A stretch of 64,000 bases of DNA from Aequorivita sublithincola DSM 14238. GTDB taxonomy: Bacteria; Bacteroidota; Bacteroidia; Flavobacteriales; Flavobacteriaceae. Below are positions 1-64,000 of this stretch, piece by piece. A program made the translations under genes and the position numbers. A model generated the notes under the pieces. The model did no database searches. It saw only the letters and a program-made list of their open reading frames with translations, and was not told the DNA's origin. How positions within the stretch are numbered: position 1 is the stretch's first letter; every line of letters begins with the position of its first letter. The stretch is taken from NCBI RefSeq assembly GCF_000265385.1, contig NC_018013.1, positions 1,639,001-1,703,000 on the forward strand. The letters are read 5' to 3'.

Positions 1-511
1 TTAAAAATCCGTAATTGACTAAAACTAATAAGAAAAGTAGATTTTTCATAGGTAGTAATTTTAATACGTGGCAAAGGTTTGTGAATGATTAGTTTCTTGG
101 TTAAGCAACTAATTTAGCAAATAAAAACCGAATAGAAAATCCGCGAGTTTTGATAGCTATCAGAACTCATAAGTAGGATTGCATTGGCAATTCATTTTAT
201 AAGGTGATGCCCAAGTTTCTGTGCTAAAAAATTAAAGAACCAATACTGAAATATTGGTGATGTTTTTTGCTTGTTGAGCCGGAAATAAATAGACGTAAAA
301 GATTTATTCTATTTCAGCAATGCCAGGATAGCTATGGGTAAAATATTTGAAGAAAATGCTTGGTTTTTACCTCAGTTGTTTGTTATGTGCTGGGCTTTTG
401 CGCACTTATTCTAAGATCAGACTTAATCTATATTTAATATTTTTTCTCAAAAAGTTTATTGATTGAGAATATTCAATATTCGTATAATATTTATTCAATA
501 ATTATCAGAAA
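1..511. other. Gene-free left edge with a 24-bp palindrome
   Basis: I see no convincing gene in this stretch; open frames are short and without recognisable protein features. Positions 145-168 form a near-perfect 24-bp palindrome centred on TGATAGCTATCA (151-162), with flanking gagtt/aactc arms and one mismatched pair. The segment GTTATGTGCTGGG near 380-400 resembles other intergenic repeat ends seen in Bacteroidota, but I cannot delimit an element. The start of the minus-strand YetF gene lies further right, so this stretch is its downstream side. Confidence 0.5.
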
Positions 512-1024
512 TCATTTTTCATATTCTGCAACATCTCTTAAGATTATGGAATCAACATCATTTTTATCTGAACTATGCAATACTGAAATATCTCCAGTAC
601 TTTCAAAAACTACAGCTTGGACTTCAGACAATTTATGTACGTTGGCCTCTCTTAATTTTCCCATTAAATCACTCATACCAATGTTGCAACTCTTTAAATT
701 ATCGTAAATAATTTCTCCATCTTTCATAAGCATTTGCGGTTTATTGGTGAAAAGCTTTTTAAAGCTATCATTTTTCCTGACCAAAAATGAAAAGAGGGTT
801 TGAAATGCAATTATACAAATTAAAGCCAATGTTCCTTTTAAAATACTTTGGTCGTTATTCAATATAATTGTTGCTAATATTGCACCAACAGAAATAGTGG
901 AAGCAAAATCGAAGCTGGACATTTTAGCAAATGTTCTGAGTCCAAAAATTCGTGTAATTATCAATACTATTGTGAAAATTGCAAAAACTGAAACAATAAC
1001 GAGTAAAGCAGTATCTATATTCAT
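512..1024 (-). CDS. YetF/DUF421 domain membrane protein
   Basis: This 170-residue inner-membrane protein belongs to the DUF421/YetF family, whose biochemical role is poorly defined. Three hydrophobic helices occupy about residues 5-27, 41-57 and 61-81. The family signature FDFASTISVG is at residues 38-47, after the helix-1 motif RIFGLRTFAKMS. The soluble C-terminal domain starts near residue 95 with KPQMLMKDGEI and continues through the VHKLSEVQAVVFESTG strand region. Length is shorter than Bacillus YetF-type proteins, which carry a longer tail. The ATG at 1022-1024 is the only sensible start. It lies 36 bp downstream of the ZIP gene on the same strand and may be cotranscribed with it. Confidence 0.85.
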   Translation of the reverse strand: MNIDTALLVIVSVFAIFTIVLIITRIFGLRTFAKMSSFDFASTISVGAILATIILNNDQSILKGTLALICIIAFQTLFSFLVRKNDSFKKLFTNKPQMLMKDGEIIYDNLKSCNIGMSDLMGKLREANVHKLSEVQAVVFESTGDISVLHSSDKNDVDSIILRDVAEYEK

Positions 1025-1060
1025 AAAATTTGTTTTAATGATTCAATGGTGATTTTAATT

Positions 1061-1759
1061 TTACTCGCCTAAAGTATTTAAATATAATGCTAAAATTAAA
1101 CCGATTGCTGTTGCCAAACCTGTCCAATATTTTTCTTTTTTGAATGCTTTTGGAAAAACCTCCAAAGCGAGTGATGCAACGACTGCGCCGCCAGCAAAAC
1201 ATTTTATATAATTCAAATATTCCTTAGGAACATCAGCTAATAAATAATGACTTAATAGTGCAGATGCTGAAAGTATAAGTGCAGTACCAATCCAGAGCCA
1301 AAGAACTTTCTTTTTTGAATTATCATTGTTTGACATTTCTTTCGCTCCACCTGCTGCCTCTGGGAGATTGGATAAGAGTATCGAACCCGACAAAGCGGCA
1401 ACGGATAATGGTCCTGCTCCGATTAGTGCAACGCCCAGAGCCAAATTTTCGGGAATACCGTCAAGTGTAATTGCGGCGAGTAATCCGCCACCACTTTTAG
1501 AACCCCATTTTTCTTTTACCAAATAATCTAAAATAGTAAATGTAATGGCGCCGGCAAAAACTGCTGCCAATGTAATAGGTATTGAGTTTTTTTCGAGCGC
1601 AGGGTTTATCAATTCGAGCAAGGCAGAAACTAAAAGTGCTCCACCCGCCAAAGCCACCAAAAAACCTTCAAGATTTTTTGACATATTTCCATAAATACCC
1701 CAAAAAGCACCAATTATAAGTGCTCCCGTAACTATGATCACTACGATAATTGTCATCAT
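1061..1759 (-). CDS. ZIP family divalent metal transporter
   Basis: This 232-residue polytopic membrane protein has the layout of ZIP transporters, which move Zn2+, Fe2+ or similar ions into the cytoplasm. The family core is visible: LDGIPENLALG (residues 99-109) in transmembrane helix 4 corresponds to the usual HxxPEN metal site, with the leading His replaced by Leu-Asp. The second core motif, SNLPEAAGG (130-138), supplies the helix-5 ligands. A hydrophilic loop rich in Asn, Ser and Lys (140-150) separates the two halves. One base separates its start from the stop of the upstream phosphatase-fold gene, so the two are almost certainly cotranscribed. The substrate cannot be told from sequence; the missing first His leaves room for altered specificity. 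Confidence 0.88.
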   Translation of the reverse strand: MMTIIVVIIVTGALIIGAFWGIYGNMSKNLEGFLVALAGGALLVSALLELINPALEKNSIPITLAAVFAGAITFTILDYLVKEKWGSKSGGGLLAAITLDGIPENLALGVALIGAGPLSVAALSGSILLSNLPEAAGGAKEMSNNDNSKKKVLWLWIGTALILSASALLSHYLLADVPKEYLNYIKCFAGGAVVASLALEVFPKAFKKEKYWTGLATAIGLILALYLNTLGE

Positions 1760-1760
1760 T

Positions 1761-2786
1761 TTATTTTGTGTTTAGATGTGCTGCATTATTGACTAGAACC
1801 AATTCCGTGTAAATTGGAAAATGATCAGACCCTATTTTCGGTAGACGTTCCAATTTTTTCAATCGAAATTCTTCGGTTACAAAAACGTGGTCTAATGGCC
1901 ATCGCATAAGAAAATTCTCTGCGTTAAAACTGTTATAAAAACCTCTACCAACCCTAACATCATAAAGAATATTTTTTGTTCCTGTCAATTCATCTACATT
2001 AGACCAAACCACGTCATTCAAATCTCCAGCCACAATGGTTGGTAATTTTCTTCCTTTAATTTCCTTTCCTAATTTTTTTAAGGCATTTTCTTGTTGCCCT
2101 GCATTGTCGGGCAAATCCTTAAAATGCGTAGGTGGAACAGGATGGATAGAATGGAAACTGATATTCTTCCCATCGGAAAGAGAAATAGTACTTTTAAAAG
2201 AGGGTACATTTTCATTAGCTAAGTAATCGACTTCTATTTTTTCTAAAGGGAATTTACTGTACAAAACCATTCCGTATGTAACCTCATTGATTGTGTGTTG
2301 AGAATAGGGATATTCATTTTCCAAAACTTTCAGTTTTTTGTCCCACCATCCATCTACCTCCATTGCCAAAATCAAATCGGGTTTTTTAAGGTCGATTAAT
2401 TCAAGTAATGGCTGTGCTTTTCTATTAGTCATTTTAACATTGGACAACAAAAGGCTGAATTGGTCGTCAGAGGTTTTCAAATTTTTGGCTGTTGGAACAT
2501 TTACAGAAACCAGACTTGTATAATTTATTAAGAAAAAGGTATTGATAGAAATTCCAGTCAATAATCCAACAACTAACAGATATTTAAACCATTGCCATTT
2601 TTTACTTGTAATTATGATTAATATTAAGATGACAAACGACAAAATAAAAAATTGAATTCTCGGAAAGTCAAGCATTTTTATATATCGAATTTCCGCATTT
2701 CGGAATAAGGAAAGTATAGAGCATATAGCCAAAGCAAATGCCAAAACATACAGAATAACAACTAATATTTGTCTTATTTTCCCCAT
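1761..2786 (-). CDS. Endonuclease/exonuclease/phosphatase-fold protein, membrane anchored
   Basis: The 341-residue product has three N-terminal hydrophobic helices (about 5-28, 44-60 and 68-90) followed by an endonuclease/exonuclease/phosphatase (EEP) domain facing the periplasm. EEP catalytic elements can be followed in order: AMEVD with Glu143, FHSIH around residue 213, GDLND (254-258), PLDHV (297-301) and the terminal SDHFP (320-324). The fold hydrolyses phosphodiester or phosphate ester bonds in a metal-dependent way; the substrate here is unknown. Similar membrane-tethered EEP proteins are common in Bacteroidota. It is the first gene of the probable operon with the ZIP transporter. Confidence 0.85.
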   Translation of the reverse strand: MGKIRQILVVILYVLAFALAICSILSLFRNAEIRYIKMLDFPRIQFFILSFVILILIIITSKKWQWFKYLLVVGLLTGISINTFFLINYTSLVSVNVPTAKNLKTSDDQFSLLLSNVKMTNRKAQPLLELIDLKKPDLILAMEVDGWWDKKLKVLENEYPYSQHTINEVTYGMVLYSKFPLEKIEVDYLANENVPSFKSTISLSDGKNISFHSIHPVPPTHFKDLPDNAGQQENALKKLGKEIKGRKLPTIVAGDLNDVVWSNVDELTGTKNILYDVRVGRGFYNSFNAENFLMRWPLDHVFVTEEFRLKKLERLPKIGSDHFPIYTELVLVNNAAHLNTK

Positions 2787-2816
2787 AGTTTATTGAATTT
2801 CGGATTTTTTTTTGCC

Positions 2817-3009
2817 TTGCACATAACGGATTTGTATATGGCTCGTAGCGTGTAAATTAGCGATAACTTTTCGGATATAACACAAGCCGAATTTTTAAAT
2901 TTTACTAATTATTTTATTTTTAGGAATTTGTCAAATTTAAAAATTTGGCGACCTCGCAAAAATGCCTGAACCTCTGTGATAGCAACGACTTGCGCTATTT
3001 TTTATATAC
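2817..3009. repeat. attC-like palindromic spacer, copy A (interrupted by the IS)
   Basis: This is the left part of a long-type spacer. It starts with an arm containing acataacgg and gtatatggc and continues with tgtaaattagcgat and the inner motif ttcggat, then aagccga. Near the right it carries tttggcgacctcgcaaa and finally gcgctattttttatatac. The same order of motifs occurs in copies D and F. Where those copies end with tatacattgttgc, this one stops at tatac (3005-3009) and the IS110-type element begins. The missing end is found on the other side of the element. Confidence 0.7.
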
Positions 3010-3065
3010 GGCTTAAGTTTGATGTTTATTAAAAACACTAAATTAAGGCATATTAATAAGAAAGA

Positions 3066-3200
3066 ACAAAAGAGCGGAATAAGGTTATTATATACGCAGA
3101 AGCATAGACTTCGTCAACATTGAAAATCCCCGCTCTTTTCTACACAGATTTCGTACAGTTCTATGAGGCTTCAGACCTCGATTTTAAGTCGTTGAAACTC
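3066..3200 (+). ncRNA. Candidate bridge RNA of the IS110 element
   Basis: The region left of the transposase has a 10-bp perfect stem, aaaagagcgg (3068-3077) with ccgctctttt (3130-3139). The large internal loop contains ttatatacg (3088-3096), identical to the left insertion flank at 3002-3010. It also contains gtcaaca (3113-3119), which pairs with tgttggc (4237-4243) in the right flank using one U:G pair. Further on, cacag (3143-3147) equals the right end of the element (4227-4231), and ttaagtc (3184-3190) pairs with ggcttaa (3010-3016) at the left end, again with one wobble. The order target loop then donor loop agrees with the published IS621 bridge RNA. The assignment is inference from pairing; the RNA ends are guesses. 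Confidence 0.5.
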
Positions 3201-3232
3201 GCGTAGGGTGTCCTTTCAAAAAACATTTTCTT

Positions 3233-4204
3233 ATGAATAAAGATATAAAATATTTTGGGATCGACATCAGCCACTTGGTTTTCGATGTTACGGACTCCGA
3301 GGGCAATTACAATCAATTTAAAAACAATCCATCTGGCTTTAAGAAGTTTGCCAAACTCTTAGACCAAGAGAGCCATTGTGTGATGGAAGCTACGGGCTAT
3401 TATCATTATCAGCTGGCATATTTTTTACTTGAATCCAGTATTAAAGTATCGGTAGAAAATCCATTGGCGGTAAAACGTTTTATACAGATGAAGCTGACCA
3501 AGAACAAGACCGACAAGAGCGACTCTAAACCCATATGTGACTATGCAGAGCAGGTAGCATTAAAACTCTGGCAAGGTAACTCCAAGCATCAAATTGAATG
3601 TCTGCAAATGACCAGACTCCTTGCTGTATATACAAAACAGAGCACGATGCTAAAAAATAAATTGCACGGGGAGAGTGTTTTAGGCAACCCTAGCAAAGCT
3701 GTTGTAAGTTCTTTAAAACGAAGTTTAAAACACGTTAAAAAAGAGCTGTAAGCCATAGAGACAAAATTATTGCTATTGGTAAAACAAGTGCATCAAGATG
3801 TTTTAACTCGTATAAAAAGCATCCCTGGGATCGGTGACAAAACAGCTATAATGTTAGTGGTTTTAACTGATGGATTTGATCGTTTTACAAGTGGAAGTGA
3901 ATTATGCAGTTATGCAGGTCTGACCCCAATAATTCGGCAAAGCGGTAGCAGTTTAAAAGGACGTCCCCGCATCAGTAAGATTGGCAATCAAAAGCTCCGT
4001 AACCTATTATTTATGTGCAGTTTTAATGCCTGTAAATACAACAAGGCCTGTAGGGAGATTTATGAGCGCATAGTGGCCAAGGGAAAGAGTAAAAAATTAG
4101 CACTGATCGCAGTCTGTAATAAGCTGCTAAAACAAGCTTTTGCAATCGCAAAATCCGGATTAATATATGATGATACTTACAGAAGTACTTTAGTGAAAAA
4201 TTAA
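3233..4204 (+). pseudogene. IS110-family transposase interrupted by an in-frame stop
   Basis: Two open stretches in the same frame (3233-3751 and 3770-4204) are separated only by a TAA at 3749-3751. Reading through it gives a normal-length IS110 transposase of about 323 residues. The N-terminal RuvC-like DEDD part is recognisable in FGIDISHLVFDV, ATGYYHYQL and NKTDKSDSK. The C-terminal Transposase_20 part shows IPGIGDKTA, YAGLTPIIRQSG with the Ser region, and RPRISKIGNQKLR. Both domains are well preserved, so the stop looks recent, and a sequencing error or suppression cannot be excluded. The second ORF's nominal start lies inside the conserved region, so it is not a separate gene. As written the element should not move by itself. 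Confidence 0.85.
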
Positions 4205-4231
4205 TGCATTTTTACTTGTTTTTTACCACAG

Positions 4232-4244
4232 TACTTTGTTGGCA
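4232..4244. repeat. Right-hand remnant of spacer copy A
   Basis: After the IS the sequence tactttgttggca continues as the expected end of spacer A. Compare ttatatactgtgttgcc at the end of copy B and tatacattgttgcc at the ends of C1 and F. It lies 33 bp from the stop codon of the MazF-like toxin gene, a position similar to those of intact copies relative to their gene. It shows that the mazEF pair was already flanked by a spacer before the IS arrived. Confidence 0.6.
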
Positions 4245-4277
4245 GTAGTACTTTTCGTTTTTATTCAAAATTCAATT

Positions 4278-4601
4278 TTAATCCACGAAAGTTTCCCTGA
4301 TAATGTCTTTACAATTCTTTATTTCAGATTTCGATAATTGGTTAAACGTTTTTAATATTCGAGATTTGTCAATTGTCCTAATTTGGTCGATTGCAATCAT
4401 TCCCTTTTTTCCGTTATGTTTTACTTTAATTCTGGTCGGATAGTTTTTTAAGTTCGTTGTCATTGGAGCAACTACGATTGTTCTTAAAAACTTATTAATT
4501 TCGTTTGGTGAAACAATTACACAAGGTCTTGTTTTTTTAATTTCGCTACCAATTGTAGGGTCAAGGTTTACGAGTATGATGGAATACTGTTCTAATTCCA
4601 T
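4278..4601 (-). CDS. mazF: MazF/PemK-type mRNA interferase toxin
   Basis: This 107-residue protein is a type II toxin of the MazF/PemK family, ribosome-independent endoribonucleases that cut mRNA at short motifs. The diagnostic strand-loop GSEIKKTRPCVIVSP is at residues 18-32, with the conserved Arg25 and Pro26. The following VVAPMTTN (43-50) and the KGMIAIDQIRTID segment match the rest of the SH3-like barrel. It overlaps the last 10 bases of the upstream antitoxin gene, the normal order for this family. The pair lies between spacer A and spacer B and is therefore one unit of the cassette-like array; stable toxin-antitoxin cassettes are well known in large integrons. Confidence 0.9.
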   Translation of the reverse strand: MELEQYSIILVNLDPTIGSEIKKTRPCVIVSPNEINKFLRTIVVAPMTTNLKNYPTRIKVKHNGKKGMIAIDQIRTIDKSRILKTFNQLSKSEIKNCKDIIRETFVD

Positions 4602-4837
4602 TCTTCAAAATTTTCGTCCTCGAATACGTCATTAAATAATAATCGATCATCATTATTCTCACGCATTTCTTCAAATGCTTTTCCCCAGTTTTTTCTCGGA
4701 CTACTAATTGGTTTAAGGATTATTTGTCCTTTTTCCAAAATCATTTCTACCCTGTCTTTGATGTTATACTTTTCCAAAATAGTCTTGCTTAAACGAAGAC
4801 CTTTAGAATTTCCGATTTTTATAATTGCTGTTTCCAT
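4592..4837 (-). CDS. mazE: MazE-type antitoxin, AbrB/SpoVT fold
   Basis: This 81-residue protein begins METAIIKIGNSKGLRLSK, the swapped-hairpin AbrB-type DNA-binding domain of MazE antitoxins (about residues 1-45). It is followed by an acidic tail rich in Glu, Asp and Asn that should bind and block the toxin. It overlaps the toxin start by 10 bases, giving translational coupling and antitoxin-first order. The antitoxin-toxin complex normally represses its own promoter. The promoter would be expected in the 66 bp between the start codon and spacer B, but I see no clear operator there. Confidence 0.88.
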   Translation of the reverse strand: METAIIKIGNSKGLRLSKTILEKYNIKDRVEMILEKGQIILKPISSPRKNWGKAFEEMRENNDDRLLFNDVFEDENFEEWN

Positions 4838-4903
4838 AGTTTTATATCTGTAATTACAAAGTTAGTACAAATAGTTTAATGCGCAAATTTTTTTCGTATT
4901 AAT

Positions 4904-5033
4904 GGCAACGTTTATGTATATGAGCTGTGGCGTATTAAAGCACGAACCTCTCCAAATAAAAACTGGCTTTGGAAAATCCGCAGGATTTTCCAAGTGAGGA
5001 CTGACCAAGCCATAGCTTATATACTGTGTTGCC
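4904..5033. repeat. attC-like palindromic spacer, copy B
   Basis: The short-type spacer begins ggcaacgtttatgtatat and ends cttatatactgtgttgcc. The arms pair over about 24 bp (ggcaac with gttgcc, tatatgagctgtggc with gccatagcttata), with a few unpaired bases next to the end boxes. The centre holds a second stem, ggaaaatcc with ggattttcc, around 4971-4991. It lies 66 bp upstream of the mazE start and 17 bp downstream of the stop of the next minus-strand gene. Its right arm is the closest intact match to the reconstructed IS110 target. Confidence 0.75.
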
Positions 5034-5050
5034 ATCTGGCTTTCTGCGTT

Positions 5051-5725
5051 CTATTTTTCGGATGAGTTATTTTTCAATTCCGAAATTTCTATTTTCTGTT
5101 TCTCAATTATTTTGGATTGTTCTTCAATTCGATAATTAAGCGTATCAATCTTTTCTGTTAGTATTGGTTTTTCTTTCCTTAATTCAATTAACTCATTATA
5201 ATTATCAATTTTTTCTTTGTCAAAACTACTCTTGCCAATTCCTTGACCAACGAAAAAAGCTCCTGCAACGCAGGCAGCAAAAATAGCCCAAAACAAGCTT
5301 GGGGGAATTCCAAAGGGTAACTTGGTAATGGTTTCTTTTTTTACTGGTGCTAACGGAAAAACTCTACTTGAAGATGTGTTTTCGGTATTGTCATCAAACT
5401 CGGCAAAACTTTTAATTTTCTTTTTCATTGGTTCGATTTTGGTTGGTTCATCTTCTTGCTCTTCTATATACTCGATATATTCATCGATAAGTTGGAGTGC
5501 CTTATTTTTGAAATGTTGCTTATCTATTCGTTCAGCGTATACGTCTCCAATTTTTTGAATTCGGTAGTCGCCAATTATTGACTGAAAATTACTTGTTCGA
5601 TTAGATAAAATTCCGAAATATTCTTGAATAAAAGTTTGCGTGTTAGTCAACCAAGTTTCAAAATCGCCTTGAGATGATTTTTTCTTCTGTTCTTTTAATT
5701 TCCTTAAAATATATTCTTTGGTCAC
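5051..5725 (-). CDS. Unrecognised single-pass membrane protein with C-terminal coiled coil
   Basis: I do not recognise this 224-residue protein. The N-terminal 85 residues are predicted helical and charged, with FETWLTNTQTFIQEYFG near residues 22-38. A Lys/Glu/Asp-rich linker follows, then one hydrophobic segment, FWAIFAACVAGAFFVGQGIG, around residues 150-170. The C-terminal 50 residues (ELIELRKEKPILTEKIDTL onward) form a clear heptad coiled coil. This suggests a type II or III anchored protein with helical bundles on both sides. The gene is alone between spacers B and C1, 17 and 19 bp from them, so it looks like a single-gene cassette. Nothing in it assigns a function. Confidence 0.75.
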   Translation of the reverse strand: MTKEYILRKLKEQKKKSSQGDFETWLTNTQTFIQEYFGILSNRTSNFQSIIGDYRIQKIGDVYAERIDKQHFKNKALQLIDEYIEYIEEQEDEPTKIEPMKKKIKSFAEFDDNTENTSSSRVFPLAPVKKETITKLPFGIPPSLFWAIFAACVAGAFFVGQGIGKSSFDKEKIDNYNELIELRKEKPILTEKIDTLNYRIEEQSKIIEKQKIEISELKNNSSEK

Positions 5726-5744
5726 AGTTTATTTTTAGCTTGAT

Positions 5745-5871
5745 GGCAACGTCTCGTATAAGCGCAGTAGCGGGATTTACGTACAGATTTTTCGGATTAT
5801 GATTGCCCTTAAATATATACAATTACTATTGTTTAAGCACTTACCCGCTATTGCGTTTATACATTGTTGCC
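5745..5871. repeat. attC-like palindromic spacer, copy C1
   Basis: The short-type spacer runs from ggcaacgtctcgtata to gtttatacattgttgcc. The left arm segment aagcgcagtagcggg pairs with cccgctattgcgttta on the right with few mismatches, and the outer boxes ggcaac and gttgcc pair perfectly. The bases between box and inner arm (gtctc against acat) are not complementary, giving a bulge like the unpaired spacer of attC sites. It ends 8 bp before the stop codon of the FG-GAP gene and begins 19 bp upstream of the start of the coiled-coil gene. Confidence 0.75.
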
Positions 5872-5879
5872 AATTGTAT

Positions 5880-7271
5880 TTATAACTTCACTAATTTTTC
5901 AATTGAAGTATTACCATAGAAATCTTGAATTTCCACGATATATAAACCATCACTTAATGAAGAAATATTTAACTCTTTTACATTCGACTTTGATAATACA
6001 AGTTGTCCGGAAATATTATAAACTTTAATACTTGAAATGGAGGTCTCGGATTTAACAAATAAGATATTAGATGCGGGATTCGGATAAAGTAAAAATTTGT
6101 TTTTAGTATTTTTGGATACATCTAAATTTGTCAAGTTTTCAAACCACATTACTTTGTCTGTCACATCAAATGCCGTAGTCATGATATCTATATCATTATC
6201 TTGATCCAAATCGGCTGAATATATTGGAAGAAAATAATTAACGTTCCTTTTAAGAATTATGGGATTATTAAAACTTCCGTTATTAAGATTTTCTTGCCAC
6301 TGTATAACTCCTTCATCAGAAGAACCTTGTTCATAAATGACATGAACAGATGCAATGTCCTTGTCTCCGTCATTGTCAAAATCATCGGTACAAACTGCTA
6401 TAATAGCTTCTTGTTGCAAGATTGTATGTTCTATTGAAAAATCACCATTTCCATCTGTGTTTTCCAACCAACTCATGCCAACAGCAGCTCCCACGACAAC
6501 AATATCATTATCCCCGTCATTATCCATATCGGCAACACCAATATCATTTATTCTTCCCTCAAAGGTAAAAGGAATAGGTTGCACATCAAAGTTAGGTTGG
6601 CCAGAGTTTTTATACCATACTATGGATTCTTTTTCAGAAGCGATAATATCTATAATATTGTCATTATCCAAATCGGCTAAAAATATGTCTCTCTTATCAT
6701 TATTGGTATTTGTGGTAAGAATATGTTCGGGACCAAAGCCGCCTTGTCCATTAATATTTTCGAACCATGATAATTTAGAATCCTCTTGTTCTATTGGATT
6801 ACCTATACAAGTTGAGACCACATCGAAATCGCCATCATTATCTATATCAGATGCCATTGCATTCGTCGCTCCGAAAGAGTTGTCGGATATTACATGTTCA
6901 GAACTAAAACTTCCTTGATTATCGAGATTTTCATACCAAACTATTTTATTAAAAAATAATGTGGCCAAAATATCCATATCATTATCCCCATCCATATCAG
7001 CAGCGTAAATTGTTCGTACACTATAAGCGTTAGGCGTAACAATTTTCTGTGAAGAAAAAGTTCCATGTCCATCTGTATTTTCGTACCAAGTTATTGTGGG
7101 GTATTGATCGGATGCTGAAATTATATCCAAATCGCCATCTCCATCTAGATCAGCAGAGATTACTAGGTGCGGATAGGCTAAAGTACTATCAACCACTCTT
7201 TCGGATGAGAATTGTGCCTTACAGTTTATATAAACAATTATACATATAAATAATAATAGTCTTGTTTTCAT
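5880..7271 (-). CDS. FG-GAP/VCBS repeat protein with T9SS type A sorting domain
   Basis: The 463-residue exported protein starts with a signal peptide (MKTRLLLFICIIVYINCKAQ). Then come about seven FG-GAP/VCBS repeats of roughly 45-50 residues. Each has an Asp-rich calcium-binding loop (DLDGDGDLDI, DMDGDNDMDI, DIDNDGDFDV, DMDNDGDNDI, DFDNDGDKDI, DLDQDNDIDI) and an ITWYENTDG-like strand, together forming a beta-propeller. The last 75 residues (LLYPNPASNILFV through IEKLVKL) are a T9SS type A sorting domain, so the protein should leave the cell or sit on its surface. It is the only large secreted protein carried between the attC-like spacers (C1 and C2). The ligand is unknown. Confidence 0.88.
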   Translation of the reverse strand: MKTRLLLFICIIVYINCKAQFSSERVVDSTLAYPHLVISADLDGDGDLDIISASDQYPTITWYENTDGHGTFSSQKIVTPNAYSVRTIYAADMDGDNDMDILATLFFNKIVWYENLDNQGSFSSEHVISDNSFGATNAMASDIDNDGDFDVVSTCIGNPIEQEDSKLSWFENINGQGGFGPEHILTTNTNNDKRDIFLADLDNDNIIDIIASEKESIVWYKNSGQPNFDVQPIPFTFEGRINDIGVADMDNDGDNDIVVVGAAVGMSWLENTDGNGDFSIEHTILQQEAIIAVCTDDFDNDGDKDIASVHVIYEQGSSDEGVIQWQENLNNGSFNNPIILKRNVNYFLPIYSADLDQDNDIDIMTTAFDVTDKVMWFENLTNLDVSKNTKNKFLLYPNPASNILFVKSETSISSIKVYNISGQLVLSKSNVKELNISSLSDGLYIVEIQDFYGNTSIEKLVKL

Positions 7272-7292
7272 ATTTTCGTCTTTTATATAATT

Positions 7293-7421
7293 GGCAACGT
7301 TTGGTATAACCGCAGTTACGGCTAAATATACGAGGTTTTTCGGTTAAGCACGGAAGTTAGCAATTACGCGTGGATTCGGACGCAGTCGAATCCGCCGTAA
7401 TTGCGGTTATACAGTGTTGCA
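7293..7421. repeat. attC-like palindromic spacer, copy C2
   Basis: This short-type spacer begins ggcaacgtttggtataac and ends cggttatacagtgttgca. The left arm taaccgcagttacggc pairs with gccgtaattgcggtta. The centre has an additional hairpin, ggattcg with cgaatcc, around 7371-7392. It is 12 bp from the stop of the outer-membrane barrel gene and 21 bp from the start of the FG-GAP gene, the same spacing pattern as copies B, C1 and D. Confidence 0.75.
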
Positions 7422-7433
7422 AACAGTTTTTCC

Positions 7434-8051
7434 TCACAGTTTATAACTAAGGCCGAATTGTAAAACAGAACTTTTATTATTATCACGTTCAGTAATTCCA
7501 TAATTATATCGAAGTCCAATTCGATAATTTTCTGCGAAGGTAAATCCTGCTCCAACATTCAGCGCAACTTCAAATTTATCATAATCATCATTTCCAAAAT
7601 TGAAATCATCATTATTATCAGTTACATCTTGATTGATTACATATCCGAATTGTGGTCCCAATTCTAAATCGAAACTATCACTGAAATAATAATCAGCCAT
7701 AATTGGAAGTAAAATCAAATTCTGCTTAATATCTGCTTTAAATCTATTGCCGAAAACAGGGTCATTAGGGTCACCCATATTTATGTTTTCTGAAAATTCA
7801 ATTTCTGCATTTTGTGTTGAAAACAGCAATTCAGGTTTTATTCTAAAATTGTCAGTTAATTTAAAACTTAAAAATCCTCCAAGATGAAATCCAATTTTGG
7901 CATTTGTTTCTGCAGGAATGTTGTCATCAATAATTAGGTTGGAATAATTTAGACCTGCTTTTAATCCAAATTCGATTGGTTCATTTTGAGCTAAAACACT
8001 AAAGTTTATTAGCAGAGTAGTTATTCCGATTATCAATGTAGTCTTTTTCAT
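7434..8051 (-). CDS. Small outer-membrane beta-barrel protein (PorT-like family)
   Basis: The open frame extends upstream to 8213, but that part is translated spacer D. The start is set at the ATG of MKKTTLIIGITTLLINFSV (8049-8051), which opens a typical signal peptide ending after VLAQ. The mature protein of about 185 residues has alternating hydrophobic strands, including the opening FGLKAGLNYSNL, GFHLGGFLSFKLTD, LLPIMADYYFSD, LELGPQFGYVI and a terminal barrel strand ending LSYKL. This fits the outer membrane protein beta-barrel families common in Bacteroidota (OMP_b-brl_2/PorT type). Function is unknown. It occupies one unit between spacers C2 and D. Confidence 0.83.
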   Translation of the reverse strand: MKKTTLIIGITTLLINFSVLAQNEPIEFGLKAGLNYSNLIIDDNIPAETNAKIGFHLGGFLSFKLTDNFRIKPELLFSTQNAEIEFSENINMGDPNDPVFGNRFKADIKQNLILLPIMADYYFSDSFDLELGPQFGYVINQDVTDNNDDFNFGNDDYDKFEVALNVGAGFTFAENYRIGLRYNYGITERDNNKSSVLQFGLSYKL

Positions 8052-8074
8052 TTCTGATTTTGTTTTAAATTGTT

Positions 8075-8270
8075 TGCAACGTTTAGTATAAAAGAAGTAG
8101 GGCTGTAAATAAGCGATTATCTTTCGGATTATCCACAAGCCAAATCTTTTGCATTTTGTTTTAAATTTTTGTTCTAAAAGCCAAATCAAAAGATTTGGCG
8201 ACTTAGCAAACAAGCCTTAAACATTGGGTTTAACACTGAATTGCCCTATTTTTTTTATACATTGTTGTGC
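8075..8270. repeat. attC-like palindromic spacer, copy D (long type)
   Basis: The spacer runs from tgcaacgtttagtata to tatacattgttgtgc. Beyond the pairing outer boxes it contains an inner perfect 12-bp inverted repeat, gccaaatctttt (8139-8150) with aaaagatttggc (8188-8199), and the order tgtaaataagc, ttcggattatccacaagcc, ttggcgact, gcaaac, ttgccctatt. It is about 90 percent identical by eye to copy F over roughly 195 bp, and copy A is a more diverged member of the same subtype. It ends 17 bp before the stop of the following gene and starts 23 bp upstream of the barrel gene. Confidence 0.78.
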
Positions 8271-8287
8271 AACGTTTTTTTTTTAAT

Positions 8288-8884
8288 CTATACTTTTTCT
8301 TTTATTGACTCAAAAATATTGTTAGAATAAAGTTCAATTAATGAAGCATATTCGTTCATTCCCGTTTTAGTTTTTAAGTCCGATTTAAAAGTTGTGTCCA
8401 AATAATTTCTAAAGTTTGCCTTCTCTTTATTAAATGATAATTTTAAGAATAAGCTGATAATGTTAAGGAATTTTATATCCCCAACTTTTGATTTTAGGTT
8501 TTCTGGTAGATAAAGTTGTAAATTTTTAGAAAGCCAGAACGCAGAAAAATGTGATAAATCTTTTGAATTCAAATTTTGTGATTTGATAAACATAGCATAA
8601 TCAGCCAATAATTCATTTCCTTGAGTTACTTGCTTGTTCATCGATTTTTTTAAAGAATCGAATTCTTTCGGATTTTCAATTAAACCGTCTATTTGGGCAG
8701 AGTAGCCACAAATAGCAACTGGGAATAAAGCATCCCAAATTTTCATATTTTGTTCACTTTGTAATTCGCTATACTCGGAAAAGGTATTTGTAAAAGGTCC
8801 GAAACTTAAAACGGATAAGATTTTTTTTTCATATGCGTAATTGTCATAATTACTTTTCTTCTTAAATAAATTCAATATTCCCAT
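8288..8884 (-). CDS. Unrecognised protein of 198 residues
   Basis: I cannot assign a family. The product starts MGILNLFKKKSNYD; a Gly at position 2 after Met followed by a basic cluster is common in small cytoplasmic proteins of Bacteroidota. It continues as a largely alpha-helical, soluble protein without signal peptide or membrane segment. Features that could be searched are WDALFPVAICGYSAQIDG (around residues 50-67), HFSAFWLSKNLQLYLPE (114-130) and a helical C-terminus. It lies between spacers D and E, with the stop 17 bp from D and the start 34 bp from E, and so is another single-gene unit of the array. Confidence 0.72.
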   Translation of the reverse strand: MGILNLFKKKSNYDNYAYEKKILSVLSFGPFTNTFSEYSELQSEQNMKIWDALFPVAICGYSAQIDGLIENPKEFDSLKKSMNKQVTQGNELLADYAMFIKSQNLNSKDLSHFSAFWLSKNLQLYLPENLKSKVGDIKFLNIISLFLKLSFNKEKANFRNYLDTTFKSDLKTKTGMNEYASLIELYSNNIFESIKEKV

Positions 8885-8918
8885 TTATATATTAATTTTC
8901 TTGATTTGGTCAAATGTT

Positions 8919-9047
8919 GCACAACGTTAAGCGGATATGATCCGTACCGTCTCAAGACCTTTTATAAAGATACTATAATTCGGAAAATTGGAATAGCTTT
9001 AAATGATATGCCGAAAAAAGGTATGGGTTATATCCGCCTGTTGTGTT
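8919..9047. repeat. attC-like palindromic spacer, copy E (divergent type)
   Basis: The spacer starts gcacaacgttaagcggatat and ends ttatatccgcctgttgtgt. The arms pair strongly: cacaac with gttgtg, and gcggatat-a-cc with gg-t-atatccgc, with three extra bases (gtt) on the left next to the box. The interior is unlike the other copies, but the length (about 129 bp), the AAC/GTT boxes and the asymmetric bulge next to them are the same. It lies 34 bp upstream of the start of the 198-residue gene. Confidence 0.65.
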
Positions 9048-9427
9048 TAGGTTTTTTGGGCCCACCCATGGATCTTTTGGCAACAACAAAACCGGAGTTT
9101 TGGCGACCCGGCATACAGCTGCTGCGCAAGAGTGCCTGGGCGATTTTTTGATATGCGGTTTATCCTTTGGATAAACAGCCGTCTCAAAAAGTAATTTTAA
9201 GCCCGCAATGCGCTAAAAATCAGGGCACAAAAGGCAGCGAACCCTTGACATTGTGATTTTTTTTCGCTACCTTGACCAAGTCTTCTTACGTTGACAACGT
9301 TTGGAAATGCCAATTTCCACGATGCAATCGACAAGACTTGGACGCACAAGTGCGTTTTCTGTCCAGATTTTCCCCGCTAAAAAACCAATTTAAAATTCGG
9401 CCAGAACAATAGGTCGGTAAAATTAGA
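9048..9427. other. Gene-free, relatively GC-rich segment between spacers E and F
   Basis: No gene is seen in these 380 bp; the one longer plus-strand frame crosses spacer E and has no protein-like character. The segment is richer in G and C than its neighbours and holds several inverted repeats. These are ccaagtctt (9276-9284) with aagacttgg (9333-9341), enclosing ggaaat/atttcc (9303-9317), and a hairpin acgcac/gtgcgt (9342-9355). It may be a cassette without a protein gene, perhaps specifying an RNA, or the remains of a decayed cassette. Confidence 0.4.
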
Positions 9428-9622
9428 TGCAACGTTTAGTATAAAAGAAGTAGGGCTGTAAATAAGCAATTGCCTTTCGGATTATCCACAAGCCAAATCT
9501 TTTGCATTTAGTTTTATATTATTCATCTAAAAGCCAAATCAAAAGATTTGGCGACTTCGCAAACAAGGCTGAATCATTGGGTTTAGCATTTATTTGCCCT
9601 ATTTTTTTTATACATTGTTGCC
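9428..9622. repeat. attC-like palindromic spacer, copy F (long type)
   Basis: The spacer begins tgcaacgtttagtataaaag and ends tttatacattgttgcc, just 5 bp before the stop codon of the TPR gene. It matches copy D almost base for base in both outer thirds and carries the same inner stem (gccaaatctttt with aaaagatttggc). Differences cluster in the loop between the stems. The close identity of D and F, 1.35 kb apart, could reflect recent duplication or repeated use of one site type. Confidence 0.78.
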
Positions 9623-9627
9623 CACAG

Positions 9628-10395
9628 TTACTCTGCGTATTGCTTTTCCAAATCATTAATATTACTTAGATAAATTTCAGTAAGATATTCATTGTATGGG
9701 TCGTTAATTTTATAATTCAGAGTCTGTTTTGACTTTTCTAAATATTCTCTTGCTTTTGGAAGACTATCCAATTCCCTATAAACTTTAGATAGATAATAGT
9801 ATGCCTCCGTTGTTTTATCCGATTGCTCTAATGCTTTTTTAAATTCTGCAATTGAAGACTCATAATTTCTAAGTTTAAACTCACAAATTCCAAGGTAAAC
9901 AAAGGACTGAATATCTGCCCAACCTGCTGTCTGGTTTACAATATTGCGTTTGAAACATACGATTGCTTTTTCGTATTCTTTTTTTCCGTAATAACTTTCG
10001 CCACGAAGAAAATCAATATTTTCTCCCCAAGGTGCATCGTTAAAATTAGGCGTCAACGAATCCAATCTGTTGAAATCAGATAGTGCACCATCAAAATCCC
10101 TCAAAAATCTTAATTTCATATAACCACGATAACCTAAGTGCAATGTTGGGTCTAATTCCACAGCTTTATCAAGATATTTAAATCCTTGGTTATAATCGCC
10201 AGCTTTGTTAAACCGAATAGAATATTGCATATATTCATTACTATCAGTTGAAGTAAAGCTTTCAACACTTTGAGCTTTTTCTGCGGACTTTTTATTCATC
10301 CCTTGCACTTTGATGAAGCCGTAAATACCGATTCCAATTATTCCAATCAAAATGATGCCAAAAATAATACCTGTTATCTTAAAAAATTTCTTCAA
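9628..10395 (-). CDS. Membrane-anchored TPR protein, TTG start
   Basis: The 255-residue protein has one N-terminal membrane helix (about residues 5-28, KITGIIFGIILIGIIG) and then a periplasmic or cytoplasmic tetratricopeptide array. TPR units are visible as YSIRFNKAGDYNQGFKYLDKA, LHLGYRGYMKLRFLRDFDGA, YGKKEYEKAIVCFKRN, GICEFKLRNYESSIAEFKKA and YYLSKVYRELDSLPKAREYL. Such proteins act as scaffolds; no partner is evident. The start codon is TTG at 10395: an in-frame stop lies five codons upstream and the next Met is beyond the membrane helix. It overlaps the lipoprotein gene by 17 bp, so the two form a two-gene unit between spacers F and G. Confidence 0.8.
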   Translation of the reverse strand: MKKFFKITGIIFGIILIGIIGIGIYGFIKVQGMNKKSAEKAQSVESFTSTDSNEYMQYSIRFNKAGDYNQGFKYLDKAVELDPTLHLGYRGYMKLRFLRDFDGALSDFNRLDSLTPNFNDAPWGENIDFLRGESYYGKKEYEKAIVCFKRNIVNQTAGWADIQSFVYLGICEFKLRNYESSIAEFKKALEQSDKTTEAYYYLSKVYRELDSLPKAREYLEKSKQTLNYKINDPYNEYLTEIYLSNINDLEKQYAE

Positions 10396-10822
10396 TTTTT
10401 CCGTTTTTTATTGTTAACCGAATCAAATAGTAAGTCTTAGTTTCCGTATCGTTCTGCCAATCTCTAAGGTTTTGCGAAATTTTTTCAAGTTCCGCTATTA
10501 ACTTGCCATTGTTAAAGTCTGTTGGTTTATATTCTGCATTAATTTGAAAATTTTCTTGATTGCAATATTTCCCATATTTATCAATGTGAATTTTTAGAGT
10601 TATATAACCGTTTGCTGGTACGATGTCAGTTTCTTTGTCTTTAATTTCCTGAAATGCTTTTCGTATAGTAAAATTTTCGCCTTGAATTTTTGAATTATGG
10701 GGCGTGCCAAACATTGTAGTTGTCCAATAAGCTGAAGAATGTTCTTCACAGTTTGTTTCTTTTTTTCCACACGATAAAAGAGATATAAAAAGTGATAATA
10801 TAATTGCAATTTGTTTTTTCAT
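10379..10822 (-). CDS. Unrecognised lipoprotein
   Basis: The 147-residue protein starts at the ATG of MKKQIAIILSLFISLLSCGK; an upstream TTG in frame is less likely because it lies within the box of spacer G. The signal sequence ends in a lipobox (LLSC), predicting a lipid-anchored periplasmic or outer-membrane protein. The mature part contains GYITLKIHIDKYGKYC, a strand pattern resembling the C-terminal domain of TonB-like proteins, but the match is weak. It is cotranscribed and overlapping with the TPR gene. Function is unknown; being in one unit suggests the two act together in the envelope. Confidence 0.75.
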   Translation of the reverse strand: MKKQIAIILSLFISLLSCGKKETNCEEHSSAYWTTTMFGTPHNSKIQGENFTIRKAFQEIKDKETDIVPANGYITLKIHIDKYGKYCNQENFQINAEYKPTDFNNGKLIAELEKISQNLRDWQNDTETKTYYLIRLTIKNGKIEEIF

Positions 10823-10828
10823 AATTGT

Positions 10829-10910
10829 GGGCAACGGATGGGTATAAGAAACGGTTGCCTATCCGTCCAGAGAATTTGGCAACTGTTTTTTATGCCGGGT
10901 TATCTATCTG
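10829..10910. repeat. Truncated attC-like spacer, copy G
   Basis: The left end gggcaacggatgggtata has the usual box, 6 bp upstream of the lipoprotein gene. The matching right end is not found. Instead an inner stem (acggttgcc at 10851-10859 with ggcaactgt at 10878-10886) and a partly complementary tatgccgggttatctatc (10891-10908) follow. No GTTGCC-type end closes the element. This marks the right boundary of the minus-strand cassette-like series; beyond it three small genes run on the plus strand. Confidence 0.5.
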
Positions 10911-10978
10911 TTTTAAAAGAAAAAAAAGGAATGCAAATGCCGATAGGCAAATATTTATAAGAGTAAAAACATAACACT

Positions 10979-11119
10979 ATGAATGGAAAGCAAGAGTACG
11001 AAATAAATAAAGCGAAATATAATGGGAAATCAATCTGTCCTAATTGTAAAAGTTGGTCATTAACCTCTTATTCAAAAGCAGATATTTGTGATAACTGTGA
11101 TTTTGAAGAAGGCTACTAA
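10979..11119 (+). CDS. Small zinc-ribbon protein, 46 residues
   Basis: The reading frame from ATG 10979 encodes 46 residues with two CxxC knuckles: ICPNC (Cys20 and Cys23) and ICDNC (Cys37 and Cys40), 13 residues apart. That is a compact zinc ribbon. The tail DFEEGY is acidic. Small zinc ribbons of this kind are common among phage and mobile-element genes of Bacteroidota, where they bind nucleic acid or protein; which applies here is unknown. It is the first of three closely spaced plus-strand genes (8 bp to the next). Confidence 0.65.
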   Translation: MNGKQEYEINKAKYNGKSICPNCKSWSLTSYSKADICDNCDFEEGY

Positions 11120-11127
11120 TAAAATAT

Positions 11128-11262
11128 ATGAACCTAAAAGAAATTGAAAATCCAATAGCTGAACAAAATTTTAGACATCAATTAGAGATTGAGGAATCTA
11201 AAAACAGACAACGTGCAATAGCCAATAGAATTGTTGCAAGAATTAAAAACCAAAAATTATGA
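11128..11262 (+). CDS. Small helical protein, 44 residues
   Basis: This short frame (MNLKEIENPIAEQNFRHQLE and onward) is highly charged, with ESKNRQRAIANRIVARIKNQ near the end predicting one amphipathic basic helix. It has no recognised domain. The case for a real gene is context: it starts 8 bp after the zinc-ribbon stop and its stop overlaps the next start as ATGA (11259-11262), a translational coupling signal. All three small genes likely form one transcript. Confidence 0.55.
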   Translation: MNLKEIENPIAEQNFRHQLEIEESKNRQRAIANRIVARIKNQKL

Positions 11263-11507
11263 GTGCGTACGAAGAAACACCATTAGAACAAGAAATTAGA
11301 AATTATTCTGAAAACAAAAACCCTTATCACGAAGATTGTGTTAATAGACATTTATGGTCTGAAGGATTTAGAAGAGGTGCAAAAATGGCATCTAAAGATT
11401 TTAAAGGGGATGAAATACTTATATCTCAAAAGGCGTGGGACGTGGTTACTATGTTTGAAGAAAATGGAATGCGTGATGCTGCCAAAATGTTGAGAAACAA
11501 TTTATAG
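11259..11507 (+). CDS. Small unrecognised protein, 82 residues
   Basis: The product begins MSAYEETPLEQEIRNYSENK and contains HLWSEGFRRGAKMASKDFKG and a final helix MFEENGMRDAAKMLRNNL. It is soluble and mixed in charge, without a known domain. In composition and size it resembles the small accessory proteins found in prophages and integrative elements of Flavobacteriia. It overlaps the preceding gene by 4 bp and is the last of the three-gene set. No phage structural or integration gene is next to it. Confidence 0.65.
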   Translation: MSAYEETPLEQEIRNYSENKNPYHEDCVNRHLWSEGFRRGAKMASKDFKGDEILISQKAWDVVTMFEENGMRDAAKMLRNNL

Positions 11508-11595
11508 TGCTTAATGGGTTATATATTTGTATATGAAACGTTGAGTACCCACACATCCGTACAGCTTGGTGGCTTTTTTTCTTTTAAAATTGTAG

Positions 11596-11714
11596 ATAAC
11601 GTTAAGATATACGCAAGTTACCAAAAAAGTGCTTATATACAACCTAATCAGTATGGTTATCAGCATGTTTTAAAGCCGTTGCGTATATACAACCTTATAG
11701 CTGTATATACGCAA
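11596..11714. repeat. Palindromic element H with three copies of a ttgcgtatat box
   Basis: The left arm ataacgttaagatatacgcaa (11596-11616, one base over the usual arm) pairs with ttgcgtatatacaaccttat (11679-11698). The second box also forms a perfect 12-bp hairpin with gtatatacgcaa (11703-11714) across a 12-base loop, so alternative pairings are possible. It resembles the spacer family in size and in the aacgtt start, but its ends are different. The 68-codon frame covering it is translated repeat, not a gene. The wider gene-free stretch 11508-11957 contains nothing else that I can identify. Confidence 0.55.
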
Positions 11715-11957
11715 TGCTAAGTTTTCAAAACTTTCTGTAGAAACCCTTTATCCGTTCCGCATAAGCGTTTCCACCTTAAGGTTCAATCATTTGTTTCCTC
11801 CTCTAGCGCAGTAAGGTGTTCTTGCCAGAGCAGCATGTGGTTTTCAAAATTTCGCAGTATTTTATGTATCTTTTTTTTTTCACCCAAAAAAAACTAAAAA
11901 CAAGATGGCGTCTAAGCTATATTTATTAATTTCATAGGAAGAAAAAAAATAGCGATT

Positions 11958-12410
11958 ATGAAAACCACAAAAAGGCTAGACGAAGCTTTAAACAAACTAT
12001 ACACCGCTTTCCACAACAATACGCTAAATGCGGAGTGCTGCATTCATTGTGCCGTAGGAAATATTTGCAATAATACAGACAGTTGGAAGCAACTTAGTGA
12101 CGATCACGGTTCATTACAATTAAATTATATTGGGTTGGTTCATGAAAATCTAGGAAGAAGGTTTCACGGCTACACACCTTCGGAACTACTTCAAATTGAA
12201 GCTGAATTTTTAAAAGGTTGCGGCTATAAACTTCCTTTAAATTATAAAAATGCTAAGCCGAAGGATCCAACTTCAAAAGAAACGCTTTTTAAAGGGCTTT
12301 GTAGTGCAGTGGCTTTTTTATGTTCCTTAGATGGGGTTCAGAATGTTATGGATTATTATCCGTTATTTCAGAAAGAACTGGAAATTCCTCTTTTAGAAAC
12401 TGCCCAATAA
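11958..12410 (+). CDS. Conserved hypothetical protein of Flavobacteriia
   Basis: The 150-residue soluble protein has a distinctive Cys-rich start, NAECCIHCAVGNICNN (about residues 24-39), followed by SWKQLSDDHGSLQLNYIGLVHE and GYTPSELLQIEAEFLKGCGY (around 73-92). I know the pattern from Flavobacteriia, where it is sometimes labelled as an NADH:quinone reductase subunit without support; nothing here resembles NqrF. The Cys cluster (CCxxC) could bind a metal or cluster. It is a single gene followed at once by a strong terminator. The function is unknown. Confidence 0.75.
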   Translation: MKTTKRLDEALNKLYTAFHNNTLNAECCIHCAVGNICNNTDSWKQLSDDHGSLQLNYIGLVHENLGRRFHGYTPSELLQIEAEFLKGCGYKLPLNYKNAKPKDPTSKETLFKGLCSAVAFLCSLDGVQNVMDYYPLFQKELEIPLLETAQ

Positions 12411-12412
12411 AA

Positions 12413-12449
12413 AAACCGCTCTTATTAGCTGTGCCAATAAGAGCGGTTT
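12413..12449. terminator. Bidirectional intrinsic terminator
   Basis: A perfect 14-bp stem, aaaccgctcttatt (12413-12426) with aataagagcggttt (12436-12449), lies between the convergent 150-residue gene and the oxidase-like gene. A-runs on the left and T-runs on the right serve both strands. Confidence 0.85.
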
Positions 12450-12471
12450 CCAATCAATTTTTCTTTTTCAA

Positions 12472-12972
12472 TTATACTTTTAAATTTCCTTGTTCTCCCA
12501 AATCTGGTTCGTCTCCAGTAATTGCGCCTTTAGCCATTTTTAATAAGGATAATACTTTGCCGTGTTTGGTATCCCAATAATGCGCCTCGTCTGGCTGAAT
12601 TTTTATGGCTGTAATGTTGGGATCGTCCACGCCATCAAACCAAGCGTCATCACCGCTACCGTACAATTCTTTAATTCGGTTTCGGTCTGTACTGATGGAA
12701 GCGCGGCCGTAAATGCTCATAAATTCAAAGTTTCCTTTGTCGGCATAAATCAATTGGGTTTTGTTTTCCTTTTCAATGTTTTGATTGTGCTCACTGTTTT
12801 TATTGCTTAGGAACCATATATTTCCAGCTGCATCCACTTCTTTAGTGCTCATAGGAATTACGTGGAATGGCTCGCTTTTCAAATTTGTAGCCATCATGGT
12901 AAGATCAATAGATTCTGCAAGTTCTTTTATTTTCTGTCTTGCTTCTTCGTTACTCAGGTTTTTTGTGCTCAT
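12472..12972 (-). CDS. Pyridoxamine 5'-phosphate oxidase-like (general stress protein 26 type) flavin-binding protein
   Basis: The 166-residue protein has the split-barrel fold of the pyridoxamine-phosphate-oxidase superfamily in the general-stress-protein-26 subgroup. Visible family segments are ATNLKSEPFHVIPMSTKEVD (about residues 29-48), GNIWFLSNKNSEH (51-63), FMSIYGRASISTD (84-96) and LYGSGDDAWFDGVDDPNI (105-122). The WFDGxDDP segment is typical of the subgroup. Members bind FMN or related flavins; the substrate is generally unknown. It is a single gene with its own terminator at the 3' end. Confidence 0.85.
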   Translation of the reverse strand: MSTKNLSNEEARQKIKELAESIDLTMMATNLKSEPFHVIPMSTKEVDAAGNIWFLSNKNSEHNQNIEKENKTQLIYADKGNFEFMSIYGRASISTDRNRIKELYGSGDDAWFDGVDDPNITAIKIQPDEAHYWDTKHGKVLSLLKMAKGAITGDEPDLGEQGNLKV

Positions 12973-13096
12973 AGTTTTTTCTTTTCAAGATACTAAACTA
13001 TGTGCTTGCTATATTTTAAGGAAATCATAAAGTTTATCAATTTAGCAAAAAGAGTGAACAAAATAATTGTTTCTTATAAATGCGAAGCACGAAAAT

Positions 13097-14377
13097 TTAC
13101 TTTCCAGTATAGGCAACTCTCCAAATGTGGTGCGTTGTATCATCTGTAATTAGCATAGCGCCATCTGGTATTACTACCGAGCCTACAGGTCTTCCGCGAA
13201 CTTCATCTTTTTTTGCATCTACAATAAAACCGGTGAGAAAGTCTTCGGGCTTGCCAGTGGGTTTTCCATTTTCAAAAGGAATAAAAACCACACGATAGCC
13301 CGAGATAATATCTCGATTCCAAGAACCATGTTGTACTACAAAGGCGCCGTTTTTATATTTCTTCGGAAATGATTCAGCGGTATAAAACACCAATCCCAAT
13401 GAAGCTGTGTGCGATCCCAGATCAACATCTGGAACAATGGCTTCTTTCAGCCTAACATTTGGTGGAATGGGCACTCGCGGATCAAAATGATTGCCCCAAT
13501 AGGAGTAGGGCCAACCGTAATAACCATCTTCTTGTACCGAAGTTAAATAATCTGGCACCAAATTATCGCCCAATTCATCTCTCTCATTTACAGAAGTCCA
13601 AAGTGTTTGTGTAGTTGGTTCCCAATCCATTCCCACAGGATTTCTGAGTCCTGAAGCATACACTTCAAGGTCACTCCCATCGGGGTTCATAACGAGTATA
13701 TTGGCTTTCATTACTTCATGCTCCATTCCTTTTTCGCCTACATTATCGCCACTACCCACGGCTATATATATTTTGGAATTATCTTCGTTGGCAATTATAT
13801 TCCGCGTCCAATGTCTATTGACTTTTCCCGCCGGAAGATCAGCAATTTTTTCGCCTATTGCGGTAATCTTGGTTTGTCCGGTTTTATATGGATAGCGCAT
13901 TACGGCATCGGTATTGGCAACATATAACCAATCATCAATAACGAGCATTCCGAAAGGCTGATTAAGGCCTTCTTTTTTGGTTAACAAAGTTTCGCGAACG
14001 TCTGGCGCACCATTATTATCGGTGTCGCGTAAAATTGTAATTACATCTGCACTGTGTTTTAAATTGTTGGAACCTCCAGCGCCTATTAGGGTAGCGCCAA
14101 TTTGTTTGGGAATACTGTAATTGCTATTGCTTTCGGCCACCAAGATATCTCCATTTGGCGTCACGTACATCCACCGTGGATTTTCAAAACCATCTGCGTA
14201 TTTGGTCACCGTAAACCCATTAGGAGCTTTGGGAGTTTCTCCATCGTTCCAACCAATAACGTTAGAATAATTTGAAACTGATTTAGTTGCAAATGGTTCT
14301 GGCAGCTGTTTTTCATCTTTTACTTGTGAAAAAAGCGAAAGCGGAATCGAAATTAAAAATAGAAAATATGTTTTCAT
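13097..14377 (-). CDS. Exported PQQ-type sugar/sorbosone dehydrogenase-like beta-propeller
   Basis: The 426-residue protein belongs to the soluble glucose/L-sorbosone dehydrogenase fold. I chose the ATG at 14377 (MKTYFLFLISIPLSLFSQ), a clean signal peptide, over a GTG three codons upstream. Family elements in the propeller include GFENPRWMYVTPNGDILVAE, GLNQPFGMLVI, RHWTRNIIANEDNSKIYIAVGSG, VYASGLRNPVGMDWEP, YYGWPYSYWG and HGSWNRD. These correspond to the PQQ and calcium binding surroundings of the family. The probable location is periplasmic. The actual substrate of Bacteroidota homologues is not established. Confidence 0.85.
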   Translation of the reverse strand: MKTYFLFLISIPLSLFSQVKDEKQLPEPFATKSVSNYSNVIGWNDGETPKAPNGFTVTKYADGFENPRWMYVTPNGDILVAESNSNYSIPKQIGATLIGAGGSNNLKHSADVITILRDTDNNGAPDVRETLLTKKEGLNQPFGMLVIDDWLYVANTDAVMRYPYKTGQTKITAIGEKIADLPAGKVNRHWTRNIIANEDNSKIYIAVGSGDNVGEKGMEHEVMKANILVMNPDGSDLEVYASGLRNPVGMDWEPTTQTLWTSVNERDELGDNLVPDYLTSVQEDGYYGWPYSYWGNHFDPRVPIPPNVRLKEAIVPDVDLGSHTASLGLVFYTAESFPKKYKNGAFVVQHGSWNRDIISGYRVVFIPFENGKPTGKPEDFLTGFIVDAKKDEVRGRPVGSVVIPDGAMLITDDTTHHIWRVAYTGK

Positions 14378-14413
14378 AATTGGCACATTTATTTAGTTCG
14401 AAAAAAATAAAAA

Positions 14414-15808
14414 TTAACTGTTAAGACGTATTATGGCTTTAGCATTTACAAATTCCATCATTCCGAAACCACCGTGTTCACGACCGTAACCAGAATCTTT
14501 TACGCCGCCAAAAGGCATATTGGGTTGCGCAAGACCGAAACCGTTAATGAAAACCATTCCAGTGTCAAAATGTTTGCTGGCAAGTTCCATTGCTTTCTTT
14601 TCGTCTTTGGAAAAAATACCGCCACCAAGACCGTATTTGCTGTCGTTGGCAATGCGTATAGCATCATCCGTATTTTTGGCTTTTATTAATGAAGCCACTG
14701 GTCCAAATAGTTCATCGTCATAAGCGGGTTGGCCTGGTTTTACGTTAGCCAGCACCGTTGCAGGATAGAAGAAACCTTTTCCTTCGGGCATTTCGCCACC
14801 ACAAAGAATTTTGGCGCCATTCTTCACGCTTTTTTCCACTTGCTTATGAAGCGTTTCGCGAAGATCTTCCCGAGCCATCGGCCCAATTTTGGAATCTTTA
14901 TCGGTTGGATCGCCGTGTTTCATTTTCTTCATTCGGTCTACAAATGCTTCTTTAAATTTATCGTAAACTTTGTCCACCACTATAAAACGTTTTGCTGCCA
15001 CGCAAGTTTCGCCATTATTGTAAATTCTTCCCATTACACACATTTTTACAGCCAAATCTAAATCGGCGTCTTCCAAAACAATGTATGCGTCATTACTACC
15101 AAGTTCCATTACCGTCTTTTTTAGAGCGGCTCCAGCTTTTTTTGCAATTTCTCGTCCAGCCCCTGGGCTTCCTGTGAGCGTAACTCCACGAACCAGTTCG
15201 TGTTTTATTATGTCATCACTTTGGTCGTGGGTTATTTTAAGTACGGTAAAAAGATTTTTAGGCAAGCCAGCTTTTTCATATATTTTTTGAAGCATCAAAG
15301 CGGAACCAGTAACGTTTTCGGCGTGTTTCAGCAAAACACCATTTCCCGCCATTAAGTTGGCGATGGAATAACGAATTACTTGATATGCTGGAAAATTCCA
15401 AGGTTGAATTCCATAAATAACACCAATGGGCGAATAGGTTATTAATCCTTTTCCACCGCCGGGAAGTTCGCGTTCTTCATCTTTTAACGTTTCGGGACCG
15501 TTTGCTGCGGTCCAATCACAAACTCCTGCGCATAGATCTACTTCTTGTTTGCCTTGTTTAAGAAGTTTTCCCATCTCTTTCGTCATCAGCTCGGAAAGTT
15601 TGTCTGTATTTGCCCTTAATTCTTTTCCGATTGCCTTAATTATTTTGGCTCTTTCTTTGGGGGAAACCAATTTCCAATCCATAAATGCTTTGTGACATTT
15701 TTTAACGGCATCATCCGCCTGCTTATCTGTCATTAAAGTGTATTTCTTGATTTCTTTTCCTGTTGTTGGATTTATGGTAACCAGTTCTTTTTGTTCCTCT
15801 TTTTTCAT
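14414..15808 (-). CDS. NAD(P)-dependent aldehyde dehydrogenase, succinate-semialdehyde dehydrogenase-like
   Basis: A full-length 464-residue aldehyde dehydrogenase. The catalytic Cys is 269 in GETCVAAKR and the general base Glu is 235 in MELGSND. The oxyanion Asn lies in PWNFP (136-140), and the cofactor-binding GSPGAGREIA is at 213-222. Sequence character (GRIYNNGETCVAAKRFIV, short N-terminus) fits the succinate-semialdehyde dehydrogenase subgroup, which oxidises succinate semialdehyde or similar aldehydes. It reads MKKEEQKELVTINPTTGKEI from an ATG. The gene lies 36 bp upstream of the sugar-dehydrogenase-like gene and may be cotranscribed. Confidence 0.9.
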   Translation of the reverse strand: MKKEEQKELVTINPTTGKEIKKYTLMTDKQADDAVKKCHKAFMDWKLVSPKERAKIIKAIGKELRANTDKLSELMTKEMGKLLKQGKQEVDLCAGVCDWTAANGPETLKDEERELPGGGKGLITYSPIGVIYGIQPWNFPAYQVIRYSIANLMAGNGVLLKHAENVTGSALMLQKIYEKAGLPKNLFTVLKITHDQSDDIIKHELVRGVTLTGSPGAGREIAKKAGAALKKTVMELGSNDAYIVLEDADLDLAVKMCVMGRIYNNGETCVAAKRFIVVDKVYDKFKEAFVDRMKKMKHGDPTDKDSKIGPMAREDLRETLHKQVEKSVKNGAKILCGGEMPEGKGFFYPATVLANVKPGQPAYDDELFGPVASLIKAKNTDDAIRIANDSKYGLGGGIFSKDEKKAMELASKHFDTGMVFINGFGLAQPNMPFGGVKDSGYGREHGGFGMMEFVNAKAIIRLNS

Positions 15809-15932
15809 CTTGTTTTCTTTTTAAGGAAATGTATTATTTTGCTGAATAAGTTTGTCATAAGAAAGTGTTATACTTTTTAATGCTACTGAAAATTAGACTT
15901 CAAAAGCAATCTAATTTCATAAATTTACAGCG

Positions 15933-16511
15933 ATGAAAACTGAAATAGATAAAAACATCCGTCCCGCGCGTCCTGAGGATTTTAAACACGTTGCTCCATT
16001 AATAATTCAGGCAATGGAAGACTTGGCTTGTAGTTTTGCGAATACAGAAGATCCGCAAGAAGCAATTCCGTTGTTTGAGCATTTTTTTCAGAAAAAAGCC
16101 AATCAATATAGTTTTGAGCATACGTTAGTTTATGAAGAAATGGGGAAAATTATGGGCTCCATTACCTTTTATGATGGCGCATTATTGCCACAATACCGAA
16201 AGCCATTTCTAGAATACATAGCCGAAAAATACGAGGTTACAGATTTAGTAATTGAAGACGAAACCGCGCCGAAGGAAGTATATATAGACACGTTAAGTGT
16301 TTCTCCGAAGTATCAAGGAAAAGGAATTGGCAAAAAATTATTGGCTTCAGCAATAAACCAAGCCAAGAAAGGCAACCTAGAAAAAATCGGACTTTTGGTA
16401 GATTATAAAAACCCCAAAGCCAAAAAATTATATTCGGCATTGGGGTTTGAAAGTGTTGGTGAAAAACAGCTAGGTAACAGTGTTTATGAACACTTACAAT
16501 TGCAGCTGTAA
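15933..16511 (+). CDS. GNAT family N-acetyltransferase
   Basis: The 192-residue protein carries the GNAT acetyl-CoA binding motif A at VSPKYQGKGIGKKLLASAIN (about residues 127-146) and motif B at DYKNPKAKKLYSALGFESVG (161-180). The N-terminal IRPARPEDFKHVAPLI is the usual first strand and helix. It transfers acetyl from acetyl-CoA to an unidentified amine. It is divergent from the aldehyde dehydrogenase gene and ends 9 bp before the convergent ferritin gene. Confidence 0.88.
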   Translation: MKTEIDKNIRPARPEDFKHVAPLIIQAMEDLACSFANTEDPQEAIPLFEHFFQKKANQYSFEHTLVYEEMGKIMGSITFYDGALLPQYRKPFLEYIAEKYEVTDLVIEDETAPKEVYIDTLSVSPKYQGKGIGKKLLASAINQAKKGNLEKIGLLVDYKNPKAKKLYSALGFESVGEKQLGNSVYEHLQLQL

Positions 16512-16520
16512 AATCGGTGT

Positions 16521-17072
16521 TTATGGATTGTCCACATCTGCATCTCTTGCAAGATCGGCATCGTCCTCTTGGTTTCCAATTTTGCTGTCTAAATAAAGTA
16601 GTGATTCACTAGTTGCTTTTGGGCCTCCAGCAAGTTTAAGTTTATCTAAAAGATCCATTACCAAGGTTTCTTCTTCAATTTGTTCTTTTACGAACCATTG
16701 GCCAAAATTCCAAGTCGCCCAATCTTTTTCTTTTAGTGAAAGATCTACGATTCCATAAATCGCAGTGGTATTATCTACTTCGTGCTGAAAGATTTTTTCA
16801 AAACATTCCTGAAGGTTTTTCGGGTCTTTTGGCGGTGCATCTAAAGCTGAAATTTTTGCTCTTCCACCGCGTTCTTGAATATAATCAATCACCTTCATCA
16901 TATGGTTTCGCTCTTCGCCAGAATGTCTAAAAAGAAGATTTGCAACACCAGCATAGCCTTCGCTATCTGCCCAAATAGCATAGGATAAATATATTTGAGC
17001 GGCATTGCCTTCTTGGGTTACTTGTTTGTTTAAAATGTCTTCAATCGGTTTTGAGAGTCTGTTGGTGTTCAT
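16521..17072 (-). CDS. Ferritin, non-haem iron storage protein
   Basis: The 183-residue four-helix protein is a bacterial ferritin (Ftn type). Ferroxidase ligands are visible in the helix-1 region (QEGNAAQIYLSYAIWADSEG), the ExxH motif in HSGEERNHMMKVIDYIQ, and WFVKEQIEEETLVMDLL in the fourth helix. It oxidises Fe2+ and stores it as a ferric core inside a 24-mer in the cytoplasm. The C-terminal tail is acidic (NQEDDADLARDADVDNP), longer than in E. coli FtnA. It is transcribed alone. Confidence 0.93.
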   Translation of the reverse strand: MNTNRLSKPIEDILNKQVTQEGNAAQIYLSYAIWADSEGYAGVANLLFRHSGEERNHMMKVIDYIQERGGRAKISALDAPPKDPKNLQECFEKIFQHEVDNTTAIYGIVDLSLKEKDWATWNFGQWFVKEQIEEETLVMDLLDKLKLAGGPKATSESLLYLDSKIGNQEDDADLARDADVDNP

Positions 17073-17168
17073 AGTTTTTTAATTTTCCTCTAAATTAATT
17101 AAAGTGAAGGATACAGCGAGTTGCCTTAACATTATGTTAGTGCAATTTTATATGAAATAAATGATTTT

Positions 17169-17888
17169 TTATGAAAACAACTGCATCAACACCGCCAACG
17201 ATTTCGGTTTTTGGTAACCCTGCACGTGAAAACTGTAATAGGATAAAATAAATTCCAACAAATTTTGACGTTCTTTTTTTGAAAGCTTTACAGTGTTTAA
17301 AGTACTTGGATTTATTCCGAAGAAAAGCTTGAAATTTTCTATTTGAACACCTTCCAAACAATAATTACTGGTGTTTTTTGATTGAAAATTACCTTCCATT
17401 ATGTTGAAATATTCGTCTTCAATATTTGAAGCATCTGGATAAAAACCCAAATACTGGCTTAATTGCAAAAGAAAGAAAATATGAAAATTGGCAACTTCAT
17501 CATTTTGATCTAGCCACTGGAAGGATTGTTCCAGGAAAGTATAAAGTTCGTGATTTGGTTCTTCTTCGCGGATACAATTCTTTAGCATTTCAGATAAGAA
17601 CATAACCAAGCCAGTTTTTAAAATGTCTGTATGTAGCGTTTGGTATGGGTAGAAAACTTTTGCTTCCTTAATATATTCTAGCGTGCCTTTGTTTTTGTGT
17701 TCGGCAATAAGTTCTAATTGGGTGAGTGGCTGAAAATAGGAAGATTTCAACTTTCCTCGCTTCGATTTCAAGATGTTGCGCAACAAATAGCTTTTTACGC
17801 CTGCAACTTCAGTGTAACAATTTGAAATAAGATCTGCTTCGGAATATTTTATGGCTGAAAAAACAATGGCTTTAGTAGCAACAACCAT
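17169..17888 (-). CDS. recO: DNA repair protein RecO
   Basis: The 239-residue protein matches RecO, which loads RecA on SSB-coated DNA in the RecFOR pathway. The N-terminal OB-fold starts MVVATKAIVFSAIKYSEADL and includes GVKSYLLRNILKSKRGK. The helical C-terminal domain follows (LKTGLVMFLSEMLKNCI, FFLLQLSQYLGFYPD). The zinc finger Cys set of some RecO proteins is absent, as in many Bacteroidota. The start overlaps the porZ-like stop by one base (TAATG), so the two are coupled; this recO-porZ neighbourhood is common in Flavobacteriia. Confidence 0.92.
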   Translation of the reverse strand: MVVATKAIVFSAIKYSEADLISNCYTEVAGVKSYLLRNILKSKRGKLKSSYFQPLTQLELIAEHKNKGTLEYIKEAKVFYPYQTLHTDILKTGLVMFLSEMLKNCIREEEPNHELYTFLEQSFQWLDQNDEVANFHIFFLLQLSQYLGFYPDASNIEDEYFNIMEGNFQSKNTSNYCLEGVQIENFKLFFGINPSTLNTVKLSKKERQNLLEFILSYYSFHVQGYQKPKSLAVLMQLFS

Positions 17889-20209
17889 TAGCGAATTATC
17901 ATTATTTTGGAGACTTTGGTTTCCGTAGCATCATTCGTAGTAACTAAAACCAAGTAAACTCCAGAGCGCACTTTGTATTTTCCAAAAGCTGTGGTGTCCC
18001 ATAAAACGCTTCCTCCTTCAGAAGTTTCTTCAAAAACAAGGCTTCCGTTTATGTCGGTTATTTTTACGTTAGCTCTTGCTGTAAGTCCATCTATGGTTAC
18101 GTTTCCATAATATCCCGGTCGCACAGGGTTTGGAAAAGCGTGTACATTGTCTAGATTGTCGCTTGGCGCTGTGGCTGTTCCTCGGTAAGCTACAAGACCT
18201 TGAGTTGTGGCAAAATATACAACTCCTGTAAAAGGGTCTATGGCTATATCTTGAACGTTGTTAGTTGGCAGTGGTGAGTTGTCTTTGGTGAAACGCAGTA
18301 AGGTTTCTTGCCCATTGGGAGAAAAATAGAATACTCCAGAGTTAGCTGTTGCAATCCACTTATTGTTGGAGCCATCCACTTCAATATCTGTAATAGATTG
18401 TTCAAACAAAAGTTCTTGGCGCACGCCATTTTCAACTATAATAATGGGTTTTGTTTCTGGGGTTTCGCCTGCTTCAAAAAAACCTCCTGGGCTGTAAAGA
18501 ATACGTAATCCTTGAAGCGTTCCAATCCAAAGTTGGTTTTGAGCATCAAAAGCCAAAGCTCGCACACTGGTAGAGGGCAAATTACCAGCGCCATCACTCA
18601 ATTTATTAAAGGTTTCTGTGCGTGGATTATAGCCTAAGAGACCATTGCTATTGCTGCCAATAAAAACATTGTTCTCGCGGCTTAGGGCTAATTTTCCCAA
18701 GGCGAGTTCTTTTAAAGGATTGGCAACAACACTAGTAATATCAATTTTTTGAAATTGTCCGTTTGGAGACAGTTTTATTAGACCTTCGTCTGCCTTGGTT
18801 TGAACAAACCAGAGATTACCCTGTGGATCAAAATGCGAGCCAAATATCCGTATTCCAGCATCTGCAGTGCCTCCTCCTGGTAATGGAACGAGGATTCTGT
18901 CTAAAGGGCTATTGCTTTCGTCATATAGAATTGTAGGCTTTTCGTCTTTGATTTTTAATAGTCCATTTTGGAAGGAACTCATATAAACCTCTTCCGGATT
19001 TAACGGATTGATTGTAACTTTTAGTAAATCTGTTGGCTCCCCACCAACGGCTGCATCCAAATCTTTATAAGGAATATTGGTCCAAAGGGTGTCTTTTAAA
19101 TGACTTATGCCTCTTTTACTTAAAAGTCCGTCAGGGAAATATGGGTTGAAATCTACATCCACCTCCCCAAAACTTACCCAGAGTTGTCCGGGTGAAGCGT
19201 CAATGGCAAAAGGGCGATTCCGTATTGGACCGTTTGGCAATATTTGTGTTGGCTGGTTACTGGTGAAAGGGACAATCAACAAACCGTCTTCCGCAGTTCC
19301 CAGATAAAAGTTGGATCCAAAAGCATAGCCTGAAAGTAGGTCTAAATCATATCCTGGCACATTGGAAACGGAACCTTCTGGCACAAAACCCTCGGAATAG
19401 GACTGAATGGATTTATTTGTGGTGATAGTTAATAAATCATCGGCCAATCTAAATTTTTGAATGTTTGAAGCAAAAGTCTGTACGTTCGTCGTAGTTCCGT
19501 CTGGAGTGAAACGAAAAACTGTGTTGGAATAATTGGCAGCATAAAGTTCAGTACCTAATTTTTCTACTGCGCTAAAACCACCGCTTAAAATGGTTGTCCA
19601 ATTTTGGTAATCTATTAAATCGTCATCTGCTACCATGGCCATTCGCATACCATCACTTACACTTGCGGCGAAAATATAGGGTTCTAGCACTGTGGTCTGC
19701 GTAATGTTTATCTGGCTTCCGCCATCGCCTATGAAATATGTATCGCCAAATTCCAATGCTGCAAGGTCAAAAACCGAAATACCATATTGCGTGGAGATAT
19801 ATAGTTTGTCATTATATTCGTTGAAATTGTTGATGCGCTTTTTGTTTGGCGGAATGGTTTGTTTTTCCAAAATATCAACAACTTTCAAAATGTTTTCTTC
19901 GCCATCTATTGCAATTTCTATCAATCCATTTTCATAACCAATAACCAATAATTTGTAGGTTTCACTATAATGAATTGTGGTGATAAAGTCTCCTGAAAGT
20001 CCGTTAACTGTTGAAAGTGTTTTGATTTCTTTAGTGGAAAGGTCATAGGTAAATACCGCGTTTTCGGCACCTACAAAAACTTTATTATCACCCTCAGAAA
20101 TGTCTTTCACCGAAACGTATGAAAAAAATCCAGACCAGCGGTCTTCAAAATTCTGGGCGCTCGCCAGAAAAGAAAATAATAATAGGAAAGCAACGGCCAA
20201 CCGCTTCAT
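17888..20209 (-). CDS. porZ: PorZ-like type IX secretion component with two beta-propellers
   Basis: The 773-residue exported protein has a signal peptide (MKRLAVAFLLLFSFLASAQ), two seven-bladed propellers built from two-component-regulator-type repeats, and a C-terminal T9SS-type domain (AFPNPVRPGYYGNV through VSKIMIIR). Propeller repeats such as LSTVNGLSGDFITTI, NLWFVQTKADEGLIKLS and LWIGTLQGLRIL are visible. Length and domain order agree with Porphyromonas PorZ, a surface member of the T9SS attachment complex. The recO adjacency supports the identification. A general T9SS-secreted propeller protein is the alternative. Confidence 0.85.
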   Translation of the reverse strand: MKRLAVAFLLLFSFLASAQNFEDRWSGFFSYVSVKDISEGDNKVFVGAENAVFTYDLSTKEIKTLSTVNGLSGDFITTIHYSETYKLLVIGYENGLIEIAIDGEENILKVVDILEKQTIPPNKKRINNFNEYNDKLYISTQYGISVFDLAALEFGDTYFIGDGGSQINITQTTVLEPYIFAASVSDGMRMAMVADDDLIDYQNWTTILSGGFSAVEKLGTELYAANYSNTVFRFTPDGTTTNVQTFASNIQKFRLADDLLTITTNKSIQSYSEGFVPEGSVSNVPGYDLDLLSGYAFGSNFYLGTAEDGLLIVPFTSNQPTQILPNGPIRNRPFAIDASPGQLWVSFGEVDVDFNPYFPDGLLSKRGISHLKDTLWTNIPYKDLDAAVGGEPTDLLKVTINPLNPEEVYMSSFQNGLLKIKDEKPTILYDESNSPLDRILVPLPGGGTADAGIRIFGSHFDPQGNLWFVQTKADEGLIKLSPNGQFQKIDITSVVANPLKELALGKLALSRENNVFIGSNSNGLLGYNPRTETFNKLSDGAGNLPSTSVRALAFDAQNQLWIGTLQGLRILYSPGGFFEAGETPETKPIIIVENGVRQELLFEQSITDIEVDGSNNKWIATANSGVFYFSPNGQETLLRFTKDNSPLPTNNVQDIAIDPFTGVVYFATTQGLVAYRGTATAPSDNLDNVHAFPNPVRPGYYGNVTIDGLTARANVKITDINGSLVFEETSEGGSVLWDTTAFGKYKVRSGVYLVLVTTNDATETKVSKIMIIR

Positions 20210-20267
20210 ATAAAACAGGGTTTGTTTATTAACACGCTAAAATACTATTTATTGCGGTATCTGAACT

Positions 20268-20531
20268 AAAAAAAGACTTAAGACGGAAAGACGTAGGACG
20301 TAGGACTAGTTTTGGTTACCACCTAAAATATATATAGTGTCTTTTATATCAGCGAATTTGTATGGTTCTACCATTATTTGTGTGGAAGGCAATGAAGTCA
20401 TTTTTATATTGGACATAGGACGAAAGGCTTACGACTATTGATAAGGTTCTATTTAAAATATTTATATCTTTTAAACGAGCATCTGTTTTTTGGTCTTACG
20501 TCTTACGTCTTTCCGTCTTATGTCATTTTTT
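20268..20531. repeat. Dispersed long palindrome, copy 1 (gactta-gac family)
   Basis: The 330-bp gap between the porZ-like gene and gdhA holds no gene. It has two inverted arms of about 39 bp: 20268-20306 (gacttaagacggaaagacgt core) and 20493-20531 (its complement, acgtctttccgtcttatgtc core), differing at a few bases. Inside lies ggttctaccattatttgtgt (from 20364), which recurs at 62948. Related palindromes are at 40276-40373 and 62996-63101. Near-repeats such as gacgtaggacgtaggac suggest internal expansion. Confidence 0.75.
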
Positions 20532-20541
20532 TATTTAGTTT

Positions 20542-21885
20542 CTAAACCACTCCTTGAGCTAGCATGGCATCAGCAACTTTTACGAAACCTGCAATATTGG
20601 CGCCTTTAACATAATCTACATATCCGTCGCCATTTTTTCCATATTGAACACACTCTGCGTGAATAGCATTCATTATTTTGTGAAGTTTGTCGTCAACTTT
20701 TTCTGCCGTCCAAGTTAGTCGAAGCGAGTTTTGAGACATTTCTAAACCCGATGTTGCAACACCACCAGCATTTGAAGCTTTTCCAGGTGCGAACAAAATT
20801 TTTGCTTTTTGAAACGCTAAAACAGCTTCCGGTGTGCAAGGCATATTGGCGCCTTCGCTCACGCAGATACATCCGTTTTTTAGAAGCATCTTGGCTTCAT
20901 CGCCTTTTAACTCGTTTTGGGTTGCGCAGGGTAGGGCAATATCGCACTTCACTTCCCACGGATTTTGCCCTTCATTATATTTGGCTCCAGTATATTTTTT
21001 GACATATTCTGAAATACGACCGCGTTTTTCGTTTTTTAAATTCATTACAAAGGATAATTTTTCTTCGTTGATGCCTTCAGGGTCATAAATATATCCTCCT
21101 GAATCTGAAAGCGTAACTACTTTTCCTCCAAATTCAATCGTTTTTTCGGCAGCATATTGCGCAACATTTCCAGAGCCAGAAATAACAACTGTTTTTCCTT
21201 TGAAGCTTTCTCCTTGGGTTTCAAGCATTTTTTTTGCGAAATATACATTTCCATAGCCCGTTGCTTCTGGACGAATTAACGAACCGCCATAGGCAAGGCC
21301 TTTTCCTGTGAGTACTCCAGTAAATTCATTGCGAATACGTTTGTATTGGCCAAACATATAGCCAAGTTCACGACCACCAACGCCCATATCGCCTGCGGGA
21401 ACATCAGTGTTTGGTCCAATGTGTCGGCATAATTCTGTCATAAAACTTTGGCAAAAACGCATAACTTCATCATCACTTTTTCCTTTTGGGTCAAAATTGG
21501 AGCCGCCCTTTCCGCCGCCTATCGGGAGCGTGGTTAGGCTATTTTTAAAAGTTTGTTCAAATCCTAAAAACTTCAATATACTCAGGTTAACGGAAGGATG
21601 AAAACGCAAGCCGCCTTTGTATGGTCCGATGGCCGAATTGAATTGAACTCTATACCCTTTATTAACTTGTATTTCGCCTTTATCATCAGTCCAAGGCACT
21701 CGAAAAAGCAGAGTGCGCTCGGGCTCTACCATACGCTCCAAGAGTTTTTTGTTGGCGTATTTTTCGTTTTTTTCTATAAAAGGGATCACTGTTTCAACAA
21801 CTTCGGTTACCGCTTGTAGAAACTCGGGTTCATTGGGGTTTTGTTTTTCGACTTCAGAAATGAAATCCTTTACACTTTGTTTCAT
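20542..21885 (-). CDS. gdhA: NADP-type glutamate dehydrogenase
   Basis: The 447-residue enzyme makes glutamate from 2-oxoglutarate and ammonia. Family motifs are complete: [22 protein letters not shown] with the substrate Lys, [18 protein letters not shown] with the catalytic Lys region, [20 protein letters not shown], and the cofactor site [16 protein letters not shown] ending at SDSGG, the Ser/Asp pattern seen in NADP-preferring hexameric enzymes. Length is normal for the class. It is monocistronic. No operator was recognised. Confidence 0.95.
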
Positions 21886-22139
21886 TGTTTAATTATTTAT
21901 TTTACTTTTAATGAATTCCTTTCAAAGTAGTGGGTATTTTATGGTTTATATATTTCTTATGATGTTTTATTTAAAAAAATATACTAAAACAACACTTTGC
22001 GTATGGAATACACAAAGATAGATGTTGAGATAAAAAAGAGTTGCCAATTTTATACTAATTAGCTAAATAGCAATTTTAAATTTCGATGTTTAAGATGTTT
22101 TTATATATTTGTTGAACTTATACTAAACCCATATAGATA

Positions 22140-22916
22140 ATGAATACCAGAATTTTATTATTGGTATTTTCCCTGTTGATTTTTCCACTTCAGAAAGCAA
22201 TATCACAAAGTGGAATAAGCCACGAAGTTGGTGTTGTTGCAGGTCCTTTAGCTTTTTTTAGCGATTATGGGCAGCGTGAAAATTTTGAAACTAATATAGG
22301 AAATACAGGCATTGGCTTTGGGCTACTATATTTTATGAACTTTACCAATAGGGCAGATGCGGGCTATAGTGTACCAGAACGTTATTTCTATGATCACTTT
22401 AAGATTCGTGGTGAGTTGGATTTTCATAAAACAAGTTTTGAACATTTTGGACGTTGGGTAGCAGATGATCAACAATCACTTTTCGCAGACCAGCTTCGTG
22501 CTATGAGCGGTTCTACCACTGTTATTGATCTTGGCTTCCAACTAGAGTATTTTCCTTTTAGTCTTCAAAGATTTGAATATCGTGAATATACTGTTTCTCC
22601 GTTTGTTAGCTTTGGATTACATTGGTCTTATTTTAATCCGAAGGTTGAATCTTCTTTAGGGCCTCTTAACACCTTAATATCTACACCTGTAAAATATTTT
22701 GATTCTTTTCAACAGGCTCCTGGACAAACGTTTTCTGTTGTTGCAAGTGCTGGAATGCGCTATAAGCTGAACCGCGATAGTGATTTAATTTTTGATGTCC
22801 GCTGGCAAAACTATTTCAGCAATTGGGTTGATGGCTTAAATCCTGATGTACCTGAAAACAAATCGAATGATTGGATTTTCTGGGTTAATGTTGGTTATAT
22901 TTATTATTTGGATTAA
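22140..22916 (+). CDS. Outer-membrane barrel-like protein of the THC0290_0291 type
   Basis: The 258-residue exported protein (signal MNTRILLLVFSLLIFPLQKAISQ) opens its mature part with HEVGVVAGPLAFFSDYGQR, a hallmark of a Flavobacteriia family annotated THC0290_0291. Multiple amphipathic strands end in an aromatic strand (WVNVGYIYYLD), the typical final barrel strand. This predicts an outer-membrane barrel of unknown role. A TATATTTG promoter-like -7 box is at 22104-22111. I name the family from memory, so the label is less certain than the barrel prediction. Confidence 0.75.
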   Translation: MNTRILLLVFSLLIFPLQKAISQSGISHEVGVVAGPLAFFSDYGQRENFETNIGNTGIGFGLLYFMNFTNRADAGYSVPERYFYDHFKIRGELDFHKTSFEHFGRWVADDQQSLFADQLRAMSGSTTVIDLGFQLEYFPFSLQRFEYREYTVSPFVSFGLHWSYFNPKVESSLGPLNTLISTPVKYFDSFQQAPGQTFSVVASAGMRYKLNRDSDLIFDVRWQNYFSNWVDGLNPDVPENKSNDWIFWVNVGYIYYLD

Positions 22917-22936
22917 AAATTTCGCAATTAAAATAT

Positions 22937-22976
22937 TAAAAAAGGATCAGATTTTAAAAATCTAACCCTTTTTTCC
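22937..22976. terminator. Probable bidirectional terminator
   Basis: An A-rich strand aaaaaaggatcagatttt pairs imperfectly with aaaatctaacccttttttcc between the convergent barrel gene and cystathionine gamma-synthase gene. T-runs follow on both strands. Mismatches in the mid-stem lower confidence. Confidence 0.6.
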
Positions 22977-23019
22977 ATTTTTAAAATACTTGCGGAATTT
23001 TGAACATTGGAAACTTTTA

Positions 23020-24168
23020 TTATCCAATCGCTTGCTCTAAATCTGCAATTAAATCTTCCACATCTTCAATACCAACAGAAAGACGAATTAACGAATCTAC
23101 AATCCCTGTTTTTTCACGTTCTTCTTTCGGAATACTAGCATGTGTCATACTTGCGGGATGTCCGGCAAGACTTTCCACACCACCTAGACTTTCAGCTAAA
23201 GTGAATATTTTTAGATTTTCAACTATTTTGATGGCTTGTTTATAATTGCTTCCTTTAATTACAAATGAAATCATTCCACCAAAACCCTTCATCTGTGCCT
23301 TAGCAATTGAATGATTGGGATGGTTTTCAAAACCAGGCCAATATACTTTTTCGATTTTCGGATGATTTGCTAAATATTCGGCAATAGCTTTTCCGTTTTC
23401 GCAATGACGTTGCATGCGGATATGAAGGGTTTTCAAACCACGAAGAATCAAGAAACAGTCTTGCGGTCCGCAAATGGCACCGCTTGCATTTTGGATGAAA
23501 TATAATTTTTCTGCAAGGTCTTTGTCTTTCACAATCAAAGCACCCATAACCACATCACTATGGCCGCCAAGATATTTTGTGGCGCTGTGCATCACAATAT
23601 CTGCGCCCATTTCCAAGGGTTGCTGCAAATAGGGAGTTGCAAAAGTATTGTCAACCGCAAGCAAAACTTTGTGTTTTTTGGCAATAGAGGCTGCTTTCTT
23701 GATGTCAATAATGTTCATCATTGGGTTGGTTGGTGTTTCTACCCAAATCAGTTTTGTTTTATCATTAACATAATCTTCAATTTTTTCAGCGTTTTCCATT
23801 CCGACGAAATGAAACTTGATGCCGAAACCTTCAAAAATCTTCGTAAATAACCGATATGTTCCACCGTAAAGATCGTTGGTTGAAATTACCTCGTCGCCCG
23901 GTTTTAAAAGTTTTATAACAGCATCAATCGCTGCGAGACCACTTCCGAAGGCAAGACCGAATTCACCATTTTCAAGACTGGCGAATGCTCGCTCCAAAGC
24001 TGCACGCGTTGGGTTACCACTTCTGGAATATTCAAAACCTTTATGACCTCCGGGCGTAGTTTGCGAATAGGTTGAGGTTTGATAAATTGGTGGCATCACA
24101 GCGCCGAAAGCAGGATCTACATTGTGCTGGCCGCCGTGTATCGTTTTAGTGTTGAATTTCATACTCAT
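23020..24168 (-). CDS. metB: Cystathionine gamma-synthase or gamma-lyase-type PLP enzyme
   Basis: The 382-residue protein is a Cys/Met metabolism PLP-dependent enzyme. The substrate-phosphate and PLP regions show YQTSTYSQTTPGGHKGFEYSR, FASLENGEFGLAFGSGLAAI, and the Schiff-base Lys in SATKYLGGHSDVVMG. The C-terminal AESLGGVESLAGHPASMTHASI is the specificity loop shared by gamma-synthase and gamma-lyase. Sequence alone does not separate synthesis of cystathionine from its cleavage, so the symbol is provisional. Two candidate starts are two codons apart (24168 and 24162). Confidence 0.88.
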   Translation of the reverse strand: MSMKFNTKTIHGGQHNVDPAFGAVMPPIYQTSTYSQTTPGGHKGFEYSRSGNPTRAALERAFASLENGEFGLAFGSGLAAIDAVIKLLKPGDEVISTNDLYGGTYRLFTKIFEGFGIKFHFVGMENAEKIEDYVNDKTKLIWVETPTNPMMNIIDIKKAASIAKKHKVLLAVDNTFATPYLQQPLEMGADIVMHSATKYLGGHSDVVMGALIVKDKDLAEKLYFIQNASGAICGPQDCFLILRGLKTLHIRMQRHCENGKAIAEYLANHPKIEKVYWPGFENHPNHSIAKAQMKGFGGMISFVIKGSNYKQAIKIVENLKIFTLAESLGGVESLAGHPASMTHASIPKEEREKTGIVDSLIRLSVGIEDVEDLIADLEQAIG

Positions 24169-24320
24169 TATGAAGTTTTTAAAGTGAAAATTAGCAATTT
24201 CAAATCTATATTATATCATTTAATATAACTTTCACAATAGCTGATTTTAAAGTTATTACTTTTGAATCACAAATGTAAAAGTTTCATTTGTGATAGCTAA
24301 CCATCTATTCCATTTAACAT

Positions 24321-25079
24321 ATGAACACCAGAATTACCGTCTTGGCTTTAATTGCACTTATAACCGTGAGTTGCAACCAAGAAAAGAATATTGAGTTTTC
24401 TCCAGAAAGTTTTACCGAAAAGGAACTTTCTATCTGTAAAAACAGCAAATGTCCTGAAATTACGATTAATTATGTGGAAGTTTTTGGCGATGATGAGGTT
24501 TCCAAAAAGATTAACAAAAAGATCAAAAATTTTATCTTTAGTTCGCTGCTAATGGGCGAAGACTCTATACCTTCGGCAAAAACTATTCAAGAAGCGGCGA
24601 CAAATTTTATTGAGGCTTACAATGCAGACAAAGCCCAATTTCCGGACATGGCTGGTGACTATTTTGCCGAAATTTCTGTGAACGAAATTTATAACTCGCC
24701 AAAACATATTTGTTTCGAAATGCGCCAATATCTTTTCACTGGCGGCGCACACGGTTATGGAACCACTTCATTTTTAAACCTTGACCCTAAAACAGGAGAT
24801 GAACTCACATCTAAAGAACTTTTCAAAAGCAATAAAGAATTAGTCGCTTTTGCAGAAAATAAATTTCGCTTACAACAAAATATTGCAAAGAATCAATCCA
24901 TAAATGACACTGGCTTTTGGTTCGAGAATGAAAAATTTTATCTTCCCGAAAGTGTTGGTTTCACTCGAGATAGTCTTATTTTTATATACAATCAGTACGA
25001 TATTGCCAGTTATGCAGACGGTCCTATTGAGTTGAAAATAGCGATGAAAGAAGCTGCGCCTTTCCTAAGTATTGATTAG
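24321..25079 (+). CDS. Lipoprotein with DUF4163/DUF3298 (RsiV-like) domains
   Basis: The 252-residue lipoprotein (MNTRITVLALIALITVSCNQ, lipobox before Cys18) has the YLFTGGAHGYGTTSFLNLD segment characteristic of the DUF4163-DUF3298 pair, together with an NxxxxxxELTSKELF motif and a C-terminal YADGPIELKIAMKEAAPFL. Those domains occur in RsiV-type anti-sigma proteins and in many envelope lipoproteins of unknown role. No sigma factor is adjacent here, so a lysozyme-binding or general envelope role is only a possibility. Confidence 0.82.
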   Translation: MNTRITVLALIALITVSCNQEKNIEFSPESFTEKELSICKNSKCPEITINYVEVFGDDEVSKKINKKIKNFIFSSLLMGEDSIPSAKTIQEAATNFIEAYNADKAQFPDMAGDYFAEISVNEIYNSPKHICFEMRQYLFTGGAHGYGTTSFLNLDPKTGDELTSKELFKSNKELVAFAENKFRLQQNIAKNQSINDTGFWFENEKFYLPESVGFTRDSLIFIYNQYDIASYADGPIELKIAMKEAAPFLSID

Positions 25080-25168
25080 TTTTGAATTATGATTTTTTGC
25101 CTTCTCGAAGATTCGAGACTAAAGAGAAATCATAGAAATTATTTTTTAGGCTATAATTAAATTTTAAA

Positions 25169-25525
25169 ATGCAAAAAGTATACTATTTATCAACTTGTGA
25201 TACCTGTAAGCGCGTGATGAACGAAATAGAAATTCCTTCGTCATTCATAAAACAGGACATTAAAACACAAGGAATTACCGCGGAAGAATTGGATCAACTT
25301 TTTAACTTCACGGATAGTTACGAAGAACTTTTCAGCAGAAGAGCGAAATTATACCAAGAGAGAAATTTAAAAGATGAAAATCTTTTAGAAGAAGACTACA
25401 AAGCGATGATTTTGGAGCATTATACTTTTTTGAAACGCCCCGTAATCGTAAACAATGATAAAATTTTTATAGGAAGTAGTCCAAAAACTGTTGCTGCTGC
25501 CAAAAAATCCATTCATTCTAAATAA
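25169..25525 (+). CDS. ArsC/Spx family thioredoxin-fold protein
   Basis: The 118-residue protein has the ArsC-type fold: a CDTCK redox site (around residues 10-14), IKQDIKTQGITAEELDQLF and the FLKRPVIVNNDKIFIG segment with the conserved Arg-Pro. Arsenate reductases of this class use one Cys plus glutathione or another thiol. YffB- and Spx-like relatives do not reduce arsenate, so function is uncertain. The next gene starts inside its stop codon (TAATG), so it is cotranscribed with an EamA-family exporter. Confidence 0.85.
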   Translation: MQKVYYLSTCDTCKRVMNEIEIPSSFIKQDIKTQGITAEELDQLFNFTDSYEELFSRRAKLYQERNLKDENLLEEDYKAMILEHYTFLKRPVIVNNDKIFIGSSPKTVAAAKKSIHSK

Positions 25526-26427
25526 TGGATAAGCGCTTCGTTGCCATACTTGCCGCAACCGCAACCGAGACTATTTATGGTGTTAATCACACCATTGCCA
25601 AAGGTTTGATGCCGCACGTAATTCAACCTTTTGGATTTATAGTTTTGCGTGTTGGTGGTGCAGCCTTACTTTTTTGGCTTTTAAGTTTATTTACAAAATC
25701 TGAGAAAATAGATAGAAAAGATTGGTGGCGAATTCTGGCCTGCGCCGTCTTTGGTATGGTGCTGAATATGTTGATGTTCTTTAAGGGTTTAAGCCTTTCA
25801 ACACCTATAAACAGTGCGGTTTCAATGACAATAACTCCAGTTTTATTGTTGCTCCTCACGGCGTTGATTCTGCGGGAACGCATTACTTGGATAAAAACCG
25901 CGGGAATCATTTTTGGGCTTTCCGGCGCTTTGGTACTTATTCTATTTCAAGAAAAAACCCAGAATAATGCACCAAACATTCCTCTGGGAAACCTTCTGTT
26001 TGTGCTTAACGCAATATCTTATTCCTTTTATTTGATATTAGTAAAACCTTTGGTCTCTAAATACAAAGCCGTCACATTGTTGAAGTATTTCTTCCTCATC
26101 GCTTTCTTCATCAATTTACCTGTTGGTTATTCAGAATTTATTCAGGTGGAGTGGATGCAACTTACTTCTTCAGAAATATGGCAAATGGTTTTTGTGGTTG
26201 TAGCCACTTCATTTTTAACCTATCTATTTAATATTTTTGCGCTGAAGCAGTTAAGTCCATCAACTGTTGGGGTTTTTATTTATCTCCAACCGGTAGTTGC
26301 AACAATTTTCGCAGTTTTGGCTGGTGCAGATAGTCTTAATGCACTCAGAATTGGGGCGGCAAGTTTAATTTTTGTAGGCGTATTTCTTTCAACCCGAAAA
26401 CCAAAAAAAGCCATTTTGCCGACTTAA
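25525..26427 (+). CDS. EamA-family (drug/metabolite) transporter
   Basis: The 300-residue protein has ten hydrophobic helices in two homologous halves, each carrying an EamA domain. The first half runs through FMLRVGG-like FIVLRVGGAALLFWL and SLSTPINSAVSMTITPVLLLL. The second includes VLNAISYSFYLILVKPLVSKY and LSPSTVGVFIYLQPVVATIF. Members export amino acids, nucleosides, drugs or other small molecules; the substrate cannot be read from sequence. It overlaps the upstream ArsC-like gene by one base. Its end is 5 bp from the convergent thioesterase gene. Confidence 0.88.
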   Translation: MDKRFVAILAATATETIYGVNHTIAKGLMPHVIQPFGFIVLRVGGAALLFWLLSLFTKSEKIDRKDWWRILACAVFGMVLNMLMFFKGLSLSTPINSAVSMTITPVLLLLLTALILRERITWIKTAGIIFGLSGALVLILFQEKTQNNAPNIPLGNLLFVLNAISYSFYLILVKPLVSKYKAVTLLKYFFLIAFFINLPVGYSEFIQVEWMQLTSSEIWQMVFVVVATSFLTYLFNIFALKQLSPSTVGVFIYLQPVVATIFAVLAGADSLNALRIGAASLIFVGVFLSTRKPKKAILPT

Positions 26428-26432
26428 TTAAA

Positions 26433-26915
26433 TTATAAATTTAAGTCCTGCGGACGCTCGCTGAATTTTCTGGTGTTTTCTTTAGTAAGAATTCTGAAAT
26501 CATCTGTTTTTTCCAAATTATTGAATTTGTCATAAAAATCCTTTGGAAGCCCTGTAAGTTTTCGTTCTTTCAAATCAATCCAACCGCCCATCATTTCACA
26601 ACGAGCGCAGTTTTTCCCCTTTTCGTCGTAGAAGTTATGTAGAAATTCAAAATACATTCCGTCTTCGGATAAACCTTTTAATTGAAGTGAAACAGTAACA
26701 GGTTTGCCAGGAAAAAATTCACGGAAATAATACATATGTTCATAAAATGCCACTGGTCCTAAATTATGTTCTGCTAAACTTTGTTGGTCCATTCCGCTTT
26801 GCATCAAGAAGCTCATACGGGTGTGGCTCATGTAATCTATATACGCGCTGTTGCGCATATGTCGGTTTGCATCTATATCGCTCCAGCGTATTTCAAATTG
26901 TTTTGTGTACATCAT
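26433..26915 (-). CDS. Acyl-CoA thioesterase, 4HBT hot-dog fold
   Basis: The hot-dog-fold protein of about 160 residues shows the 4-hydroxybenzoyl-CoA thioesterase pattern: FEIRWSDIDANRHMRNSAYI, with the conserved Asp and HxxN-like segment, then a beta-sheet with VTVSLQLKGLSEDGMYFEFL. It hydrolyses acyl-CoA thioesters. The frame extends to a TTG at 26954, but the two ATGs at 26915 and 26912 precede the conserved domain exactly, so I start there. Transcription runs toward the EamA gene. Confidence 0.85.
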   Translation of the reverse strand: MMYTKQFEIRWSDIDANRHMRNSAYIDYMSHTRMSFLMQSGMDQQSLAEHNLGPVAFYEHMYYFREFFPGKPVTVSLQLKGLSEDGMYFEFLHNFYDEKGKNCARCEMMGGWIDLKERKLTGLPKDFYDKFNNLEKTDDFRILTKENTRKFSERPQDLNL

Positions 26916-26997
26916 CAATTTTTTATGCAAATTTAAGCTACTTTTGTTATGCAAGCATAGTAAATATGTTTAGTTTCTGTTAAAACTTCTTTAGAGA

Positions 26998-27954
26998 ATG
27001 ACCCTTATAAAAAGTAATTATAAACCCAAATTTCCTTTTAAAAACGGACATTTTTCAACTATCTATTCTGCGAAATTTCGGCCTTCACCAAAATTGATTC
27101 AGCTGCGGGAACGTTTGCAATTGGCTGATGGCGATTTTATGGATATTGATTTTTCTTTTTCCAAAAATCCTTCAAAAAAAGTTACAATCCTGCTTCACGG
27201 TTTGGAAGGAAACGCACAACGAACCTATATTAGAGGGCAAACCAAAGTTTTAATCGAAAACGGTTGGGATGTTGCAGCGGTAAACTTTCGTGGTTGCAGT
27301 GGGGAGAAAAATCTTTCCTTTCAATCTTATAACGCAGGCAAAACTGATGATTTGGAAGCGGTTGTAGATTTTATTCTGAAAAAAGATAAATATAATGAAA
27401 TTGCCTTGGTTGGTTTTAGTCTCGGCGGAAACTTGCTTTTGAAATATTTAGGCGAACGCGAGTCTTTTCCGAAGCAAATAAAGAAAGCGGTCGCTATTTC
27501 TACACCCTTAAGTTTGAAGGGTTCTTTGGAATCTTTGAATGAATTTTCAAATTGGATTTATCAAACTTCTTTTCTAATAAATCTTCGGAAAAAATACAAA
27601 GCGAAAATGAAGGATTTCCCTGAAAGGATGACGGTTTCAGATTATAAAAAGATTACTTCTCTTTTGCAGTTTGATCATGTTTATACCGCGCCAGCTCACG
27701 GTTTTAAAGATGCTTTTGACTATTATAAAAAGAATAGTAGCTTGCAATTTATTCCAAATATTCAAATTCCAGTTTATATCTTGAATGCTGCAAATGATAG
27801 CTTTCTTTCTTCGGAATGCTATCCAAAGGAATTGGCTTCAACAATGAAAAATCTTCAGCTTGAAATTCCAAAATATGGCGGCCATGTTGGTTTTCATCAA
27901 ACCAATAAATTGTACTATAGTGAATCGCGAACTTTGGAATTTTTGAACGAATAA
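26998..27954 (+). CDS. YheT-family alpha/beta hydrolase
   Basis: The 318-residue protein is an alpha/beta hydrolase of the YheT/abhydrolase-1 group. The oxyanion-hole strand LLHGLEGNAQRTYIRGQTKV, the GFSLGG nucleophile elbow (VGFSLGGNLLLKYLG) and the late His in YGGHVGFH are all present. The intervening FNFRGCSGE-like NFRGCSGEKNLS matches the family. Members are lipases or esterases of poorly known substrate. The gene is divergent from the thioesterase gene. Confidence 0.87.
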   Translation: MTLIKSNYKPKFPFKNGHFSTIYSAKFRPSPKLIQLRERLQLADGDFMDIDFSFSKNPSKKVTILLHGLEGNAQRTYIRGQTKVLIENGWDVAAVNFRGCSGEKNLSFQSYNAGKTDDLEAVVDFILKKDKYNEIALVGFSLGGNLLLKYLGERESFPKQIKKAVAISTPLSLKGSLESLNEFSNWIYQTSFLINLRKKYKAKMKDFPERMTVSDYKKITSLLQFDHVYTAPAHGFKDAFDYYKKNSSLQFIPNIQIPVYILNAANDSFLSSECYPKELASTMKNLQLEIPKYGGHVGFHQTNKLYYSESRTLEFLNE

Positions 27955-28006
27955 GACAACTATTCATAATACCTACTGCCCACTACCCACAAAAAAACTA
28001 TTTCCT

Positions 28007-28014
28007 TACCTTTG
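28007..28014 (+). promoter_or_regulatory. Promoter -7 box upstream of yicC
   Basis: TACCTTTG fits the Bacteroidota -7 consensus TAnnTTTG and lies 20 bp upstream of the yicC ATG. A matching TTG box at the usual distance is not evident. Confidence 0.45.
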
Positions 28015-28034
28015 CGCTTCAAAAAATCAGGAAT

Positions 28035-28892
28035 ATGATTCAATCCATGACCGGATACGGCAAAGAAGTAGTTCAATTGCCTTCCAAAACCATTTCTATA
28101 GAAGTTAAATCATTAAACAGCAAAGGCCTTGATCTGAACACGCGCGTTCCTTCAGCTTACCGTGAAAAGGAGCTCGAAATTCGCGATTTGCTTGCGAAAT
28201 CATTGCAAAGAGGAAAAATAGACTTTTCACTTTACATTGAAGTTACTGGCGAAGAAGTTTCAACGCAGTTGAATGAAATCGCTGTAAAACAATACATAAA
28301 ACAGTTAGCAAAAGTGGTTGATGGGGATCCTGTAGAGCTTTTAAAAATGGCCGTGCGGATGCCCGATGCTTTAAAAACGGAGCGCGAAGAGATTGATGAA
28401 AAGGAATATGAAACCATTTTAAAAGGAGTGGACAAAGCCTTAGAAGCAATTAACAAATACAGAACTGACGAAGGTTTGGTCTTGGGAAATGATTTTTTAG
28501 ATCGTACCAAAACCATCGCAAAATTACTTGAAGACGTAATTGCTTTAGATCCCGAAAGGATTGACGGAGTTAAAGAAAGACTGCGCAAAGCAGTTTCAGA
28601 TTTAAAGGAAAAAGTGGATGAAAATCGTTTTGAGCAGGAATTGATTTATTACCTAGAAAAATACGACATCACCGAAGAAAAAGTACGTTTAAAAAACCAT
28701 TTGGAATACTTTGAAGAAACTTTGAAATCCAACGATTCCAACGGAAAAAAATTGGGTTTCATTACGCAGGAAATAGGACGTGAAATCAATACCATTGGTA
28801 GTAAAGCAAACTATGCACCAATGCAGCAAGTGGTGGTGCAAATGAAGGACGAGCTAGAAAAAATTAAAGAGCAAGCGCTAAACGTTTTATAG
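28035..28892 (+). CDS. yicC: YicC-family endoribonuclease-like protein
   Basis: The 285-residue protein opens with the diagnostic MIQSMTGYGKE and contains SIEVKSLNSKGLDLNTRVPS (residues 21-40). The conserved C-terminal part with LGFITQEIGREINTIGSKA follows at about residues 240-258. YicC homologues have been reported to be endoribonucleases acting on small RNAs; in the cytoplasm they tend to occur beside gmk, as here. The gene ends directly before gmk. Confidence 0.92.
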   Translation: MIQSMTGYGKEVVQLPSKTISIEVKSLNSKGLDLNTRVPSAYREKELEIRDLLAKSLQRGKIDFSLYIEVTGEEVSTQLNEIAVKQYIKQLAKVVDGDPVELLKMAVRMPDALKTEREEIDEKEYETILKGVDKALEAINKYRTDEGLVLGNDFLDRTKTIAKLLEDVIALDPERIDGVKERLRKAVSDLKEKVDENRFEQELIYYLEKYDITEEKVRLKNHLEYFEETLKSNDSNGKKLGFITQEIGREINTIGSKANYAPMQQVVVQMKDELEKIKEQALNVL

Positions 28893-29465
28893 ATGGAAGG
28901 AGGAAAATTGATAGTGTTTTCAGCACCTTCTGGAAGTGGAAAAACCACCATAGTGCAACATTTGTTGAAACAGGAAGATCTCAATTTGGAGTTTTCGGTT
29001 TCATGTACTTCGCGGGAAGCTCGAGGTGACGAAAAGCACGGGGAAAATTACTATTTCATTTCATTAAAAGAATTTAAACAACACATCAAAAACGATGACT
29101 TTTTGGAGTGGGAAGAAGTATATCGCGACAATTTTTACGGTACTTTAAAAAGTGAAGTTGAAAGAATCTGGAGCCACAAAAAAAATGTAATTTTTGATAT
29201 TGATGTTGTTGGCGGACTTCGAATTAAAAAGAAATATCCAGATAAAACTTTATCTGTTTTTGTTAAACCTCCAAGCATTGACGAGCTAAAAATTAGACTG
29301 AAAAAACGCAAAACCGAAAGCGACGAGCGTATAAATATGCGTATTGCCAAAGCTTCTGTAGAACTTGCCACAGCGCCACAGTTTGATTACATCATAAAGA
29401 ATCACGATTTGGAAACCGCCTTAAACGAAGCACATGATTTGGTGGAGAGATTTATAAAAAATTAG
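28893..29465 (+). CDS. gmk: Guanylate kinase
   Basis: The 190-residue enzyme phosphorylates GMP to GDP with ATP. The P-loop is SAPSGSGKTTIVQHLL (residues 10-25), followed by SVSCTSREARGDEKHGENYYF for GMP binding and FDIDVVGGLRIKKKYPD for the Walker B-like part. It has normal length. It follows yicC with no gap, a classic arrangement, and is followed by palindromic repeats before nadD. Confidence 0.95.
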   Translation: MEGGKLIVFSAPSGSGKTTIVQHLLKQEDLNLEFSVSCTSREARGDEKHGENYYFISLKEFKQHIKNDDFLEWEEVYRDNFYGTLKSEVERIWSHKKNVIFDIDVVGGLRIKKKYPDKTLSVFVKPPSIDELKIRLKKRKTESDERINMRIAKASVELATAPQFDYIIKNHDLETALNEAHDLVERFIKN

Positions 29466-29480
29466 AATCACACAACGTAC

Positions 29481-29553
29481 AGACGCACGGACGTGCGTCT
29501 CAGAATGTGATGAATTGATCCTTATGAATGTATAGACGCACCTCCGTGCGACT
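29481..29553. repeat. Pair of agacgcac palindromes between gmk and nadD
   Basis: A perfect 9-bp inverted repeat, agacgcacg (29481-29489) with cgtgcgtct (29492-29500), is followed 33 bp on by a degenerate copy, agacgcac with gtgcgact (29534-29553). The tatagacgcac sequence context matches a palindrome seen dispersed in many bacterial genomes. In mRNA it would form a stable hairpin between the two genes. Confidence 0.7.
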
Positions 29554-29573
29554 CTACGGCGCAAATTAAAATA

Positions 29574-30158
29574 ATGACGAAAAAAATAGGACTCTATTTC
29601 GGTACTTTCAACCCAATTCATGTTGGGCATTTGATTATTGCCAACCATTTAGCAGAGTTCAGCGATTTAGATGAGGTTTGGTTTGTGGTAACGCCGCACA
29701 ATCCGCATAAAATTAAAAAGACACTTTTAGAAGACCATCACCGCTTAACAATGGTTCGAATAGCCGTTGAAGATTACCCGAAATTACACGCCAGCAACGT
29801 AGAGTTTGATCTTCCGCAGCCCAATTATACGGTGAATACTTTGGCTTATTTGGAAGAAAAATATTCAGAAAAAAATTTCTGCTTGATTATGGGTGAGGAC
29901 AATCTCAAAAGTTTTCAGAAGTGGAAAAATTATGAAGTGATTCTAGAGCGCTATTCAATCTATGTTTATCCAAGAATTTCCGAAGGAACTGTTGAAACGC
30001 AATTTAACAATCATAAAAAAATTAAAAAGGTTGATGCACCAATTATAGAGCTTTCTTCAACTTTTATCCGGAATGGAATAAAGTCTGGAAAAAATATAAA
30101 GCCAATGCTTTCTTCGGAAGTTTGGAAATATTTAGATGAAATGAACTTCTACAAATAA
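29574..30158 (+). CDS. nadD: Nicotinate-nucleotide adenylyltransferase
   Basis: The 194-residue enzyme adenylates nicotinate mononucleotide in NAD synthesis. The nucleotidyltransferase signature GTFNPIHVGHLIIANH (around residues 9-24, TxxHxGH type) is intact. The motif VVTPHNPHK, the fold-conserved QPNYTVNTLAYLEEKYS, the GEDNLKSFQKWKNYE segment and the terminal ISxTxIR-like LSSTFIRNGIKSGKNI also match. It starts at ATGACGAAAAAAATAGG. It is cotranscribed with or downstream of gmk. Confidence 0.94.
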   Translation: MTKKIGLYFGTFNPIHVGHLIIANHLAEFSDLDEVWFVVTPHNPHKIKKTLLEDHHRLTMVRIAVEDYPKLHASNVEFDLPQPNYTVNTLAYLEEKYSEKNFCLIMGEDNLKSFQKWKNYEVILERYSIYVYPRISEGTVETQFNNHKKIKKVDAPIIELSSTFIRNGIKSGKNIKPMLSSEVWKYLDEMNFYK

Positions 30159-30162
30159 AAAA

Positions 30163-30345
30163 GCCGCCCCACCAATTAACACTTAGGGGGCGGCCTCAAC
30201 TAAATAACCAACCATAACTATTGAAACACTTTTCATATTGATTTGAAATTTCATCTCAACAATCAACAGCAATAACGTCAGAAGATTTTAAATCATTGCG
30301 TGACTAGTATTAAGGTCATGTTAAATATTCTCAAGGTTTCATAAA
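30163..30345 (-). ncRNA. Candidate non-coding RNA or 3' UTR element, copy 1
   Basis: Read on the minus strand the segment ends with a strong hairpin, gccgcccc with ggggcggc (30163-30194), and a T6 run, an intrinsic terminator. Just before it lies tggttggtta (complement of 30205-30214); further upstream are atttaacat (30318-30326) and atgaaac (30336-30342). The same three blocks in the same order recur at 37153-37298. hemD on this strand has its own terminator before this region, so a separate transcript is possible. No open frame of note is present. Confidence 0.35.
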
Positions 30346-30383
30346 AATGAAGATTTCCTGTTTGGGGACAAAATTAAAGGCAT

Positions 30384-30415
30384 AAAAAAAGACCGTCTTC
30401 TCAGACAGTCCTTTT
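30384..30415. terminator. Intrinsic terminator downstream of hemD
   Basis: gaccgtct (30391-30398) pairs with agacagtc (30403-30410), one wobble pair. Seven A bases at 30384-30390 become a T-run on the minus strand, and a T-rich tract follows on the plus strand, so the site may act both ways. Confidence 0.75.
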
Positions 30416-30436
30416 ATTTTTTGCAATCAATCTAGC

Positions 30437-31186
30437 TTATTTTTTGTTGTTTACTTCTTTAATGTACTTCTCCAAAGCCATCGTCATAGAAGGAGTTTCT
30501 GGGGTGGGCGCTTGTATATCTACCCGCAGACCTTGATCTTGGGCGGCCTTAACCGTGGTGTTTCCAAAAACGGCTATACAAGTATCTTTTTGGTCAAAAT
30601 CTGGAAAGTTTTCAAACAGAGATTCAATTCCGCTTGGACTGAAAAACACTAGAATGTCATAATAAACATCCCGAAGGTCCGAAAGGTCACTAATTACCGT
30701 CTTGTAAAAAGTGGCTTCTTTCCAATCTACCTTTAATTCATTAAGAACTGCTGGAATATCCTCTTTTAACTTATCTGAAGTGGGAAGTAGGAATTTTTCG
30801 TTTTTATATTTTTTTATAAGGGGCGCAAGTTCAGGAAATGTTCTTTTCCCAACATATATCTTTCTTTTTCTGTAAACCACGTATTTTTGAAGATAGTAAG
30901 CAACAGCTTCACTCAAACAAAAATATTTCATAGTGTCTGGTACCTTAAAACGAAGTTCTTCAGCAATGCGGAAATAATGATCCACAGAGTTTCTGCTGGT
31001 AAGAATAATGGCGGAATATTTTGTAAGGTCAACTTTTTGAGATCGAACATCTTTGCCTGACACACCTTCAACATGTATAAAGGGACGAAAGTCTATTTTC
31101 ACTTTTTGTTTTTCGATTAAATCGAAATAAGGCGAGTTTTCAATTTTAGGCTCGGGTTGGGATACTAAAATAGTTTTCACTTTCAT
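30437..31186 (-). CDS. hemD: Uroporphyrinogen-III synthase
   Basis: The 249-residue protein has the two-domain HemD layout. The segment YSAIILTSRNSVDHYFRIAEEL (about 57-78) and the second-domain DILVFFSPSGIESLFENFPDF with the typical SPSG turn are visible. FGNTTVKAAQDQGL and APTPETPSMTMALEKYI close the protein. It converts hydroxymethylbilane to uroporphyrinogen III in haem synthesis. The start is ATG; it is 32 bp downstream of the DUF4271 gene, a conserved Bacteroidota pairing. Confidence 0.88.
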   Translation of the reverse strand: MKVKTILVSQPEPKIENSPYFDLIEKQKVKIDFRPFIHVEGVSGKDVRSQKVDLTKYSAIILTSRNSVDHYFRIAEELRFKVPDTMKYFCLSEAVAYYLQKYVVYRKRKIYVGKRTFPELAPLIKKYKNEKFLLPTSDKLKEDIPAVLNELKVDWKEATFYKTVISDLSDLRDVYYDILVFFSPSGIESLFENFPDFDQKDTCIAVFGNTTVKAAQDQGLRVDIQAPTPETPSMTMALEKYIKEVNNKK

Positions 31187-31218
31187 AAATTCTCCTGTTT
31201 ATTTATAATGATAATCAC

Positions 31219-31872
31219 TTAAAACAACGTTTTATAGAGTATAATATAGGGGGCAATTTCAAGTGCGCAAAGATACAAAATAAAATAGAAGAAATTACGG
31301 AATATCAAATTTCCATTTTTCTTATAGCTGTATAACAATGCAATAGTATTCAAAGCAAGAGCAAAACCAGCAAAAACTACTAGTGAGACAGTAGTTGGCG
31401 GGTATATAAAAAGAAAAAAAAGATTGCCAATAAAAAAGATTATACCAAGAAAATTACGATAACTTAATTTTTGGTAGAGATAATTATTGATAATCTCGTC
31501 CAAAGAGAAGATATTAGCTATAATTTTTTCCAAAGAAAACTTCATTAAAATAAATATTCCGTAACCAGTAAAAATTTGAAGAAATAACCATTCATTTTTT
31601 TGAACTTCCATTGGATTGAAGACTTCAAAAACCAAAAAAACAAAAACCGAAACACAAATTAGCTGCGCAACGAAGAGCATCATATTGAACGGATGGTTCA
31701 ATTCGTCATTTTTGCCGTGAACGAAAAAGTACTGATTGGTAATTGGAAGCAATGAAAATTCGTGAAACCGTTTGGGATAATAATATTTGGAAAGCGCGTA
31801 AAGAACGAAGCAGCCCACAAGCAAATATGTAGCCCAATCGGTTGAATTTATAAGTCTTTCGCTGAAATCCAC
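31219..31872 (-). CDS. DUF4271 membrane protein
   Basis: The 217-residue polytopic protein has about six hydrophobic segments, including YLLVGCFVLYALSKYYYP near the start and FFYFILYLCALEIAPYIILYK at the end. It matches the DUF4271 family seen next to hemD in Bacteroidota. The function is unknown. It is divergent from the glycosyltransferase gene and first in the transcript with hemD. Confidence 0.82.
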   Translation of the reverse strand: MDFSERLINSTDWATYLLVGCFVLYALSKYYYPKRFHEFSLLPITNQYFFVHGKNDELNHPFNMMLFVAQLICVSVFVFLVFEVFNPMEVQKNEWLFLQIFTGYGIFILMKFSLEKIIANIFSLDEIINNYLYQKLSYRNFLGIIFFIGNLFFLFIYPPTTVSLVVFAGFALALNTIALLYSYKKNGNLIFRNFFYFILYLCALEIAPYIILYKTLF

Positions 31873-31964
31873 CTTTAAATTTTTGCGTAAAGGTACAGCA
31901 AAATTTATTTCATGTTTACGGTATCAATTAGATTTTCCTTCACATTTGTTTGTTCAAAAAAAGG

Positions 31965-31972
31965 TACATTTG
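31965..31972 (+). promoter_or_regulatory. Promoter -7 box that sets the glycosyltransferase start
   Basis: TACATTTG lies 14 bp upstream of the ATG at 31987, with TTTG at 31945-31948 as a possible -33 box. This supports starting the protein at 31987, not at the frame's first ATG at 31912. Confidence 0.5.
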
Positions 31973-31986
31973 CGCAAAATTGCAGT

Positions 31987-32736
31987 ATGATTAAGGCAGT
32001 GGTGGTGGTGCCAACTTACAATGAAATTGAAAACATAGAGCGTCTGCTGCGCACTGTTTTTTCTTTGCAACGTGATTTTCACGTTTTGGTTGTGGATGAC
32101 AATTCCCCAGATGGCACTGCACAAGCGGTTGAGGCAAATTTCAATAATTATCCAGGTAAATTATTTATACTAAAACGTCCTGAAAAAACAGGTTTGGGTT
32201 CTGCTTATATCGCAGGTTTCAAATGGGCTTTAGAAAACGAATACGAGTACATTTTTGAAATGGACGCCGATTTTTCGCACAACCCAAATGATTTAATTCG
32301 GTTATTCAATGCGTGTCATAAAGAAGGAAATGATCTGGCAATTGGGTCACGATATGTGAAGGGCGTGAATGTTGTAAACTGGCCCATGAGCAGGGTTTTG
32401 CTATCTTGGTTGGCTTCAAAATACGTTCGTTTTGTAATGGGAATGGATATTTATGATACCACCGCCGGATTTATTTGTTACAAAAGAAGCGTGCTGCAGA
32501 AAATAAACCTAGATAACATTCGTTTTGTGGGCTACGCTTTTCAAATTGAGATGAAGTTTAAGGCGCACATCAGCAAATTCAAGATAAAAGAAGTGCCCGT
32601 TATTTTTACGGACCGCACCAAAGGAGAATCCAAAATGAGTTCGGGTATTATTTCCGAAGCTATATTTGGAGTGATTGCAATGAAATTTAAAAGTGTATTT
32701 AACAGTAAAAGGTTTAATGAAACATCTTTTTATTAA
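31987..32736 (+). CDS. Polyprenol monophosphomannose synthase-like glycosyltransferase (GT2)
   Basis: The 249-residue protein starts at MIKAVVVVPTYNEIENIERL, the standard GT2 opening; the frame upstream to 31912 is untranslated leader by the promoter argument. The nucleotide-sugar region VLVVDDNSPDGTAQ, EMDADFSHNP with the DxD-type metal site, IGSRYVKGVNVVNWP and a C-terminal catalytic TDRTKGESKMSS follow in order. This matches Dpm1-type enzymes that transfer a sugar from GDP-mannose or similar to polyprenyl phosphate. The membrane-spanning tail found in some homologues is missing. Confidence 0.88.
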   Translation: MIKAVVVVPTYNEIENIERLLRTVFSLQRDFHVLVVDDNSPDGTAQAVEANFNNYPGKLFILKRPEKTGLGSAYIAGFKWALENEYEYIFEMDADFSHNPNDLIRLFNACHKEGNDLAIGSRYVKGVNVVNWPMSRVLLSWLASKYVRFVMGMDIYDTTAGFICYKRSVLQKINLDNIRFVGYAFQIEMKFKAHISKFKIKEVPVIFTDRTKGESKMSSGIISEAIFGVIAMKFKSVFNSKRFNETSFY

Positions 32737-32807
32737 ATTTAATATTCAGTGGAATATTGAAGAAAGATGTTCCATTTATCCATTAAAAAAAAGAATAGTA
32801 ACGTCAA

Positions 32808-34148
32808 ATGAAAGCAGTTTTAATTAAGAATGCGAATATTGTAAATGAAGGAGTAATTTTTAAAGGCGACGTGCTTGTTCAAGACGGTCGCATTGCCGAA
32901 ATTTCTGAATCTATCAGCATGAAATCTGCCGAAACAAAAGTTATAGATGCTGACGGAAGCTATCTATTGCCTGGAATGATTGATGACCAAGTACATTTCC
33001 GCGAGCCAGGATTGACGCACAAAGCAACCATTGAAACTGAATCGAAAGCTGCGGTAGCTGGCGGAATTACTTCTTTCATTGAAATGCCAAACACAGTTCC
33101 CCAGGCTACGACTATTGAGTTGCTTGAAGAAAAATTTGAAATTGCCGCAAAAACTTCGTGGGCAAATTATTCTTTCATGTTTGGTGGAACAAATGATAAT
33201 CTGGATGAAATTTTAAAAGTGGATCCTCTAAAAGTCGCGGGTTTAAAATTGTTTTTAGGTTCTTCAACTGGAAATATGTTGGTAGATGATCCAAAAATAT
33301 TGGAAGAAATTTTCAGCAAAACTAAGTTGCTTATTTCGGCGCATTGCGAAGATGAAGGCACTATCAAAAAGAATCTAGAAAAATACAAAGCAGAATACGG
33401 CGAAGATATTCCTATTGAACTTCACCCAAAAATTCGCAGTGAGGAAGCTTGTTATATTTCTTCTTCAAGAGCAATTAAACTTGCTGAAAAAACGGGAGCC
33501 AGACTTCACGTTTTTCACCTTTCCACAGAAAAAGAAACGCATCTTTTCAGCAATAAAAAACCGTTAGCCGAGAAGAAAATCACTGCCGAAGTTTGTATTC
33601 ACCATTTATGGTTTACGGATGAAGACTATAAGACCAAAGGCACCAAAATAAAATGGAATCCAGCCGTTAAAACTGAGAAAGACAGAGACGGATTGTTAAA
33701 AGCATTGCTCGATGACAGAATTGACGTGATTGCTTCAGACCACGCACCACATACCTTGGAAGAAAAAAACAATAAATATCTAAACGCTCCTTCAGGCGGA
33801 CCGTTGGTGCAGCACGCTTTGGTGGCGCTTTTAGAAATGTATCACAAAGGAAAAATTTCCATCGAAAAAATTGTTGAAAAGACTGCGCACAATCCTGCAA
33901 TTTTATTTCAAATAAAAGATCGTGGTTACATTCGTGAAGGCTACAAAGCGGACTTGGTTTTAGTAGATATCAATTCGCCTTGGAGCGTTAAAAAAGAAAA
34001 TTTACTCTATAAATGTGGCTGGTCACCTTTTGAAGGAACAATTTTCAAATCACGAGTTACACATACTTTGGTAAACGGCGTGATAGTTTATGAGAACTCA
34101 AAATTTCCCAACAAGGGCAAGGCAGAAAGACTTACCTTTAATAGATAA
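32808..34148 (+). CDS. pyrC: Dihydroorotase
   Basis: The 446-residue protein is a type I dihydroorotase of the amidohydrolase superfamily, catalysing carbamoyl aspartate to dihydroorotate in pyrimidine synthesis. Motifs are GMIDDQVHFREPGLTHKATI, GGITSFIEMPNTVPQ, the GLKLFLGSSTGNML Lys region, LLISAHCEDEG, LHVFHLST and the IDVIASDHAPH metal site. In the first metal motif the usual His-x-His is Gln61-Val-His63, which many Bacteroidota homologues seem to share. It is likely cotranscribed with the DUF4296 gene. Confidence 0.9.
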   Translation: MKAVLIKNANIVNEGVIFKGDVLVQDGRIAEISESISMKSAETKVIDADGSYLLPGMIDDQVHFREPGLTHKATIETESKAAVAGGITSFIEMPNTVPQATTIELLEEKFEIAAKTSWANYSFMFGGTNDNLDEILKVDPLKVAGLKLFLGSSTGNMLVDDPKILEEIFSKTKLLISAHCEDEGTIKKNLEKYKAEYGEDIPIELHPKIRSEEACYISSSRAIKLAEKTGARLHVFHLSTEKETHLFSNKKPLAEKKITAEVCIHHLWFTDEDYKTKGTKIKWNPAVKTEKDRDGLLKALLDDRIDVIASDHAPHTLEEKNNKYLNAPSGGPLVQHALVALLEMYHKGKISIEKIVEKTAHNPAILFQIKDRGYIREGYKADLVLVDINSPWSVKKENLLYKCGWSPFEGTIFKSRVTHTLVNGVIVYENSKFPNKGKAERLTFNR

Positions 34149-34236
34149 TGAAACATTCGTGATTAATTTTAAACACACGACTAGATCACTAATTGGATGT
34201 TCCAAATGTCCTTTAAAAAACGAATAGTATAGACAA

Positions 34237-34668
34237 ATGAAACAATCGATTATTTTTATATTATTCGCTTTAGTTCTTTTTGGTTGTCAGGATGTAAATT
34301 ATCCTGAAAAGCCCAAAAATCTTATTGCTAAGGATAAAATGGTCGATATTCTGACGGAAACGTATTTGGATAATGCCGCCCGTAGTGTGGATAATAATTC
34401 TATTATTACAAAAGGAATAAAAATGGATTCCATGGTCTATAAAAATTTTGGAATAGATAGTTTGCAATTCGTACAAAGCAATTCGTTTTATGCGGCTGAT
34501 GTAAATACATATATGGAAATTGTTCAGGAAGTTGAAGCTAGACTTACAAAAATGGGGAAAGACATGGACAGTATTTGGGAAATGAAACGCGACCGAAAAG
34601 ATAGTGTTAATGACCTATTGAAACGACCCATAAAAACTCCAGATCCGGTAAAAGACAGTTTAATTTGA
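34237..34668 (+). CDS. DUF4296 lipoprotein
   Basis: The 143-residue lipoprotein (MKQSIIFILFALVLFGCQDV, lipobox before Cys17) contains LIAKDKMVDILTETYLDNA and FGIDSLQFVQSNSFYAADV. The DUF4296 pattern of Bacteroidota lies in that region. The rest is helical with a Pro- and Asp-rich end. It is 88 bp downstream of pyrC on the same strand. Its 3' end overlaps the convergent epimerase-like gene by 9 bp. Role unknown. Confidence 0.8.
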   Translation: MKQSIIFILFALVLFGCQDVNYPEKPKNLIAKDKMVDILTETYLDNAARSVDNNSIITKGIKMDSMVYKNFGIDSLQFVQSNSFYAADVNTYMEIVQEVEARLTKMGKDMDSIWEMKRDRKDSVNDLLKRPIKTPDPVKDSLI

Positions 34669-35670
34669 TCCTTTTCCGCTTTCCTTTACAACTCTTTCCA
34701 ATGTTTTTTCTGTTGAAATAAACTGAAATCCAAGCTCGTTTTTTATTTTGGAAGCATCGTATAACGATGTGGTAAACATAGATCTAACCGTAGCTTTTAT
34801 AATTTTTCTTTTGGTGCCGAAAAGTTTGTTAGACAACCAATCTATTCCGCTTAGAAAAATCATAACGCTTTTTGAAAGTTTCTTTTTTGGCGGTTTTTTT
34901 CTGAATAATTTAGCCAGTTCAGAAAGCAACTCTTTGTAAGTCACATTTTCTCCCACCAATATGAATTGCTGGTTTTTTGTTTCGGATTCCATCAATAAAA
35001 TCATTGCTTTTACCACATCTTGAACATCAACAATACCCATTGCTCCCGAAGGATAAAAAGGAATGCCGCTTGCGCCCAAAGAAATAATTACATTGCTCCC
35101 ACCACCATCTGGAGAAGTTCCCAGAATAACGCCAGGATTCACGATCACAGCATCTAAACCTTCCTGTGTGCCACGCCAAACCTCCATTTCTGCTCCATAC
35201 TTTGTGATGGCATACACACTATTTTTCTCGTCTGGATTCCAATCGGTTTTTTCAGAAATTAATTTACTTTTTAAGCTGCTTCCTAATGTTGCTACAGAAC
35301 TTACATAACATAATTTTTCAATAGAATTAGCAAGACAGAGATTCACAATATTTGCAGTGCCTTCCTCATTCACTTTTTTGAGAACTCTATATTTTGAAGG
35401 ATGGAAGGTTATAAAAGCAGCGCAATGATAAACTTTTGTGATGTTTTCAAAAGCGAGCGTAAGTGCTGGAATATCTGTGATGTTGGCTTCAACCCACTCA
35501 ATTTTGTTGAAAAGCGAATCCACTTCAGAAGTATAAAGCGCAAATACTTTTTTAACGGAATTTAGTTCACTATTTTTCCTTTGAATTGCCCGAACCCGCT
35601 CGTTTTTCTTCAAAAGAAAATACAAAAGGTGAGAACCCACCAAACCTGTGCCGCCAGTTACTAAAATCAT
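34660..35670 (-). CDS. NAD-dependent epimerase/dehydratase family protein
   Basis: The 336-residue short-chain dehydrogenase-type protein has the NAD-binding VTGGTGLVGSHLLYFLL (residues 4-20), the catalytic Tyr-Lys in VYAITKYGAEMEVW, and substrate region GIPFYPSGAMGIVDVQDVV. Members include UDP-sugar epimerases and dihydroflavonol-reductase-like enzymes; the extended family is too broad to name a substrate. The tail of the gene overlaps the convergent DUF4296 gene. Confidence 0.85.
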   Translation of the reverse strand: MILVTGGTGLVGSHLLYFLLKKNERVRAIQRKNSELNSVKKVFALYTSEVDSLFNKIEWVEANITDIPALTLAFENITKVYHCAAFITFHPSKYRVLKKVNEEGTANIVNLCLANSIEKLCYVSSVATLGSSLKSKLISEKTDWNPDEKNSVYAITKYGAEMEVWRGTQEGLDAVIVNPGVILGTSPDGGGSNVIISLGASGIPFYPSGAMGIVDVQDVVKAMILLMESETKNQQFILVGENVTYKELLSELAKLFRKKPPKKKLSKSVMIFLSGIDWLSNKLFGTKRKIIKATVRSMFTTSLYDASKIKNELGFQFISTEKTLERVVKESGKGSN

Positions 35671-35785
35671 AGTGCGAAAATACTGCTTTTGTAATTGATC
35701 CCTATAGCTATCGAGACGAAACTCAAACCGAAAAATGAACCCAGCTTCAAACTTGAATTCTGTCCCGAATTCTCGGGATTGAACC

Positions 35786-35815
35786 TTGAATCTTTAATTG
35801 AGAACCCTATCTTTG
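35786..35815 (+). promoter_or_regulatory. Promoter of tyrS
   Basis: TTG (35786-35788), 19 bp, then TATCTTTG (35808-35815) fit the Bacteroidota housekeeping promoter closely. The predicted transcript starts about 10 bp before the ATG at 35831, which excludes the frame's TTG start at 35798. Confidence 0.65.
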
Positions 35816-35830
35816 CACAAAATTTATAAA

Positions 35831-37129
35831 ATGGAACTGAAAAATTTCGTTGAAGAACTACAATGGCGCGGCATGATACATGACGTTATGCCCGAAACCG
35901 AGGAACATCTTATGGAAGCCATGCGTTCTGCTTATGTGGGTTTTGACCCAACCGCAGACTCATTGCATATTGGTAATTTGGTGCCTATCATGATTCTATC
36001 TTTCTTTCAGCGGTGTGGTCATAAACCCTATGCTTTGGTAGGTGGCGCCACGGGAATGATTGGCGATCCTTCAGGAAAAAGTGCAGAACGAAATTTGCTT
36101 GATGAAGAAGCTCTGCGTCATAACCAAGAATGTGTAAAAAACCAACTTTCACAGTTTTTGGATTTTTCTTCGGGAGCTGAGAATCAAGCGGTTTTGGTCA
36201 ATAATTATGATTGGATGAAGGAGTTTTCGTTTTTGGATTTTATTAGAAACGTAGGCAAGCACATCACCGTAAACTATATGATGGCGAAGGATTCCGTGAA
36301 GACCCGTTTGAGTGGCGAAAGCGCGGACGGACTTTCGTTTACGGAGTTTACCTATCAGCTAATTCAAGGCTACGACTTTCTTCATTTATATAGAAATATG
36401 AACTGTACCCTGCAAATGGGTGGCAGCGATCAATGGGGAAATATTACTACGGGAACCGAACTGATAAGAAGAGTTGATGCTGGAAAAGGATATGCGTTAA
36501 CTTGTCCGCTAATCACAAAAAGCGATGGTAGCAAGTTTGGAAAAAGCGAAGGAGGAAATGTATGGCTTGATGCGAACAGAACTTCACCCTACAAATTTTA
36601 CCAATATTGGTTGAATACGAGCGATGATGATGCAGAAAAATACATCAAGATTTTCACCTTTCTCGATAAAGAAACTATTGAAAATACAGTTGCTGAACAT
36701 AAAGAAGCACCGCATTTAAGATTGCTTCAAAAACGATTAGCGCAGGAAGTTACGACAACCGTTCACAGTGCTGAAGAGTTTGAAAACGCTGTAAAAGCTT
36801 CAGAAATATTATTCGGAAATTCCACTTCCGGAGATTTAAAAATGCTGAATGAAAAAACATTTCTCGATGTTTTTGACGGTGTGCCACAAACGGAAATTTC
36901 AAAAGAAGAAATAAAAGACGGCGTTGATATTATAGCCGCATTAGCTGAAAAAACAGGCTTCTTAAAGTCGAATGGCGAAGCACGCCGCGCTTTGAAGGAA
37001 AATTCAATTTCGGTAAACAAGGAAAAAGTTGCTGATGATTTTAGTATTTCTGAAAGTGATTTGATAAATGGGCAATTCGTTCTTTTGCAACGTGGTAAGA
37101 AGAATTATTTTATTATTAAGATGGTTTAG
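35831..37129 (+). CDS. tyrS: Tyrosine--tRNA ligase
   Basis: The 432-residue class I synthetase charges tRNA-Tyr. The HIGH-like motif is [14 protein letters not shown], the KMSKS-like motif is SKFGKSEGG, and the substrate loop [18 protein letters not shown] with [14 protein letters not shown] is intact. A C-terminal S4 domain is seen in [19 protein letters not shown]. Start was set at ATG 35831 by the promoter position and by homology of the [11 protein letters not shown] start region. Confidence 0.94.
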
Positions 37130-37152
37130 TAGTTGATAGCTTAATCTTATAA

Positions 37153-37300
37153 AAAATCCCCGGCAAAATTTGCACGGGGATTTTCGGATTAACTAACCAA
37201 CCAAATTATGAAAAGTCATCACTTTCTCACAATACTTTGGTCGGAACATTCATCAAGAACTTACGCTAAGTTTCTCGAGACTATGTTAAATGTTTCATCA
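37153..37300 (-). ncRNA. Candidate non-coding RNA or 3' UTR element, copy 2, with terminator
   Basis: On the minus strand this segment ends in a perfect 10-bp stem, aaaatccccg (37153-37162) with cggggatttt (37175-37184), followed by T6. Before it is tggttggtta (complement of 37194-37203), and farther upstream atttaacat (37283-37291) and atgaaac (37292-37298). The order of blocks equals that of copy 1 at 30163-30345. It lies directly after the stop of the minus-strand acyltransferase gene, so it can be that gene's 3' UTR. On the plus strand the hairpin could also end tyrS transcripts. Confidence 0.4.
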
Positions 37301-38272
37301 TAAAACCATCAAATTGCAACCGCGGACGTCGCTGGAATCAAATCTACCTAAAACTTCAAAAGTGCCGTCATTAAAGGTTTTTCCTAGGTCTTGAGTTGCA
37401 ATGAAGGAACAGGAATATAAGTTCGCTAAGTCAATCACGTTTATGCCGCCAGTTTTTTCGAAAGTATAAGAAAGCGCATCTTCTGGGTCACGCGTTAAAA
37501 TTTTCATCCACGGTGGACAGGAAAAAATTCCGTCACCAATGGAATAAGCTTGTGAGAGCAGTTCTGTCATTCCATATTCGCTATGAATTTTCTGAACTCC
37601 AAAACCATTTTTCAAAATTTCGTGAAGTTCCTCTTTTATCATTTCCTTTCTGCGGCCTTTCATTCCACCAGTTTCCATCACTATTGTATTTTTTAGTTGA
37701 AAACTTTTCATTTCAATTAAATCAAGCAAAGCATAAGAAACACCAATTAGTATGGTTTTTTGACCGCTTTTTTCTAAAGATTCTAGCTTTTCAATCAGAG
37801 CGTCCATTTCATTTAAATAGAAGCCACTGTTGGGATTATTGCTTTTTTCAATCAGCTTTTCAACCATATAAATTAAGGAAGAGCCTTCGCGCTCCAAATA
37901 GGATGGAAGTAGTGCTAAAAAAGTAAAGCTTGATGGATTGCCATATTGACGTTCAAAGGCTTTTAGGAAGCTCTTTTCATATAACTCCAAACTTGCTACA
38001 AAATGTTTACTGGTAATACTTCCAGTTGTGCCGCTGCTTGTAAAGATGGTTTCTTTAGCGCGATTTTCAGCGATTATTTCATGGCTTTTGAAAAACTGAA
38101 TTGGTAAGAACGGAATGCTTTCAATGGATTTTACTTCGGAAGGTTTCGTATTTAAAAGTTCGCAGAAAGTTCGATAAATAGGAACGTTTTCATATTGAAA
38201 GTGGAATACCTTCAATGCAAGCCGTTCAAAATCTTCGGAAGTATTAATATCAAAAATTTCCTTTTCCAGCAT
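37298..38272 (-). CDS. LuxE/PaaK-family acyl-transfer protein
   Basis: The 324-residue protein resembles LuxE acyl-protein synthetases in the adenylate-forming superfamily. The P-loop-like ETIFTSSGTTGSITSKHF (about residues 78-95), FFKSHEI and HSEYGMTELLSQAYSIGDGI are visible, along with CPPWMKILTRDPEDALSY. It probably activates an acyl group. The frame extends to a TTG at 38284, and I begin at the ATG of MLEKEIFDIN (38270-38272). No lux operon is near, so a role in lipid or cell-surface synthesis is more plausible than luminescence. Confidence 0.82.
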   Translation of the reverse strand: MLEKEIFDINTSEDFERLALKVFHFQYENVPIYRTFCELLNTKPSEVKSIESIPFLPIQFFKSHEIIAENRAKETIFTSSGTTGSITSKHFVASLELYEKSFLKAFERQYGNPSSFTFLALLPSYLEREGSSLIYMVEKLIEKSNNPNSGFYLNEMDALIEKLESLEKSGQKTILIGVSYALLDLIEMKSFQLKNTIVMETGGMKGRRKEMIKEELHEILKNGFGVQKIHSEYGMTELLSQAYSIGDGIFSCPPWMKILTRDPEDALSYTFEKTGGINVIDLANLYSCSFIATQDLGKTFNDGTFEVLGRFDSSDVRGCNLMVL

Positions 38273-38315
38273 ATTTTTCAACAACGAAATTTCACTTCAA
38301 AAATAGGTAAATAAA

Positions 38316-38341
38316 AAAGCTCCTGCAGAAACAGGAGCTTT
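38316..38341 (-). terminator. Intrinsic terminator after the T9SS-secreted protein gene
   Basis: aaagctcctg (38316-38325) pairs perfectly with caggagcttt (38332-38341); on the minus strand a T-run follows. It lies 21 bp beyond the stop of the secreted protein gene. Confidence 0.85.
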
Positions 38342-38362
38342 AAAAATAAATTTTATAACGGA

Positions 38363-39337
38363 TTACTTAACAACTAATTTTTTGGTAGTTGAAGTTTTTC
38401 CTTGTTCTATTTTCAAGATGTAAACACCACTGTTTAAAGCTGAAATGTCTAATCTATCAGAATTTAAAGTAGTTTTTATAACTTGCTTTCCAAGAACATC
38501 AAAAATCGAAATGTTTTTAGCACCGCTCACCTTTGAAGTGATGTTCACATAACCTTTAGTCGCTGGGTTTGGATAAACAGCAAACTGATCTTTAGAAAAA
38601 TCGCTTACACCAATAGTAGCATCAAAGACAATATTATCAAACCAAAAAGATTCTGCACTTGCATTAGTTCTTCCTTCAATTACAAGTTGCACTAGACTAC
38701 CTGGAAGTGATGCTGATGCATTTTGCCATTGTAGTTGGTATTCTCCACTTCCAGAATCAAATGGAACAAGATCATCAAGATCCATTCCAGTTGAGTTGAA
38801 AAGATCAATTTCAGTACTGTTGGTAATATCTCTTACATAAATACGCAATCTGTCTGAACCTGAACTGTTAACTGTCCCGTCGCCTTCGTAATTTCCGTTG
38901 GCAGGAGTGTCATTAATAGATAAAAGAAAATCCAAAGATATTGCACCAGAATTGGAGAGTGTTAAATCAACTTGGTCAAATTCTACAATCATATTTCCAT
39001 CTATATCATTCATTTGATACCCTTTAGCACCATCTGTAAATAGAACTGTTGGAGAAGGTGTAAAGCTTGTAACGCCAACAAAATCACCATCAGTCAATCC
39101 AACATCTGGAGTGTCATAAGGAGTGTAAGTAGCATTAAAGCCTAATTCACCGCCAGTAGAAATAAAATCAACAAGAGGTTGGCCAGAATTATTAATTAAA
39201 TCGTGCGCAACATTTGCATCGCCAGTATCGGTATATTTTCCTGAAAGCGCCTCTGGCTCTTCAAAACTGGTTCCTGCAATTTGTGCAAAAGAAACGGCAC
39301 CTACTAAAAGAGCCGTAAATAAAGTAATTTTTTTCAT
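38363..39337 (-). CDS. Secreted protein with T9SS type A sorting domain
   Basis: The 324-residue protein begins with a signal peptide (MKKITLFTALLVGAVSFAQ) and contains a jelly-roll-like region with FDQVDLTLSNSGAISLDFL and EYQLQWQNASASLPGSLVQL. The last 70 residues are a T9SS type A sorting domain, YPNPATKGYVNITSKV through TKKLVVK. The function of the middle is unknown; carbohydrate-binding-like beta domains are usual in such proteins. A promoter-like TATCTTTG is on the minus strand at 39361-39368, just upstream. Confidence 0.85.
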   Translation of the reverse strand: MKKITLFTALLVGAVSFAQIAGTSFEEPEALSGKYTDTGDANVAHDLINNSGQPLVDFISTGGELGFNATYTPYDTPDVGLTDGDFVGVTSFTPSPTVLFTDGAKGYQMNDIDGNMIVEFDQVDLTLSNSGAISLDFLLSINDTPANGNYEGDGTVNSSGSDRLRIYVRDITNSTEIDLFNSTGMDLDDLVPFDSGSGEYQLQWQNASASLPGSLVQLVIEGRTNASAESFWFDNIVFDATIGVSDFSKDQFAVYPNPATKGYVNITSKVSGAKNISIFDVLGKQVIKTTLNSDRLDISALNSGVYILKIEQGKTSTTKKLVVK

Positions 39338-39527
39338 CAGTAATTATTTAAAATTGAGTACAAAGATATATAAATGTTTGGTTTTTAAAAAGAAGGATTT
39401 TAATCTTCCATATATTTTTAACGAAAACATAACGCTTCAACTTTCTGTGATTGTCAATTGGTGTTATTAAATCGTTATGCCAAGGTTAACAATAAGCGTG
39501 CTAAACTTTAGGCAGGGTAAATAATAG

Positions 39528-39535
39528 TATCTTTG
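39528..39535 (+). promoter_or_regulatory. Promoter -7 box of the response regulator operon
   Basis: TATCTTTG lies 3 bp before an ATG at 39538 and 27 bp before the ATG at 39562. The TSS would be near 39541, so translation should start at the second ATG. Confidence 0.5.
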
Positions 39536-39561
39536 AAATGTTAAAAATGATTCATTTTTAT

Positions 39562-40242
39562 ATGAAAAAAAAGGATATTAAAATTTTATTGGTAGATGAT
39601 GAGCCGGATATTTTGGAAATAATTCGCTACAATCTTTCTTCTGAAGGCTACCATATTGAAACTGCGGAAAACGGTATAGAAGCTATAGCCCAAGCCAAAA
39701 AAGTAAAACCGCAACTCATTATTATGGACGTAATGATGCCAAAAATGGATGGTATTGAAGCTTGCGAAAAGATCCGAAGCATTCCAGAACTTTCCGAAAC
39801 TGTCATTACTTTTTTATCAGCACGCGGCGAAGATTTTTCGCAAATGGCAGGTTTTGAAGCAGGAGCGGATGATTATATAACCAAGCCAATCAAGCCGAAA
39901 GTGCTTGTTAGCAAAGTGAAAGCGTTATTGCGAAGGTTTAAAGAAGAAAAGGAAGATGAAAAAATAAAACTCGGAAATCTAACTATAAATCGCGAAGAAT
40001 ATAAAATCATTCTTGGTAGGGAAGAAATGGTTTTGCCACGCAAAGAATTTGAACTTTTATCATTACTTGCATCAAAACCTGGAAAAGTTTTTAAACGCGA
40101 AGATATTTTGGATAGTATTTGGGGTAATGACGTGATTGTTGGCGGAAGAACTATTGATGTCCACATCAGGAAACTTCGCGAAAAGATTGGTGATGATAAA
40201 TTCAAAACCGTTAAAGGTGTTGGATATAAATTTGTGGTTTGA
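39562..40242 (+). CDS. OmpR/PhoB-family response regulator
   Basis: The 226-residue product is a two-component response regulator. The receiver domain shows ILLVDDEPDILEIIRYN with the acidic pair, the phospho-acceptor Asp in LIIMDVMMPKMDG and the conserved Lys in DYITKPIKPKVL. The winged-helix output domain contains LPRKEFELLSLLASKPGKVFKRE, SIWGNDVIVGGRTIDVHIRKLR and GVGYKFVV. I use ATG 39562 because the promoter box overlaps the earlier ATG. The partner kinase follows 143 bp downstream, after a dispersed palindrome. Confidence 0.9.
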   Translation: MKKKDIKILLVDDEPDILEIIRYNLSSEGYHIETAENGIEAIAQAKKVKPQLIIMDVMMPKMDGIEACEKIRSIPELSETVITFLSARGEDFSQMAGFEAGADDYITKPIKPKVLVSKVKALLRRFKEEKEDEKIKLGNLTINREEYKIILGREEMVLPRKEFELLSLLASKPGKVFKREDILDSIWGNDVIVGGRTIDVHIRKLREKIGDDKFKTVKGVGYKFVV

Positions 40243-40275
40243 GAAAAGCAATTTCCGTTTTAAGTAATAAACAGC

Positions 40276-40373
40276 GACTTAAGATTGAAAGACGTAAGAC
40301 ATAGGGCATTTTACAATCAAGCTTTCAGTTATAATTTTTCAGTCCTACATCATAAGTCCTATCGTCTTAAGTC
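40276..40373. repeat. Dispersed palindrome, copy 2 (gactta-gac family)
   Basis: The left arm gacttaagattgaaagacgt and onward (40276-40306) pairs imperfectly with gtcctacatcataagtcctatcgtcttaagtc-like sequence at 40342-40373 (written in parts here to keep it short: gtcctacatc, cgtcttaagtc). It lies between the response regulator and its kinase and shares core words with the palindromes at 20268-20531 and 62996-63101. Confidence 0.65.
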
Positions 40374-40385
40374 ATTTTTAAAAGT

Positions 40386-41423
40386 ATGAAATTCTCTAAA
40401 AAATATAATTTCGCCGCCTTCACATCACTGTGGATTGCATTGTTTTCAACATTGGCAATGGCTATATTTTTGTATTTTTTGGTTGAAACGGTTTCTGCTT
40501 GGTTTCTTTTGCTGTTTTTGGTTTTATTTCTACTTTCGTTTTTTATCCTTCAATATCGGGTAGAAAAATTTATTTACTTCCGAATAAAAAAAATATACAA
40601 AGATGTTCGTATTTTAAACGAAAAAGACTTTCCAAAACCTTCCGTAACCACGGATATGGAAGTATTAACTCGCGAAGTTGAAAATTATGTAAACGTCAAA
40701 AAACTTGAAATTGAAACTCTAAATGTTCGTGAAAACTACCGAAAAGAATTTATGGGAAATATTTCACACGAATTGAAAACCCCTCTGTTTACGGTACAAA
40801 GTTATGTTTTGACTTTGTTGGATGGCGCAATGAAAGATAAAACCGTTCGGAAAGAATATTTACGAAGAGCAAATAAGGGGGTGGAACGACTCATATATAT
40901 AGTGAAGGAATTAGATATGATTTCAAAGCTAGAAGTTGGTGGCTTGGTGCTTAACAAGGAATATTTCAACATTATTGCCTTGGTTCAAAGTATCTTTGAT
41001 TTGCTGGAAATGAAAGCTGCTAAAAAAAATATCTCCCTAGTCTTTGATAAAGAATATACCGAAGAAATAGTTGTAAACGCAGATCGAGAGCGAATTGAGC
41101 AAGTGCTGACAAACCTTATCGTAAACTCTCTGAAATACGGAAAGCAAGACGGAACAACCGAAGTAAGCATTGAAAACATTGTAAAGAGTAAAGTGCTAGT
41201 CCGCGTTACCGATAATGGCGAAGGAATACTAAAAGAAAACATGCCGCGAATTTTTGAACGTTTTTACCGTGTGGACAAAAGCGGTTCCCGAAAAGAAGGT
41301 GGTAGTGGTTTGGGACTTTCTATAGTTAAGCATATCGTGGAAGCGCATAACGAAAAAATATATGTGGAAAGCCAGTTCGGTATTGGTTCTGAGTTTTCAT
41401 TCACCCTCGAAAATGGAAAATAA
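40386..41423 (+). CDS. PhoR-like sensor histidine kinase
   Basis: The 345-residue kinase has two membrane helices (about residues 10-32 and 37-58) with a very short outside loop, a HAMP-like linker, and the HisKA box around His128 in FMGNISHELKTPLFTVQSY. The ATPase has an N box in QVLTNLIVNSLKYGKQ, a G1 box DNGEGI, and G2 GGSGLGLSIVKHIVEAH. A PAS domain is not present. Together with the upstream regulator it forms a two-component system resembling PhoRB, though the signal is unknown. Its 3' end overlaps the convergent glycosyltransferase gene by 27 bp. Confidence 0.9.
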   Translation: MKFSKKYNFAAFTSLWIALFSTLAMAIFLYFLVETVSAWFLLLFLVLFLLSFFILQYRVEKFIYFRIKKIYKDVRILNEKDFPKPSVTTDMEVLTREVENYVNVKKLEIETLNVRENYRKEFMGNISHELKTPLFTVQSYVLTLLDGAMKDKTVRKEYLRRANKGVERLIYIVKELDMISKLEVGGLVLNKEYFNIIALVQSIFDLLEMKAAKKNISLVFDKEYTEEIVVNADRERIEQVLTNLIVNSLKYGKQDGTTEVSIENIVKSKVLVRVTDNGEGILKENMPRIFERFYRVDKSGSRKEGGSGLGLSIVKHIVEAHNEKIYVESQFGIGSEFSFTLENGK

Positions 41424-42464
41424 TTCGTTGAAATCTACAGGTTTTTGCGATAAGCTTTTCAACCCTTTGTAAACTACAATTTTTTCTAGTTTTTTTAATT
41501 TGAATTTGTCCTGCTTGCAGGAAGGAACAATTCCAAGATTTTTTAGGCGTTTTGCTAGATATTCTTGTTCGTATTGTCCGGGTGTTGGGATGAAAAACGC
41601 TTGCTTTTCTAGCATTGTCAAGTCCATAATCGTGGTGTAGCCAGAACGAGAAATAACAACTTTACTTTTGTTTATGGTGTCTTCAAGTTCATCGCTCAAC
41701 AAGAAGTTTATCGTTTTTATGTTTTCAAAATTTTGCCATTTTTGTTCTCCTTCAACAATTCCGCGAACTATTAAAACTTTCTTTTCACTCTTTTTTAACG
41801 TGGCTTTCAACTTCTCTTCAAAAATTGTTCGTTGCGGTTCTGGACCAGAAATTAATGCCAAAATATCTATGGTTTTTGGAATCTCCTTTTTTTTCATTCG
41901 GCTTAAAACTCCGATGTATTTTACAGGAAAGGGTTCGTGATTTAAATGTCCAAGTTTTCCACTTAAATTCATCACCACGTCATCCGTATCTGGCACCCAA
42001 CAAACATCAAATTTTTTAATGATTTTCTGATGAATTTTACTGCTGAAATAAGAAGTACTTCCAGAAAGAACATGCAATTGATGTGTAATAAAAACGCAAG
42101 GTATTTTTGAATTTCGAATCCCAAAACGGTTATCGCTAATAATTCCGTCTATTTTTTCTGCTGCAAAAAGTTGTTTTACAATGCATTTTTCGGCGGAAAT
42201 CGTTTGTTGAATTCTTGGTAATTTCAGCAACATTTTCCATTTAAAATATTTTCCGTCTTTAGGATATGTAATGTTGTAGGAAGGCAATTCTAAGGATTCC
42301 AATTCTGGAAATTCCTTTTGAAGAAGTAAAAGTGCGGGTCCGTCTGAAGCTAATAAAACATCATAGTTATGCTCCAACAATGCTTTAATTATTGGAATAC
42401 AACGCGTGGCGTGACCCAAACCCCAATGCAGAGGAGCGACTAAGATCGTTTTCTTTTTCAGCAT
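41397..42464 (-). CDS. GT28/MurG-like glycosyltransferase
   Basis: The 355-residue protein has the GT-B fold expected of UDP-sugar glycosyltransferases. The N-terminal domain has ILVAPLHWGLGHATRCIPII with the GxGH-like loop. The C-terminal domain has ISRSGYTTIMDLTMLEKQAFFIPTPGQYEQEYLAKRL, which I quote in parts: SRSGYTTIMDL, FIPTPGQYEQE. It resembles the family of undecaprenyl- or N-acetylglucosamine-transferases whose substrate is not determined. TACCTTTG on the minus strand (42470-42477) is so close to the ATG that the mRNA may be nearly leaderless. Confidence 0.82.
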   Translation of the reverse strand: MLKKKTILVAPLHWGLGHATRCIPIIKALLEHNYDVLLASDGPALLLLQKEFPELESLELPSYNITYPKDGKYFKWKMLLKLPRIQQTISAEKCIVKQLFAAEKIDGIISDNRFGIRNSKIPCVFITHQLHVLSGSTSYFSSKIHQKIIKKFDVCWVPDTDDVVMNLSGKLGHLNHEPFPVKYIGVLSRMKKKEIPKTIDILALISGPEPQRTIFEEKLKATLKKSEKKVLIVRGIVEGEQKWQNFENIKTINFLLSDELEDTINKSKVVISRSGYTTIMDLTMLEKQAFFIPTPGQYEQEYLAKRLKNLGIVPSCKQDKFKLKKLEKIVVYKGLKSLSQKPVDFNELFSIFEGE

Positions 42465-42550
42465 AAAAACAAAGGTAGCAATAATTGTGGCGGTGGGATA
42501 TTTCCTTAATTTTACAAATTGAAATCGAAAATTGGAAAGTGATTTTATTT

Positions 42551-42590
42551 TTCAACCTCGAACTTTGAATATTGAACCTTAAACCTTGAA
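42551..42590. repeat. Degenerate ttgaacc microrepeat upstream of trmB
   Basis: A tandem of imperfect 10-11-bp units (cctcgaactt, tgaatattg, aaccttaaac, cttgaatta) precedes the gene. A similar track precedes tyrS at about 35740-35790. Confidence 0.5.
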
Positions 42591-42598
42591 TTAATATT

Positions 42599-43273
42599 GT
42601 GGGAAGCAAAAACAAACTAAGACGCTTTAGAGAAAATGACACATTTACAAACGTAGTGCAACCTTCGCGTGAGGAAGTACAGAACGACGCATTAAAACTT
42701 AAGGGAAATTGGAAAAAAGAATTCTTCAAAAATGATAATCCCTTAGTTTTGGAATTGGGATGTGGCAAAGGCGAATATTCTGTAAATCTTGCAAAAGCAT
42801 ATCCTGAAAAGAATTTTTTAGGAATAGACATTAAAGGTGCACGTTTATGGCGTGGCGCAAAAATTGGGTTAGAAGAAGAGCTGCAAAACGTAGGTTTTCT
42901 GCGAACTCAAATAGAACTCGTGGACCAACTTTTCGACGAAAACGAAGTAGATGAAATTTGGATTACCTTTCCCGATCCACAAATAAAGTTCAAACGTACT
43001 AAACATCGTTTAACCAACGAAGATTTTCTTCAGAAGTACAAAAAAATTCTAAAACCTGATGGCGTAGTTCATCTTAAAACTGATAGTGAATTTATGCACG
43101 GCTACACCCTTGGTTTGCTTCACGGTCGGGATGAAATTATTGAATATGCTCACCACGATGTTTACGGTAGCCAAGGTGCGCCTGAAGCCGTAACAAATAT
43201 TCAAACTTTTTATGAAAACCAATATCTTGAAATAGGAAAAAAAATAACCTATATTCGGTTTAAATTCCGTTAA
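42599..43273 (+). CDS. trmB: tRNA (guanine(46)-N7)-methyltransferase
   Basis: The 224-residue enzyme makes m7G46 in tRNA using S-adenosylmethionine. The AdoMet motif is LELGCGKGEYSVNLA, followed by NFLGIDIKGARLWRGA, EIWITFPDPQIKFKRTKHRL (catalytic region around PDPQ) and HLKTDSEFMHGY. It starts with GTG at 42599, the only codon that gives the conserved MGSKNKLRRF start of this lineage. Two short genes follow on the same strand. Confidence 0.93.
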   Translation: MGSKNKLRRFRENDTFTNVVQPSREEVQNDALKLKGNWKKEFFKNDNPLVLELGCGKGEYSVNLAKAYPEKNFLGIDIKGARLWRGAKIGLEEELQNVGFLRTQIELVDQLFDENEVDEIWITFPDPQIKFKRTKHRLTNEDFLQKYKKILKPDGVVHLKTDSEFMHGYTLGLLHGRDEIIEYAHHDVYGSQGAPEAVTNIQTFYENQYLEIGKKITYIRFKFR

Positions 43274-43311
43274 CTAGATATTTAGTATATTCACAAAAAC
43301 AACCATCCTAA

Positions 43312-43938
43312 ATGACATTTTTATACAATTTTCTTATAGGTTTGTTTGGGTCATTTATTGGAGTGCTTCCTCCAGGGCTAATAAATATGTACGCCGCCAA
43401 AATAAGTATGAAGGAAGGCCGAAAAAGAGCTTTCCTTTTTTCGGTTGGTGTTTGTATTACCGTGATGCTTCAAACATATGTTGCGCTTCTTTTGGCAGGA
43501 TATATAGGAAAGCACCCTGAAGTAGTTAGCCTGCTTCAAAAAGTGGCTTTGGGCATCTTTATAAGTCTTACTATTTACTTCATTTTTATTGCAAAAGACA
43601 CACGTAGAGAAATGCGTGATCATAATGAAAATTCAAAGAGAAATCGTTTCTTTATGGGAATGTTTATTGCAGTTTTAAACCTGCTCCCAATTCCGTATTG
43701 GATTTATGTCAGCATTACTTTTTCGACTTTTGAAATGTTTTCTTTTTCGCAATTAGAACTTTTGGTAGCTGTTATTGCTTCTGGAATTGGCACTTTTGCG
43801 ACCTTGGCTTTGTACGTTCAGTTTTTTAGACCAAAGGAGCATTCACGAAAATTGAGTCTAAATATGAATTATGTGATTGGCATAATTACCGCTATTATTT
43901 CTGTAATCACATTTTTAAAAATCATAAAAGAAATTTAA
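43312..43938 (+). CDS. LysE-family export protein
   Basis: The 208-residue protein has six hydrophobic segments and the LysE-family start GSFIGVLPPGLINMYAAKISMKEG (quoted as GSFIGVLPPGLIN). Conserved RKRAFLFSVGVCITVM and the long central polar region HNENSKRNRFF are typical. It exports amino acids or similar compounds. It is only 2 bp from the downstream alkyltransferase-like gene and probably part of an operon with trmB. Confidence 0.85.
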   Translation: MTFLYNFLIGLFGSFIGVLPPGLINMYAAKISMKEGRKRAFLFSVGVCITVMLQTYVALLLAGYIGKHPEVVSLLQKVALGIFISLTIYFIFIAKDTRREMRDHNENSKRNRFFMGMFIAVLNLLPIPYWIYVSITFSTFEMFSFSQLELLVAVIASGIGTFATLALYVQFFRPKEHSRKLSLNMNYVIGIITAIISVITFLKIIKEI

Positions 43939-43940
43939 AA

Positions 43941-44264
43941 ATGGCCGAAAAGGGTTTTTTTGAAAGAGTTTACGAAACCGCAAAACTTATACCCTACGGA
44001 AGGGTAACTTCCTATGGTGCAATTGCCAATTATTTAGGAGCAACAGGAAGTGCTAGAATGGTCGGTTGGGCATTAAACGGAAGCAATAAAGCAGATGTTC
44101 CCGCACAGCGAGTTGTAAACCGAAATGGATTGCTAACTGGAAAGCACCATTTTCAAGGCACAAACTTGATGCAGCAACTTTTGGAAAGTGAAGGTATTGA
44201 AGTGGTTGATAACAAAATTCAAAATTTTGAAAAGCATTTTTGGGATCCTATGAAGGAATTGTAA
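43941..44264 (+). CDS. Alkyltransferase-like protein (Ada/MGMT fold, no active Cys)
   Basis: The 107-residue protein is a short MGMT-like domain. The helix-turn-helix and Asn-hinge region shows YGRVTSYGAIANYLGATGSARM and GWALNGSNKADVPAQRVVNRNG. The usual PCHR is PAQR here (about residues 52-55 of the domain), so the alkyl-accepting Cys is absent. Such alkyltransferase-like proteins bind O6-alkylguanine and pass it to nucleotide excision repair without repairing it themselves. It follows the LysE gene by 2 bp. Confidence 0.88.
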   Translation: MAEKGFFERVYETAKLIPYGRVTSYGAIANYLGATGSARMVGWALNGSNKADVPAQRVVNRNGLLTGKHHFQGTNLMQQLLESEGIEVVDNKIQNFEKHFWDPMKEL

Positions 44265-44275
44265 TTTGTAGTTTT

Positions 44276-45640
44276 TTATTTTCCAAACTTTATATCAAAT
44301 GAATCTCCTTTCCAATAATTTGCAGTTTTTTGATTGATTTTTATTTTTTTCAGAATATTTTTTTCAACTAGACTCTCCAAATCTGTTCGTGCGGTTTGAT
44401 TGGTCACTGAAAAGACGTTTTCTATTTCTTTTACTGTAAAATTTCTAGTGCTGTTTTCATTTACCCAAAAAAGTATTTGTGCCTGTCGTTCATTGATGCT
44501 TGGCTCTTTGTAAAATTGAGCCAGATTCTGTACTTCTTTTTTCTTTTTGGCTACATATTCCTTTAAATCCTCAAATGCTTGGGTTAATACTTTTACTTGA
44601 TAATGAATAAAATAGGTTACATCCATATCATCAATTTCGGTATATAAATAGGCATTTTCGTATTGGGTTTTGCTTTTCATTATTACTCGTGAAATTGAGA
44701 GATATTCAGTTAACCAATAACCATTCTTTAAAAGATACCAATAAAACAAAGCTCTTGCAGTTCTTCCGTTTCCATCCACAAATGGGTGAATGTAACCTAT
44801 CAAAAAATGAAGGATACTTGCTTTTACAATTGGGTGAATAAAATTTTCTTTTGGATTGTTGTTGAAAAATTCGCAGAAAGATTTCATCAAGTCGTCCAAT
44901 TCTTTGAATGGTGGAGGTGTATGAACAATTTCTCCAGTTAAATCATTCATTACAAAAATTTCATCATTGTCCCTAAACACACCGACCTGCTTTTCGTATA
45001 ATGTTTTTTTGGTAACCAAGTGATGGATTTCAAACAATTTTTCTAAAGAAATTTCTTCCTCTTTGTGTTCGCTGATATACTGAATGGTTTCATAATTATT
45101 CAGAATCATCTGCTCGCTTTTGTTTTTTGGAGTCTTGTTTTTCCGAAGCATTTCTTTCGCTTTCACGCGAGTAGTGCTTGCTCCTTCAATTTTGGAAGAG
45201 AAGATGGATTCTTCCATTAAAGCGTTTGTCAAGTATTTTTGTTTGTCAAGTTCGTCTAACAGTTCTTTTTTTTGAATTCCTGCGCCGAAGTTGAAGTCTA
45301 AATAGTGAAGTTTTTGCTGTAAAAATTCATTTATGTTATAACGATATTCAATTTCAAAAATATCTTCCGCCAATAAATCACTAAATAGATAATCGTTTTT
45401 TGAGGTAACTTCTCGTCTCATTTTTGTTATAAACCATAAAAGCTCTTCATCTTTTATATCTGTTTTGAACAAATGAATTTTTTCATCCTTTAAATATTTT
45501 ATTTTATCCCAATACAAATAATCCTTTTCAATCTTTTTTGCGGTATCTGAAAAAAGCTGTATTCTGTCTGAAAGAATTATTTTGAAAAGTTCATTTTTTA
45601 TATTTGCAGATAACTTAATTACGGGTGCCTCTTCAATCAT
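44276..45640 (-). CDS. Fic-domain protein with N-terminal inhibitory helix and C-terminal winged helix
   Basis: The 454-residue protein holds the Fic AMPylation motif HPFVDGNGRTAR (residues 285-296), complete with His285 and the second Arg. The inhibitory motif S/TxxxE(G/N) is at SSKIEG (148-153), so it belongs to the class II, intramolecularly inhibited group. The last 70 residues carry a winged-helix-like NERQAQILFWVNENS and FSVTNQTARTDLESLVEKN. This domain order is that of SoFic-type proteins. The target is unknown. A repeat-rich region upstream may be its own operator. Confidence 0.9.
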   Translation of the reverse strand: MIEEAPVIKLSANIKNELFKIILSDRIQLFSDTAKKIEKDYLYWDKIKYLKDEKIHLFKTDIKDEELLWFITKMRREVTSKNDYLFSDLLAEDIFEIEYRYNINEFLQQKLHYLDFNFGAGIQKKELLDELDKQKYLTNALMEESIFSSKIEGASTTRVKAKEMLRKNKTPKNKSEQMILNNYETIQYISEHKEEEISLEKLFEIHHLVTKKTLYEKQVGVFRDNDEIFVMNDLTGEIVHTPPPFKELDDLMKSFCEFFNNNPKENFIHPIVKASILHFLIGYIHPFVDGNGRTARALFYWYLLKNGYWLTEYLSISRVIMKSKTQYENAYLYTEIDDMDVTYFIHYQVKVLTQAFEDLKEYVAKKKKEVQNLAQFYKEPSINERQAQILFWVNENSTRNFTVKEIENVFSVTNQTARTDLESLVEKNILKKIKINQKTANYWKGDSFDIKFGK

Positions 45641-45740
45641 TATTTCCTAATTTTGAAAAAATTTACAATTATTTACAAATATACGTCATTTTCTATTATT
45701 TCCTAATTTTCCCAAAATTTGTAAATAATAGGAAATAATT
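45639..45740. promoter_or_regulatory. Operator-like repeats at the Fic gene start
   Basis: attatttcctaatttt occurs at 45639-45654 and again at 45695-45710, and taggaaataa (45729-45738) is its inverted half. A perfect 12-bp inverted repeat, ttatttacaaat (45669-45680) with atttgtaaataa (45717-45728), is interleaved. The first copy covers the start codon of the Fic gene. The arrangement fits autoregulation by the protein's C-terminal winged helix, but this is inference. Confidence 0.5.
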
Positions 45741-45790
45741 TCAATCAAACTTACTACCAACTGCCACTGAATACTGCCAACTTATTTTAG

Positions 45791-45798
45791 TATATTTG
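45791..45798 (+). promoter_or_regulatory. Promoter -7 box of the mrp transcript
   Basis: TATATTTG is 35 bp upstream of the mrp ATG and in an AT-rich context; a TTG box at the right distance is not clear. Confidence 0.45.
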
Positions 45799-45833
45799 CA
45801 CTTTAGAATGAATCTAAATATCACAAATATACA

Positions 45834-46973
45834 ATGAGCATTTCAAAACAAGATATCCTAAAGGCCTTAGAAACTATTACGGTTGCTGGCGAAGGGAAAA
45901 ATATGGTAGCGAGTGGTGCTGTGCAGAATGTAATGACTTTTGCAGATGAAATAATCGTGGATATTAAACTTTTCACGCCAGCACTTCACATAAAAAAACG
46001 CGCTGAGGCAGATATTATTAAAACCATTCACGAAAAAGTGGATGCCAATGCCAAAGTACAAGTAAATATAAAAATAGAAGCGCCTGTAAAACCTCAAAAC
46101 CCAAACTTAATTAAAGGAAAACCAATTCCTGGAATTCAGAATATAGTTGCTGTAGCTTCTGGAAAAGGAGGCGTTGGAAAATCAACGGTAACTGCAAACT
46201 TGGCAGTTACACTTTCCAAAATGGGTTTCAAAGTTGGTATTCTGGACGCGGATATTTACGGTCCTTCAATCCCGATTATGTTTGACGTTGCTATGGAAAA
46301 ACCGCTTTCGGTGAACATTGGCGGTAAAAGCAAAATGAAACCTGTAGAAAACTACGGAATAAAAATACTTTCCATTGGCTTTTTCACGCAGCCAGATCAA
46401 GCCGTTATTTGGCGTGGACCAATGGCTGCAAAAGCTTTAAATCAATTAATTTTTGATGCAGATTGGGGCGAATTGGACTTTATGTTAATAGACCTTCCAC
46501 CTGGAACTGGTGATATTCATCTAAGCATCATGCAATCGTTGCCAATTACTGGCGCGGTAGTGGTAAGTACGCCTCAAAATGTTGCTTTGGCAGATGCTCG
46601 TAAAGGTGTTGCAATGTTTAGACAAGAAAATATAGATGTTCCCGTTTTGGGAATTATTGAAAATATGGCCTATTTCACTCCGGCAGAACTTCCTGAAAAT
46701 AAATACTATATCTTTGGAAAAGAAGGTGCAAAACATTTAGCTGAAGATTTGGATGTGCCATTTTTAGGAGAAGTTCCACTTGTGCAAAGCATTAGGGAAG
46801 CAGGAGATGCAGGAAGACCAGCAGCATTACAAACAGCAACCCAAACTGAGGAAGCTTTTGAAGCAATTACCAGAAATGTAGTAGAAGAAACCGTTCGCAG
46901 AAACGAAAATCTTCCGCCTACAGAAGCAATAAAAATTACAACAATGGCAGGTTGCAGCGCCGTAAAAAAATAA
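45834..46973 (+). CDS. apbC: Mrp/NBP35 (ApbC) iron-sulfur cluster carrier
   Basis: The 379-residue protein has an N-terminal DUF59/MIP18 domain (residues 1-85) and a deviant Walker A SGKGGVGKST (109-118) with the Mrp-type second region GILDADIYGPSIPIM. LMLIDLPPGTGDIHLS is the Walker B segment and VVVSTPQNVALADARKG the switch. No CxxC pair is obvious in the C-terminal part, apart from the terminal GCS, so cluster ligands differ from ApbC of Salmonella. It carries [4Fe-4S] clusters to target proteins. nifU is one base downstream. Confidence 0.9.
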   Translation: MSISKQDILKALETITVAGEGKNMVASGAVQNVMTFADEIIVDIKLFTPALHIKKRAEADIIKTIHEKVDANAKVQVNIKIEAPVKPQNPNLIKGKPIPGIQNIVAVASGKGGVGKSTVTANLAVTLSKMGFKVGILDADIYGPSIPIMFDVAMEKPLSVNIGGKSKMKPVENYGIKILSIGFFTQPDQAVIWRGPMAAKALNQLIFDADWGELDFMLIDLPPGTGDIHLSIMQSLPITGAVVVSTPQNVALADARKGVAMFRQENIDVPVLGIIENMAYFTPAELPENKYYIFGKEGAKHLAEDLDVPFLGEVPLVQSIREAGDAGRPAALQTATQTEEAFEAITRNVVEETVRRNENLPPTEAIKITTMAGCSAVKK

Positions 46974-46974
46974 T

Positions 46975-47214
46975 ATGACAACGGAAGAACTTACAACGAA
47001 AATAGAGGAAGCATTGGATGAAATTCGTCCCTTTTTGCAGAATGACGGAGGAGATATTTCACTTGTTTCCATTGAAGATGGAAAAGTAGTGAACGTTCAG
47101 TTGCAAGGTGCTTGTGTGGGCTGTTCCGTAAACCAAATGACCCTTAAAAGCGGAGTGGAAATGACTATTAAAAAGTACGCTCCACAAATTGAAAAAGTTG
47201 TTAGCGTTTCATAG
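46975..47214 (+). CDS. nifU: NifU-like C-terminal domain protein
   Basis: The 79-residue protein is the NifU C-terminal domain alone. GACVGCSVNQMTLKSGVE carries the CxxC cluster ligands (Cys47 and Cys50). It acts as an [Fe-S] scaffold or carrier in the cytoplasm. Its start lies 1 bp after the mrp stop, so the two are translated together, a common Bacteroidota pair. Downstream is a flavoprotein and a ferredoxin. Confidence 0.92.
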   Translation: MTTEELTTKIEEALDEIRPFLQNDGGDISLVSIEDGKVVNVQLQGACVGCSVNQMTLKSGVEMTIKKYAPQIEKVVSVS

Positions 47215-47285
47215 TAATGACAATCGTTGTTCATTTTTAAGAAAAACACAACTAATTTTGAATTAAAATTAAGAGAGCTTCTTTC

Positions 47286-48338
47286 ATGATAAAAACAGAT
47301 ATTCTCATAATAGGCGCGGGTCCCACAGGTCTTTTCGCCGTTTTTGAAGCAGGATTATTAAAATTAAAATGTCATTTAATTGACGCGCTTCCGCAACCTG
47401 GCGGACAGTGTTCTGAAATATATCCTAAAAAACCAATCTACGATATTCCCGGTTTCCCAGAAGTACTTGCTGGCGATTTGGTAACCAATTTGATGAAACA
47501 AATTGAACCTTTCCAGCCAGGTTTCACGCTTGGCGAACGCGCTGATACTATTGAAAAATTAGACGATGGATCATTTATCGTAACTACAGATAAAGGTACC
47601 AAACACCACGCCCCAATTGTTGCAATTGCAGGAGGCTTAGGTAGTTTTGAGCCTCGAAAACCACCTATAGACCGTCTTTCAGATTTTGAAGATAAAGGTG
47701 TGGAATATATTATTCGTGATCCAGAATTATACAGAGATAAAAACGTTGTTATTTCTGGAGGTGGCGATTCTGCTTTGGATTGGAGCATTTTCTTGACAGA
47801 TGTAGCTAAAAGTGTCACTTTAATTCATAGAAGAAATGAATTCCGCGGCGCTTTAGATAGTGTTGAAAAAGTACAAGAGCTAAAAAATCTTGGAAAGATT
47901 GAATTGATAACTCCTGCTGAAGTTGTTGGCTTAGTTGGGAATGATAAATTGGAAGAAGTGGTTATAAAACAAGGCGCTGAGGTATTTAACCGAGAATGTG
48001 ATCATTTTATTCCGCTGTTCGGATTGGCTCCAAAACTTGGTCCAATTGCAGATTGGGGACTTGAGATTGAAAAAAACGCAATCAAAGTTAATAATGCGTT
48101 GGACTATCAAACCAACATTCCAGGTATTTACGCAATTGGTGATGTTAACACCTATCCCGGAAAACTTAAATTGATTCTCTGCGGTTTTCACGAAGCTACC
48201 TTAATGTGCCAAAGTGCTTATCAACGTATTTTTCCAGACAAACGTTATGTTATGAAATATACAACCGTTGGCGGCGTGGAAGGTTTTGATGGCAGCAAGA
48301 AGGAAGCGCCAAAAGCTGTTGTGAAATCTATTGATTAG
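47286..48338 (+). CDS. Ferredoxin-NADP reductase-like flavoprotein (thioredoxin-reductase type)
   Basis: The 350-residue protein has the FAD site DILIIGAGPTGLFAVFEAG and the NADPH site NVVISGGGDSALDWSIFL. The segments QPGGQCSEIYPKKPIYDIPGFP and YAIGDVNTYPGKLKLILCGF are typical of YumC-type ferredoxin:NADP+ reductases. The CxxC redox pair of true thioredoxin reductases is missing. A 2Fe-2S ferredoxin follows and may be its partner. The protein is likely cytoplasmic. Confidence 0.87.
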   Translation: MIKTDILIIGAGPTGLFAVFEAGLLKLKCHLIDALPQPGGQCSEIYPKKPIYDIPGFPEVLAGDLVTNLMKQIEPFQPGFTLGERADTIEKLDDGSFIVTTDKGTKHHAPIVAIAGGLGSFEPRKPPIDRLSDFEDKGVEYIIRDPELYRDKNVVISGGGDSALDWSIFLTDVAKSVTLIHRRNEFRGALDSVEKVQELKNLGKIELITPAEVVGLVGNDKLEEVVIKQGAEVFNRECDHFIPLFGLAPKLGPIADWGLEIEKNAIKVNNALDYQTNIPGIYAIGDVNTYPGKLKLILCGFHEATLMCQSAYQRIFPDKRYVMKYTTVGGVEGFDGSKKEAPKAVVKSID

Positions 48339-48347
48339 CATTCTGAT

Positions 48348-48380
48348 AGATCTAACAGGTTTTTAAAACCTGTTAGATCT
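48348..48380. repeat. 16-bp perfect inverted repeat
   Basis: agatctaacaggtttt (48348-48363) is followed after one base by its perfect complement aaaacctgttagatct (48365-48380). The hairpin lies 10 bp after the flavoprotein stop and 37 bp before the ferredoxin start. Lack of a T-run on either side argues against a simple terminator; such palindromes recur in Flavobacteriia. Confidence 0.75.
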
Positions 48381-48416
48381 TCTAAACTTTTAAACTTATC
48401 GACTCGTCGACTTTTT

Positions 48417-48746
48417 ATGAAAGACATCAAAATAACAATCACAGACCGCCAAGGCGTAAAACATCAAGTTGATGCGCCTACAGATATGAATATGAATGTG
48501 ATGGAACTCGTCCGTTCTTATGAATTGGCTCCAGAAGGAACCATCGGTATCTGCGGCGGAATGGCTATGTGTGCTTCTTGTCAATGCTACATTTTGAGCG
48601 ACCACGAACTTCCCGAAATGAGTTACGATGAAGATTTAATGCTCGCTGAAGCTTTTAATGTGAAAGATAACAGCCGTCTTAGTTGCCAGATTTTTATAAA
48701 AGAAGAACTTCACGGTCTTGAAGTAGAACTAGCTCCCGAAGTTTAA
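48417..48746 (+). CDS. Adrenodoxin-type 2Fe-2S ferredoxin
   Basis: The 109-residue protein has the cluster motif with Cys46, Cys52, Cys55 and Cys90 (ICGGMAMCASCQCYI, SRLSCQ), spaced CX5CX2C-X34-C as in adrenodoxin-type ferredoxins. It transfers electrons, probably from the upstream reductase to cluster assembly or a P450-like partner. The N-terminal strand DIKITITDRQGVKHQV matches the fold. Confidence 0.9.
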   Translation: MKDIKITITDRQGVKHQVDAPTDMNMNVMELVRSYELAPEGTIGICGGMAMCASCQCYILSDHELPEMSYDEDLMLAEAFNVKDNSRLSCQIFIKEELHGLEVELAPEV

Positions 48747-48787
48747 ACTTTTTCTTGAAAATTTCTTCAAAAAAACTTTTAATTTTA

Positions 48788-48818
48788 TTTGTATTAAGTC
48801 TAAATAAGATTAGTTTTG
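48788..48818 (+). promoter_or_regulatory. Promoter of the porin-imelysin group
   Basis: TTTG (48788-48791), 19 bp, TAGTTTTG (48811-48818) matches the Bacteroidota consensus. The leader to the porin ATG at 48836 is about 11-17 bases. Confidence 0.65.
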
Positions 48819-48835
48819 CATTCTAAATTTACCTA

Positions 48836-50179
48836 ATGAAGGGATTATTATTGTTACTAACGCTAATGATTGGCGGAAGTATATTCTCGCAAACTGTCTT
48901 GGACTCCGTTTCAGTCACACAGTTAAAGAAAGAAATAAAGCAGGAATTAAGAGAAGAGCTAAAAGCAGATTCCAGTCTTCAGAAAGCACCCGTTTTCAGC
49001 TTTAAAAATTTCAGTCTAAAAGGCTATGGCGCCGTTAACTATTATAATTTCGATTTTGATACCGATCCCACATTAAAAAATAAAATAGATGTGGAACGCC
49101 TAAACTTATACTTAGGTTATTCGTTTTCAGAAAAAATAAGTTTAAAATCTGAAATTGAATTTGAACACGGCGGAACCGGTGCTTCCATTGGTTACGATAC
49201 ACAGGAAGAATTTGGTGAGTTTGATCAAGAAATTGAAAAAGGAGGTTCCGTAAAATTGGAGCAATTATATGTAGATTTTAAGATTGCGCCTTATTTCAAT
49301 ATTCGTGCAGGACGGATGAAAGTATATTTTGGTCTTAGCCAAAAGTTGGACGAGCCGACATCCTATTTTACATCCTATCGTCCTGAAATGGAAAATGAAA
49401 TTCTCCCATTAGGTTGGTACGAAAACGGTATATCGTTCTACGGTAATTTCGCCAAAAACTTTTCCTATAGAGCATATATAGTTAGTGGTTTGGACGCTTC
49501 TGGTTTTTCTTCACGTGGCTGGATAAAGAACGGCTATCAGCAACGTTTTGAAATGTCCAACGCAGAATCCTTTGCTTTTGCAGGAACATTAGATTACCAT
49601 TTCGGCACACACGACGACACTTTTATAGGTGTAGCCGGATATATAAATGACGCCTCCGCAAACCGCCCAAAAAATGATATGAGCCAAAGTGCGTATGTAA
49701 CTATGGTTGAAGGTCACGTAAGTTATAACGAAAAAAACCTTCGCTTCAGCGCTGTTGCTTTATACGGTAATCTTGAAAATTCAGACATTGTTTCTCAAAA
49801 AAATGCAAACCTTTCAAACAATTTGGGAGTTAAGAGAACTCCCGTTGGTAAGAATGCTTTAGGCGTTTCCGTAGAAGCAGGTTACAACATTTTACCGTTG
49901 CTTATTGACAATTCAAAACAAATGCTTTATCCTTTTCTTCGCTATGATTATTATGATACTATGCAGGATGTTGAAGGTGCAATTGTGAAAAATCCACGTT
50001 GGCAACGAAGTGCAATTACTGGCGGTTTAAACTGGTTTGTACATCCACAAATAGTCGTTAAAGCACATTATTCTGACCGAAAGTTGGGCTCAGAAAATTA
50101 TAATCCTTCATCCCTTCAGTTTACAGGTGAGAAGCAGCACGAAAAAACATTTTCAGCTGGTATTGGCTTTGTATTTTAA
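48836..50179 (+). CDS. Phosphate-selective porin O/P-like outer-membrane protein
   Basis: The 447-residue protein has a signal peptide (MKGLLLLLTLMIGGSIFSQ), a short coiled coil (residues 29-48, QLKKEIKQELREELKAD) and a 16-strand barrel-like domain with NFDFDTDPTLKNKIDVERLN and RAGRMKVYFGLSQKLDEPT. A coiled coil in front of the barrel is a hallmark of OprO/P-type porins. It lies directly upstream of imelysin and a di-haem enzyme. A metal- or chelate-uptake role is plausible but not shown. Confidence 0.83.
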   Translation: MKGLLLLLTLMIGGSIFSQTVLDSVSVTQLKKEIKQELREELKADSSLQKAPVFSFKNFSLKGYGAVNYYNFDFDTDPTLKNKIDVERLNLYLGYSFSEKISLKSEIEFEHGGTGASIGYDTQEEFGEFDQEIEKGGSVKLEQLYVDFKIAPYFNIRAGRMKVYFGLSQKLDEPTSYFTSYRPEMENEILPLGWYENGISFYGNFAKNFSYRAYIVSGLDASGFSSRGWIKNGYQQRFEMSNAESFAFAGTLDYHFGTHDDTFIGVAGYINDASANRPKNDMSQSAYVTMVEGHVSYNEKNLRFSAVALYGNLENSDIVSQKNANLSNNLGVKRTPVGKNALGVSVEAGYNILPLLIDNSKQMLYPFLRYDYYDTMQDVEGAIVKNPRWQRSAITGGLNWFVHPQIVVKAHYSDRKLGSENYNPSSLQFTGEKQHEKTFSAGIGFVF

Positions 50180-50212
50180 AACCTTTCAAACTAAATCAAT
50201 AAATAAATTAAC

Positions 50213-51295
50213 ATGAAAAAATCACTTTTAGTTTTCACTTTAGCAACAATAGTAGCTTTTGGTTTCACGAGTTGTAGCGACAATGATCCGCCAGAGGAAA
50301 CGCAACAAAACAATGATGTACTTTACAAAGATGTGCTAACGAATCTTTCTTTAAATGTTATCACAGAAACCTATAACGAACTTTACACCAACTCAGGTGC
50401 CTTGGAACAAGCTGCTAACGCAATGACAGTTGGCGATGAAGCTGCTTTGGAAAATGCAAAAAGCAAATGGCAAGACACACGTGCCCCTTGGGAAGAATCT
50501 GAAGGCTTTCTTTACGGTCCTGTAGATACACAAGGAATTGATCCTGCAATAGATTCTTGGCCAGTAGATGTGAATGCCATCAACAATGTATTAAACAGTG
50601 GTAACCCAATAACGCAAGCATTGCTAGAAAGCAACAATGAAGCTCGTGGTTTTCATACTTTGGAATATTTCTTCTGGGGCTTAAACGGCGACAAAACTGC
50701 TGCTCAACTTACAACTCGCGAGATTGAATACATAAAAGCAGCAGCTTCAGATTTACATTCAAAAACAGAACAGCTGTATTTTGGATGGTTGCCTTCAAAC
50801 GGTAATTTTGCTGGAAACTTTATAAATGCTGGTGAAAACGGATCTGTTTATACTTCAAAAGTCAATGCACTTTCAGAGATTGCAGAAGGAATTATGATTA
50901 TAGCAGATGAAGTTGCAAACGGTAAAATTGAAGAACCTTTAAACGGAAACAACGGCGGACCAAGACCTGAAGCTGAAGAATCACGTTTTAGCAATAATTC
51001 AAAACTGGATTTTGCGAACAACATTCGCAGTATAGAACATATTTATTTTGGAGACTTTAATGGTGTTCAGGGTAAAGGATTGAGTGATATTGTTAACGCT
51101 AAAAATACCACGCTTGATACAGAAATAAAATCGGCTATAACTGAAGCCGTTGCTGCAATTGAAGCTATTCCTGGAACTTTCACAGAAGCTATTTTTGAAA
51201 ATCGCGCGGAAGTGGAATTTGCACAAACAAAAGTACTTGCTCTTTTAAATATGTTACAGTCACAACTTGTACCTTTTATTTCAACGTTGAATTAG
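50213..51295 (+). CDS. Imelysin-family lipoprotein
   Basis: The 360-residue lipoprotein (MKKSLLVFTLATIVAFGFTSC with lipobox) shows the imelysin signature GFHTLEYFFWG with the conserved HxxE near residue 145, and APWEESEGFLYGPVD earlier. Imelysins (IrpA/ICMP-like) are iron-regulated periplasmic or surface proteins with a presumed role in iron uptake. It has a duplicated helical architecture. It is followed by a terminator-like hairpin, and a di-haem oxidoreductase gene begins 56 bp on. Confidence 0.85.
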   Translation: MKKSLLVFTLATIVAFGFTSCSDNDPPEETQQNNDVLYKDVLTNLSLNVITETYNELYTNSGALEQAANAMTVGDEAALENAKSKWQDTRAPWEESEGFLYGPVDTQGIDPAIDSWPVDVNAINNVLNSGNPITQALLESNNEARGFHTLEYFFWGLNGDKTAAQLTTREIEYIKAAASDLHSKTEQLYFGWLPSNGNFAGNFINAGENGSVYTSKVNALSEIAEGIMIIADEVANGKIEEPLNGNNGGPRPEAEESRFSNNSKLDFANNIRSIEHIYFGDFNGVQGKGLSDIVNAKNTTLDTEIKSAITEAVAAIEAIPGTFTEAIFENRAEVEFAQTKVLALLNMLQSQLVPFISTLN

Positions 51296-51306
51296 CAAAT
51301 AATCAT

Positions 51307-51336
51307 AACGGGCTTCTGGATCTCTGAAAGCCCGTT
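51307..51336 (+). terminator. Terminator-like hairpin between imelysin and di-haem genes
   Basis: aacgggctt (51307-51315) pairs with aagcccgtt (51328-51336), and a T-run follows at 51342. It may attenuate read-through into the next gene. Confidence 0.65.
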
Positions 51337-51351
51337 TAATATTTTTTTGAA

Positions 51352-52734
51352 ATGAAGCTTTCTTACATTGGATTATTATCTTTCGTTTTCCTATTTGCGT
51401 CCTGCGCCAAGGATACAGATCCTGAATATGAACCTTTGCCAAACTTACAAGAACGTTTAATGGCAGGTGGGGAAACTACGATTTTTTTAACCTCAAGTAA
51501 TGCTTTCAGTTCACCAGCCGCCAATCTTTCTGGCTCCAAATTGGCCTTTCATTTGGATGGTGATTTTCAGTTTGAAACCGTTTTTGTAACCGCTCCAGCT
51601 CCCGTGAATAATGGTGTTGGGCCTATTTTCAACAATTCTTCTTGTGTAGGTTGTCACCCTAAAGACGGCCGCAGTGCTTTTCCTTCAGATATTAATAGTT
51701 TAAGTGGTTTCTTTTTAAGAACAAGTTTACCTGGCGTTGGCAATTATAACGCGCCAATTCACGTTCCGGGTTTTGGTGAACAAATACAAAATCAAGCTAT
51801 TTTTGGTTTTGAACCAGAAGCTAAATTTAATGTTGTTTACACGCCAATCGTTGAAACTTTGGCAGATGGCACACAAGTATCGCTTCAGAAGCCAACCTAC
51901 TCCTTAACAGATACGTACATTCCTTTTCCTGCAGAAGCGCAGCTTTCTCCACGTTTGGCATCACCCGTTTTTGGACTTGGTTTATTAGAAGCGATTCCAG
52001 AATATTATATTTTGAATAATGAAGATATAAACGATGCTGATGGTGATGGAATTTCAGGTAAAGCAAATTACGTTTTCGACAATGTTTCTGGACAAGTTCA
52101 ATTAGGCCGTTTTGGTTGGAAAGCAAACACGGCAACCGTAATGGAGCAATGTGCTGGCGCTTATGTTGGCGATATGGGCGTAACAAACCCTGTTTTTCCT
52201 TTTGAAACCGGCTACGGACAAACCAACGGAGACGACGGACTTAACGATGACGCCGAGATTACGCAAGCATTATTGGACGAAATAACGTTTTACTGCCAAA
52301 CCTTAGCTGTACCTGCGCCCAGAAATTTAGATGATGAAAGCGTACAACGAGGATCTGCACTTTTTGATCAAATTCAATGTGCTAAATGCCACATTCCTAA
52401 AATGATTTCTGGAGATTTTTCAGTTGCCGAAGTTGCTAACCAAACTTTCTATCCATACAGTGATATGCTTTTACACGATATGGGCGATGGCTTAGCAGAC
52501 AACCGCTCTGATTTTCTTGCGGATGGAAAAGAATGGAGAACCAAACCACTATGGGGAATTGGATTGACAAAAGTTGTTAATGGCCACACCGATTTTCTTC
52601 ACGATGGAAGGGCTAAAAATATTACCGAAGCTATTTTATGGCACGGTGGAGAAGCAGAAAATGCAAAAAATAAGTTCAAGAATCTTTCTACTTCTGAAAG
52701 AACAGATTTGCTGAAGTTTATAAATTCATTGTAA
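51352..52734 (+). CDS. Di-haem oxidoreductase (DUF1111-like) with two CxxCH sites
   Basis: The 460-residue lipoprotein (SYIGLLSFVFLFASC) has two haem-c sites, SSCVGCHPKDG and IQCAKCHIPKM, and the family opening GPIFNNSSCVGCH. The distal WRTKPLWGIGLT and FLHDGRAKNITEAILWHGGEA segments match the di-haem thiol oxidoreductase family found beside imelysins. Electrons may come from iron reduction or from thiol oxidation. Export via Sec is indicated by the lipobox. Confidence 0.87.
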   Translation: MKLSYIGLLSFVFLFASCAKDTDPEYEPLPNLQERLMAGGETTIFLTSSNAFSSPAANLSGSKLAFHLDGDFQFETVFVTAPAPVNNGVGPIFNNSSCVGCHPKDGRSAFPSDINSLSGFFLRTSLPGVGNYNAPIHVPGFGEQIQNQAIFGFEPEAKFNVVYTPIVETLADGTQVSLQKPTYSLTDTYIPFPAEAQLSPRLASPVFGLGLLEAIPEYYILNNEDINDADGDGISGKANYVFDNVSGQVQLGRFGWKANTATVMEQCAGAYVGDMGVTNPVFPFETGYGQTNGDDGLNDDAEITQALLDEITFYCQTLAVPAPRNLDDESVQRGSALFDQIQCAKCHIPKMISGDFSVAEVANQTFYPYSDMLLHDMGDGLADNRSDFLADGKEWRTKPLWGIGLTKVVNGHTDFLHDGRAKNITEAILWHGGEAENAKNKFKNLSTSERTDLLKFINSL

Positions 52735-52745
52735 TTACTTTCGAA

Positions 52746-53435
52746 TTATTTTAGAATGTTTTTGGCGAACGAAAGGATTTGCTCAACAAACTTTTTATAA
52801 GCCACTTCTGAAGGATGCAAACCGTCTGAAGCTACCAAATCTGCATTTTCCAATCCTTTTTGAGTTATAGGCGTGATGTTTTCAAAACGCACTCCTTTTT
52901 CTTTTGAAATCTTTGCCGCGAAAGCGTCGTATTTTTTTAGTTCCGAAGTTATTTTTTCAGCTTTACCAGATTTTTGCCCAAAAGGTGTAAAAGCGTAATC
53001 TGGAATAGAAAGTACAATTACGTTTTCAGCTTTTCCTTTGGCAAAAGCGATAGCCATATCTAGCAGTTTGGGGAATTCTTCTTCGTAAAGCGAAAAAGGT
53101 TTTTCTTGGTATTGATTGTTAACGCCAATCAATAAAGTAACCAAATCATAGTCTTTTGAAGGATTTTCAGCAGCGATCGCCGAAAGTAAATCTGTAGTTG
53201 TCCAACCTGTTTTGGCAATTATTTTTACTGAAGTTTTTTCCTTTAAAACCTCGTTTAGGCTTTCCGTTAAATGTTTGGGATAGTTGCAATCACTACAAAC
53301 GCTTTCGCCAATAGTGTAACTATCGCCGAGCGCTAAATATTTATTTGTAGTTTTTTCTGCAGAAGTATTCTTTTTTGAAACTCCACAAGAAATTTGGAAA
53401 AAGGCAAGTACTATCACTATTTTGAAATTCATCAT
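52746..53435 (-). CDS. SGNH/GDSL-family hydrolase lipoprotein
   Basis: The lipoprotein of about 230 residues has a lipobox (FFQISC) and the SGNH blocks: YLALGDSYTIGES (block I, catalytic Ser), TLLIGVNNQYQEKP (GxN in block III), and DGLHPSEVAYKKF (block V with DxxH). It is an esterase of unknown substrate. I start at the ATG pair 53432-53435 because the signal sequence begins there; an upstream TTG overlaps the phosphoesterase gene. The overlapping frame above is not needed. Confidence 0.85.
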   Translation of the reverse strand: MMNFKIVIVLAFFQISCGVSKKNTSAEKTTNKYLALGDSYTIGESVCSDCNYPKHLTESLNEVLKEKTSVKIIAKTGWTTTDLLSAIAAENPSKDYDLVTLLIGVNNQYQEKPFSLYEEEFPKLLDMAIAFAKGKAENVIVLSIPDYAFTPFGQKSGKAEKITSELKKYDAFAAKISKEKGVRFENITPITQKGLENADLVASDGLHPSEVAYKKFVEQILSFAKNILK

Positions 53436-53469
53436 TTTCAGTATTTGTTTTGTAATAATACGATAAAAA

Positions 53470-54369
53470 CTACGCTTCAGTTTTATAATCAATCAATTTT
53501 TGTGGCCCTTCCAGCAAAACTCGAACTACTTTAAGCGTTCCGTCCTCTGTGGTAGAAATGTGCCATTTTATAAGTGAAATTTCACCTTTTTCAATCTCCA
53601 TTCCTGTTATGCTTCGCGGGTGTACACAACTTCCATCATTAAAAAATGCAATGTCGCCAGGCTCGGGAAACCTTGGTCTGTGTGTATGCCCGATAATAGT
53701 AAAAAGATTTTTATTTTCCACAATCCAACGTTTGGTGCGACGTTCAACTTTAATGAGTTCTTTATAGTTTTTTGCAGGGATTGTAGGATCACTAATGCCA
53801 AAAACTTGTAGCTGCCGCCAAAGTACACGAACCATAAAACGATTGAATTTCCAACCTACATAATTCATCCAATCTGCTTGATGACCGTGCATCATGAAAA
53901 TTTCTTGATTGGTGGTTTGGTGTGAAAGTATTAATCCTTCCGTGAATTCTATTCCAGGGAAAAGTGGCGCGTCCTTACCAGTAATTTTGTCAAAATAACT
54001 GAAGAGGTTTTTCTCAACATATTTTTTGTTTCTATAGACCATATCGTGATTTCCCATGAGCCTATAAAGTCTTCCTTCGTTGAAGAAAAGTTTCATCAAA
54101 TCGAATACATTTTGATGTGCTTCAAAAATATCTTTAAAGAAAATGTTTTCCCAAAGTTCGTCGCCGTCTCCTAATTCACAATACGTAAAACCGTTTTTAT
54201 AATAATCTTGAAGGGCGTGAAAATAGATGTTACGGTTATTTGCAAAGTCGTCCGCAAAACTATTATCGCCTCGATGGCAATCGCTGAAAATTATGAATTT
54301 TGAATCATCGTTGAATGTAATTCTGCGAGCTGTATTGTAAGCGCGATACATTCTGGATTTTGAGGACAT
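53470..54369 (-). CDS. Calcineurin-like metallophosphoesterase
   Basis: The 299-residue protein has the metal motifs in order: FIIFSDCHRGD (DxH), GDGDELWEN (GD), LMGNHDMVYRN (GNHD), MMHGHQADW (H) and TIIGHTHRPRFPE (GHTH). It is a phosphatase of the metallophosphoesterase superfamily, possibly related to LpxH-like enzymes but with a different N-terminus. It has no signal peptide, so it is likely cytoplasmic. It precedes the SGNH hydrolase gene on the same strand. Confidence 0.88.
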   Translation of the reverse strand: MSSKSRMYRAYNTARRITFNDDSKFIIFSDCHRGDNSFADDFANNRNIYFHALQDYYKNGFTYCELGDGDELWENIFFKDIFEAHQNVFDLMKLFFNEGRLYRLMGNHDMVYRNKKYVEKNLFSYFDKITGKDAPLFPGIEFTEGLILSHQTTNQEIFMMHGHQADWMNYVGWKFNRFMVRVLWRQLQVFGISDPTIPAKNYKELIKVERRTKRWIVENKNLFTIIGHTHRPRFPEPGDIAFFNDGSCVHPRSITGMEIEKGEISLIKWHISTTEDGTLKVVRVLLEGPQKLIDYKTEA

Positions 54370-54542
54370 TGCTGAATTATTTCCTTAAAGATACAATTAG
54401 AAATCTTTTGTCAAAATATACTTAGCAGTTTTAATAATCTAAGACAATAAACCAGACCGAAACCATACTATACGGTGTCATAAAAGTTGTGGAAAAAAGA
54501 AGATAATTATTGAAAATGCTAGAGTTCGAGTAGATTTCTATT

Positions 54543-54677
54543 TTATTTTTTACACATTTTAAGGCAAGAAATTTCATTTTTAATATCTCTATTTACTTTA
54601 AAACTCTTGAAAAGAAAAACAATCAACAGAATTAGAATTATCGCCCCCATAACGAGCGCCAAATACGATACTATCAT
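54543..54677 (-). CDS. Putative small membrane protein, 44 residues
   Basis: A short minus-strand frame encodes MIVSYLALVMGAIILILLIV followed by FLFKSFKVNRDIKNEISCL and a basic end KMCKK. One long hydrophobic helix (residues 3-24) and a positive cytoplasmic tail give it the look of a real small membrane protein. The non-random hydrophobic block in an otherwise gene-poor stretch is the main support. There is no clear Shine-Dalgarno site, as is usual here, and no partner gene. Confidence 0.45.
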   Translation of the reverse strand: MIVSYLALVMGAIILILLIVFLFKSFKVNRDIKNEISCLKMCKK

Positions 54678-54958
54678 AATAAGAATACCTTTTTTCTAGT
54701 GGTATTTCTTATTTACGTATTATTTATATTCTTGGTTTGGTAAAGACAAATTATAATTGAAAATTATCCGATACCTTCTATCTTTTGGATGATTTTCTTA
54801 CGTGAACTATTTTTCTTTAGTCTGAGTATCAGGTGTAATGTTGTCTATATGGACTATAGTCCATTTGTCTTATTTGATAGTTGTGTTTTGACACAAAAAT
54901 ATAATAACAAACGAACTTTTTAAAAATAACAGGATCTATATAAATGAGAGAAACAAAA

Positions 54959-54985
54959 AACGGCCAACTTAAAAAGTTGGCCGTT
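54959..54985 (-). terminator. Intrinsic terminator of the acyl-CoA dehydrogenase gene
   Basis: aacggccaactt (54959-54970) pairs perfectly with aagttggccgtt (54974-54985); on the minus strand a T-run follows directly. It lies 16 bp beyond the stop codon. Confidence 0.88.
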
Positions 54986-55001
54986 CCAATGAGTTTAAAT
55001 G

Positions 55002-56180
55002 TTAACCGAAAGCATTTAGGCCTGTGATATCTAGTCCCGTAATCAATAAATGTATGTCGTGGGTTCCTTCATAAGTAATTACACTTTCAAGATTCATAGA
55101 GTGGCGCATAATACTGTATTCGCCTGTGATGCCCATTCCTCCTAACATTTGTCGTGCTTCTCTTGCAATGTTGATCGCCATATCTACATTATTTCGTTTT
55201 GCCATAGAAATTTGGGCACTGGTTGCAGTTCCTGCATTTCGCATTACGCCAACACGCCAAGCTAGTAATTGTGCTTTGGTGATTTCAGTAATCATCTCCG
55301 CAAGTTTTTTCTGCTGAAGTTGAAATTGGCCAATTGGCTTTCCAAATTGCATTCTTTCTTTGGAATAACGAAGCGCAGTGTCATAACAATCCATTGCAGC
55401 GCCAATTGCACCCCAAGCAATTCCATAACGTGCAGAATCAAGGCAGCCAAGTGGTGCACCCAATCCTGATTTGTTTGGAAGTAAGTTTTCCTTCGGAACT
55501 TTAACGTTGTCAAAAATAAGTTCGCCAGTTGCAGAAGCACGTAACGACCATTTATTGTGTGTTTCAGGTGTTGAGAAGCCTTCCATACCACGTTCTACTA
55601 TTAATCCGTGAATTCTTCCTTCTTCATTTTTTGCCCAAACTACGGCAACCTGAGCGAAAGGAGCGTTACTGATCCACATTTTAGCACCATTCAAAAGATA
55701 GTGGTCGCCTTTATCTTTAAAGTTGGTGGTCATTCCGCCAGGATTACTTCCGTGGTCAGGTTCCGTAAGTCCGAAACAGCCCATCCATTCGCCCGAAGCT
55801 AGTTTTGGAAGGTATTTTTTGCGTTGTTCTTCGTTTCCATATTTCCAAATTGGATACATTACTAATGAAGACTGTACGGAAGCCGTGCTACGAACACCGC
55901 TATCGCCACGTTCAATTTCCTGCATTATTAAGCCGTAAGAAATTTGGTCAAGACCAGCGCCGCCGTATTCTTCGGGAATGTATGGTCCAAATGCGCCAAT
56001 CTCGGCAAGACCTTTAATGATTTGGCTTGGAAATTCTGCCTTTTGGGCATATTCTTCTATTATGGGCGATACGTCGCGCTTCACCCAATCGCGGGCAGCT
56101 TGGCGTACTAATTTGTGTTCTTCGGAAAGTAATTCGTCAAGATTGTAGTAATCTGGAGCTTCGAATAAATCTGGTTTCAT
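55002..56180 (-). CDS. Glutaryl-CoA dehydrogenase-like acyl-CoA dehydrogenase
   Basis: The 392-residue flavoprotein has the acyl-CoA dehydrogenase layout, with CFGLTEPDHGSNPGGM (FAD/substrate loop), WISNAPFAQVAVVWAK and the catalytic Glu region ESVITYEGTHDIHLLITG. The YEGTHDIH form with the Glu in this position is the glutaryl-CoA dehydrogenase group. That enzyme oxidises and decarboxylates glutaryl-CoA to crotonyl-CoA in lysine/tryptophan breakdown. Full-length; a TACATTTG box (minus strand, 56203-56210) may be its promoter. Confidence 0.88.
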   Translation of the reverse strand: MKPDLFEAPDYYNLDELLSEEHKLVRQAARDWVKRDVSPIIEEYAQKAEFPSQIIKGLAEIGAFGPYIPEEYGGAGLDQISYGLIMQEIERGDSGVRSTASVQSSLVMYPIWKYGNEEQRKKYLPKLASGEWMGCFGLTEPDHGSNPGGMTTNFKDKGDHYLLNGAKMWISNAPFAQVAVVWAKNEEGRIHGLIVERGMEGFSTPETHNKWSLRASATGELIFDNVKVPKENLLPNKSGLGAPLGCLDSARYGIAWGAIGAAMDCYDTALRYSKERMQFGKPIGQFQLQQKKLAEMITEITKAQLLAWRVGVMRNAGTATSAQISMAKRNNVDMAINIAREARQMLGGMGITGEYSIMRHSMNLESVITYEGTHDIHLLITGLDITGLNAFG

Positions 56181-56246
56181 CTATAAATAATTTTAAGGAA
56201 TACAAATGTATATAGCAGTTGTCAAATAGACTAAGCTTTTTAATCA

Positions 56247-56281
56247 AAACATCCTATGAAATGAATTTTCATAGGATGTTT
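56247..56281. terminator. Perfect 15-bp hairpin downstream of the XRE regulator
   Basis: aaacatcctatgaaa (56247-56261) pairs with tttcataggatgttt (56267-56281). Between the regulator stop and the acyl-CoA dehydrogenase promoter it could end the regulator transcript; the T-run is short. Confidence 0.55.
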
Positions 56282-56311
56282 AATATGGTTTTTGGAAAAG
56301 CTACTTGAAAA

Positions 56312-56692
56312 TTAATTTGCTTTTTTTAATTTACTTTTTAGCAAGTCAATCTCTTGTTGCAGTTTTAAAGTTTGTTCTTTTTTGATATTGAGTTCATCCC
56401 TTAAAAATAGGTTCATTTCTTTAAACTCATCAATGGCTTTGTCGGCAAAATAGTATATTGCAGAAACACCACCTTGTTGTTGGTCATTGTGCTGTGCGCT
56501 CGCAATGGTATCTAAAATTTCTTCTATTGGGACATTGAAAAATTCGGTAAGTAAATCGCGTTCATCATTTGTAAACAATGCAAAACCAGATTCCTTACGT
56601 TGATACTGTGGTTGCGATATAGAAAGCATTCGTCCCATCTCTTCTTGAGAAACCCTTTTTTCTTCTCTTAGTTTACGTAGTTTAATATGCAT
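56312..56692 (-). CDS. XRE-family transcriptional regulator with coiled-coil tail
   Basis: The 126-residue protein has an HTH_3 domain, KLRKLREEKRVSQEEMGRML and ISQPQYQRKESGF (residues 4-37), and a long C-terminal helix with Leu/Lys heptads (LRDELNIKKEQTLKLQQEID) that should drive dimerisation. It is divergently placed relative to the unrecognised secreted-protein genes at 57185-60005, 490 bp away, and is a candidate regulator of them. It has no sensor domain. Confidence 0.83.
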   Translation of the reverse strand: MHIKLRKLREEKRVSQEEMGRMLSISQPQYQRKESGFALFTNDERDLLTEFFNVPIEEILDTIASAQHNDQQQGGVSAIYYFADKAIDEFKEMNLFLRDELNIKKEQTLKLQQEIDLLKSKLKKAN

Positions 56693-57184
56693 ATTTTATG
56701 ATTTAGGGGGAGCTAAATACCGTTCAAATATATAAAAAATCGGGTAAAATACACTATTATTATTATTATTCATTTATTATGACTTATGCGAATAACAAGC
56801 ATAGTATTGATTATCATTTTGTTACAAAATGAAAGAACAGGAATTTCATGATTTTTCAATTTTCGATTTGGAGTGTTTGTAAAAGCTATTGTTTTATGAT
56901 TTAACTTTACCTTGTGTTTTAATACATATATTATGTTAAAAACATACTAATCAACTAAAATTAAAGCCAGATCAAAGAATAAACCATCTTAAAAAGAGAA
57001 AGCCCTTACAAGGTAAGAGCTCTCGCAGCCTCGCAAAAACTAATTATAAAAATTAGAATGTAACAAAGCGTTCACAAAATCAAAGTTACAATTTAATATT
57101 AAAACACAGTTGGTTTTTGTCTTAAAAATCGCGGTAACCGAAAAGCGTATAGAGTAGGTGTTTTAAATATTAAATATTATAGTT
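56693..57184. other. Regulatory stretch between the XRE regulator and the secreted-protein genes
   Basis: No gene is seen. Features are a short (att)n run at about 56756-56770 and a hairpin agcccttac/gtaagagct (57001-57021). There are several AT-rich blocks that could be promoters: TTACCTTG-like near 56910, and a track ending tattaaatattatag just before the gene at 57185. The hairpin with flanking A-run may be a terminator of an unseen small transcript. Confidence 0.45.
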
Positions 57185-57745
57185 ATGAAAAACTTATCAC
57201 GTATTTCAACAATTTTGATTTTCAGTCTAATAATGACGATATCACTTGCAAGCTATGCTAATGTAATTCCTTATTCCAATTATAATATTGAAAATAAGGT
57301 TGGAGAAAGCAGCGACATTAGTATCGAATTTATGAATAATAATTTCGAAACCACTAAACTGCCTTGGTGGCTAGTGATTATATCTGTTGAATTTGGAATG
57401 AATGTTCCTAATTGTTCTTGCTGTTATAATGGAATATGCAGAATTGGTAAAACCAGTGGAAATGTAACTTTTGATACTGAAGCCCAATTGGCAAAGTATT
57501 TAAATGATACTGGAAATACTTTACTGGCTGTAAATGATAAAAATGAAGTTTATATTTTTATTGGCTCAAATGACAAATCTAAAGAGTTTAAAGATGGCTT
57601 TTCACTGGATTATTTACCTATTATTGATGATTCTGTAATAAATGAATTAAAAGCTAAAGGCATTACATTTAACAATTTAAAAAAGCAGCAAAAATATACG
57701 CCGACTATCGCCGCAGCCGGTTATAAAATGTTGAGGATTAAGTAG
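57185..57745 (+). CDS. Unrecognised exported protein, 186 residues, Cys-rich patch
   Basis: The protein has a signal peptide (MKNLSRISTILIFSLIMTIS, cleavage near residue 25) and a compact Cys patch, NVPNCSCCYNGICRIGKTSG, around residues 77-96. The C-terminal part, DSVINELKAKGITFNNLKK and ending IAAAGYKMLRIK, resembles the small secreted proteins of Bacteroidota that end in a GxYxI strand. It is monocistronic by the strong terminator that follows. No function can be given. The four Cys could bind a metal or form disulfides. Confidence 0.72.
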   Translation: MKNLSRISTILIFSLIMTISLASYANVIPYSNYNIENKVGESSDISIEFMNNNFETTKLPWWLVIISVEFGMNVPNCSCCYNGICRIGKTSGNVTFDTEAQLAKYLNDTGNTLLAVNDKNEVYIFIGSNDKSKEFKDGFSLDYLPIIDDSVINELKAKGITFNNLKKQQKYTPTIAAAGYKMLRIK

Positions 57746-57751
57746 GACTGG

Positions 57752-57785
57752 AAAGAGACCGCTATAAATTAGCGGTCTCTTTTTT
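57752..57785 (+). terminator. Strong intrinsic terminator
   Basis: aaagagaccgcta (57752-57764) pairs with tagcggtctcttt (57770-57782) and runs into T6 (57781-57785). It follows the 186-residue protein gene directly. Confidence 0.88.
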
Positions 57786-57817
57786 AAATTGAAGAAGTAT
57801 TTTAAACATCTAATATT

Positions 57818-58372
57818 ATGAGAAAATTTTTAGTATTTTTTGGTTTTTCAATTTTCATAATTATAGTTCTAATTTTAATTGGTGGTGTGTTTCTAGTTAA
57901 TCGTGAAGATAAAAATTATAAAAGTTTTCATCAATATACTGATGCAAAGACTCTTTCGAAGAAAATTCACGACGAAGGTAAAAATGCAATTGTTATTATA
58001 ACCAGTCCTTCCTGTTCAGGAGTGCCCGAATTTATGCCAAAAATTGAAAAACAGCAGGAATATTTGAACGAAGAGAATATAAAAATCTATTATGTAATAG
58101 ATATGTTAAATAGAGATACTCGTGATTCATTGTTAACAACAGTAATAAAAAAATATAATATTAATTATGTTCCTTTAGTTATTGATCCAACCAAGCATCC
58201 ATCTGGAAACTTATTTGATGCCTCTAATAAATACGATACATTCTTAACACAATTGTGTGGTATATGTAATGATGGTTCCTTGGGTTATCCCCTATATGTT
58301 TATTATAAAAGAGGAGAGTATATAGGTAAATCTTATTACCTAAACGATTCGATTTTATCGACTTTAAATTAA
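57818..58372 (+). CDS. Membrane-anchored thioredoxin-like protein
   Basis: The 184-residue protein has one N-terminal membrane helix (FLVFFGFSIFIIIVLILIGG) and a periplasmic thioredoxin-like domain. The site SPSCSGVPEFMP contains a single CxxxP-type Cys, not CxxC, and a second Cys pair CGICNDG lies near residue 150. IKIYYVIDMLNRD and VPLVIDPTKHPSG are the strands around the fold. It may be a disulfide or thiol relay protein serving the neighbouring Cys-rich exported proteins. It starts the second transcript of the cluster. Confidence 0.72.
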   Translation: MRKFLVFFGFSIFIIIVLILIGGVFLVNREDKNYKSFHQYTDAKTLSKKIHDEGKNAIVIITSPSCSGVPEFMPKIEKQQEYLNEENIKIYYVIDMLNRDTRDSLLTTVIKKYNINYVPLVIDPTKHPSGNLFDASNKYDTFLTQLCGICNDGSLGYPLYVYYKRGEYIGKSYYLNDSILSTLN

Positions 58373-58399
58373 TTTTCTAACATTAATTTATTAAAAATT

Positions 58400-58852
58400 A
58401 TGAAACCAAAAATATATTCCATATTGGTTATGGCACTGCTTTGTTCATATTTTACAGCCCATTCCCAATCAAAAGCACCAATAGGTTTCGATATACGTGG
58501 CAGGGACTGCGCTGGCGGGGGCGGGCTTTGCAGTGTTAATAAAACCAGTAGCCCCAACAACGATATTGACATACAAAAATTGAATAAAAACACGTTTGTT
58601 TTGAACATCCTGCGTGCTTCATTAACACTAGACGAAGAAATAAGTGTTGCGGGCAATTACTTTTCTAGTTTTCAAGCCATTCTGCCAAAAATATTTATAC
58701 AAGATGGTGATTTACAGTTTAATAATGATGTTTTAGAGGTGATTGGAATTGATCCAAAATACAACCTACTTAAAACTGGAAATTACCCAATGCAAATAAA
58801 AGAAGATGAAGTTATAATAACCCTTACGCTCACAGAGCGTAGCAAAAAATAA
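58400..58852 (+). CDS. Unrecognised exported protein, 150 residues, Gly/Cys patch
   Basis: The signal peptide (MKPKIYSILVMALLCSYFTAHSQ, with Ser-Gln end) is followed by RDCAGGGGLCSVNKTSSPNN, a Cys-Gly-rich patch, and by a strand-rich C-terminal part ending LLKTGNYPMQIKEDEVIIT. The GNYPMQI ending recalls a common Bacteroidota C-terminal strand motif also suggested in the 57185 protein; the two may be distant paralogues. It starts 27 bp after the thioredoxin-like gene and ends 4 bp before the next, so it is in the same transcript. Confidence 0.72.
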   Translation: MKPKIYSILVMALLCSYFTAHSQSKAPIGFDIRGRDCAGGGGLCSVNKTSSPNNDIDIQKLNKNTFVLNILRASLTLDEEISVAGNYFSSFQAILPKIFIQDGDLQFNNDVLEVIGIDPKYNLLKTGNYPMQIKEDEVIITLTLTERSKK

Positions 58853-58856
58853 AGCC

Positions 58857-60005
58857 ATGAAACTAAAAATTGTCTTTATAATATTCCTATGCTTTCATAA
58901 GGGTTTTTGTGCAATTAAATCAGAAGCAGACCCCAACAAAGTTGTGGATGAAATGCTTTTTGAGATAAATGTGTTGCAACAAGAGTATTCCGTAAAAAGA
59001 GAAGTGATTTTCCTGCAATTGCAACAGACAAGTATTTCGTTAAATTATGCGAAGACTATAGAAGAGAAAATAGATTTATTAATAGCAAAAGATGCATTAA
59101 ATATGCAATTACAACTATTGAAAAATCTTGAATCACGTGATATTAGCAAAATACGATATATAAAAGGGCTACAAATTATAAAAATTCTTTACGAAAAAAC
59201 GCTGTCTCTAGACCATCATTTTTCAGCGGTTTCGAATTTGCGGGATGTAAATAAAATAAGTAATCCAAACAATTATCCAGAGTTTGTGCAAATGAAGGAT
59301 AAGTTGAAAACTACGCAGGACAAACGTGCAGGTTTTGATATATCTAACATATTAGAAAGTAATATTTACACCTCTGTTGTTTATTCCTTTGTGTCTATGT
59401 TTGTGAATACCAATACTTCCAAAGCCGAAAAAGACAGCAGCTTAAAGGAAGTAGAATGTATTCTTGATTTTACCTTGCGTATGCACAATGATCTTAATAC
59501 CATTTACTTTGAGACTGCGTTTTTACAGAAGAAAAACGAAAATATTTCTGAATCTGTCATCGACCTTTTTAAGGAATACACTAAACCATTAGGTTACAGT
59601 ACAGGGCTTGAAGAATGCAGAAAAAATGATGATTGGGATGCAGTTCGAAAAAATCTTGATAGTTATTTAGTGACAATGGATAAAACCATGGCAGACAAAG
59701 CAAAATTGGACACAGCAAGAAGCCTTCAAATAAATTTAGAATTCCCGATAGATAGGTTGCTACAGTTTATAACAGAGTATAATAATTTTATAAACGAAAG
59801 CGTTAATTTCTACGAAAAATTCGGCATTATGCTATCAAGCTATGAAAACGAACAGCAATGCGCATCTAAAACCCCAGTTGAATATACACGTTTGAAAGAG
59901 GGCATAACAATTACGATTGATAAGTTTAATACTGCTTACAAGCCAGTTGAGATTAATGGCACAAAAATGAAGCAATTGTTATATGGTATTAGTGAATATG
60001 ATTAA
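58857..60005 (+). CDS. Unrecognised exported helical protein, 382 residues
   Basis: The protein begins with a signal peptide (MKLKIVFIIFLCFHKGFCAI). The rest is strongly helical with long charged segments such as VLQQEYSVKREVIFLQLQQT and EKIDLLIAKDALNMQLQLL. Around residues 185-215 is KAEKDSSLKEVECILDFTLRM. It has no known domain; the helix content suggests a coiled-coil or TPR-like periplasmic scaffold. It is the last gene of the transcript, followed 9 bp on by the convergent trmN6. Confidence 0.72.
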   Translation: MKLKIVFIIFLCFHKGFCAIKSEADPNKVVDEMLFEINVLQQEYSVKREVIFLQLQQTSISLNYAKTIEEKIDLLIAKDALNMQLQLLKNLESRDISKIRYIKGLQIIKILYEKTLSLDHHFSAVSNLRDVNKISNPNNYPEFVQMKDKLKTTQDKRAGFDISNILESNIYTSVVYSFVSMFVNTNTSKAEKDSSLKEVECILDFTLRMHNDLNTIYFETAFLQKKNENISESVIDLFKEYTKPLGYSTGLEECRKNDDWDAVRKNLDSYLVTMDKTMADKAKLDTARSLQINLEFPIDRLLQFITEYNNFINESVNFYEKFGIMLSSYENEQQCASKTPVEYTRLKEGITITIDKFNTAYKPVEINGTKMKQLLYGISEYD

Positions 60006-60014
60006 GAATAATCG

Positions 60015-60752
60015 CTACATTTTCAAGTAAAATTCCCGCACGAGATTTTTATAATCGTCGGTATAATCGTGTCGAGAAATTTCAATAGTTAGGTTTTCAA
60101 TTTTTATTAAATTCTTTTCAAAAGAAAACTCCAGCATACTTCTTTTTTCTTCGGAAGTTTCATTGCCGCGAACTCTGCAAATTCTGTTTGGAAAAAGATT
60201 TACTTCGGAAGCCATTTTTATGAAACTTTCTTCTTCTTTCCGTGGAATGATTACCGAAAAAATTCCTTCGTCTGATAGTAGGAGCGAAACGCTTTCAATC
60301 AACTCATCAAAAGGAAGTGCATCATTGAATCTTGCCAGTTTTCGTGAATTAGGAATTTTTTTCTCACCTATTGGGGGAGATGCCGCAGGCAGAGGGGGAG
60401 AATAAAATGGCGGATTCGAAATAATCAAATCATATTTATCCTCAATTTCTTCCATAAACTCTTCCAAAGAAGCATGATAGCAATAAAGTCTATCGCCCCA
60501 AGGTGAGTTTTCAAAATTGTCAACACATTGTTCGAAGGCATTTCCATCAATTTCAATGGCGTCCACCATTTCGGCATAGGAACGCTGTGCAAGTTGCAAG
60601 GCAATAATTCCTGTACCTGCGCCAATATCCAAAATTGAAAAAGGATTGTTTTTTATTGAAACCCAAGCGCCAAGCAAAACGCCGTCTGTGCCAATTTTCA
60701 TTGCGCAGCGGTCTTGTTCAACGGTGAATTGTTTGAATTTAAAAGGTTTCAA
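60015..60752 (-). CDS. trmN6: tRNA1(Val) (adenine(37)-N6)-methyltransferase
   Basis: The 245-residue AdoMet-dependent methyltransferase has ILDIGAGTGIIALQLAQRS for AdoMet binding and the catalytic NPPFY motif in YDLIISNPPFYSPP. QFTVEQDRCAMKIGTDGVLLGAW at the start is the YfiC-type signature (quoted in part: DRCAMKIGTDGVLLGAW). It makes m6A37 in tRNA1-Val. It is the last of the rpsP-rimM-trmN6 set, a common order in Flavobacteriia. Confidence 0.9.
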   Translation of the reverse strand: MKPFKFKQFTVEQDRCAMKIGTDGVLLGAWVSIKNNPFSILDIGAGTGIIALQLAQRSYAEMVDAIEIDGNAFEQCVDNFENSPWGDRLYCYHASLEEFMEEIEDKYDLIISNPPFYSPPLPAASPPIGEKKIPNSRKLARFNDALPFDELIESVSLLLSDEGIFSVIIPRKEEESFIKMASEVNLFPNRICRVRGNETSEEKRSMLEFSFEKNLIKIENLTIEISRHDYTDDYKNLVREFYLKM

Positions 60753-60855
60753 AGGATTTAATATTGAAGATTGTTGATGGTTGATTGAAAATTTTGGAAT
60801 TTGGATTTTCTTTTTTGGGATTTGTTTGGAATTTGGTGCTTGCTATTTGTAATTT

Positions 60856-61380
60856 CTACAAGTACATTTCAATCAATCCATCCGGCACTTTCAATAGTAT
60901 TGTTTTATTCTCCCGATCCACTTTTTTTATGAAATGGTCTATCATCGGAATCAAGATTTGTTTTCCGTCGCGATCAATTTCAAACAAAGCTTGGGAAGTA
61001 GTGTCGTTAACGCCAGTAATTTCACCAATCTTTCCGAAAACTTCGTCTTCAGCAGTAAAACCTATAATTTCGTGAAAGTAAAATTTATTGCCAGTGAGTT
61101 TTGGAAGAAATTCTAAAGGTAGATATAAATGTGCGCCGATAAGGGCATCGGCATCGGCTTCATTTTTCACATCTTCAAACCGCACGCGAAGAAGTTCGCT
61201 TTTGTGTAATGAGCTTTCTTCAATAAAAAATGGAATCAGGTTTTTGCGTTGTTCCACAAAAACCGATTCCATTTCAGTAAAAAGTTCAGGTTCGTCCGTA
61301 TCTAATTTTACGAGCAATTCTCCCTTAAAGCTATATTTTCTAACGATTTTGCCTAAGTAGAAGCAGTTCTCCTTTTGCAT
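60856..61380 (-). CDS. rimM: Ribosome maturation factor RimM
   Basis: The 174-residue protein has the RimM N-terminal domain, FYLGKIVRKYSFKGELLVKL, and a PRC-barrel C-terminal domain with IGKIGEITGVNDTTSQALFE (approximately residues 118-137) and IPMIDHFIKKVDRENKTILL. RimM assists 16S rRNA processing and 30S assembly. It follows rpsP by 11 bp and precedes trmN6. Confidence 0.93.
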   Translation of the reverse strand: MQKENCFYLGKIVRKYSFKGELLVKLDTDEPELFTEMESVFVEQRKNLIPFFIEESSLHKSELLRVRFEDVKNEADADALIGAHLYLPLEFLPKLTGNKFYFHEIIGFTAEDEVFGKIGEITGVNDTTSQALFEIDRDGKQILIPMIDHFIKKVDRENKTILLKVPDGLIEMYL

Positions 61381-61391
61381 CGTTCTGAAAA

Positions 61392-62012
61392 TTATGCTTC
61401 TTTGTTGTCCTCTTTAGCTTCTTCAGCAGCCTCTTCTATTGCAGATTTGGCAGCAGGAGCTTCAGTTGCTTCAACTTCAGCAGCAGGAGTAGTTTCTTCA
61501 GTAGTTGGAGTTTCAGAAGTTGCTTCAGCTTCTTCAGTTACTTCCTCTTCTGCAGGAGCAGAAGCGGCAGCGGCATCAGCAGCACGTTTTTCGTTTACGG
61601 CTTTTTCAGCAGCAAGCTTTTCAGCTTTTACTTTGTCTTTAGCGTCAGAAAGAGTTGCTTTTTTGTGATCAATAGATCCTGATTTTTGCTCTAACCATTC
61701 ATTGAATTTCGCTTCAGCTTGTTCTTCTGTCAAGGCACCTTTACGAACACCACCAGCAAGGTGATTTTTCATTAAAGCTCCTTTATAAGAAAGAATAGCA
61801 CGAGCAGTATCTGTAGGTTGTGCTCCATTTTGAAGCCATTTTACAGTGCTGTCCACGTTAAGGTCAATCTGTGCAGGGTTGGTTGTTGGATTGTAAAATC
61901 CTAATTTTTCAAGAAATTTACCATCTCTTTTACTACGTCCATCCGCAGCAATAATCCAGAAATAAGGCTTACCTTTCTTCCCGTGTCTTTGTAGTCTGAT
62001 TTTTACAGGCAT
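61392..62012 (-). CDS. rpsP: 30S ribosomal protein S16 with long C-terminal extension
   Basis: Residues 1-85 are the S16 core: PVKIRLQRHGKKGKPYFWII, with the conserved RDGKFLEKLGFYNPTTNP, and WLQNGAQPTDTARAILSYKG. The remaining 120 residues are an Ala/Glu/Lys-rich, low-complexity extension not found in short S16 proteins (about 80-90 residues). Extended S16 is usual in Bacteroidota, and this one is longer than most. It starts an operon with rimM, with its own promoter close upstream. Confidence 0.92.
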   Translation of the reverse strand: MPVKIRLQRHGKKGKPYFWIIAADGRSKRDGKFLEKLGFYNPTTNPAQIDLNVDSTVKWLQNGAQPTDTARAILSYKGALMKNHLAGGVRKGALTEEQAEAKFNEWLEQKSGSIDHKKATLSDAKDKVKAEKLAAEKAVNEKRAADAAAASAPAEEEVTEEAEATSETPTTEETTPAAEVEATEAPAAKSAIEEAAEEAKEDNKEA

Positions 62013-62061
62013 ATTTAAATTAATTTTTGGAGTTCCCGACCCCGGTTATAATTAAGGACGG

Positions 62062-62093
62062 CAAAGATAGTATATTTTCTTTTTGAAATTCAA
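62062..62093 (-). promoter_or_regulatory. Promoter of the rpsP operon
   Basis: On the minus strand TTG (62091-62093), 21 bp, and TATCTTTG (62062-62069) match the Bacteroidota consensus. The transcript would start about 50 bp upstream of the rpsP ATG at 62012. Confidence 0.65.
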
Positions 62094-62146
62094 TCAATTA
62101 AAGTTTTTATTTTACATTTGCCAAAACCCTAAATACCCTTTTACTT

Positions 62147-62944
62147 ATGAAAAAGTTTCTATTTATACTTTTAGCCGTTCTATCTATAGTTTCCTGCGAA
62201 GATGTTGAAGATAACCAAGTTGCATTGCAGGCAAAAGTAGACAATAGATTCTATAAGTCTAACGATGTAAAGGCAGTTTTAAATGATAATGGTAGCGTTA
62301 CTATTCAAGGAGTTAATGATGACGAGTCGCTAACGATTCATATTTCACGCTTGGGTAAAGGAAATTTTACTATTGCTGAAGGACGTCCAAATTATGCTTT
62401 TTATGAGGATATGGGTGGAAATCTTTACACTACAGAACCGAATGGCGAAGGTGTAATAACCATTTCTGAAGTGAATGAAACTAATAAAACGCTTTCCGGA
62501 ATATTCAACTTCAATGCTTTTCTTCCTGGAGTAGATACAATTTATGTTTCAAAAGGAGTTTTACATGACGTTAGTTATGACGATGGAATCATTGTAGATC
62601 CAACCAACGATGGAACTTTTAGCGCCGTAGTTGATGGCAATACATTCTTGCCAATTCTTGTAAATGTTCGAAATACCGGTAATACCTTAATAATAACAGG
62701 AAGCAAAGCCAATTCTTTAATTGCAATTTCAGTGCCTGCTACAGTCGAAGTTGGAGTATATACTTTACCAGAAACAGGTTTTAATGCGAAGTATCAAGAT
62801 CTTATTGGTACTGATAACGTAACTGACGGCTCACTAAACATCCTTGAACACGACACTACGGCAAAAACCATAAAGGGAACTTTTGCCTTTGTTACCAACC
62901 GCACCGAAATCACGGAAGGGAAGTTTGATGTTGTATATAAATAG
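62147..62944 (+). CDS. DUF6252-like lipoprotein with two internal repeats
   Basis: The 265-residue lipoprotein (MKKFLFILLAVLSIVSCED with lipobox) has two halves of similar order: VDNRFYKSNDVKAVLNDNGS with SGIFNFNAFLPG and TIYVSKGVLHDV, then VDGNTFLPILVNVRNTGNTL with IKGTFAFVTNRTEITEGKFD. The DUF6252 domain appears to be duplicated. It is exported and lipid-anchored, role unknown. A TACATTTG promoter-like box is at 62113-62120. A dispersed palindrome follows. Confidence 0.8.
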   Translation: MKKFLFILLAVLSIVSCEDVEDNQVALQAKVDNRFYKSNDVKAVLNDNGSVTIQGVNDDESLTIHISRLGKGNFTIAEGRPNYAFYEDMGGNLYTTEPNGEGVITISEVNETNKTLSGIFNFNAFLPGVDTIYVSKGVLHDVSYDDGIIVDPTNDGTFSAVVDGNTFLPILVNVRNTGNTLIITGSKANSLIAISVPATVEVGVYTLPETGFNAKYQDLIGTDNVTDGSLNILEHDTTAKTIKGTFAFVTNRTEITEGKFDVVYK

Positions 62945-62947
62945 TCT

Positions 62948-63106
62948 GGTTCTACCATTATTTGTGTGGAAGAAAATGAGAAATCTTTTTAATTGGACAT
63001 AAGACGAAAGGACTTAAGACTAATAATAACCTCCTATTTAATATGTTTTTCAAAAAAGCTATTTTTTTAGTCTTAAGTTCTATGTCATAAAGTCTTATGT
63101 CAGTTT
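62948..63106. repeat. Dispersed palindrome, copy 3 (gactta-gac family)
   Basis: ggttctaccattatttgtgt begins at 62948, as in copy 1 at 20364. A left arm gacataagacgaaaggactt and onward (62996-63020) pairs imperfectly with 63070-63101 (cttaagttctatgtc, agtcttatgtc). The pair forms a hairpin element in the 350-bp gap between the lipoprotein and four-helix genes. The rest of the gap has no gene; a TTAGG-rich stretch follows. Confidence 0.7.
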
Positions 63107-63294
63107 TTAAACACTATTATCAAACTATTCTCATAATATTCATTGTAAAACCAATAATATTCTACTTAAAATCCGCTTCAAAGGTTAAACCTTGTTAATT
63201 TGCGCTAAACTTAGGTTAATAATTCGTTGAAAACCTTCTATTCATGGTATATTAGGATATATCCGAATGAAGTTGAGCAGTTGTCTTTAGAGGA

Positions 63295-63786
63295 ATGATG
63301 AAGAAAAAACAGCTGTATAATTTAAAACGAAAGATGATGAAGTTTACTGAAAAAATGACAAGCAAATTAAACGAACTGTTAGAGAAAAATTATGATGCCG
63401 AAAAGGGTTATAAAAAAGCTGCAGAAAAAGTGGAGAACACAAAACTGAAGCAATTCTTTGGCGAACAAGCTCAAAAGCGATATGATTTCGGTCACGAATT
63501 AAAGACTGAGATTAAAAACTACGGCGAAACTCCAGAAAAAGGTGGAAGCACCAAAGGAGCAATTCACAGAACTTGGATGGATATTGAAACGGCCTTTTCT
63601 TCAAATAATGAAGAAACAATTTTAGGCGAAGTTCAAAAAGGTGAAAAAGCTGCAATTGAAGAGTACAATGAAGTGATTAAAGACACAACATTACCTCCAA
63701 CGACTCAGAAAGTTTTGACCAATCAACGTGACACCATCAATACTGCGTGGCAAAGTGCTAAAAACTTTGAAAAAGTAGTCGCTTAA
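63295..63786 (+). CDS. PA2169-type four-helix-bundle protein
   Basis: The 163-residue protein is an all-helical ferritin-like protein of the DUF2383/PA2169 family. Segments are KFTEKMTSKLNELLEKNYDA, EKGYKKAAEKVENTKLKQFF, AQKRYDFGHELKTEIKNYG, and WMDIETAFSSNNEETILGEV. Function is unknown. The start is not settled: two adjacent ATGs (63295, 63298) follow an AGAGGA track too close for a normal Shine-Dalgarno site, and MKFTEKMT at 63337 is a sound alternative. A strong terminator follows. Confidence 0.8.
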   Translation: MMKKKQLYNLKRKMMKFTEKMTSKLNELLEKNYDAEKGYKKAAEKVENTKLKQFFGEQAQKRYDFGHELKTEIKNYGETPEKGGSTKGAIHRTWMDIETAFSSNNEETILGEVQKGEKAAIEEYNEVIKDTTLPPTTQKVLTNQRDTINTAWQSAKNFEKVVA

Positions 63787-63807
63787 TATTTTTTGAAAAA
63801 GAAGAAC

Positions 63808-63845
63808 AAAACCGTCTTTGGAAATTTCCAAAGACGGTTTTTTAT
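63808..63845. terminator. Strong bidirectional terminator
   Basis: aaaaccgtctttggaaa (63808-63824) pairs perfectly with tttccaaagacggtttt (63825-63841), which then runs into T6. It ends the four-helix protein gene and, with its A-run, any convergent gene on the right. Confidence 0.88.
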
Positions 63846-63907
63846 TGTGAACAACTCTTCATAGTTTTCCTTCCCGAAGGCGGTTGATTTTTCTATTTTT
63901 ACTTTTT

Positions 63908-64000
63908 TCAAAAATTGTGTCTTCGATACATTTTGGAAGCAAGAAAATTAGTCTCGAAACTTAAGTTTTCGATAATGCTTTCAAAACACTCAGACGCCTT
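63908..64000 (-). CDS. Possible 3' end of a gene cut by the window edge
   Basis: A minus-strand frame open to the window edge ends KASECFESIIENLSFETNFL then ASKMYRRHNF and a TGA at 63908-63910. The ending is protein-like in composition and the terminator 70 bp on is two-way, which fits a convergent gene. The family is not recognised, and the short length makes chance possible. Confidence 0.35.
   Translation of the reverse strand, partial: KASECFESIIENLSFETNFLASKMYRRHNF

Follow-up and report, generated by a model that had tools for sequence, protein, structure and literature searches.

A probable Bacteroidota-type integron cassette array with a non-IntI recombinase in Aequorivita sublithincola

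Organization of the cassette array

The window analyzed was a stretch of 64,000 nucleotides from the complete genome (3.52 Mb) of Aequorivita sublithincola DSM 14238 (NC_018013.1, positions 1,639,001 to 1,703,000). Genes on its minus strand alternated with palindromic, attC-like sites on its plus strand. The features are listed below in window positions; bit scores refer to R1, a covariance model built from sites of the same genome.

2822–3009, plus: site A, 5′ part, with the box CATAAC at its start (R1 match 2822–3017, 37.9 bits; IS boundary placed by comparison with a second copy)
3010–4236, plus: IS110-family element within site A (Pfam DEDD_Tnp_IS110 and Transposase_20; ends uncertain by a few bases)
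4237–4243, plus: site A, 3′ remnant TGTTGGC
4278–4601, minus: cassette gene, MazF/PemK-like toxin of a toxin–antitoxin pair (PF02452, E 7e-28)
4592–4837, minus: cassette gene, MazE-like antitoxin, weak match (PF04014, 20.2 bits, below the cut-off of 24.7)
4904–5033, plus: attC-like site B (114.5 bits; in the training set)
5051–5725, minus: cassette gene, 224 aa (without a Pfam family; PADLOC PDC-S35 matched weakly)
5745–5871, plus: attC-like site C1 (101.7 bits; in the training set)
5880–7271, minus: cassette gene, secreted FG-GAP protein with a Por secretion tail (PF13517, PF18962)
7293–7421, plus: attC-like site C2 (98.8 bits; in the training set); its left end is a cassette junction
7434–8051, minus: cassette gene, OMP beta-barrel (PF13568)
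8075–8269, plus: attC-like site D (92.8 bits; in the training set)
8288–8884, minus: cassette gene, 198 aa (Pfam and PADLOC gave no family)
8920–9045, plus: attC-like site E (76.6 bits; in the training set)
9046–9427, no strand: gene-less cassette body (three more copies in array 2, 97–99%)
9428–9622, plus: attC-like site F (96.6 bits; in the training set)
9628–10395, minus: cassette gene, TPR protein (Pfam TPR families)
10379–10822, minus: F cassette, second gene (product of 147 aa without a Pfam family)
10831–10909 (about), plus: truncated attC-like site G (retains the 5′ box GGCAAC and some of the arms; lacks a GTT box and an R1 match)
11576–11713, minus: attI-plus-promoter-like remnant lacking an integrase (AAC core at 11598–11600; ATATACGC at 11606–11613)

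All eight palindromes described in the initial annotation were present in the window, and G was indeed a truncated eighth copy, with its 5′ box and partial arms kept and its GTT box absent. Site A had been counted among the intact spacers; it starts with CATAAC and is split by the IS110-family element. The transposase frame of this element (3233–4204) was interrupted by a stop codon. The element was 98.2% identical to the stretch L042:7068–8337 in another array of the genome (array 2, below), which holds an intact copy of the transposase at the same position within another site. Pfam agreed with the proposed toxin–antitoxin, secreted propeller, barrel and TPR genes, the MazE match being below its cut-off, and the products of 5051–5725, 8288–8884 and 10379–10822 belonged to no Pfam family. 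In the interval between E and F, no minus-strand frame of at least 60 aa was found.

Seven window sites were matched by R1 (B–F at 76.6–114.5 bits, A at 37.9 bits), and B, C1, C2, D, E and F matched by construction because all but A were in its training set. Without a covariance model, a scan from position 2801 on for AACG...GTT and complementary arms (threshold 14) gave 6 sites on the plus strand and 0 on the other in 2801–10920, and no sites in 10921–64000; the reversed-window control gave 3. The Rfam search of the window returned a single match, DUF805b at 57128. The strictest sequence pattern for the sites had no matches and was relaxed afterwards, and covariance models replaced single motifs because the reversed control beat the pattern at two mismatches (91 vs 60). 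A low-threshold palindrome scan gave many chance hits, and a stricter scan with a reversed-sequence control was used later.

Recurrence of cassettes in the genome

The genome-wide covariance-model search detected 39 sites in five places, and the sites shared one orientation within each of the three large arrays. The largest, array 2, adjoined a 274-aa tyrosine recombinase (here int) and an attI-like site. Its cassettes included defence genes, namely an AbiU-like protein and restriction-modification genes; defence cassettes are a known theme of sedentary integrons. Four cassettes recurred with 97–99.9% identity in two to four contexts each. Among them, the unit of C2 and the OMP gene (7294–8090) was 99.7% identical to L042:9415–10212 in array 2, about 840 kb away and with other neighbours, and the exchange between the two arrays was therefore probably recent. 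In the repeats compared, the gene (or cassette body) and the site recurred jointly, and solo movement of the REP/MITE type was not seen. Nine junctions were readable in register, and the crossover was confined to the triplet AAC/GTT, which is triplet resolution rather than a single bond. In addition, IS110 elements split two different sites of the genome at the same point. The proposal of a cassette array was supported by near-identical units of gene and site in different contexts with junctions in AAC. The gene-content comparison suggested in the initial annotation pointed the same way, as species of the same genus carried different genes at the syntenic position.

The array had also been described as possibly integrase-less. 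This was correct for the window array and incorrect for the genome, since an integrase lies about 866 kb off on the same chromosome and the window keeps an attI-like remnant. The remnant was 76.8% identical to L043:11606–11743, whose end is the start codon of the array-2 integrase. A more limited question, which leaves the best explanation of the whole system untouched, is whether the window array is an inert fossil while the int-bearing arrays are active. The window holds no int, A is split, G is truncated, and the attI is only a 77% remnant; however, the near-identity of the OMP cassette to its array-2 copy and the six sites at 77–115 bits make an inert window array rather doubtful.

Structure of the sites and pairing of the boxes

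The boxes had the form NNNAAC/GTTNNN, with triplets such as GGC, TGC, CAC, TAC, GCC and GGT before AAC. As first noted, they did not fit the classical RYYYAAC/GTTRRRY consensus, and only AAC/GTT was constant. The loop of the sites was asymmetric (5–6/3), and a G.T pair in the 15-bp arm was found in 16/16 sites of the genome and 62/63 sites of the phylum, the latter partly by selection because the search model was trained on this genome. Both features set these sites apart from classical attC, which has extrahelical bases in their place. The arms of the site strand were more stable in 16/16 own sites and 57/63 phylum sites, and those of the other strand in the remaining 6/63. The G.T pair and the asymmetric loop favour the strand complementary to the gene, and folding of that strand is therefore suggested; in classical integrons the same strand folds better and is the only one to be recombined, in folded single-stranded form.

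Among 136 adjacent pairs, the triplet outside the gene-side box agreed with its own cassette's far end in 116, compared with 32 for the partner in place. Own-only matches numbered 84 and in-place-only matches 0; the shuffled means were 6.1, 7.2, 1.5 and 3.3 for sets of 60, 54, 6 and 16 pairs, respectively. An earlier run restricted to some of the rows had given 104/120 and 29/120, with 76 own-only and 1 in-place-only. Rows with unlocatable boxes (8/110 and 10/89) were dropped, and 18 of the 20 R1 hits of array 2 were used, two overlapping weak hits near an IS element being excluded. The own-end match failed in 20/136 pairs. It held for 4/6 pairs of the window, with site E and the interrupted site A failing; when read by eye, the true 3′ boxes of the two sites of the genome split by IS elements did not match their neighbours. 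An own-end match is expected for units that pass through circles. In one box the three outer bases are supplied by the neighbouring cassette, as they are in classical attC, and a circular form of the cassette would restore the pairing of the boxes.

The same data bear on a rival view, in which the palindromes would be terminators or REP/MITE-like mobile elements inserted between ordinary genes and the repeats among arrays would stem from homologous recombination. Such elements would also be intergenic hairpins directly after genes, here in 39 copies, and sites occurred in 62/201 phylum genomes without int. However, gene and palindrome recurred as a unit, the nine readable junctions fell in AAC where homologous exchange would break at any point of the palindrome, the box triplet went with the far end of the gene and not with the palindrome, the three large arrays were one-directional, and int elsewhere sat at one fixed end. 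This explanation is therefore very improbable.

The recombinase and its distribution

Four proteins of the genome matched PF00589. One was the int at the end of array 2, and another, of 355 aa (C1:2149301), was near none of the 39 sites. The array-2 int scored 165 bits on TIGR02249 (cut-off 265; IntI1, 508), and no IntI match at E ≤ 1e-60 was found in the genome. The IntI-specific insert was absent from 20 ints aligned with two IntI (15 from Bacteroidota and 5 other, array-2 int included). In the tree, 12 IntI formed a clade with 100/99 support and these ints fell outside it (midpoint root, with long-branch warnings); two non-array recombinases of the genome formed a separate branch. Most ints carried an extra N-terminal part of roughly 70–110 aa. 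From 3-kb loci it had seemed doubtful that the 360–390-aa recombinases of genus-mates belong to arrays, but in longer stretches several of them had an array next to them.

The top-scoring NCBIfam model for these ints was NF040815 (recomb_XerA_Arch). The array-2 int (187 bits) and that of L133 (209) were below its cut-off of 220, and those of L095, L120 and L136 (228–233) were above it, so that some ints may already bear an NCBI name with 'integron integrase'. The likeness is one of protein name alone, and no record tying arrays or sites to this model was found.

The covariance-model search proposed in the initial annotation revealed arrays across Bacteroidota, and the tyrosine integrase sought near them was present at their end. 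The R1 search of 57 int loci (55 labelled Bacteroidota or Ignavibacteria, one Patescibacteria from a genome collection and one Chryseobacterium plasmid) gave 63 sites at E ≤ 1e-4, of which 62 were on the strand opposite to int and downstream of it, and 1 fitted a divergent layout. In a model-free scan of 55 of these loci, 77 sites were found downstream on that strand and 4 on the other, with 0 and 3 upstream; the reversed sequences gave 5 downstream and 3 upstream. Int was at the cassette-start end in 63/63 sites and 32/32 nearby int–site pairs. It was divergent from the array in array 2, for 1/63 sites and in 6/32 of these pairs, which were hand-picked from the listed hits; elsewhere int had mostly the same direction as the cassettes. 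The motif ATAT..AGTT followed int in 20/27 loci, and the next triplet was the box of the first site in 14 of these 20; the expression was composed after inspecting 12 downstream regions. The motif was also present next to the array-2 int and within the window remnant, and the attI-like site beside int may thus be the entry point of cassettes.

Among 296 phylum genomes, sites were present in 84/95 with int (Fisher test against the genomes without int, 8e-22, ignoring relatedness), and 11/95 had int and no sites at E ≤ 1e-5. With R2 at E ≤ 1e-5, sites were found in 146/296 genomes and 85/140 genera. IntI above the curated cut-off occurred in 84/296 genomes, including 1/73 of the class Bacteroidia. 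A classical integron remnant (CALIN) that lost IntI and whose attC sites drifted would share the layout and the crossover triplet in a phylum where IntI occurs, but it is highly unlikely given the lack of an IntI match in the own genome, the low TIGR02249 score and missing insert of the array-2 int, the rarity of IntI in the class, and sites that follow the other int (61/70 int-only vs 11/60 IntI-only genomes, R2).

Comparison with known systems

The arrays resembled sedentary chromosomal integrons (IntI/attI/attC) in being built of tandem units that each close with a foldable attC-like site, in the tyrosine recombinase at one end with an attI-like site between int and array, and in duplicated, gene-less, toxin–antitoxin and defence cassettes. 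The crossover in AAC/GTT was also alike, being between A and C in the classical case and resolved to the triplet here. In the available text of PMC11187229, IS1111-type elements insert at classical attC, in agreement with the IS110 elements in the present sites. Unlike the classical system, int had no IntI-specific insert (the domain around patch III), fell outside the IntI clade, was usually co-directional with the cassettes and mostly carried the N-terminal extension. Like a CALIN, which IntegronFinder defines as an attC cluster without integrase, the window sites had no adjacent integrase; unlike a CALIN, the window kept an attI-like remnant, an int of the right family lay elsewhere in the chromosome, and the sites were defined by a custom model rather than by the classical attC model.

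In the portions of the literature available, Bacteroidetes were reported to have lone IntI (In0), with a single complete integron in Salinibacter ruber (PMC9024848), and Bacteroidota were listed among integron-bearing phyla (PMC8618304, PMC9668308). The insert was 'not fully conserved' in an integron-like subgroup (PMC8138268), so the present recombinase may already belong to that subgroup as far as this excerpt goes. According to PMC9668308, integron recombination requires the IntI-specific domain, by which IntegronFinder recognizes IntI; the present recombinase would therefore be missed by design. No description of the system was found in the available text of the literature searched, including these papers, PMC8565304 and PMC11187229, with preprints and most subscription papers outside the scope.

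Proposed system and significance

We consider it highly probable (about 0.9) that the region is a cassette array of a Bacteroidota-type integron system with a non-IntI recombinase. Its units consist of one gene (sometimes two, sometimes none) with a hairpin site downstream. Int, as a dedicated tyrosine recombinase, would recombine the sites within the triplet AAC/GTT. Cassettes would exit in circular form, with the two outer box triplets paired, and would re-enter mainly at the attI site beside int; the active form of the site is most likely the gene-complementary strand, single and folded. The window array appears to have lost its own int, with the attI-like remnant kept, and the array-2 int probably serves it in trans.

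A wider reading is somewhat favoured, namely that Bacteroidota, and by weak hits some Patescibacteria, run their own integron system. A Xer-like clade would then handle folded attC-like sites without the IntI-specific domain, and integrons would have arisen twice or a state before the domain would have been kept. Since sites occur in about half of the sampled phylum genomes, the system might be a major route of gene capture beyond IntI-based surveys. It would be a widespread Bacteroidota version of the integron, for whose recombinase the standard integron-finding tools were not built. If it is active, an attC-type reaction is possible without the IntI-specific domain, and the origin of integrons could be tested through a comparison of how two recombinase clades act on hairpin sites. 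Gene exchange in Bacteroidota would then commonly proceed through gene cassettes.

Architecture of the hairpin sites

The source genome is a single contig (C1, 3,520,671 bases), and in the window (C1:1639001-1703000) hairpins alternate with minus-strand genes from 2822 to about 10909. Seven intact palindromes and a truncated eighth had been proposed in the initial annotation. The alternation was confirmed and site G indeed had no GTT box, but site A was interrupted by an IS110-family element. The alignment A1 comprised 16 sites, six window hairpins and ten others from the same genome. All of them began with NNNAAC and ended with GTTNNN. The boxes lay outside the classical consensus, as had been noted before. 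On the 5' side, NNNAAC was followed by 5-7 unpaired GTTTA-like bases and an arm roughly 15 bp long that usually opened with GTATA; the inside was variable, and the returning arm usually closed with TATAC, followed by 3-4 unpaired bases and GTTNNN. A G.T pair inside the arm was present in 16/16 own sites and 62/63 phylum sites, the latter figure being partly a matter of selection because those sites were collected with a model of the own sites. The arms were more stable on the gene-complementary strand in all 16 own sites and in 57 of the 63 phylum sites (opposite in six). This is the same side as in classical attC, where the bottom strand is described as the recombined one (PMC2727003).

Sites and recombinases in the source genome

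The covariance model R1, built from A1, was searched against the whole genome (E <= 0.01) and returned 39 sites:

82.9-94.5 kb, one strand, 9 sites
window, one strand, 7 sites
near 1892 kb, one strand, 2 sites
2480.6-2506.5 kb, one strand, 20 sites (array 2)
near 2616 kb, 1 site

Four proteins of the genome carried PF00589 (E <= 0.001). One of them, the recombinase of array 2 (int; C1:2507742-2508563, 274 aa, or 278 aa from an upstream TTG), adjoined the last of the 20 sites, divergent from the array genes, and its closest named homologue was in Aequorivita nionensis (89%). Accordingly, the description "integrase-less" held for the window array, which had no int gene, but not for the genome as a whole. 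Downstream of int, the attI-like motif ATAT..AGTT occurred in 20 of 27 loci, an expression composed after 12 such regions had been read, and in 14 of the 20 the following triplet matched the gene-side box of the first site. The motif also lay between int and array 2 and at window 11598-11613. Furthermore, window 11576-11713 was 76.8% identical to the attI-like region of array 2, the similarity ending at the start codon of int, and had no match to the Pfam integrase family.

Distribution and relationship of the recombinase

An int-only scan (one genome per species, 84,980 species) was performed, and the best 80 of 86 loci were taken; 57 were labelled Bacteroidota, Ignavibacteria or Bacteroidetes/Chlorobi group, with int identities of 37-68%. 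A search of 57 loci with R1 (E <= 1e-4) yielded 63 sites. Of these, 62 were on the strand opposite int and downstream of it, an arrangement in which the cassettes point away from int. The remaining site, in locus L123, was upstream on the same strand as int, which is the divergent layout of array 2. A model-free scan of 55 loci (threshold 14) gave 77 downstream hits on the strand opposite int and 4 on the other, versus 0 and 3 upstream, where more bases were scanned (408,491 versus 253,620); reversed sequences gave 5 downstream and 3 upstream. At threshold 16 the values were 46 and 1 downstream, 0 and 1 upstream, and 1 and 0 for reversed sequences. A second model, R2, was built from the 63 sites and searched in 74 loci (E <= 0.01); 103 of 110 matches lay opposite int, and the other seven comprised the L123 site, five in Patescibacteria (three in L149, one each in L153 and L148) and an L142 site read from its opposite strand. 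A custom covariance model and a tyrosine integrase beside other arrays had been proposed as checks; both succeeded, at the end of the 20-site array and beside sites in other Bacteroidota.

The Patescibacteria matches adjoined related recombinases, with int at the same end (L149:1299-2422, Kerfeldbacteria; L153:2435-2528, CPR3; L148:5189-5326, Peregrinibacteria). In addition, int and a single R2 site, separated by IS91-type elements, were present on a Chryseobacterium oryzae plasmid (L173:17853-18896 and 31864-32055), which may be a mobile version of the system.

Against TIGR02249 (cut-off 265) the array-2 int reached 165 bits, and against NF040815 (cut-off 220), a model whose name includes "integron integrase", it reached 187. 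Four other Bacteroidota ints scored 187-215 and 209-233, three of the four above the latter cut-off, the Kerfeldbacteria int 219 and 214, and IntI1 508 on TIGR02249. None of the 20 ints aligned with two IntI contained the IntI insert, which is about 30 aa long. In a midpoint-rooted tree of 118 proteins, with long-branch warnings that included IntI and the own Xer, the 12 IntI formed one clade (100/99), the two own non-array recombinases a separate clade, and the Bacteroidota ints fell within an 86-row group (84/98) that also held two Bacillota rows and one plasmid protein. Most ints of the set had reading frames 340-400 aa long that included an additional N-terminal segment, which was absent from the array-2 int.

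Across an even phylum sample of 296 genomes, R2 sites (E <= 1e-5, with strict filtering and no more than 11 scored candidates per genome) were found in 146, int (profile A3, E <= 1e-60) in 95 and IntI (TIGR02249, E <= 1e-60) in 85, 84 of these above cut-off. Sites were present in 84/95 genomes with int versus 62/201 without (Fisher value 8e-22, uncorrected for relatedness), that is, 61/70 with int only, 23/25 with both, 11/60 with IntI only and 51/141 with neither. Within the class (73 genomes), int was present in 42, sites in 55, the two together in 40, and IntI in 1. At genus, family and order level, R1 at E <= 1e-3 found sites in 41/59 genomes; each of the 28 genomes of the genus was among them, with 2-35 sites.

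Cassettes as recurring, putatively mobile units

Comparison of the window array with array 2 showed recurring units with different neighbours. The OMP gene with site C2 was present in both (99.7% over 798 bases), and array 2 contained two copies of a 374-aa gene (99.5% over 1389) and three of a 207-aa gene (99.2-99.9%). Of the gene-less E unit there were four copies (97-99%), one in the window and the other three in array 2:

window 8884-9444
L042:8872-9430
L042:17694-18232
L043:7914-8456

Nine in-register junctions (OMP, 374 and 207 left and right, E left, E right twice) jointly narrowed the exchange to AAC; misaligned comparisons and those with similar neighbours were set aside.

Array 2 also encoded an AbiU-like protein, restriction-modification genes and a weakly Cas4-like protein (L043:5335-7044; L042:16635-19973; L043:10466-11590), and a region of degenerate repeats, about 71% similar to one another and accompanied by a plus-strand frame, lay between two of its sites (L042:12261-12828). 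Elsewhere, window 57128-57160 matched the Rfam DUF805b RNA (37.6 bits, cut-off 35.6).

If a unit of site plus following gene passed through a circle, the triplet outside its gene-side GTT box should pair with its own far-end triplet, which in the array would precede the AAC of the next site. When neighbouring sites within 2.5 kb of each other were paired across all rows, the own end matched in 116/136 pairs and the in-place partner in 32/136, with 84 own-only and 0 in-place-only matches; on part of the rows the values were 104/120 and 29/120. Rows with unlocatable boxes (8/110 and 10/89) formed no pair.

Box-triplet matches (own-end; in-place; shuffled mean, maximum)
R2 rows (110): 50/60; 13; 6.1, 15
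R1 rows (89), genus loci and other own clusters: 49/54; 11; 7.2, 17
Window, A included: 4/6; 2; 1.5, 4
Array 2, 18 sites: 13/16; 6; 3.3, 8

The E units in either array and site A had no own-end match. Likewise, neither of the own sites split by an IS element had a true 3' box that matched its neighbour.

Eleven genus mates, each with the gene right of the window array, were compared. In ten of them, similarity to the right flank began at window 11922-11926 or slightly before; in the eleventh it began at 12466. G022 retained both flanks, but these enclosed 4.1 kb of different genes and not a single site (own interval 13.9 kb). G024 had three sites with other genes at the same flank. Within the stretch examined, a single site was seen in each of G016, G004 and G002, and none in G005, G027, G020, G010, G018 and G009. 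Gene content at this position therefore varies between species.

IS110-family insertions

An IS110-family element was inserted at the identical point of two different own sites, with the arm end TATAYAC on one side and TTGTTG on the other. Relatives (62% and 59% identity) ended at a like GTT box in arrays of genomes G008 and G015, the left junction being seen only in the former. The four elements, located within an attC-like site or at its GTT end, were at:

window 3010-4236
L042:7068-8337
L082:4775-5734
L091:1167-2132

These insertions resemble the IS1111-attC elements of classical integrons, which are described as targeting one end of attC (PMC11187229).

Classification

The window array is integron-like in look and build. 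Catalysis by int, cassette circles and strand use are inferred. Judged from sequence, layout, attI, units and the crossover triplet agreed with an integron, but the IntI domain and the box consensus did not; the system is therefore filed as a Bacteroidota-type integron and not a classical one.
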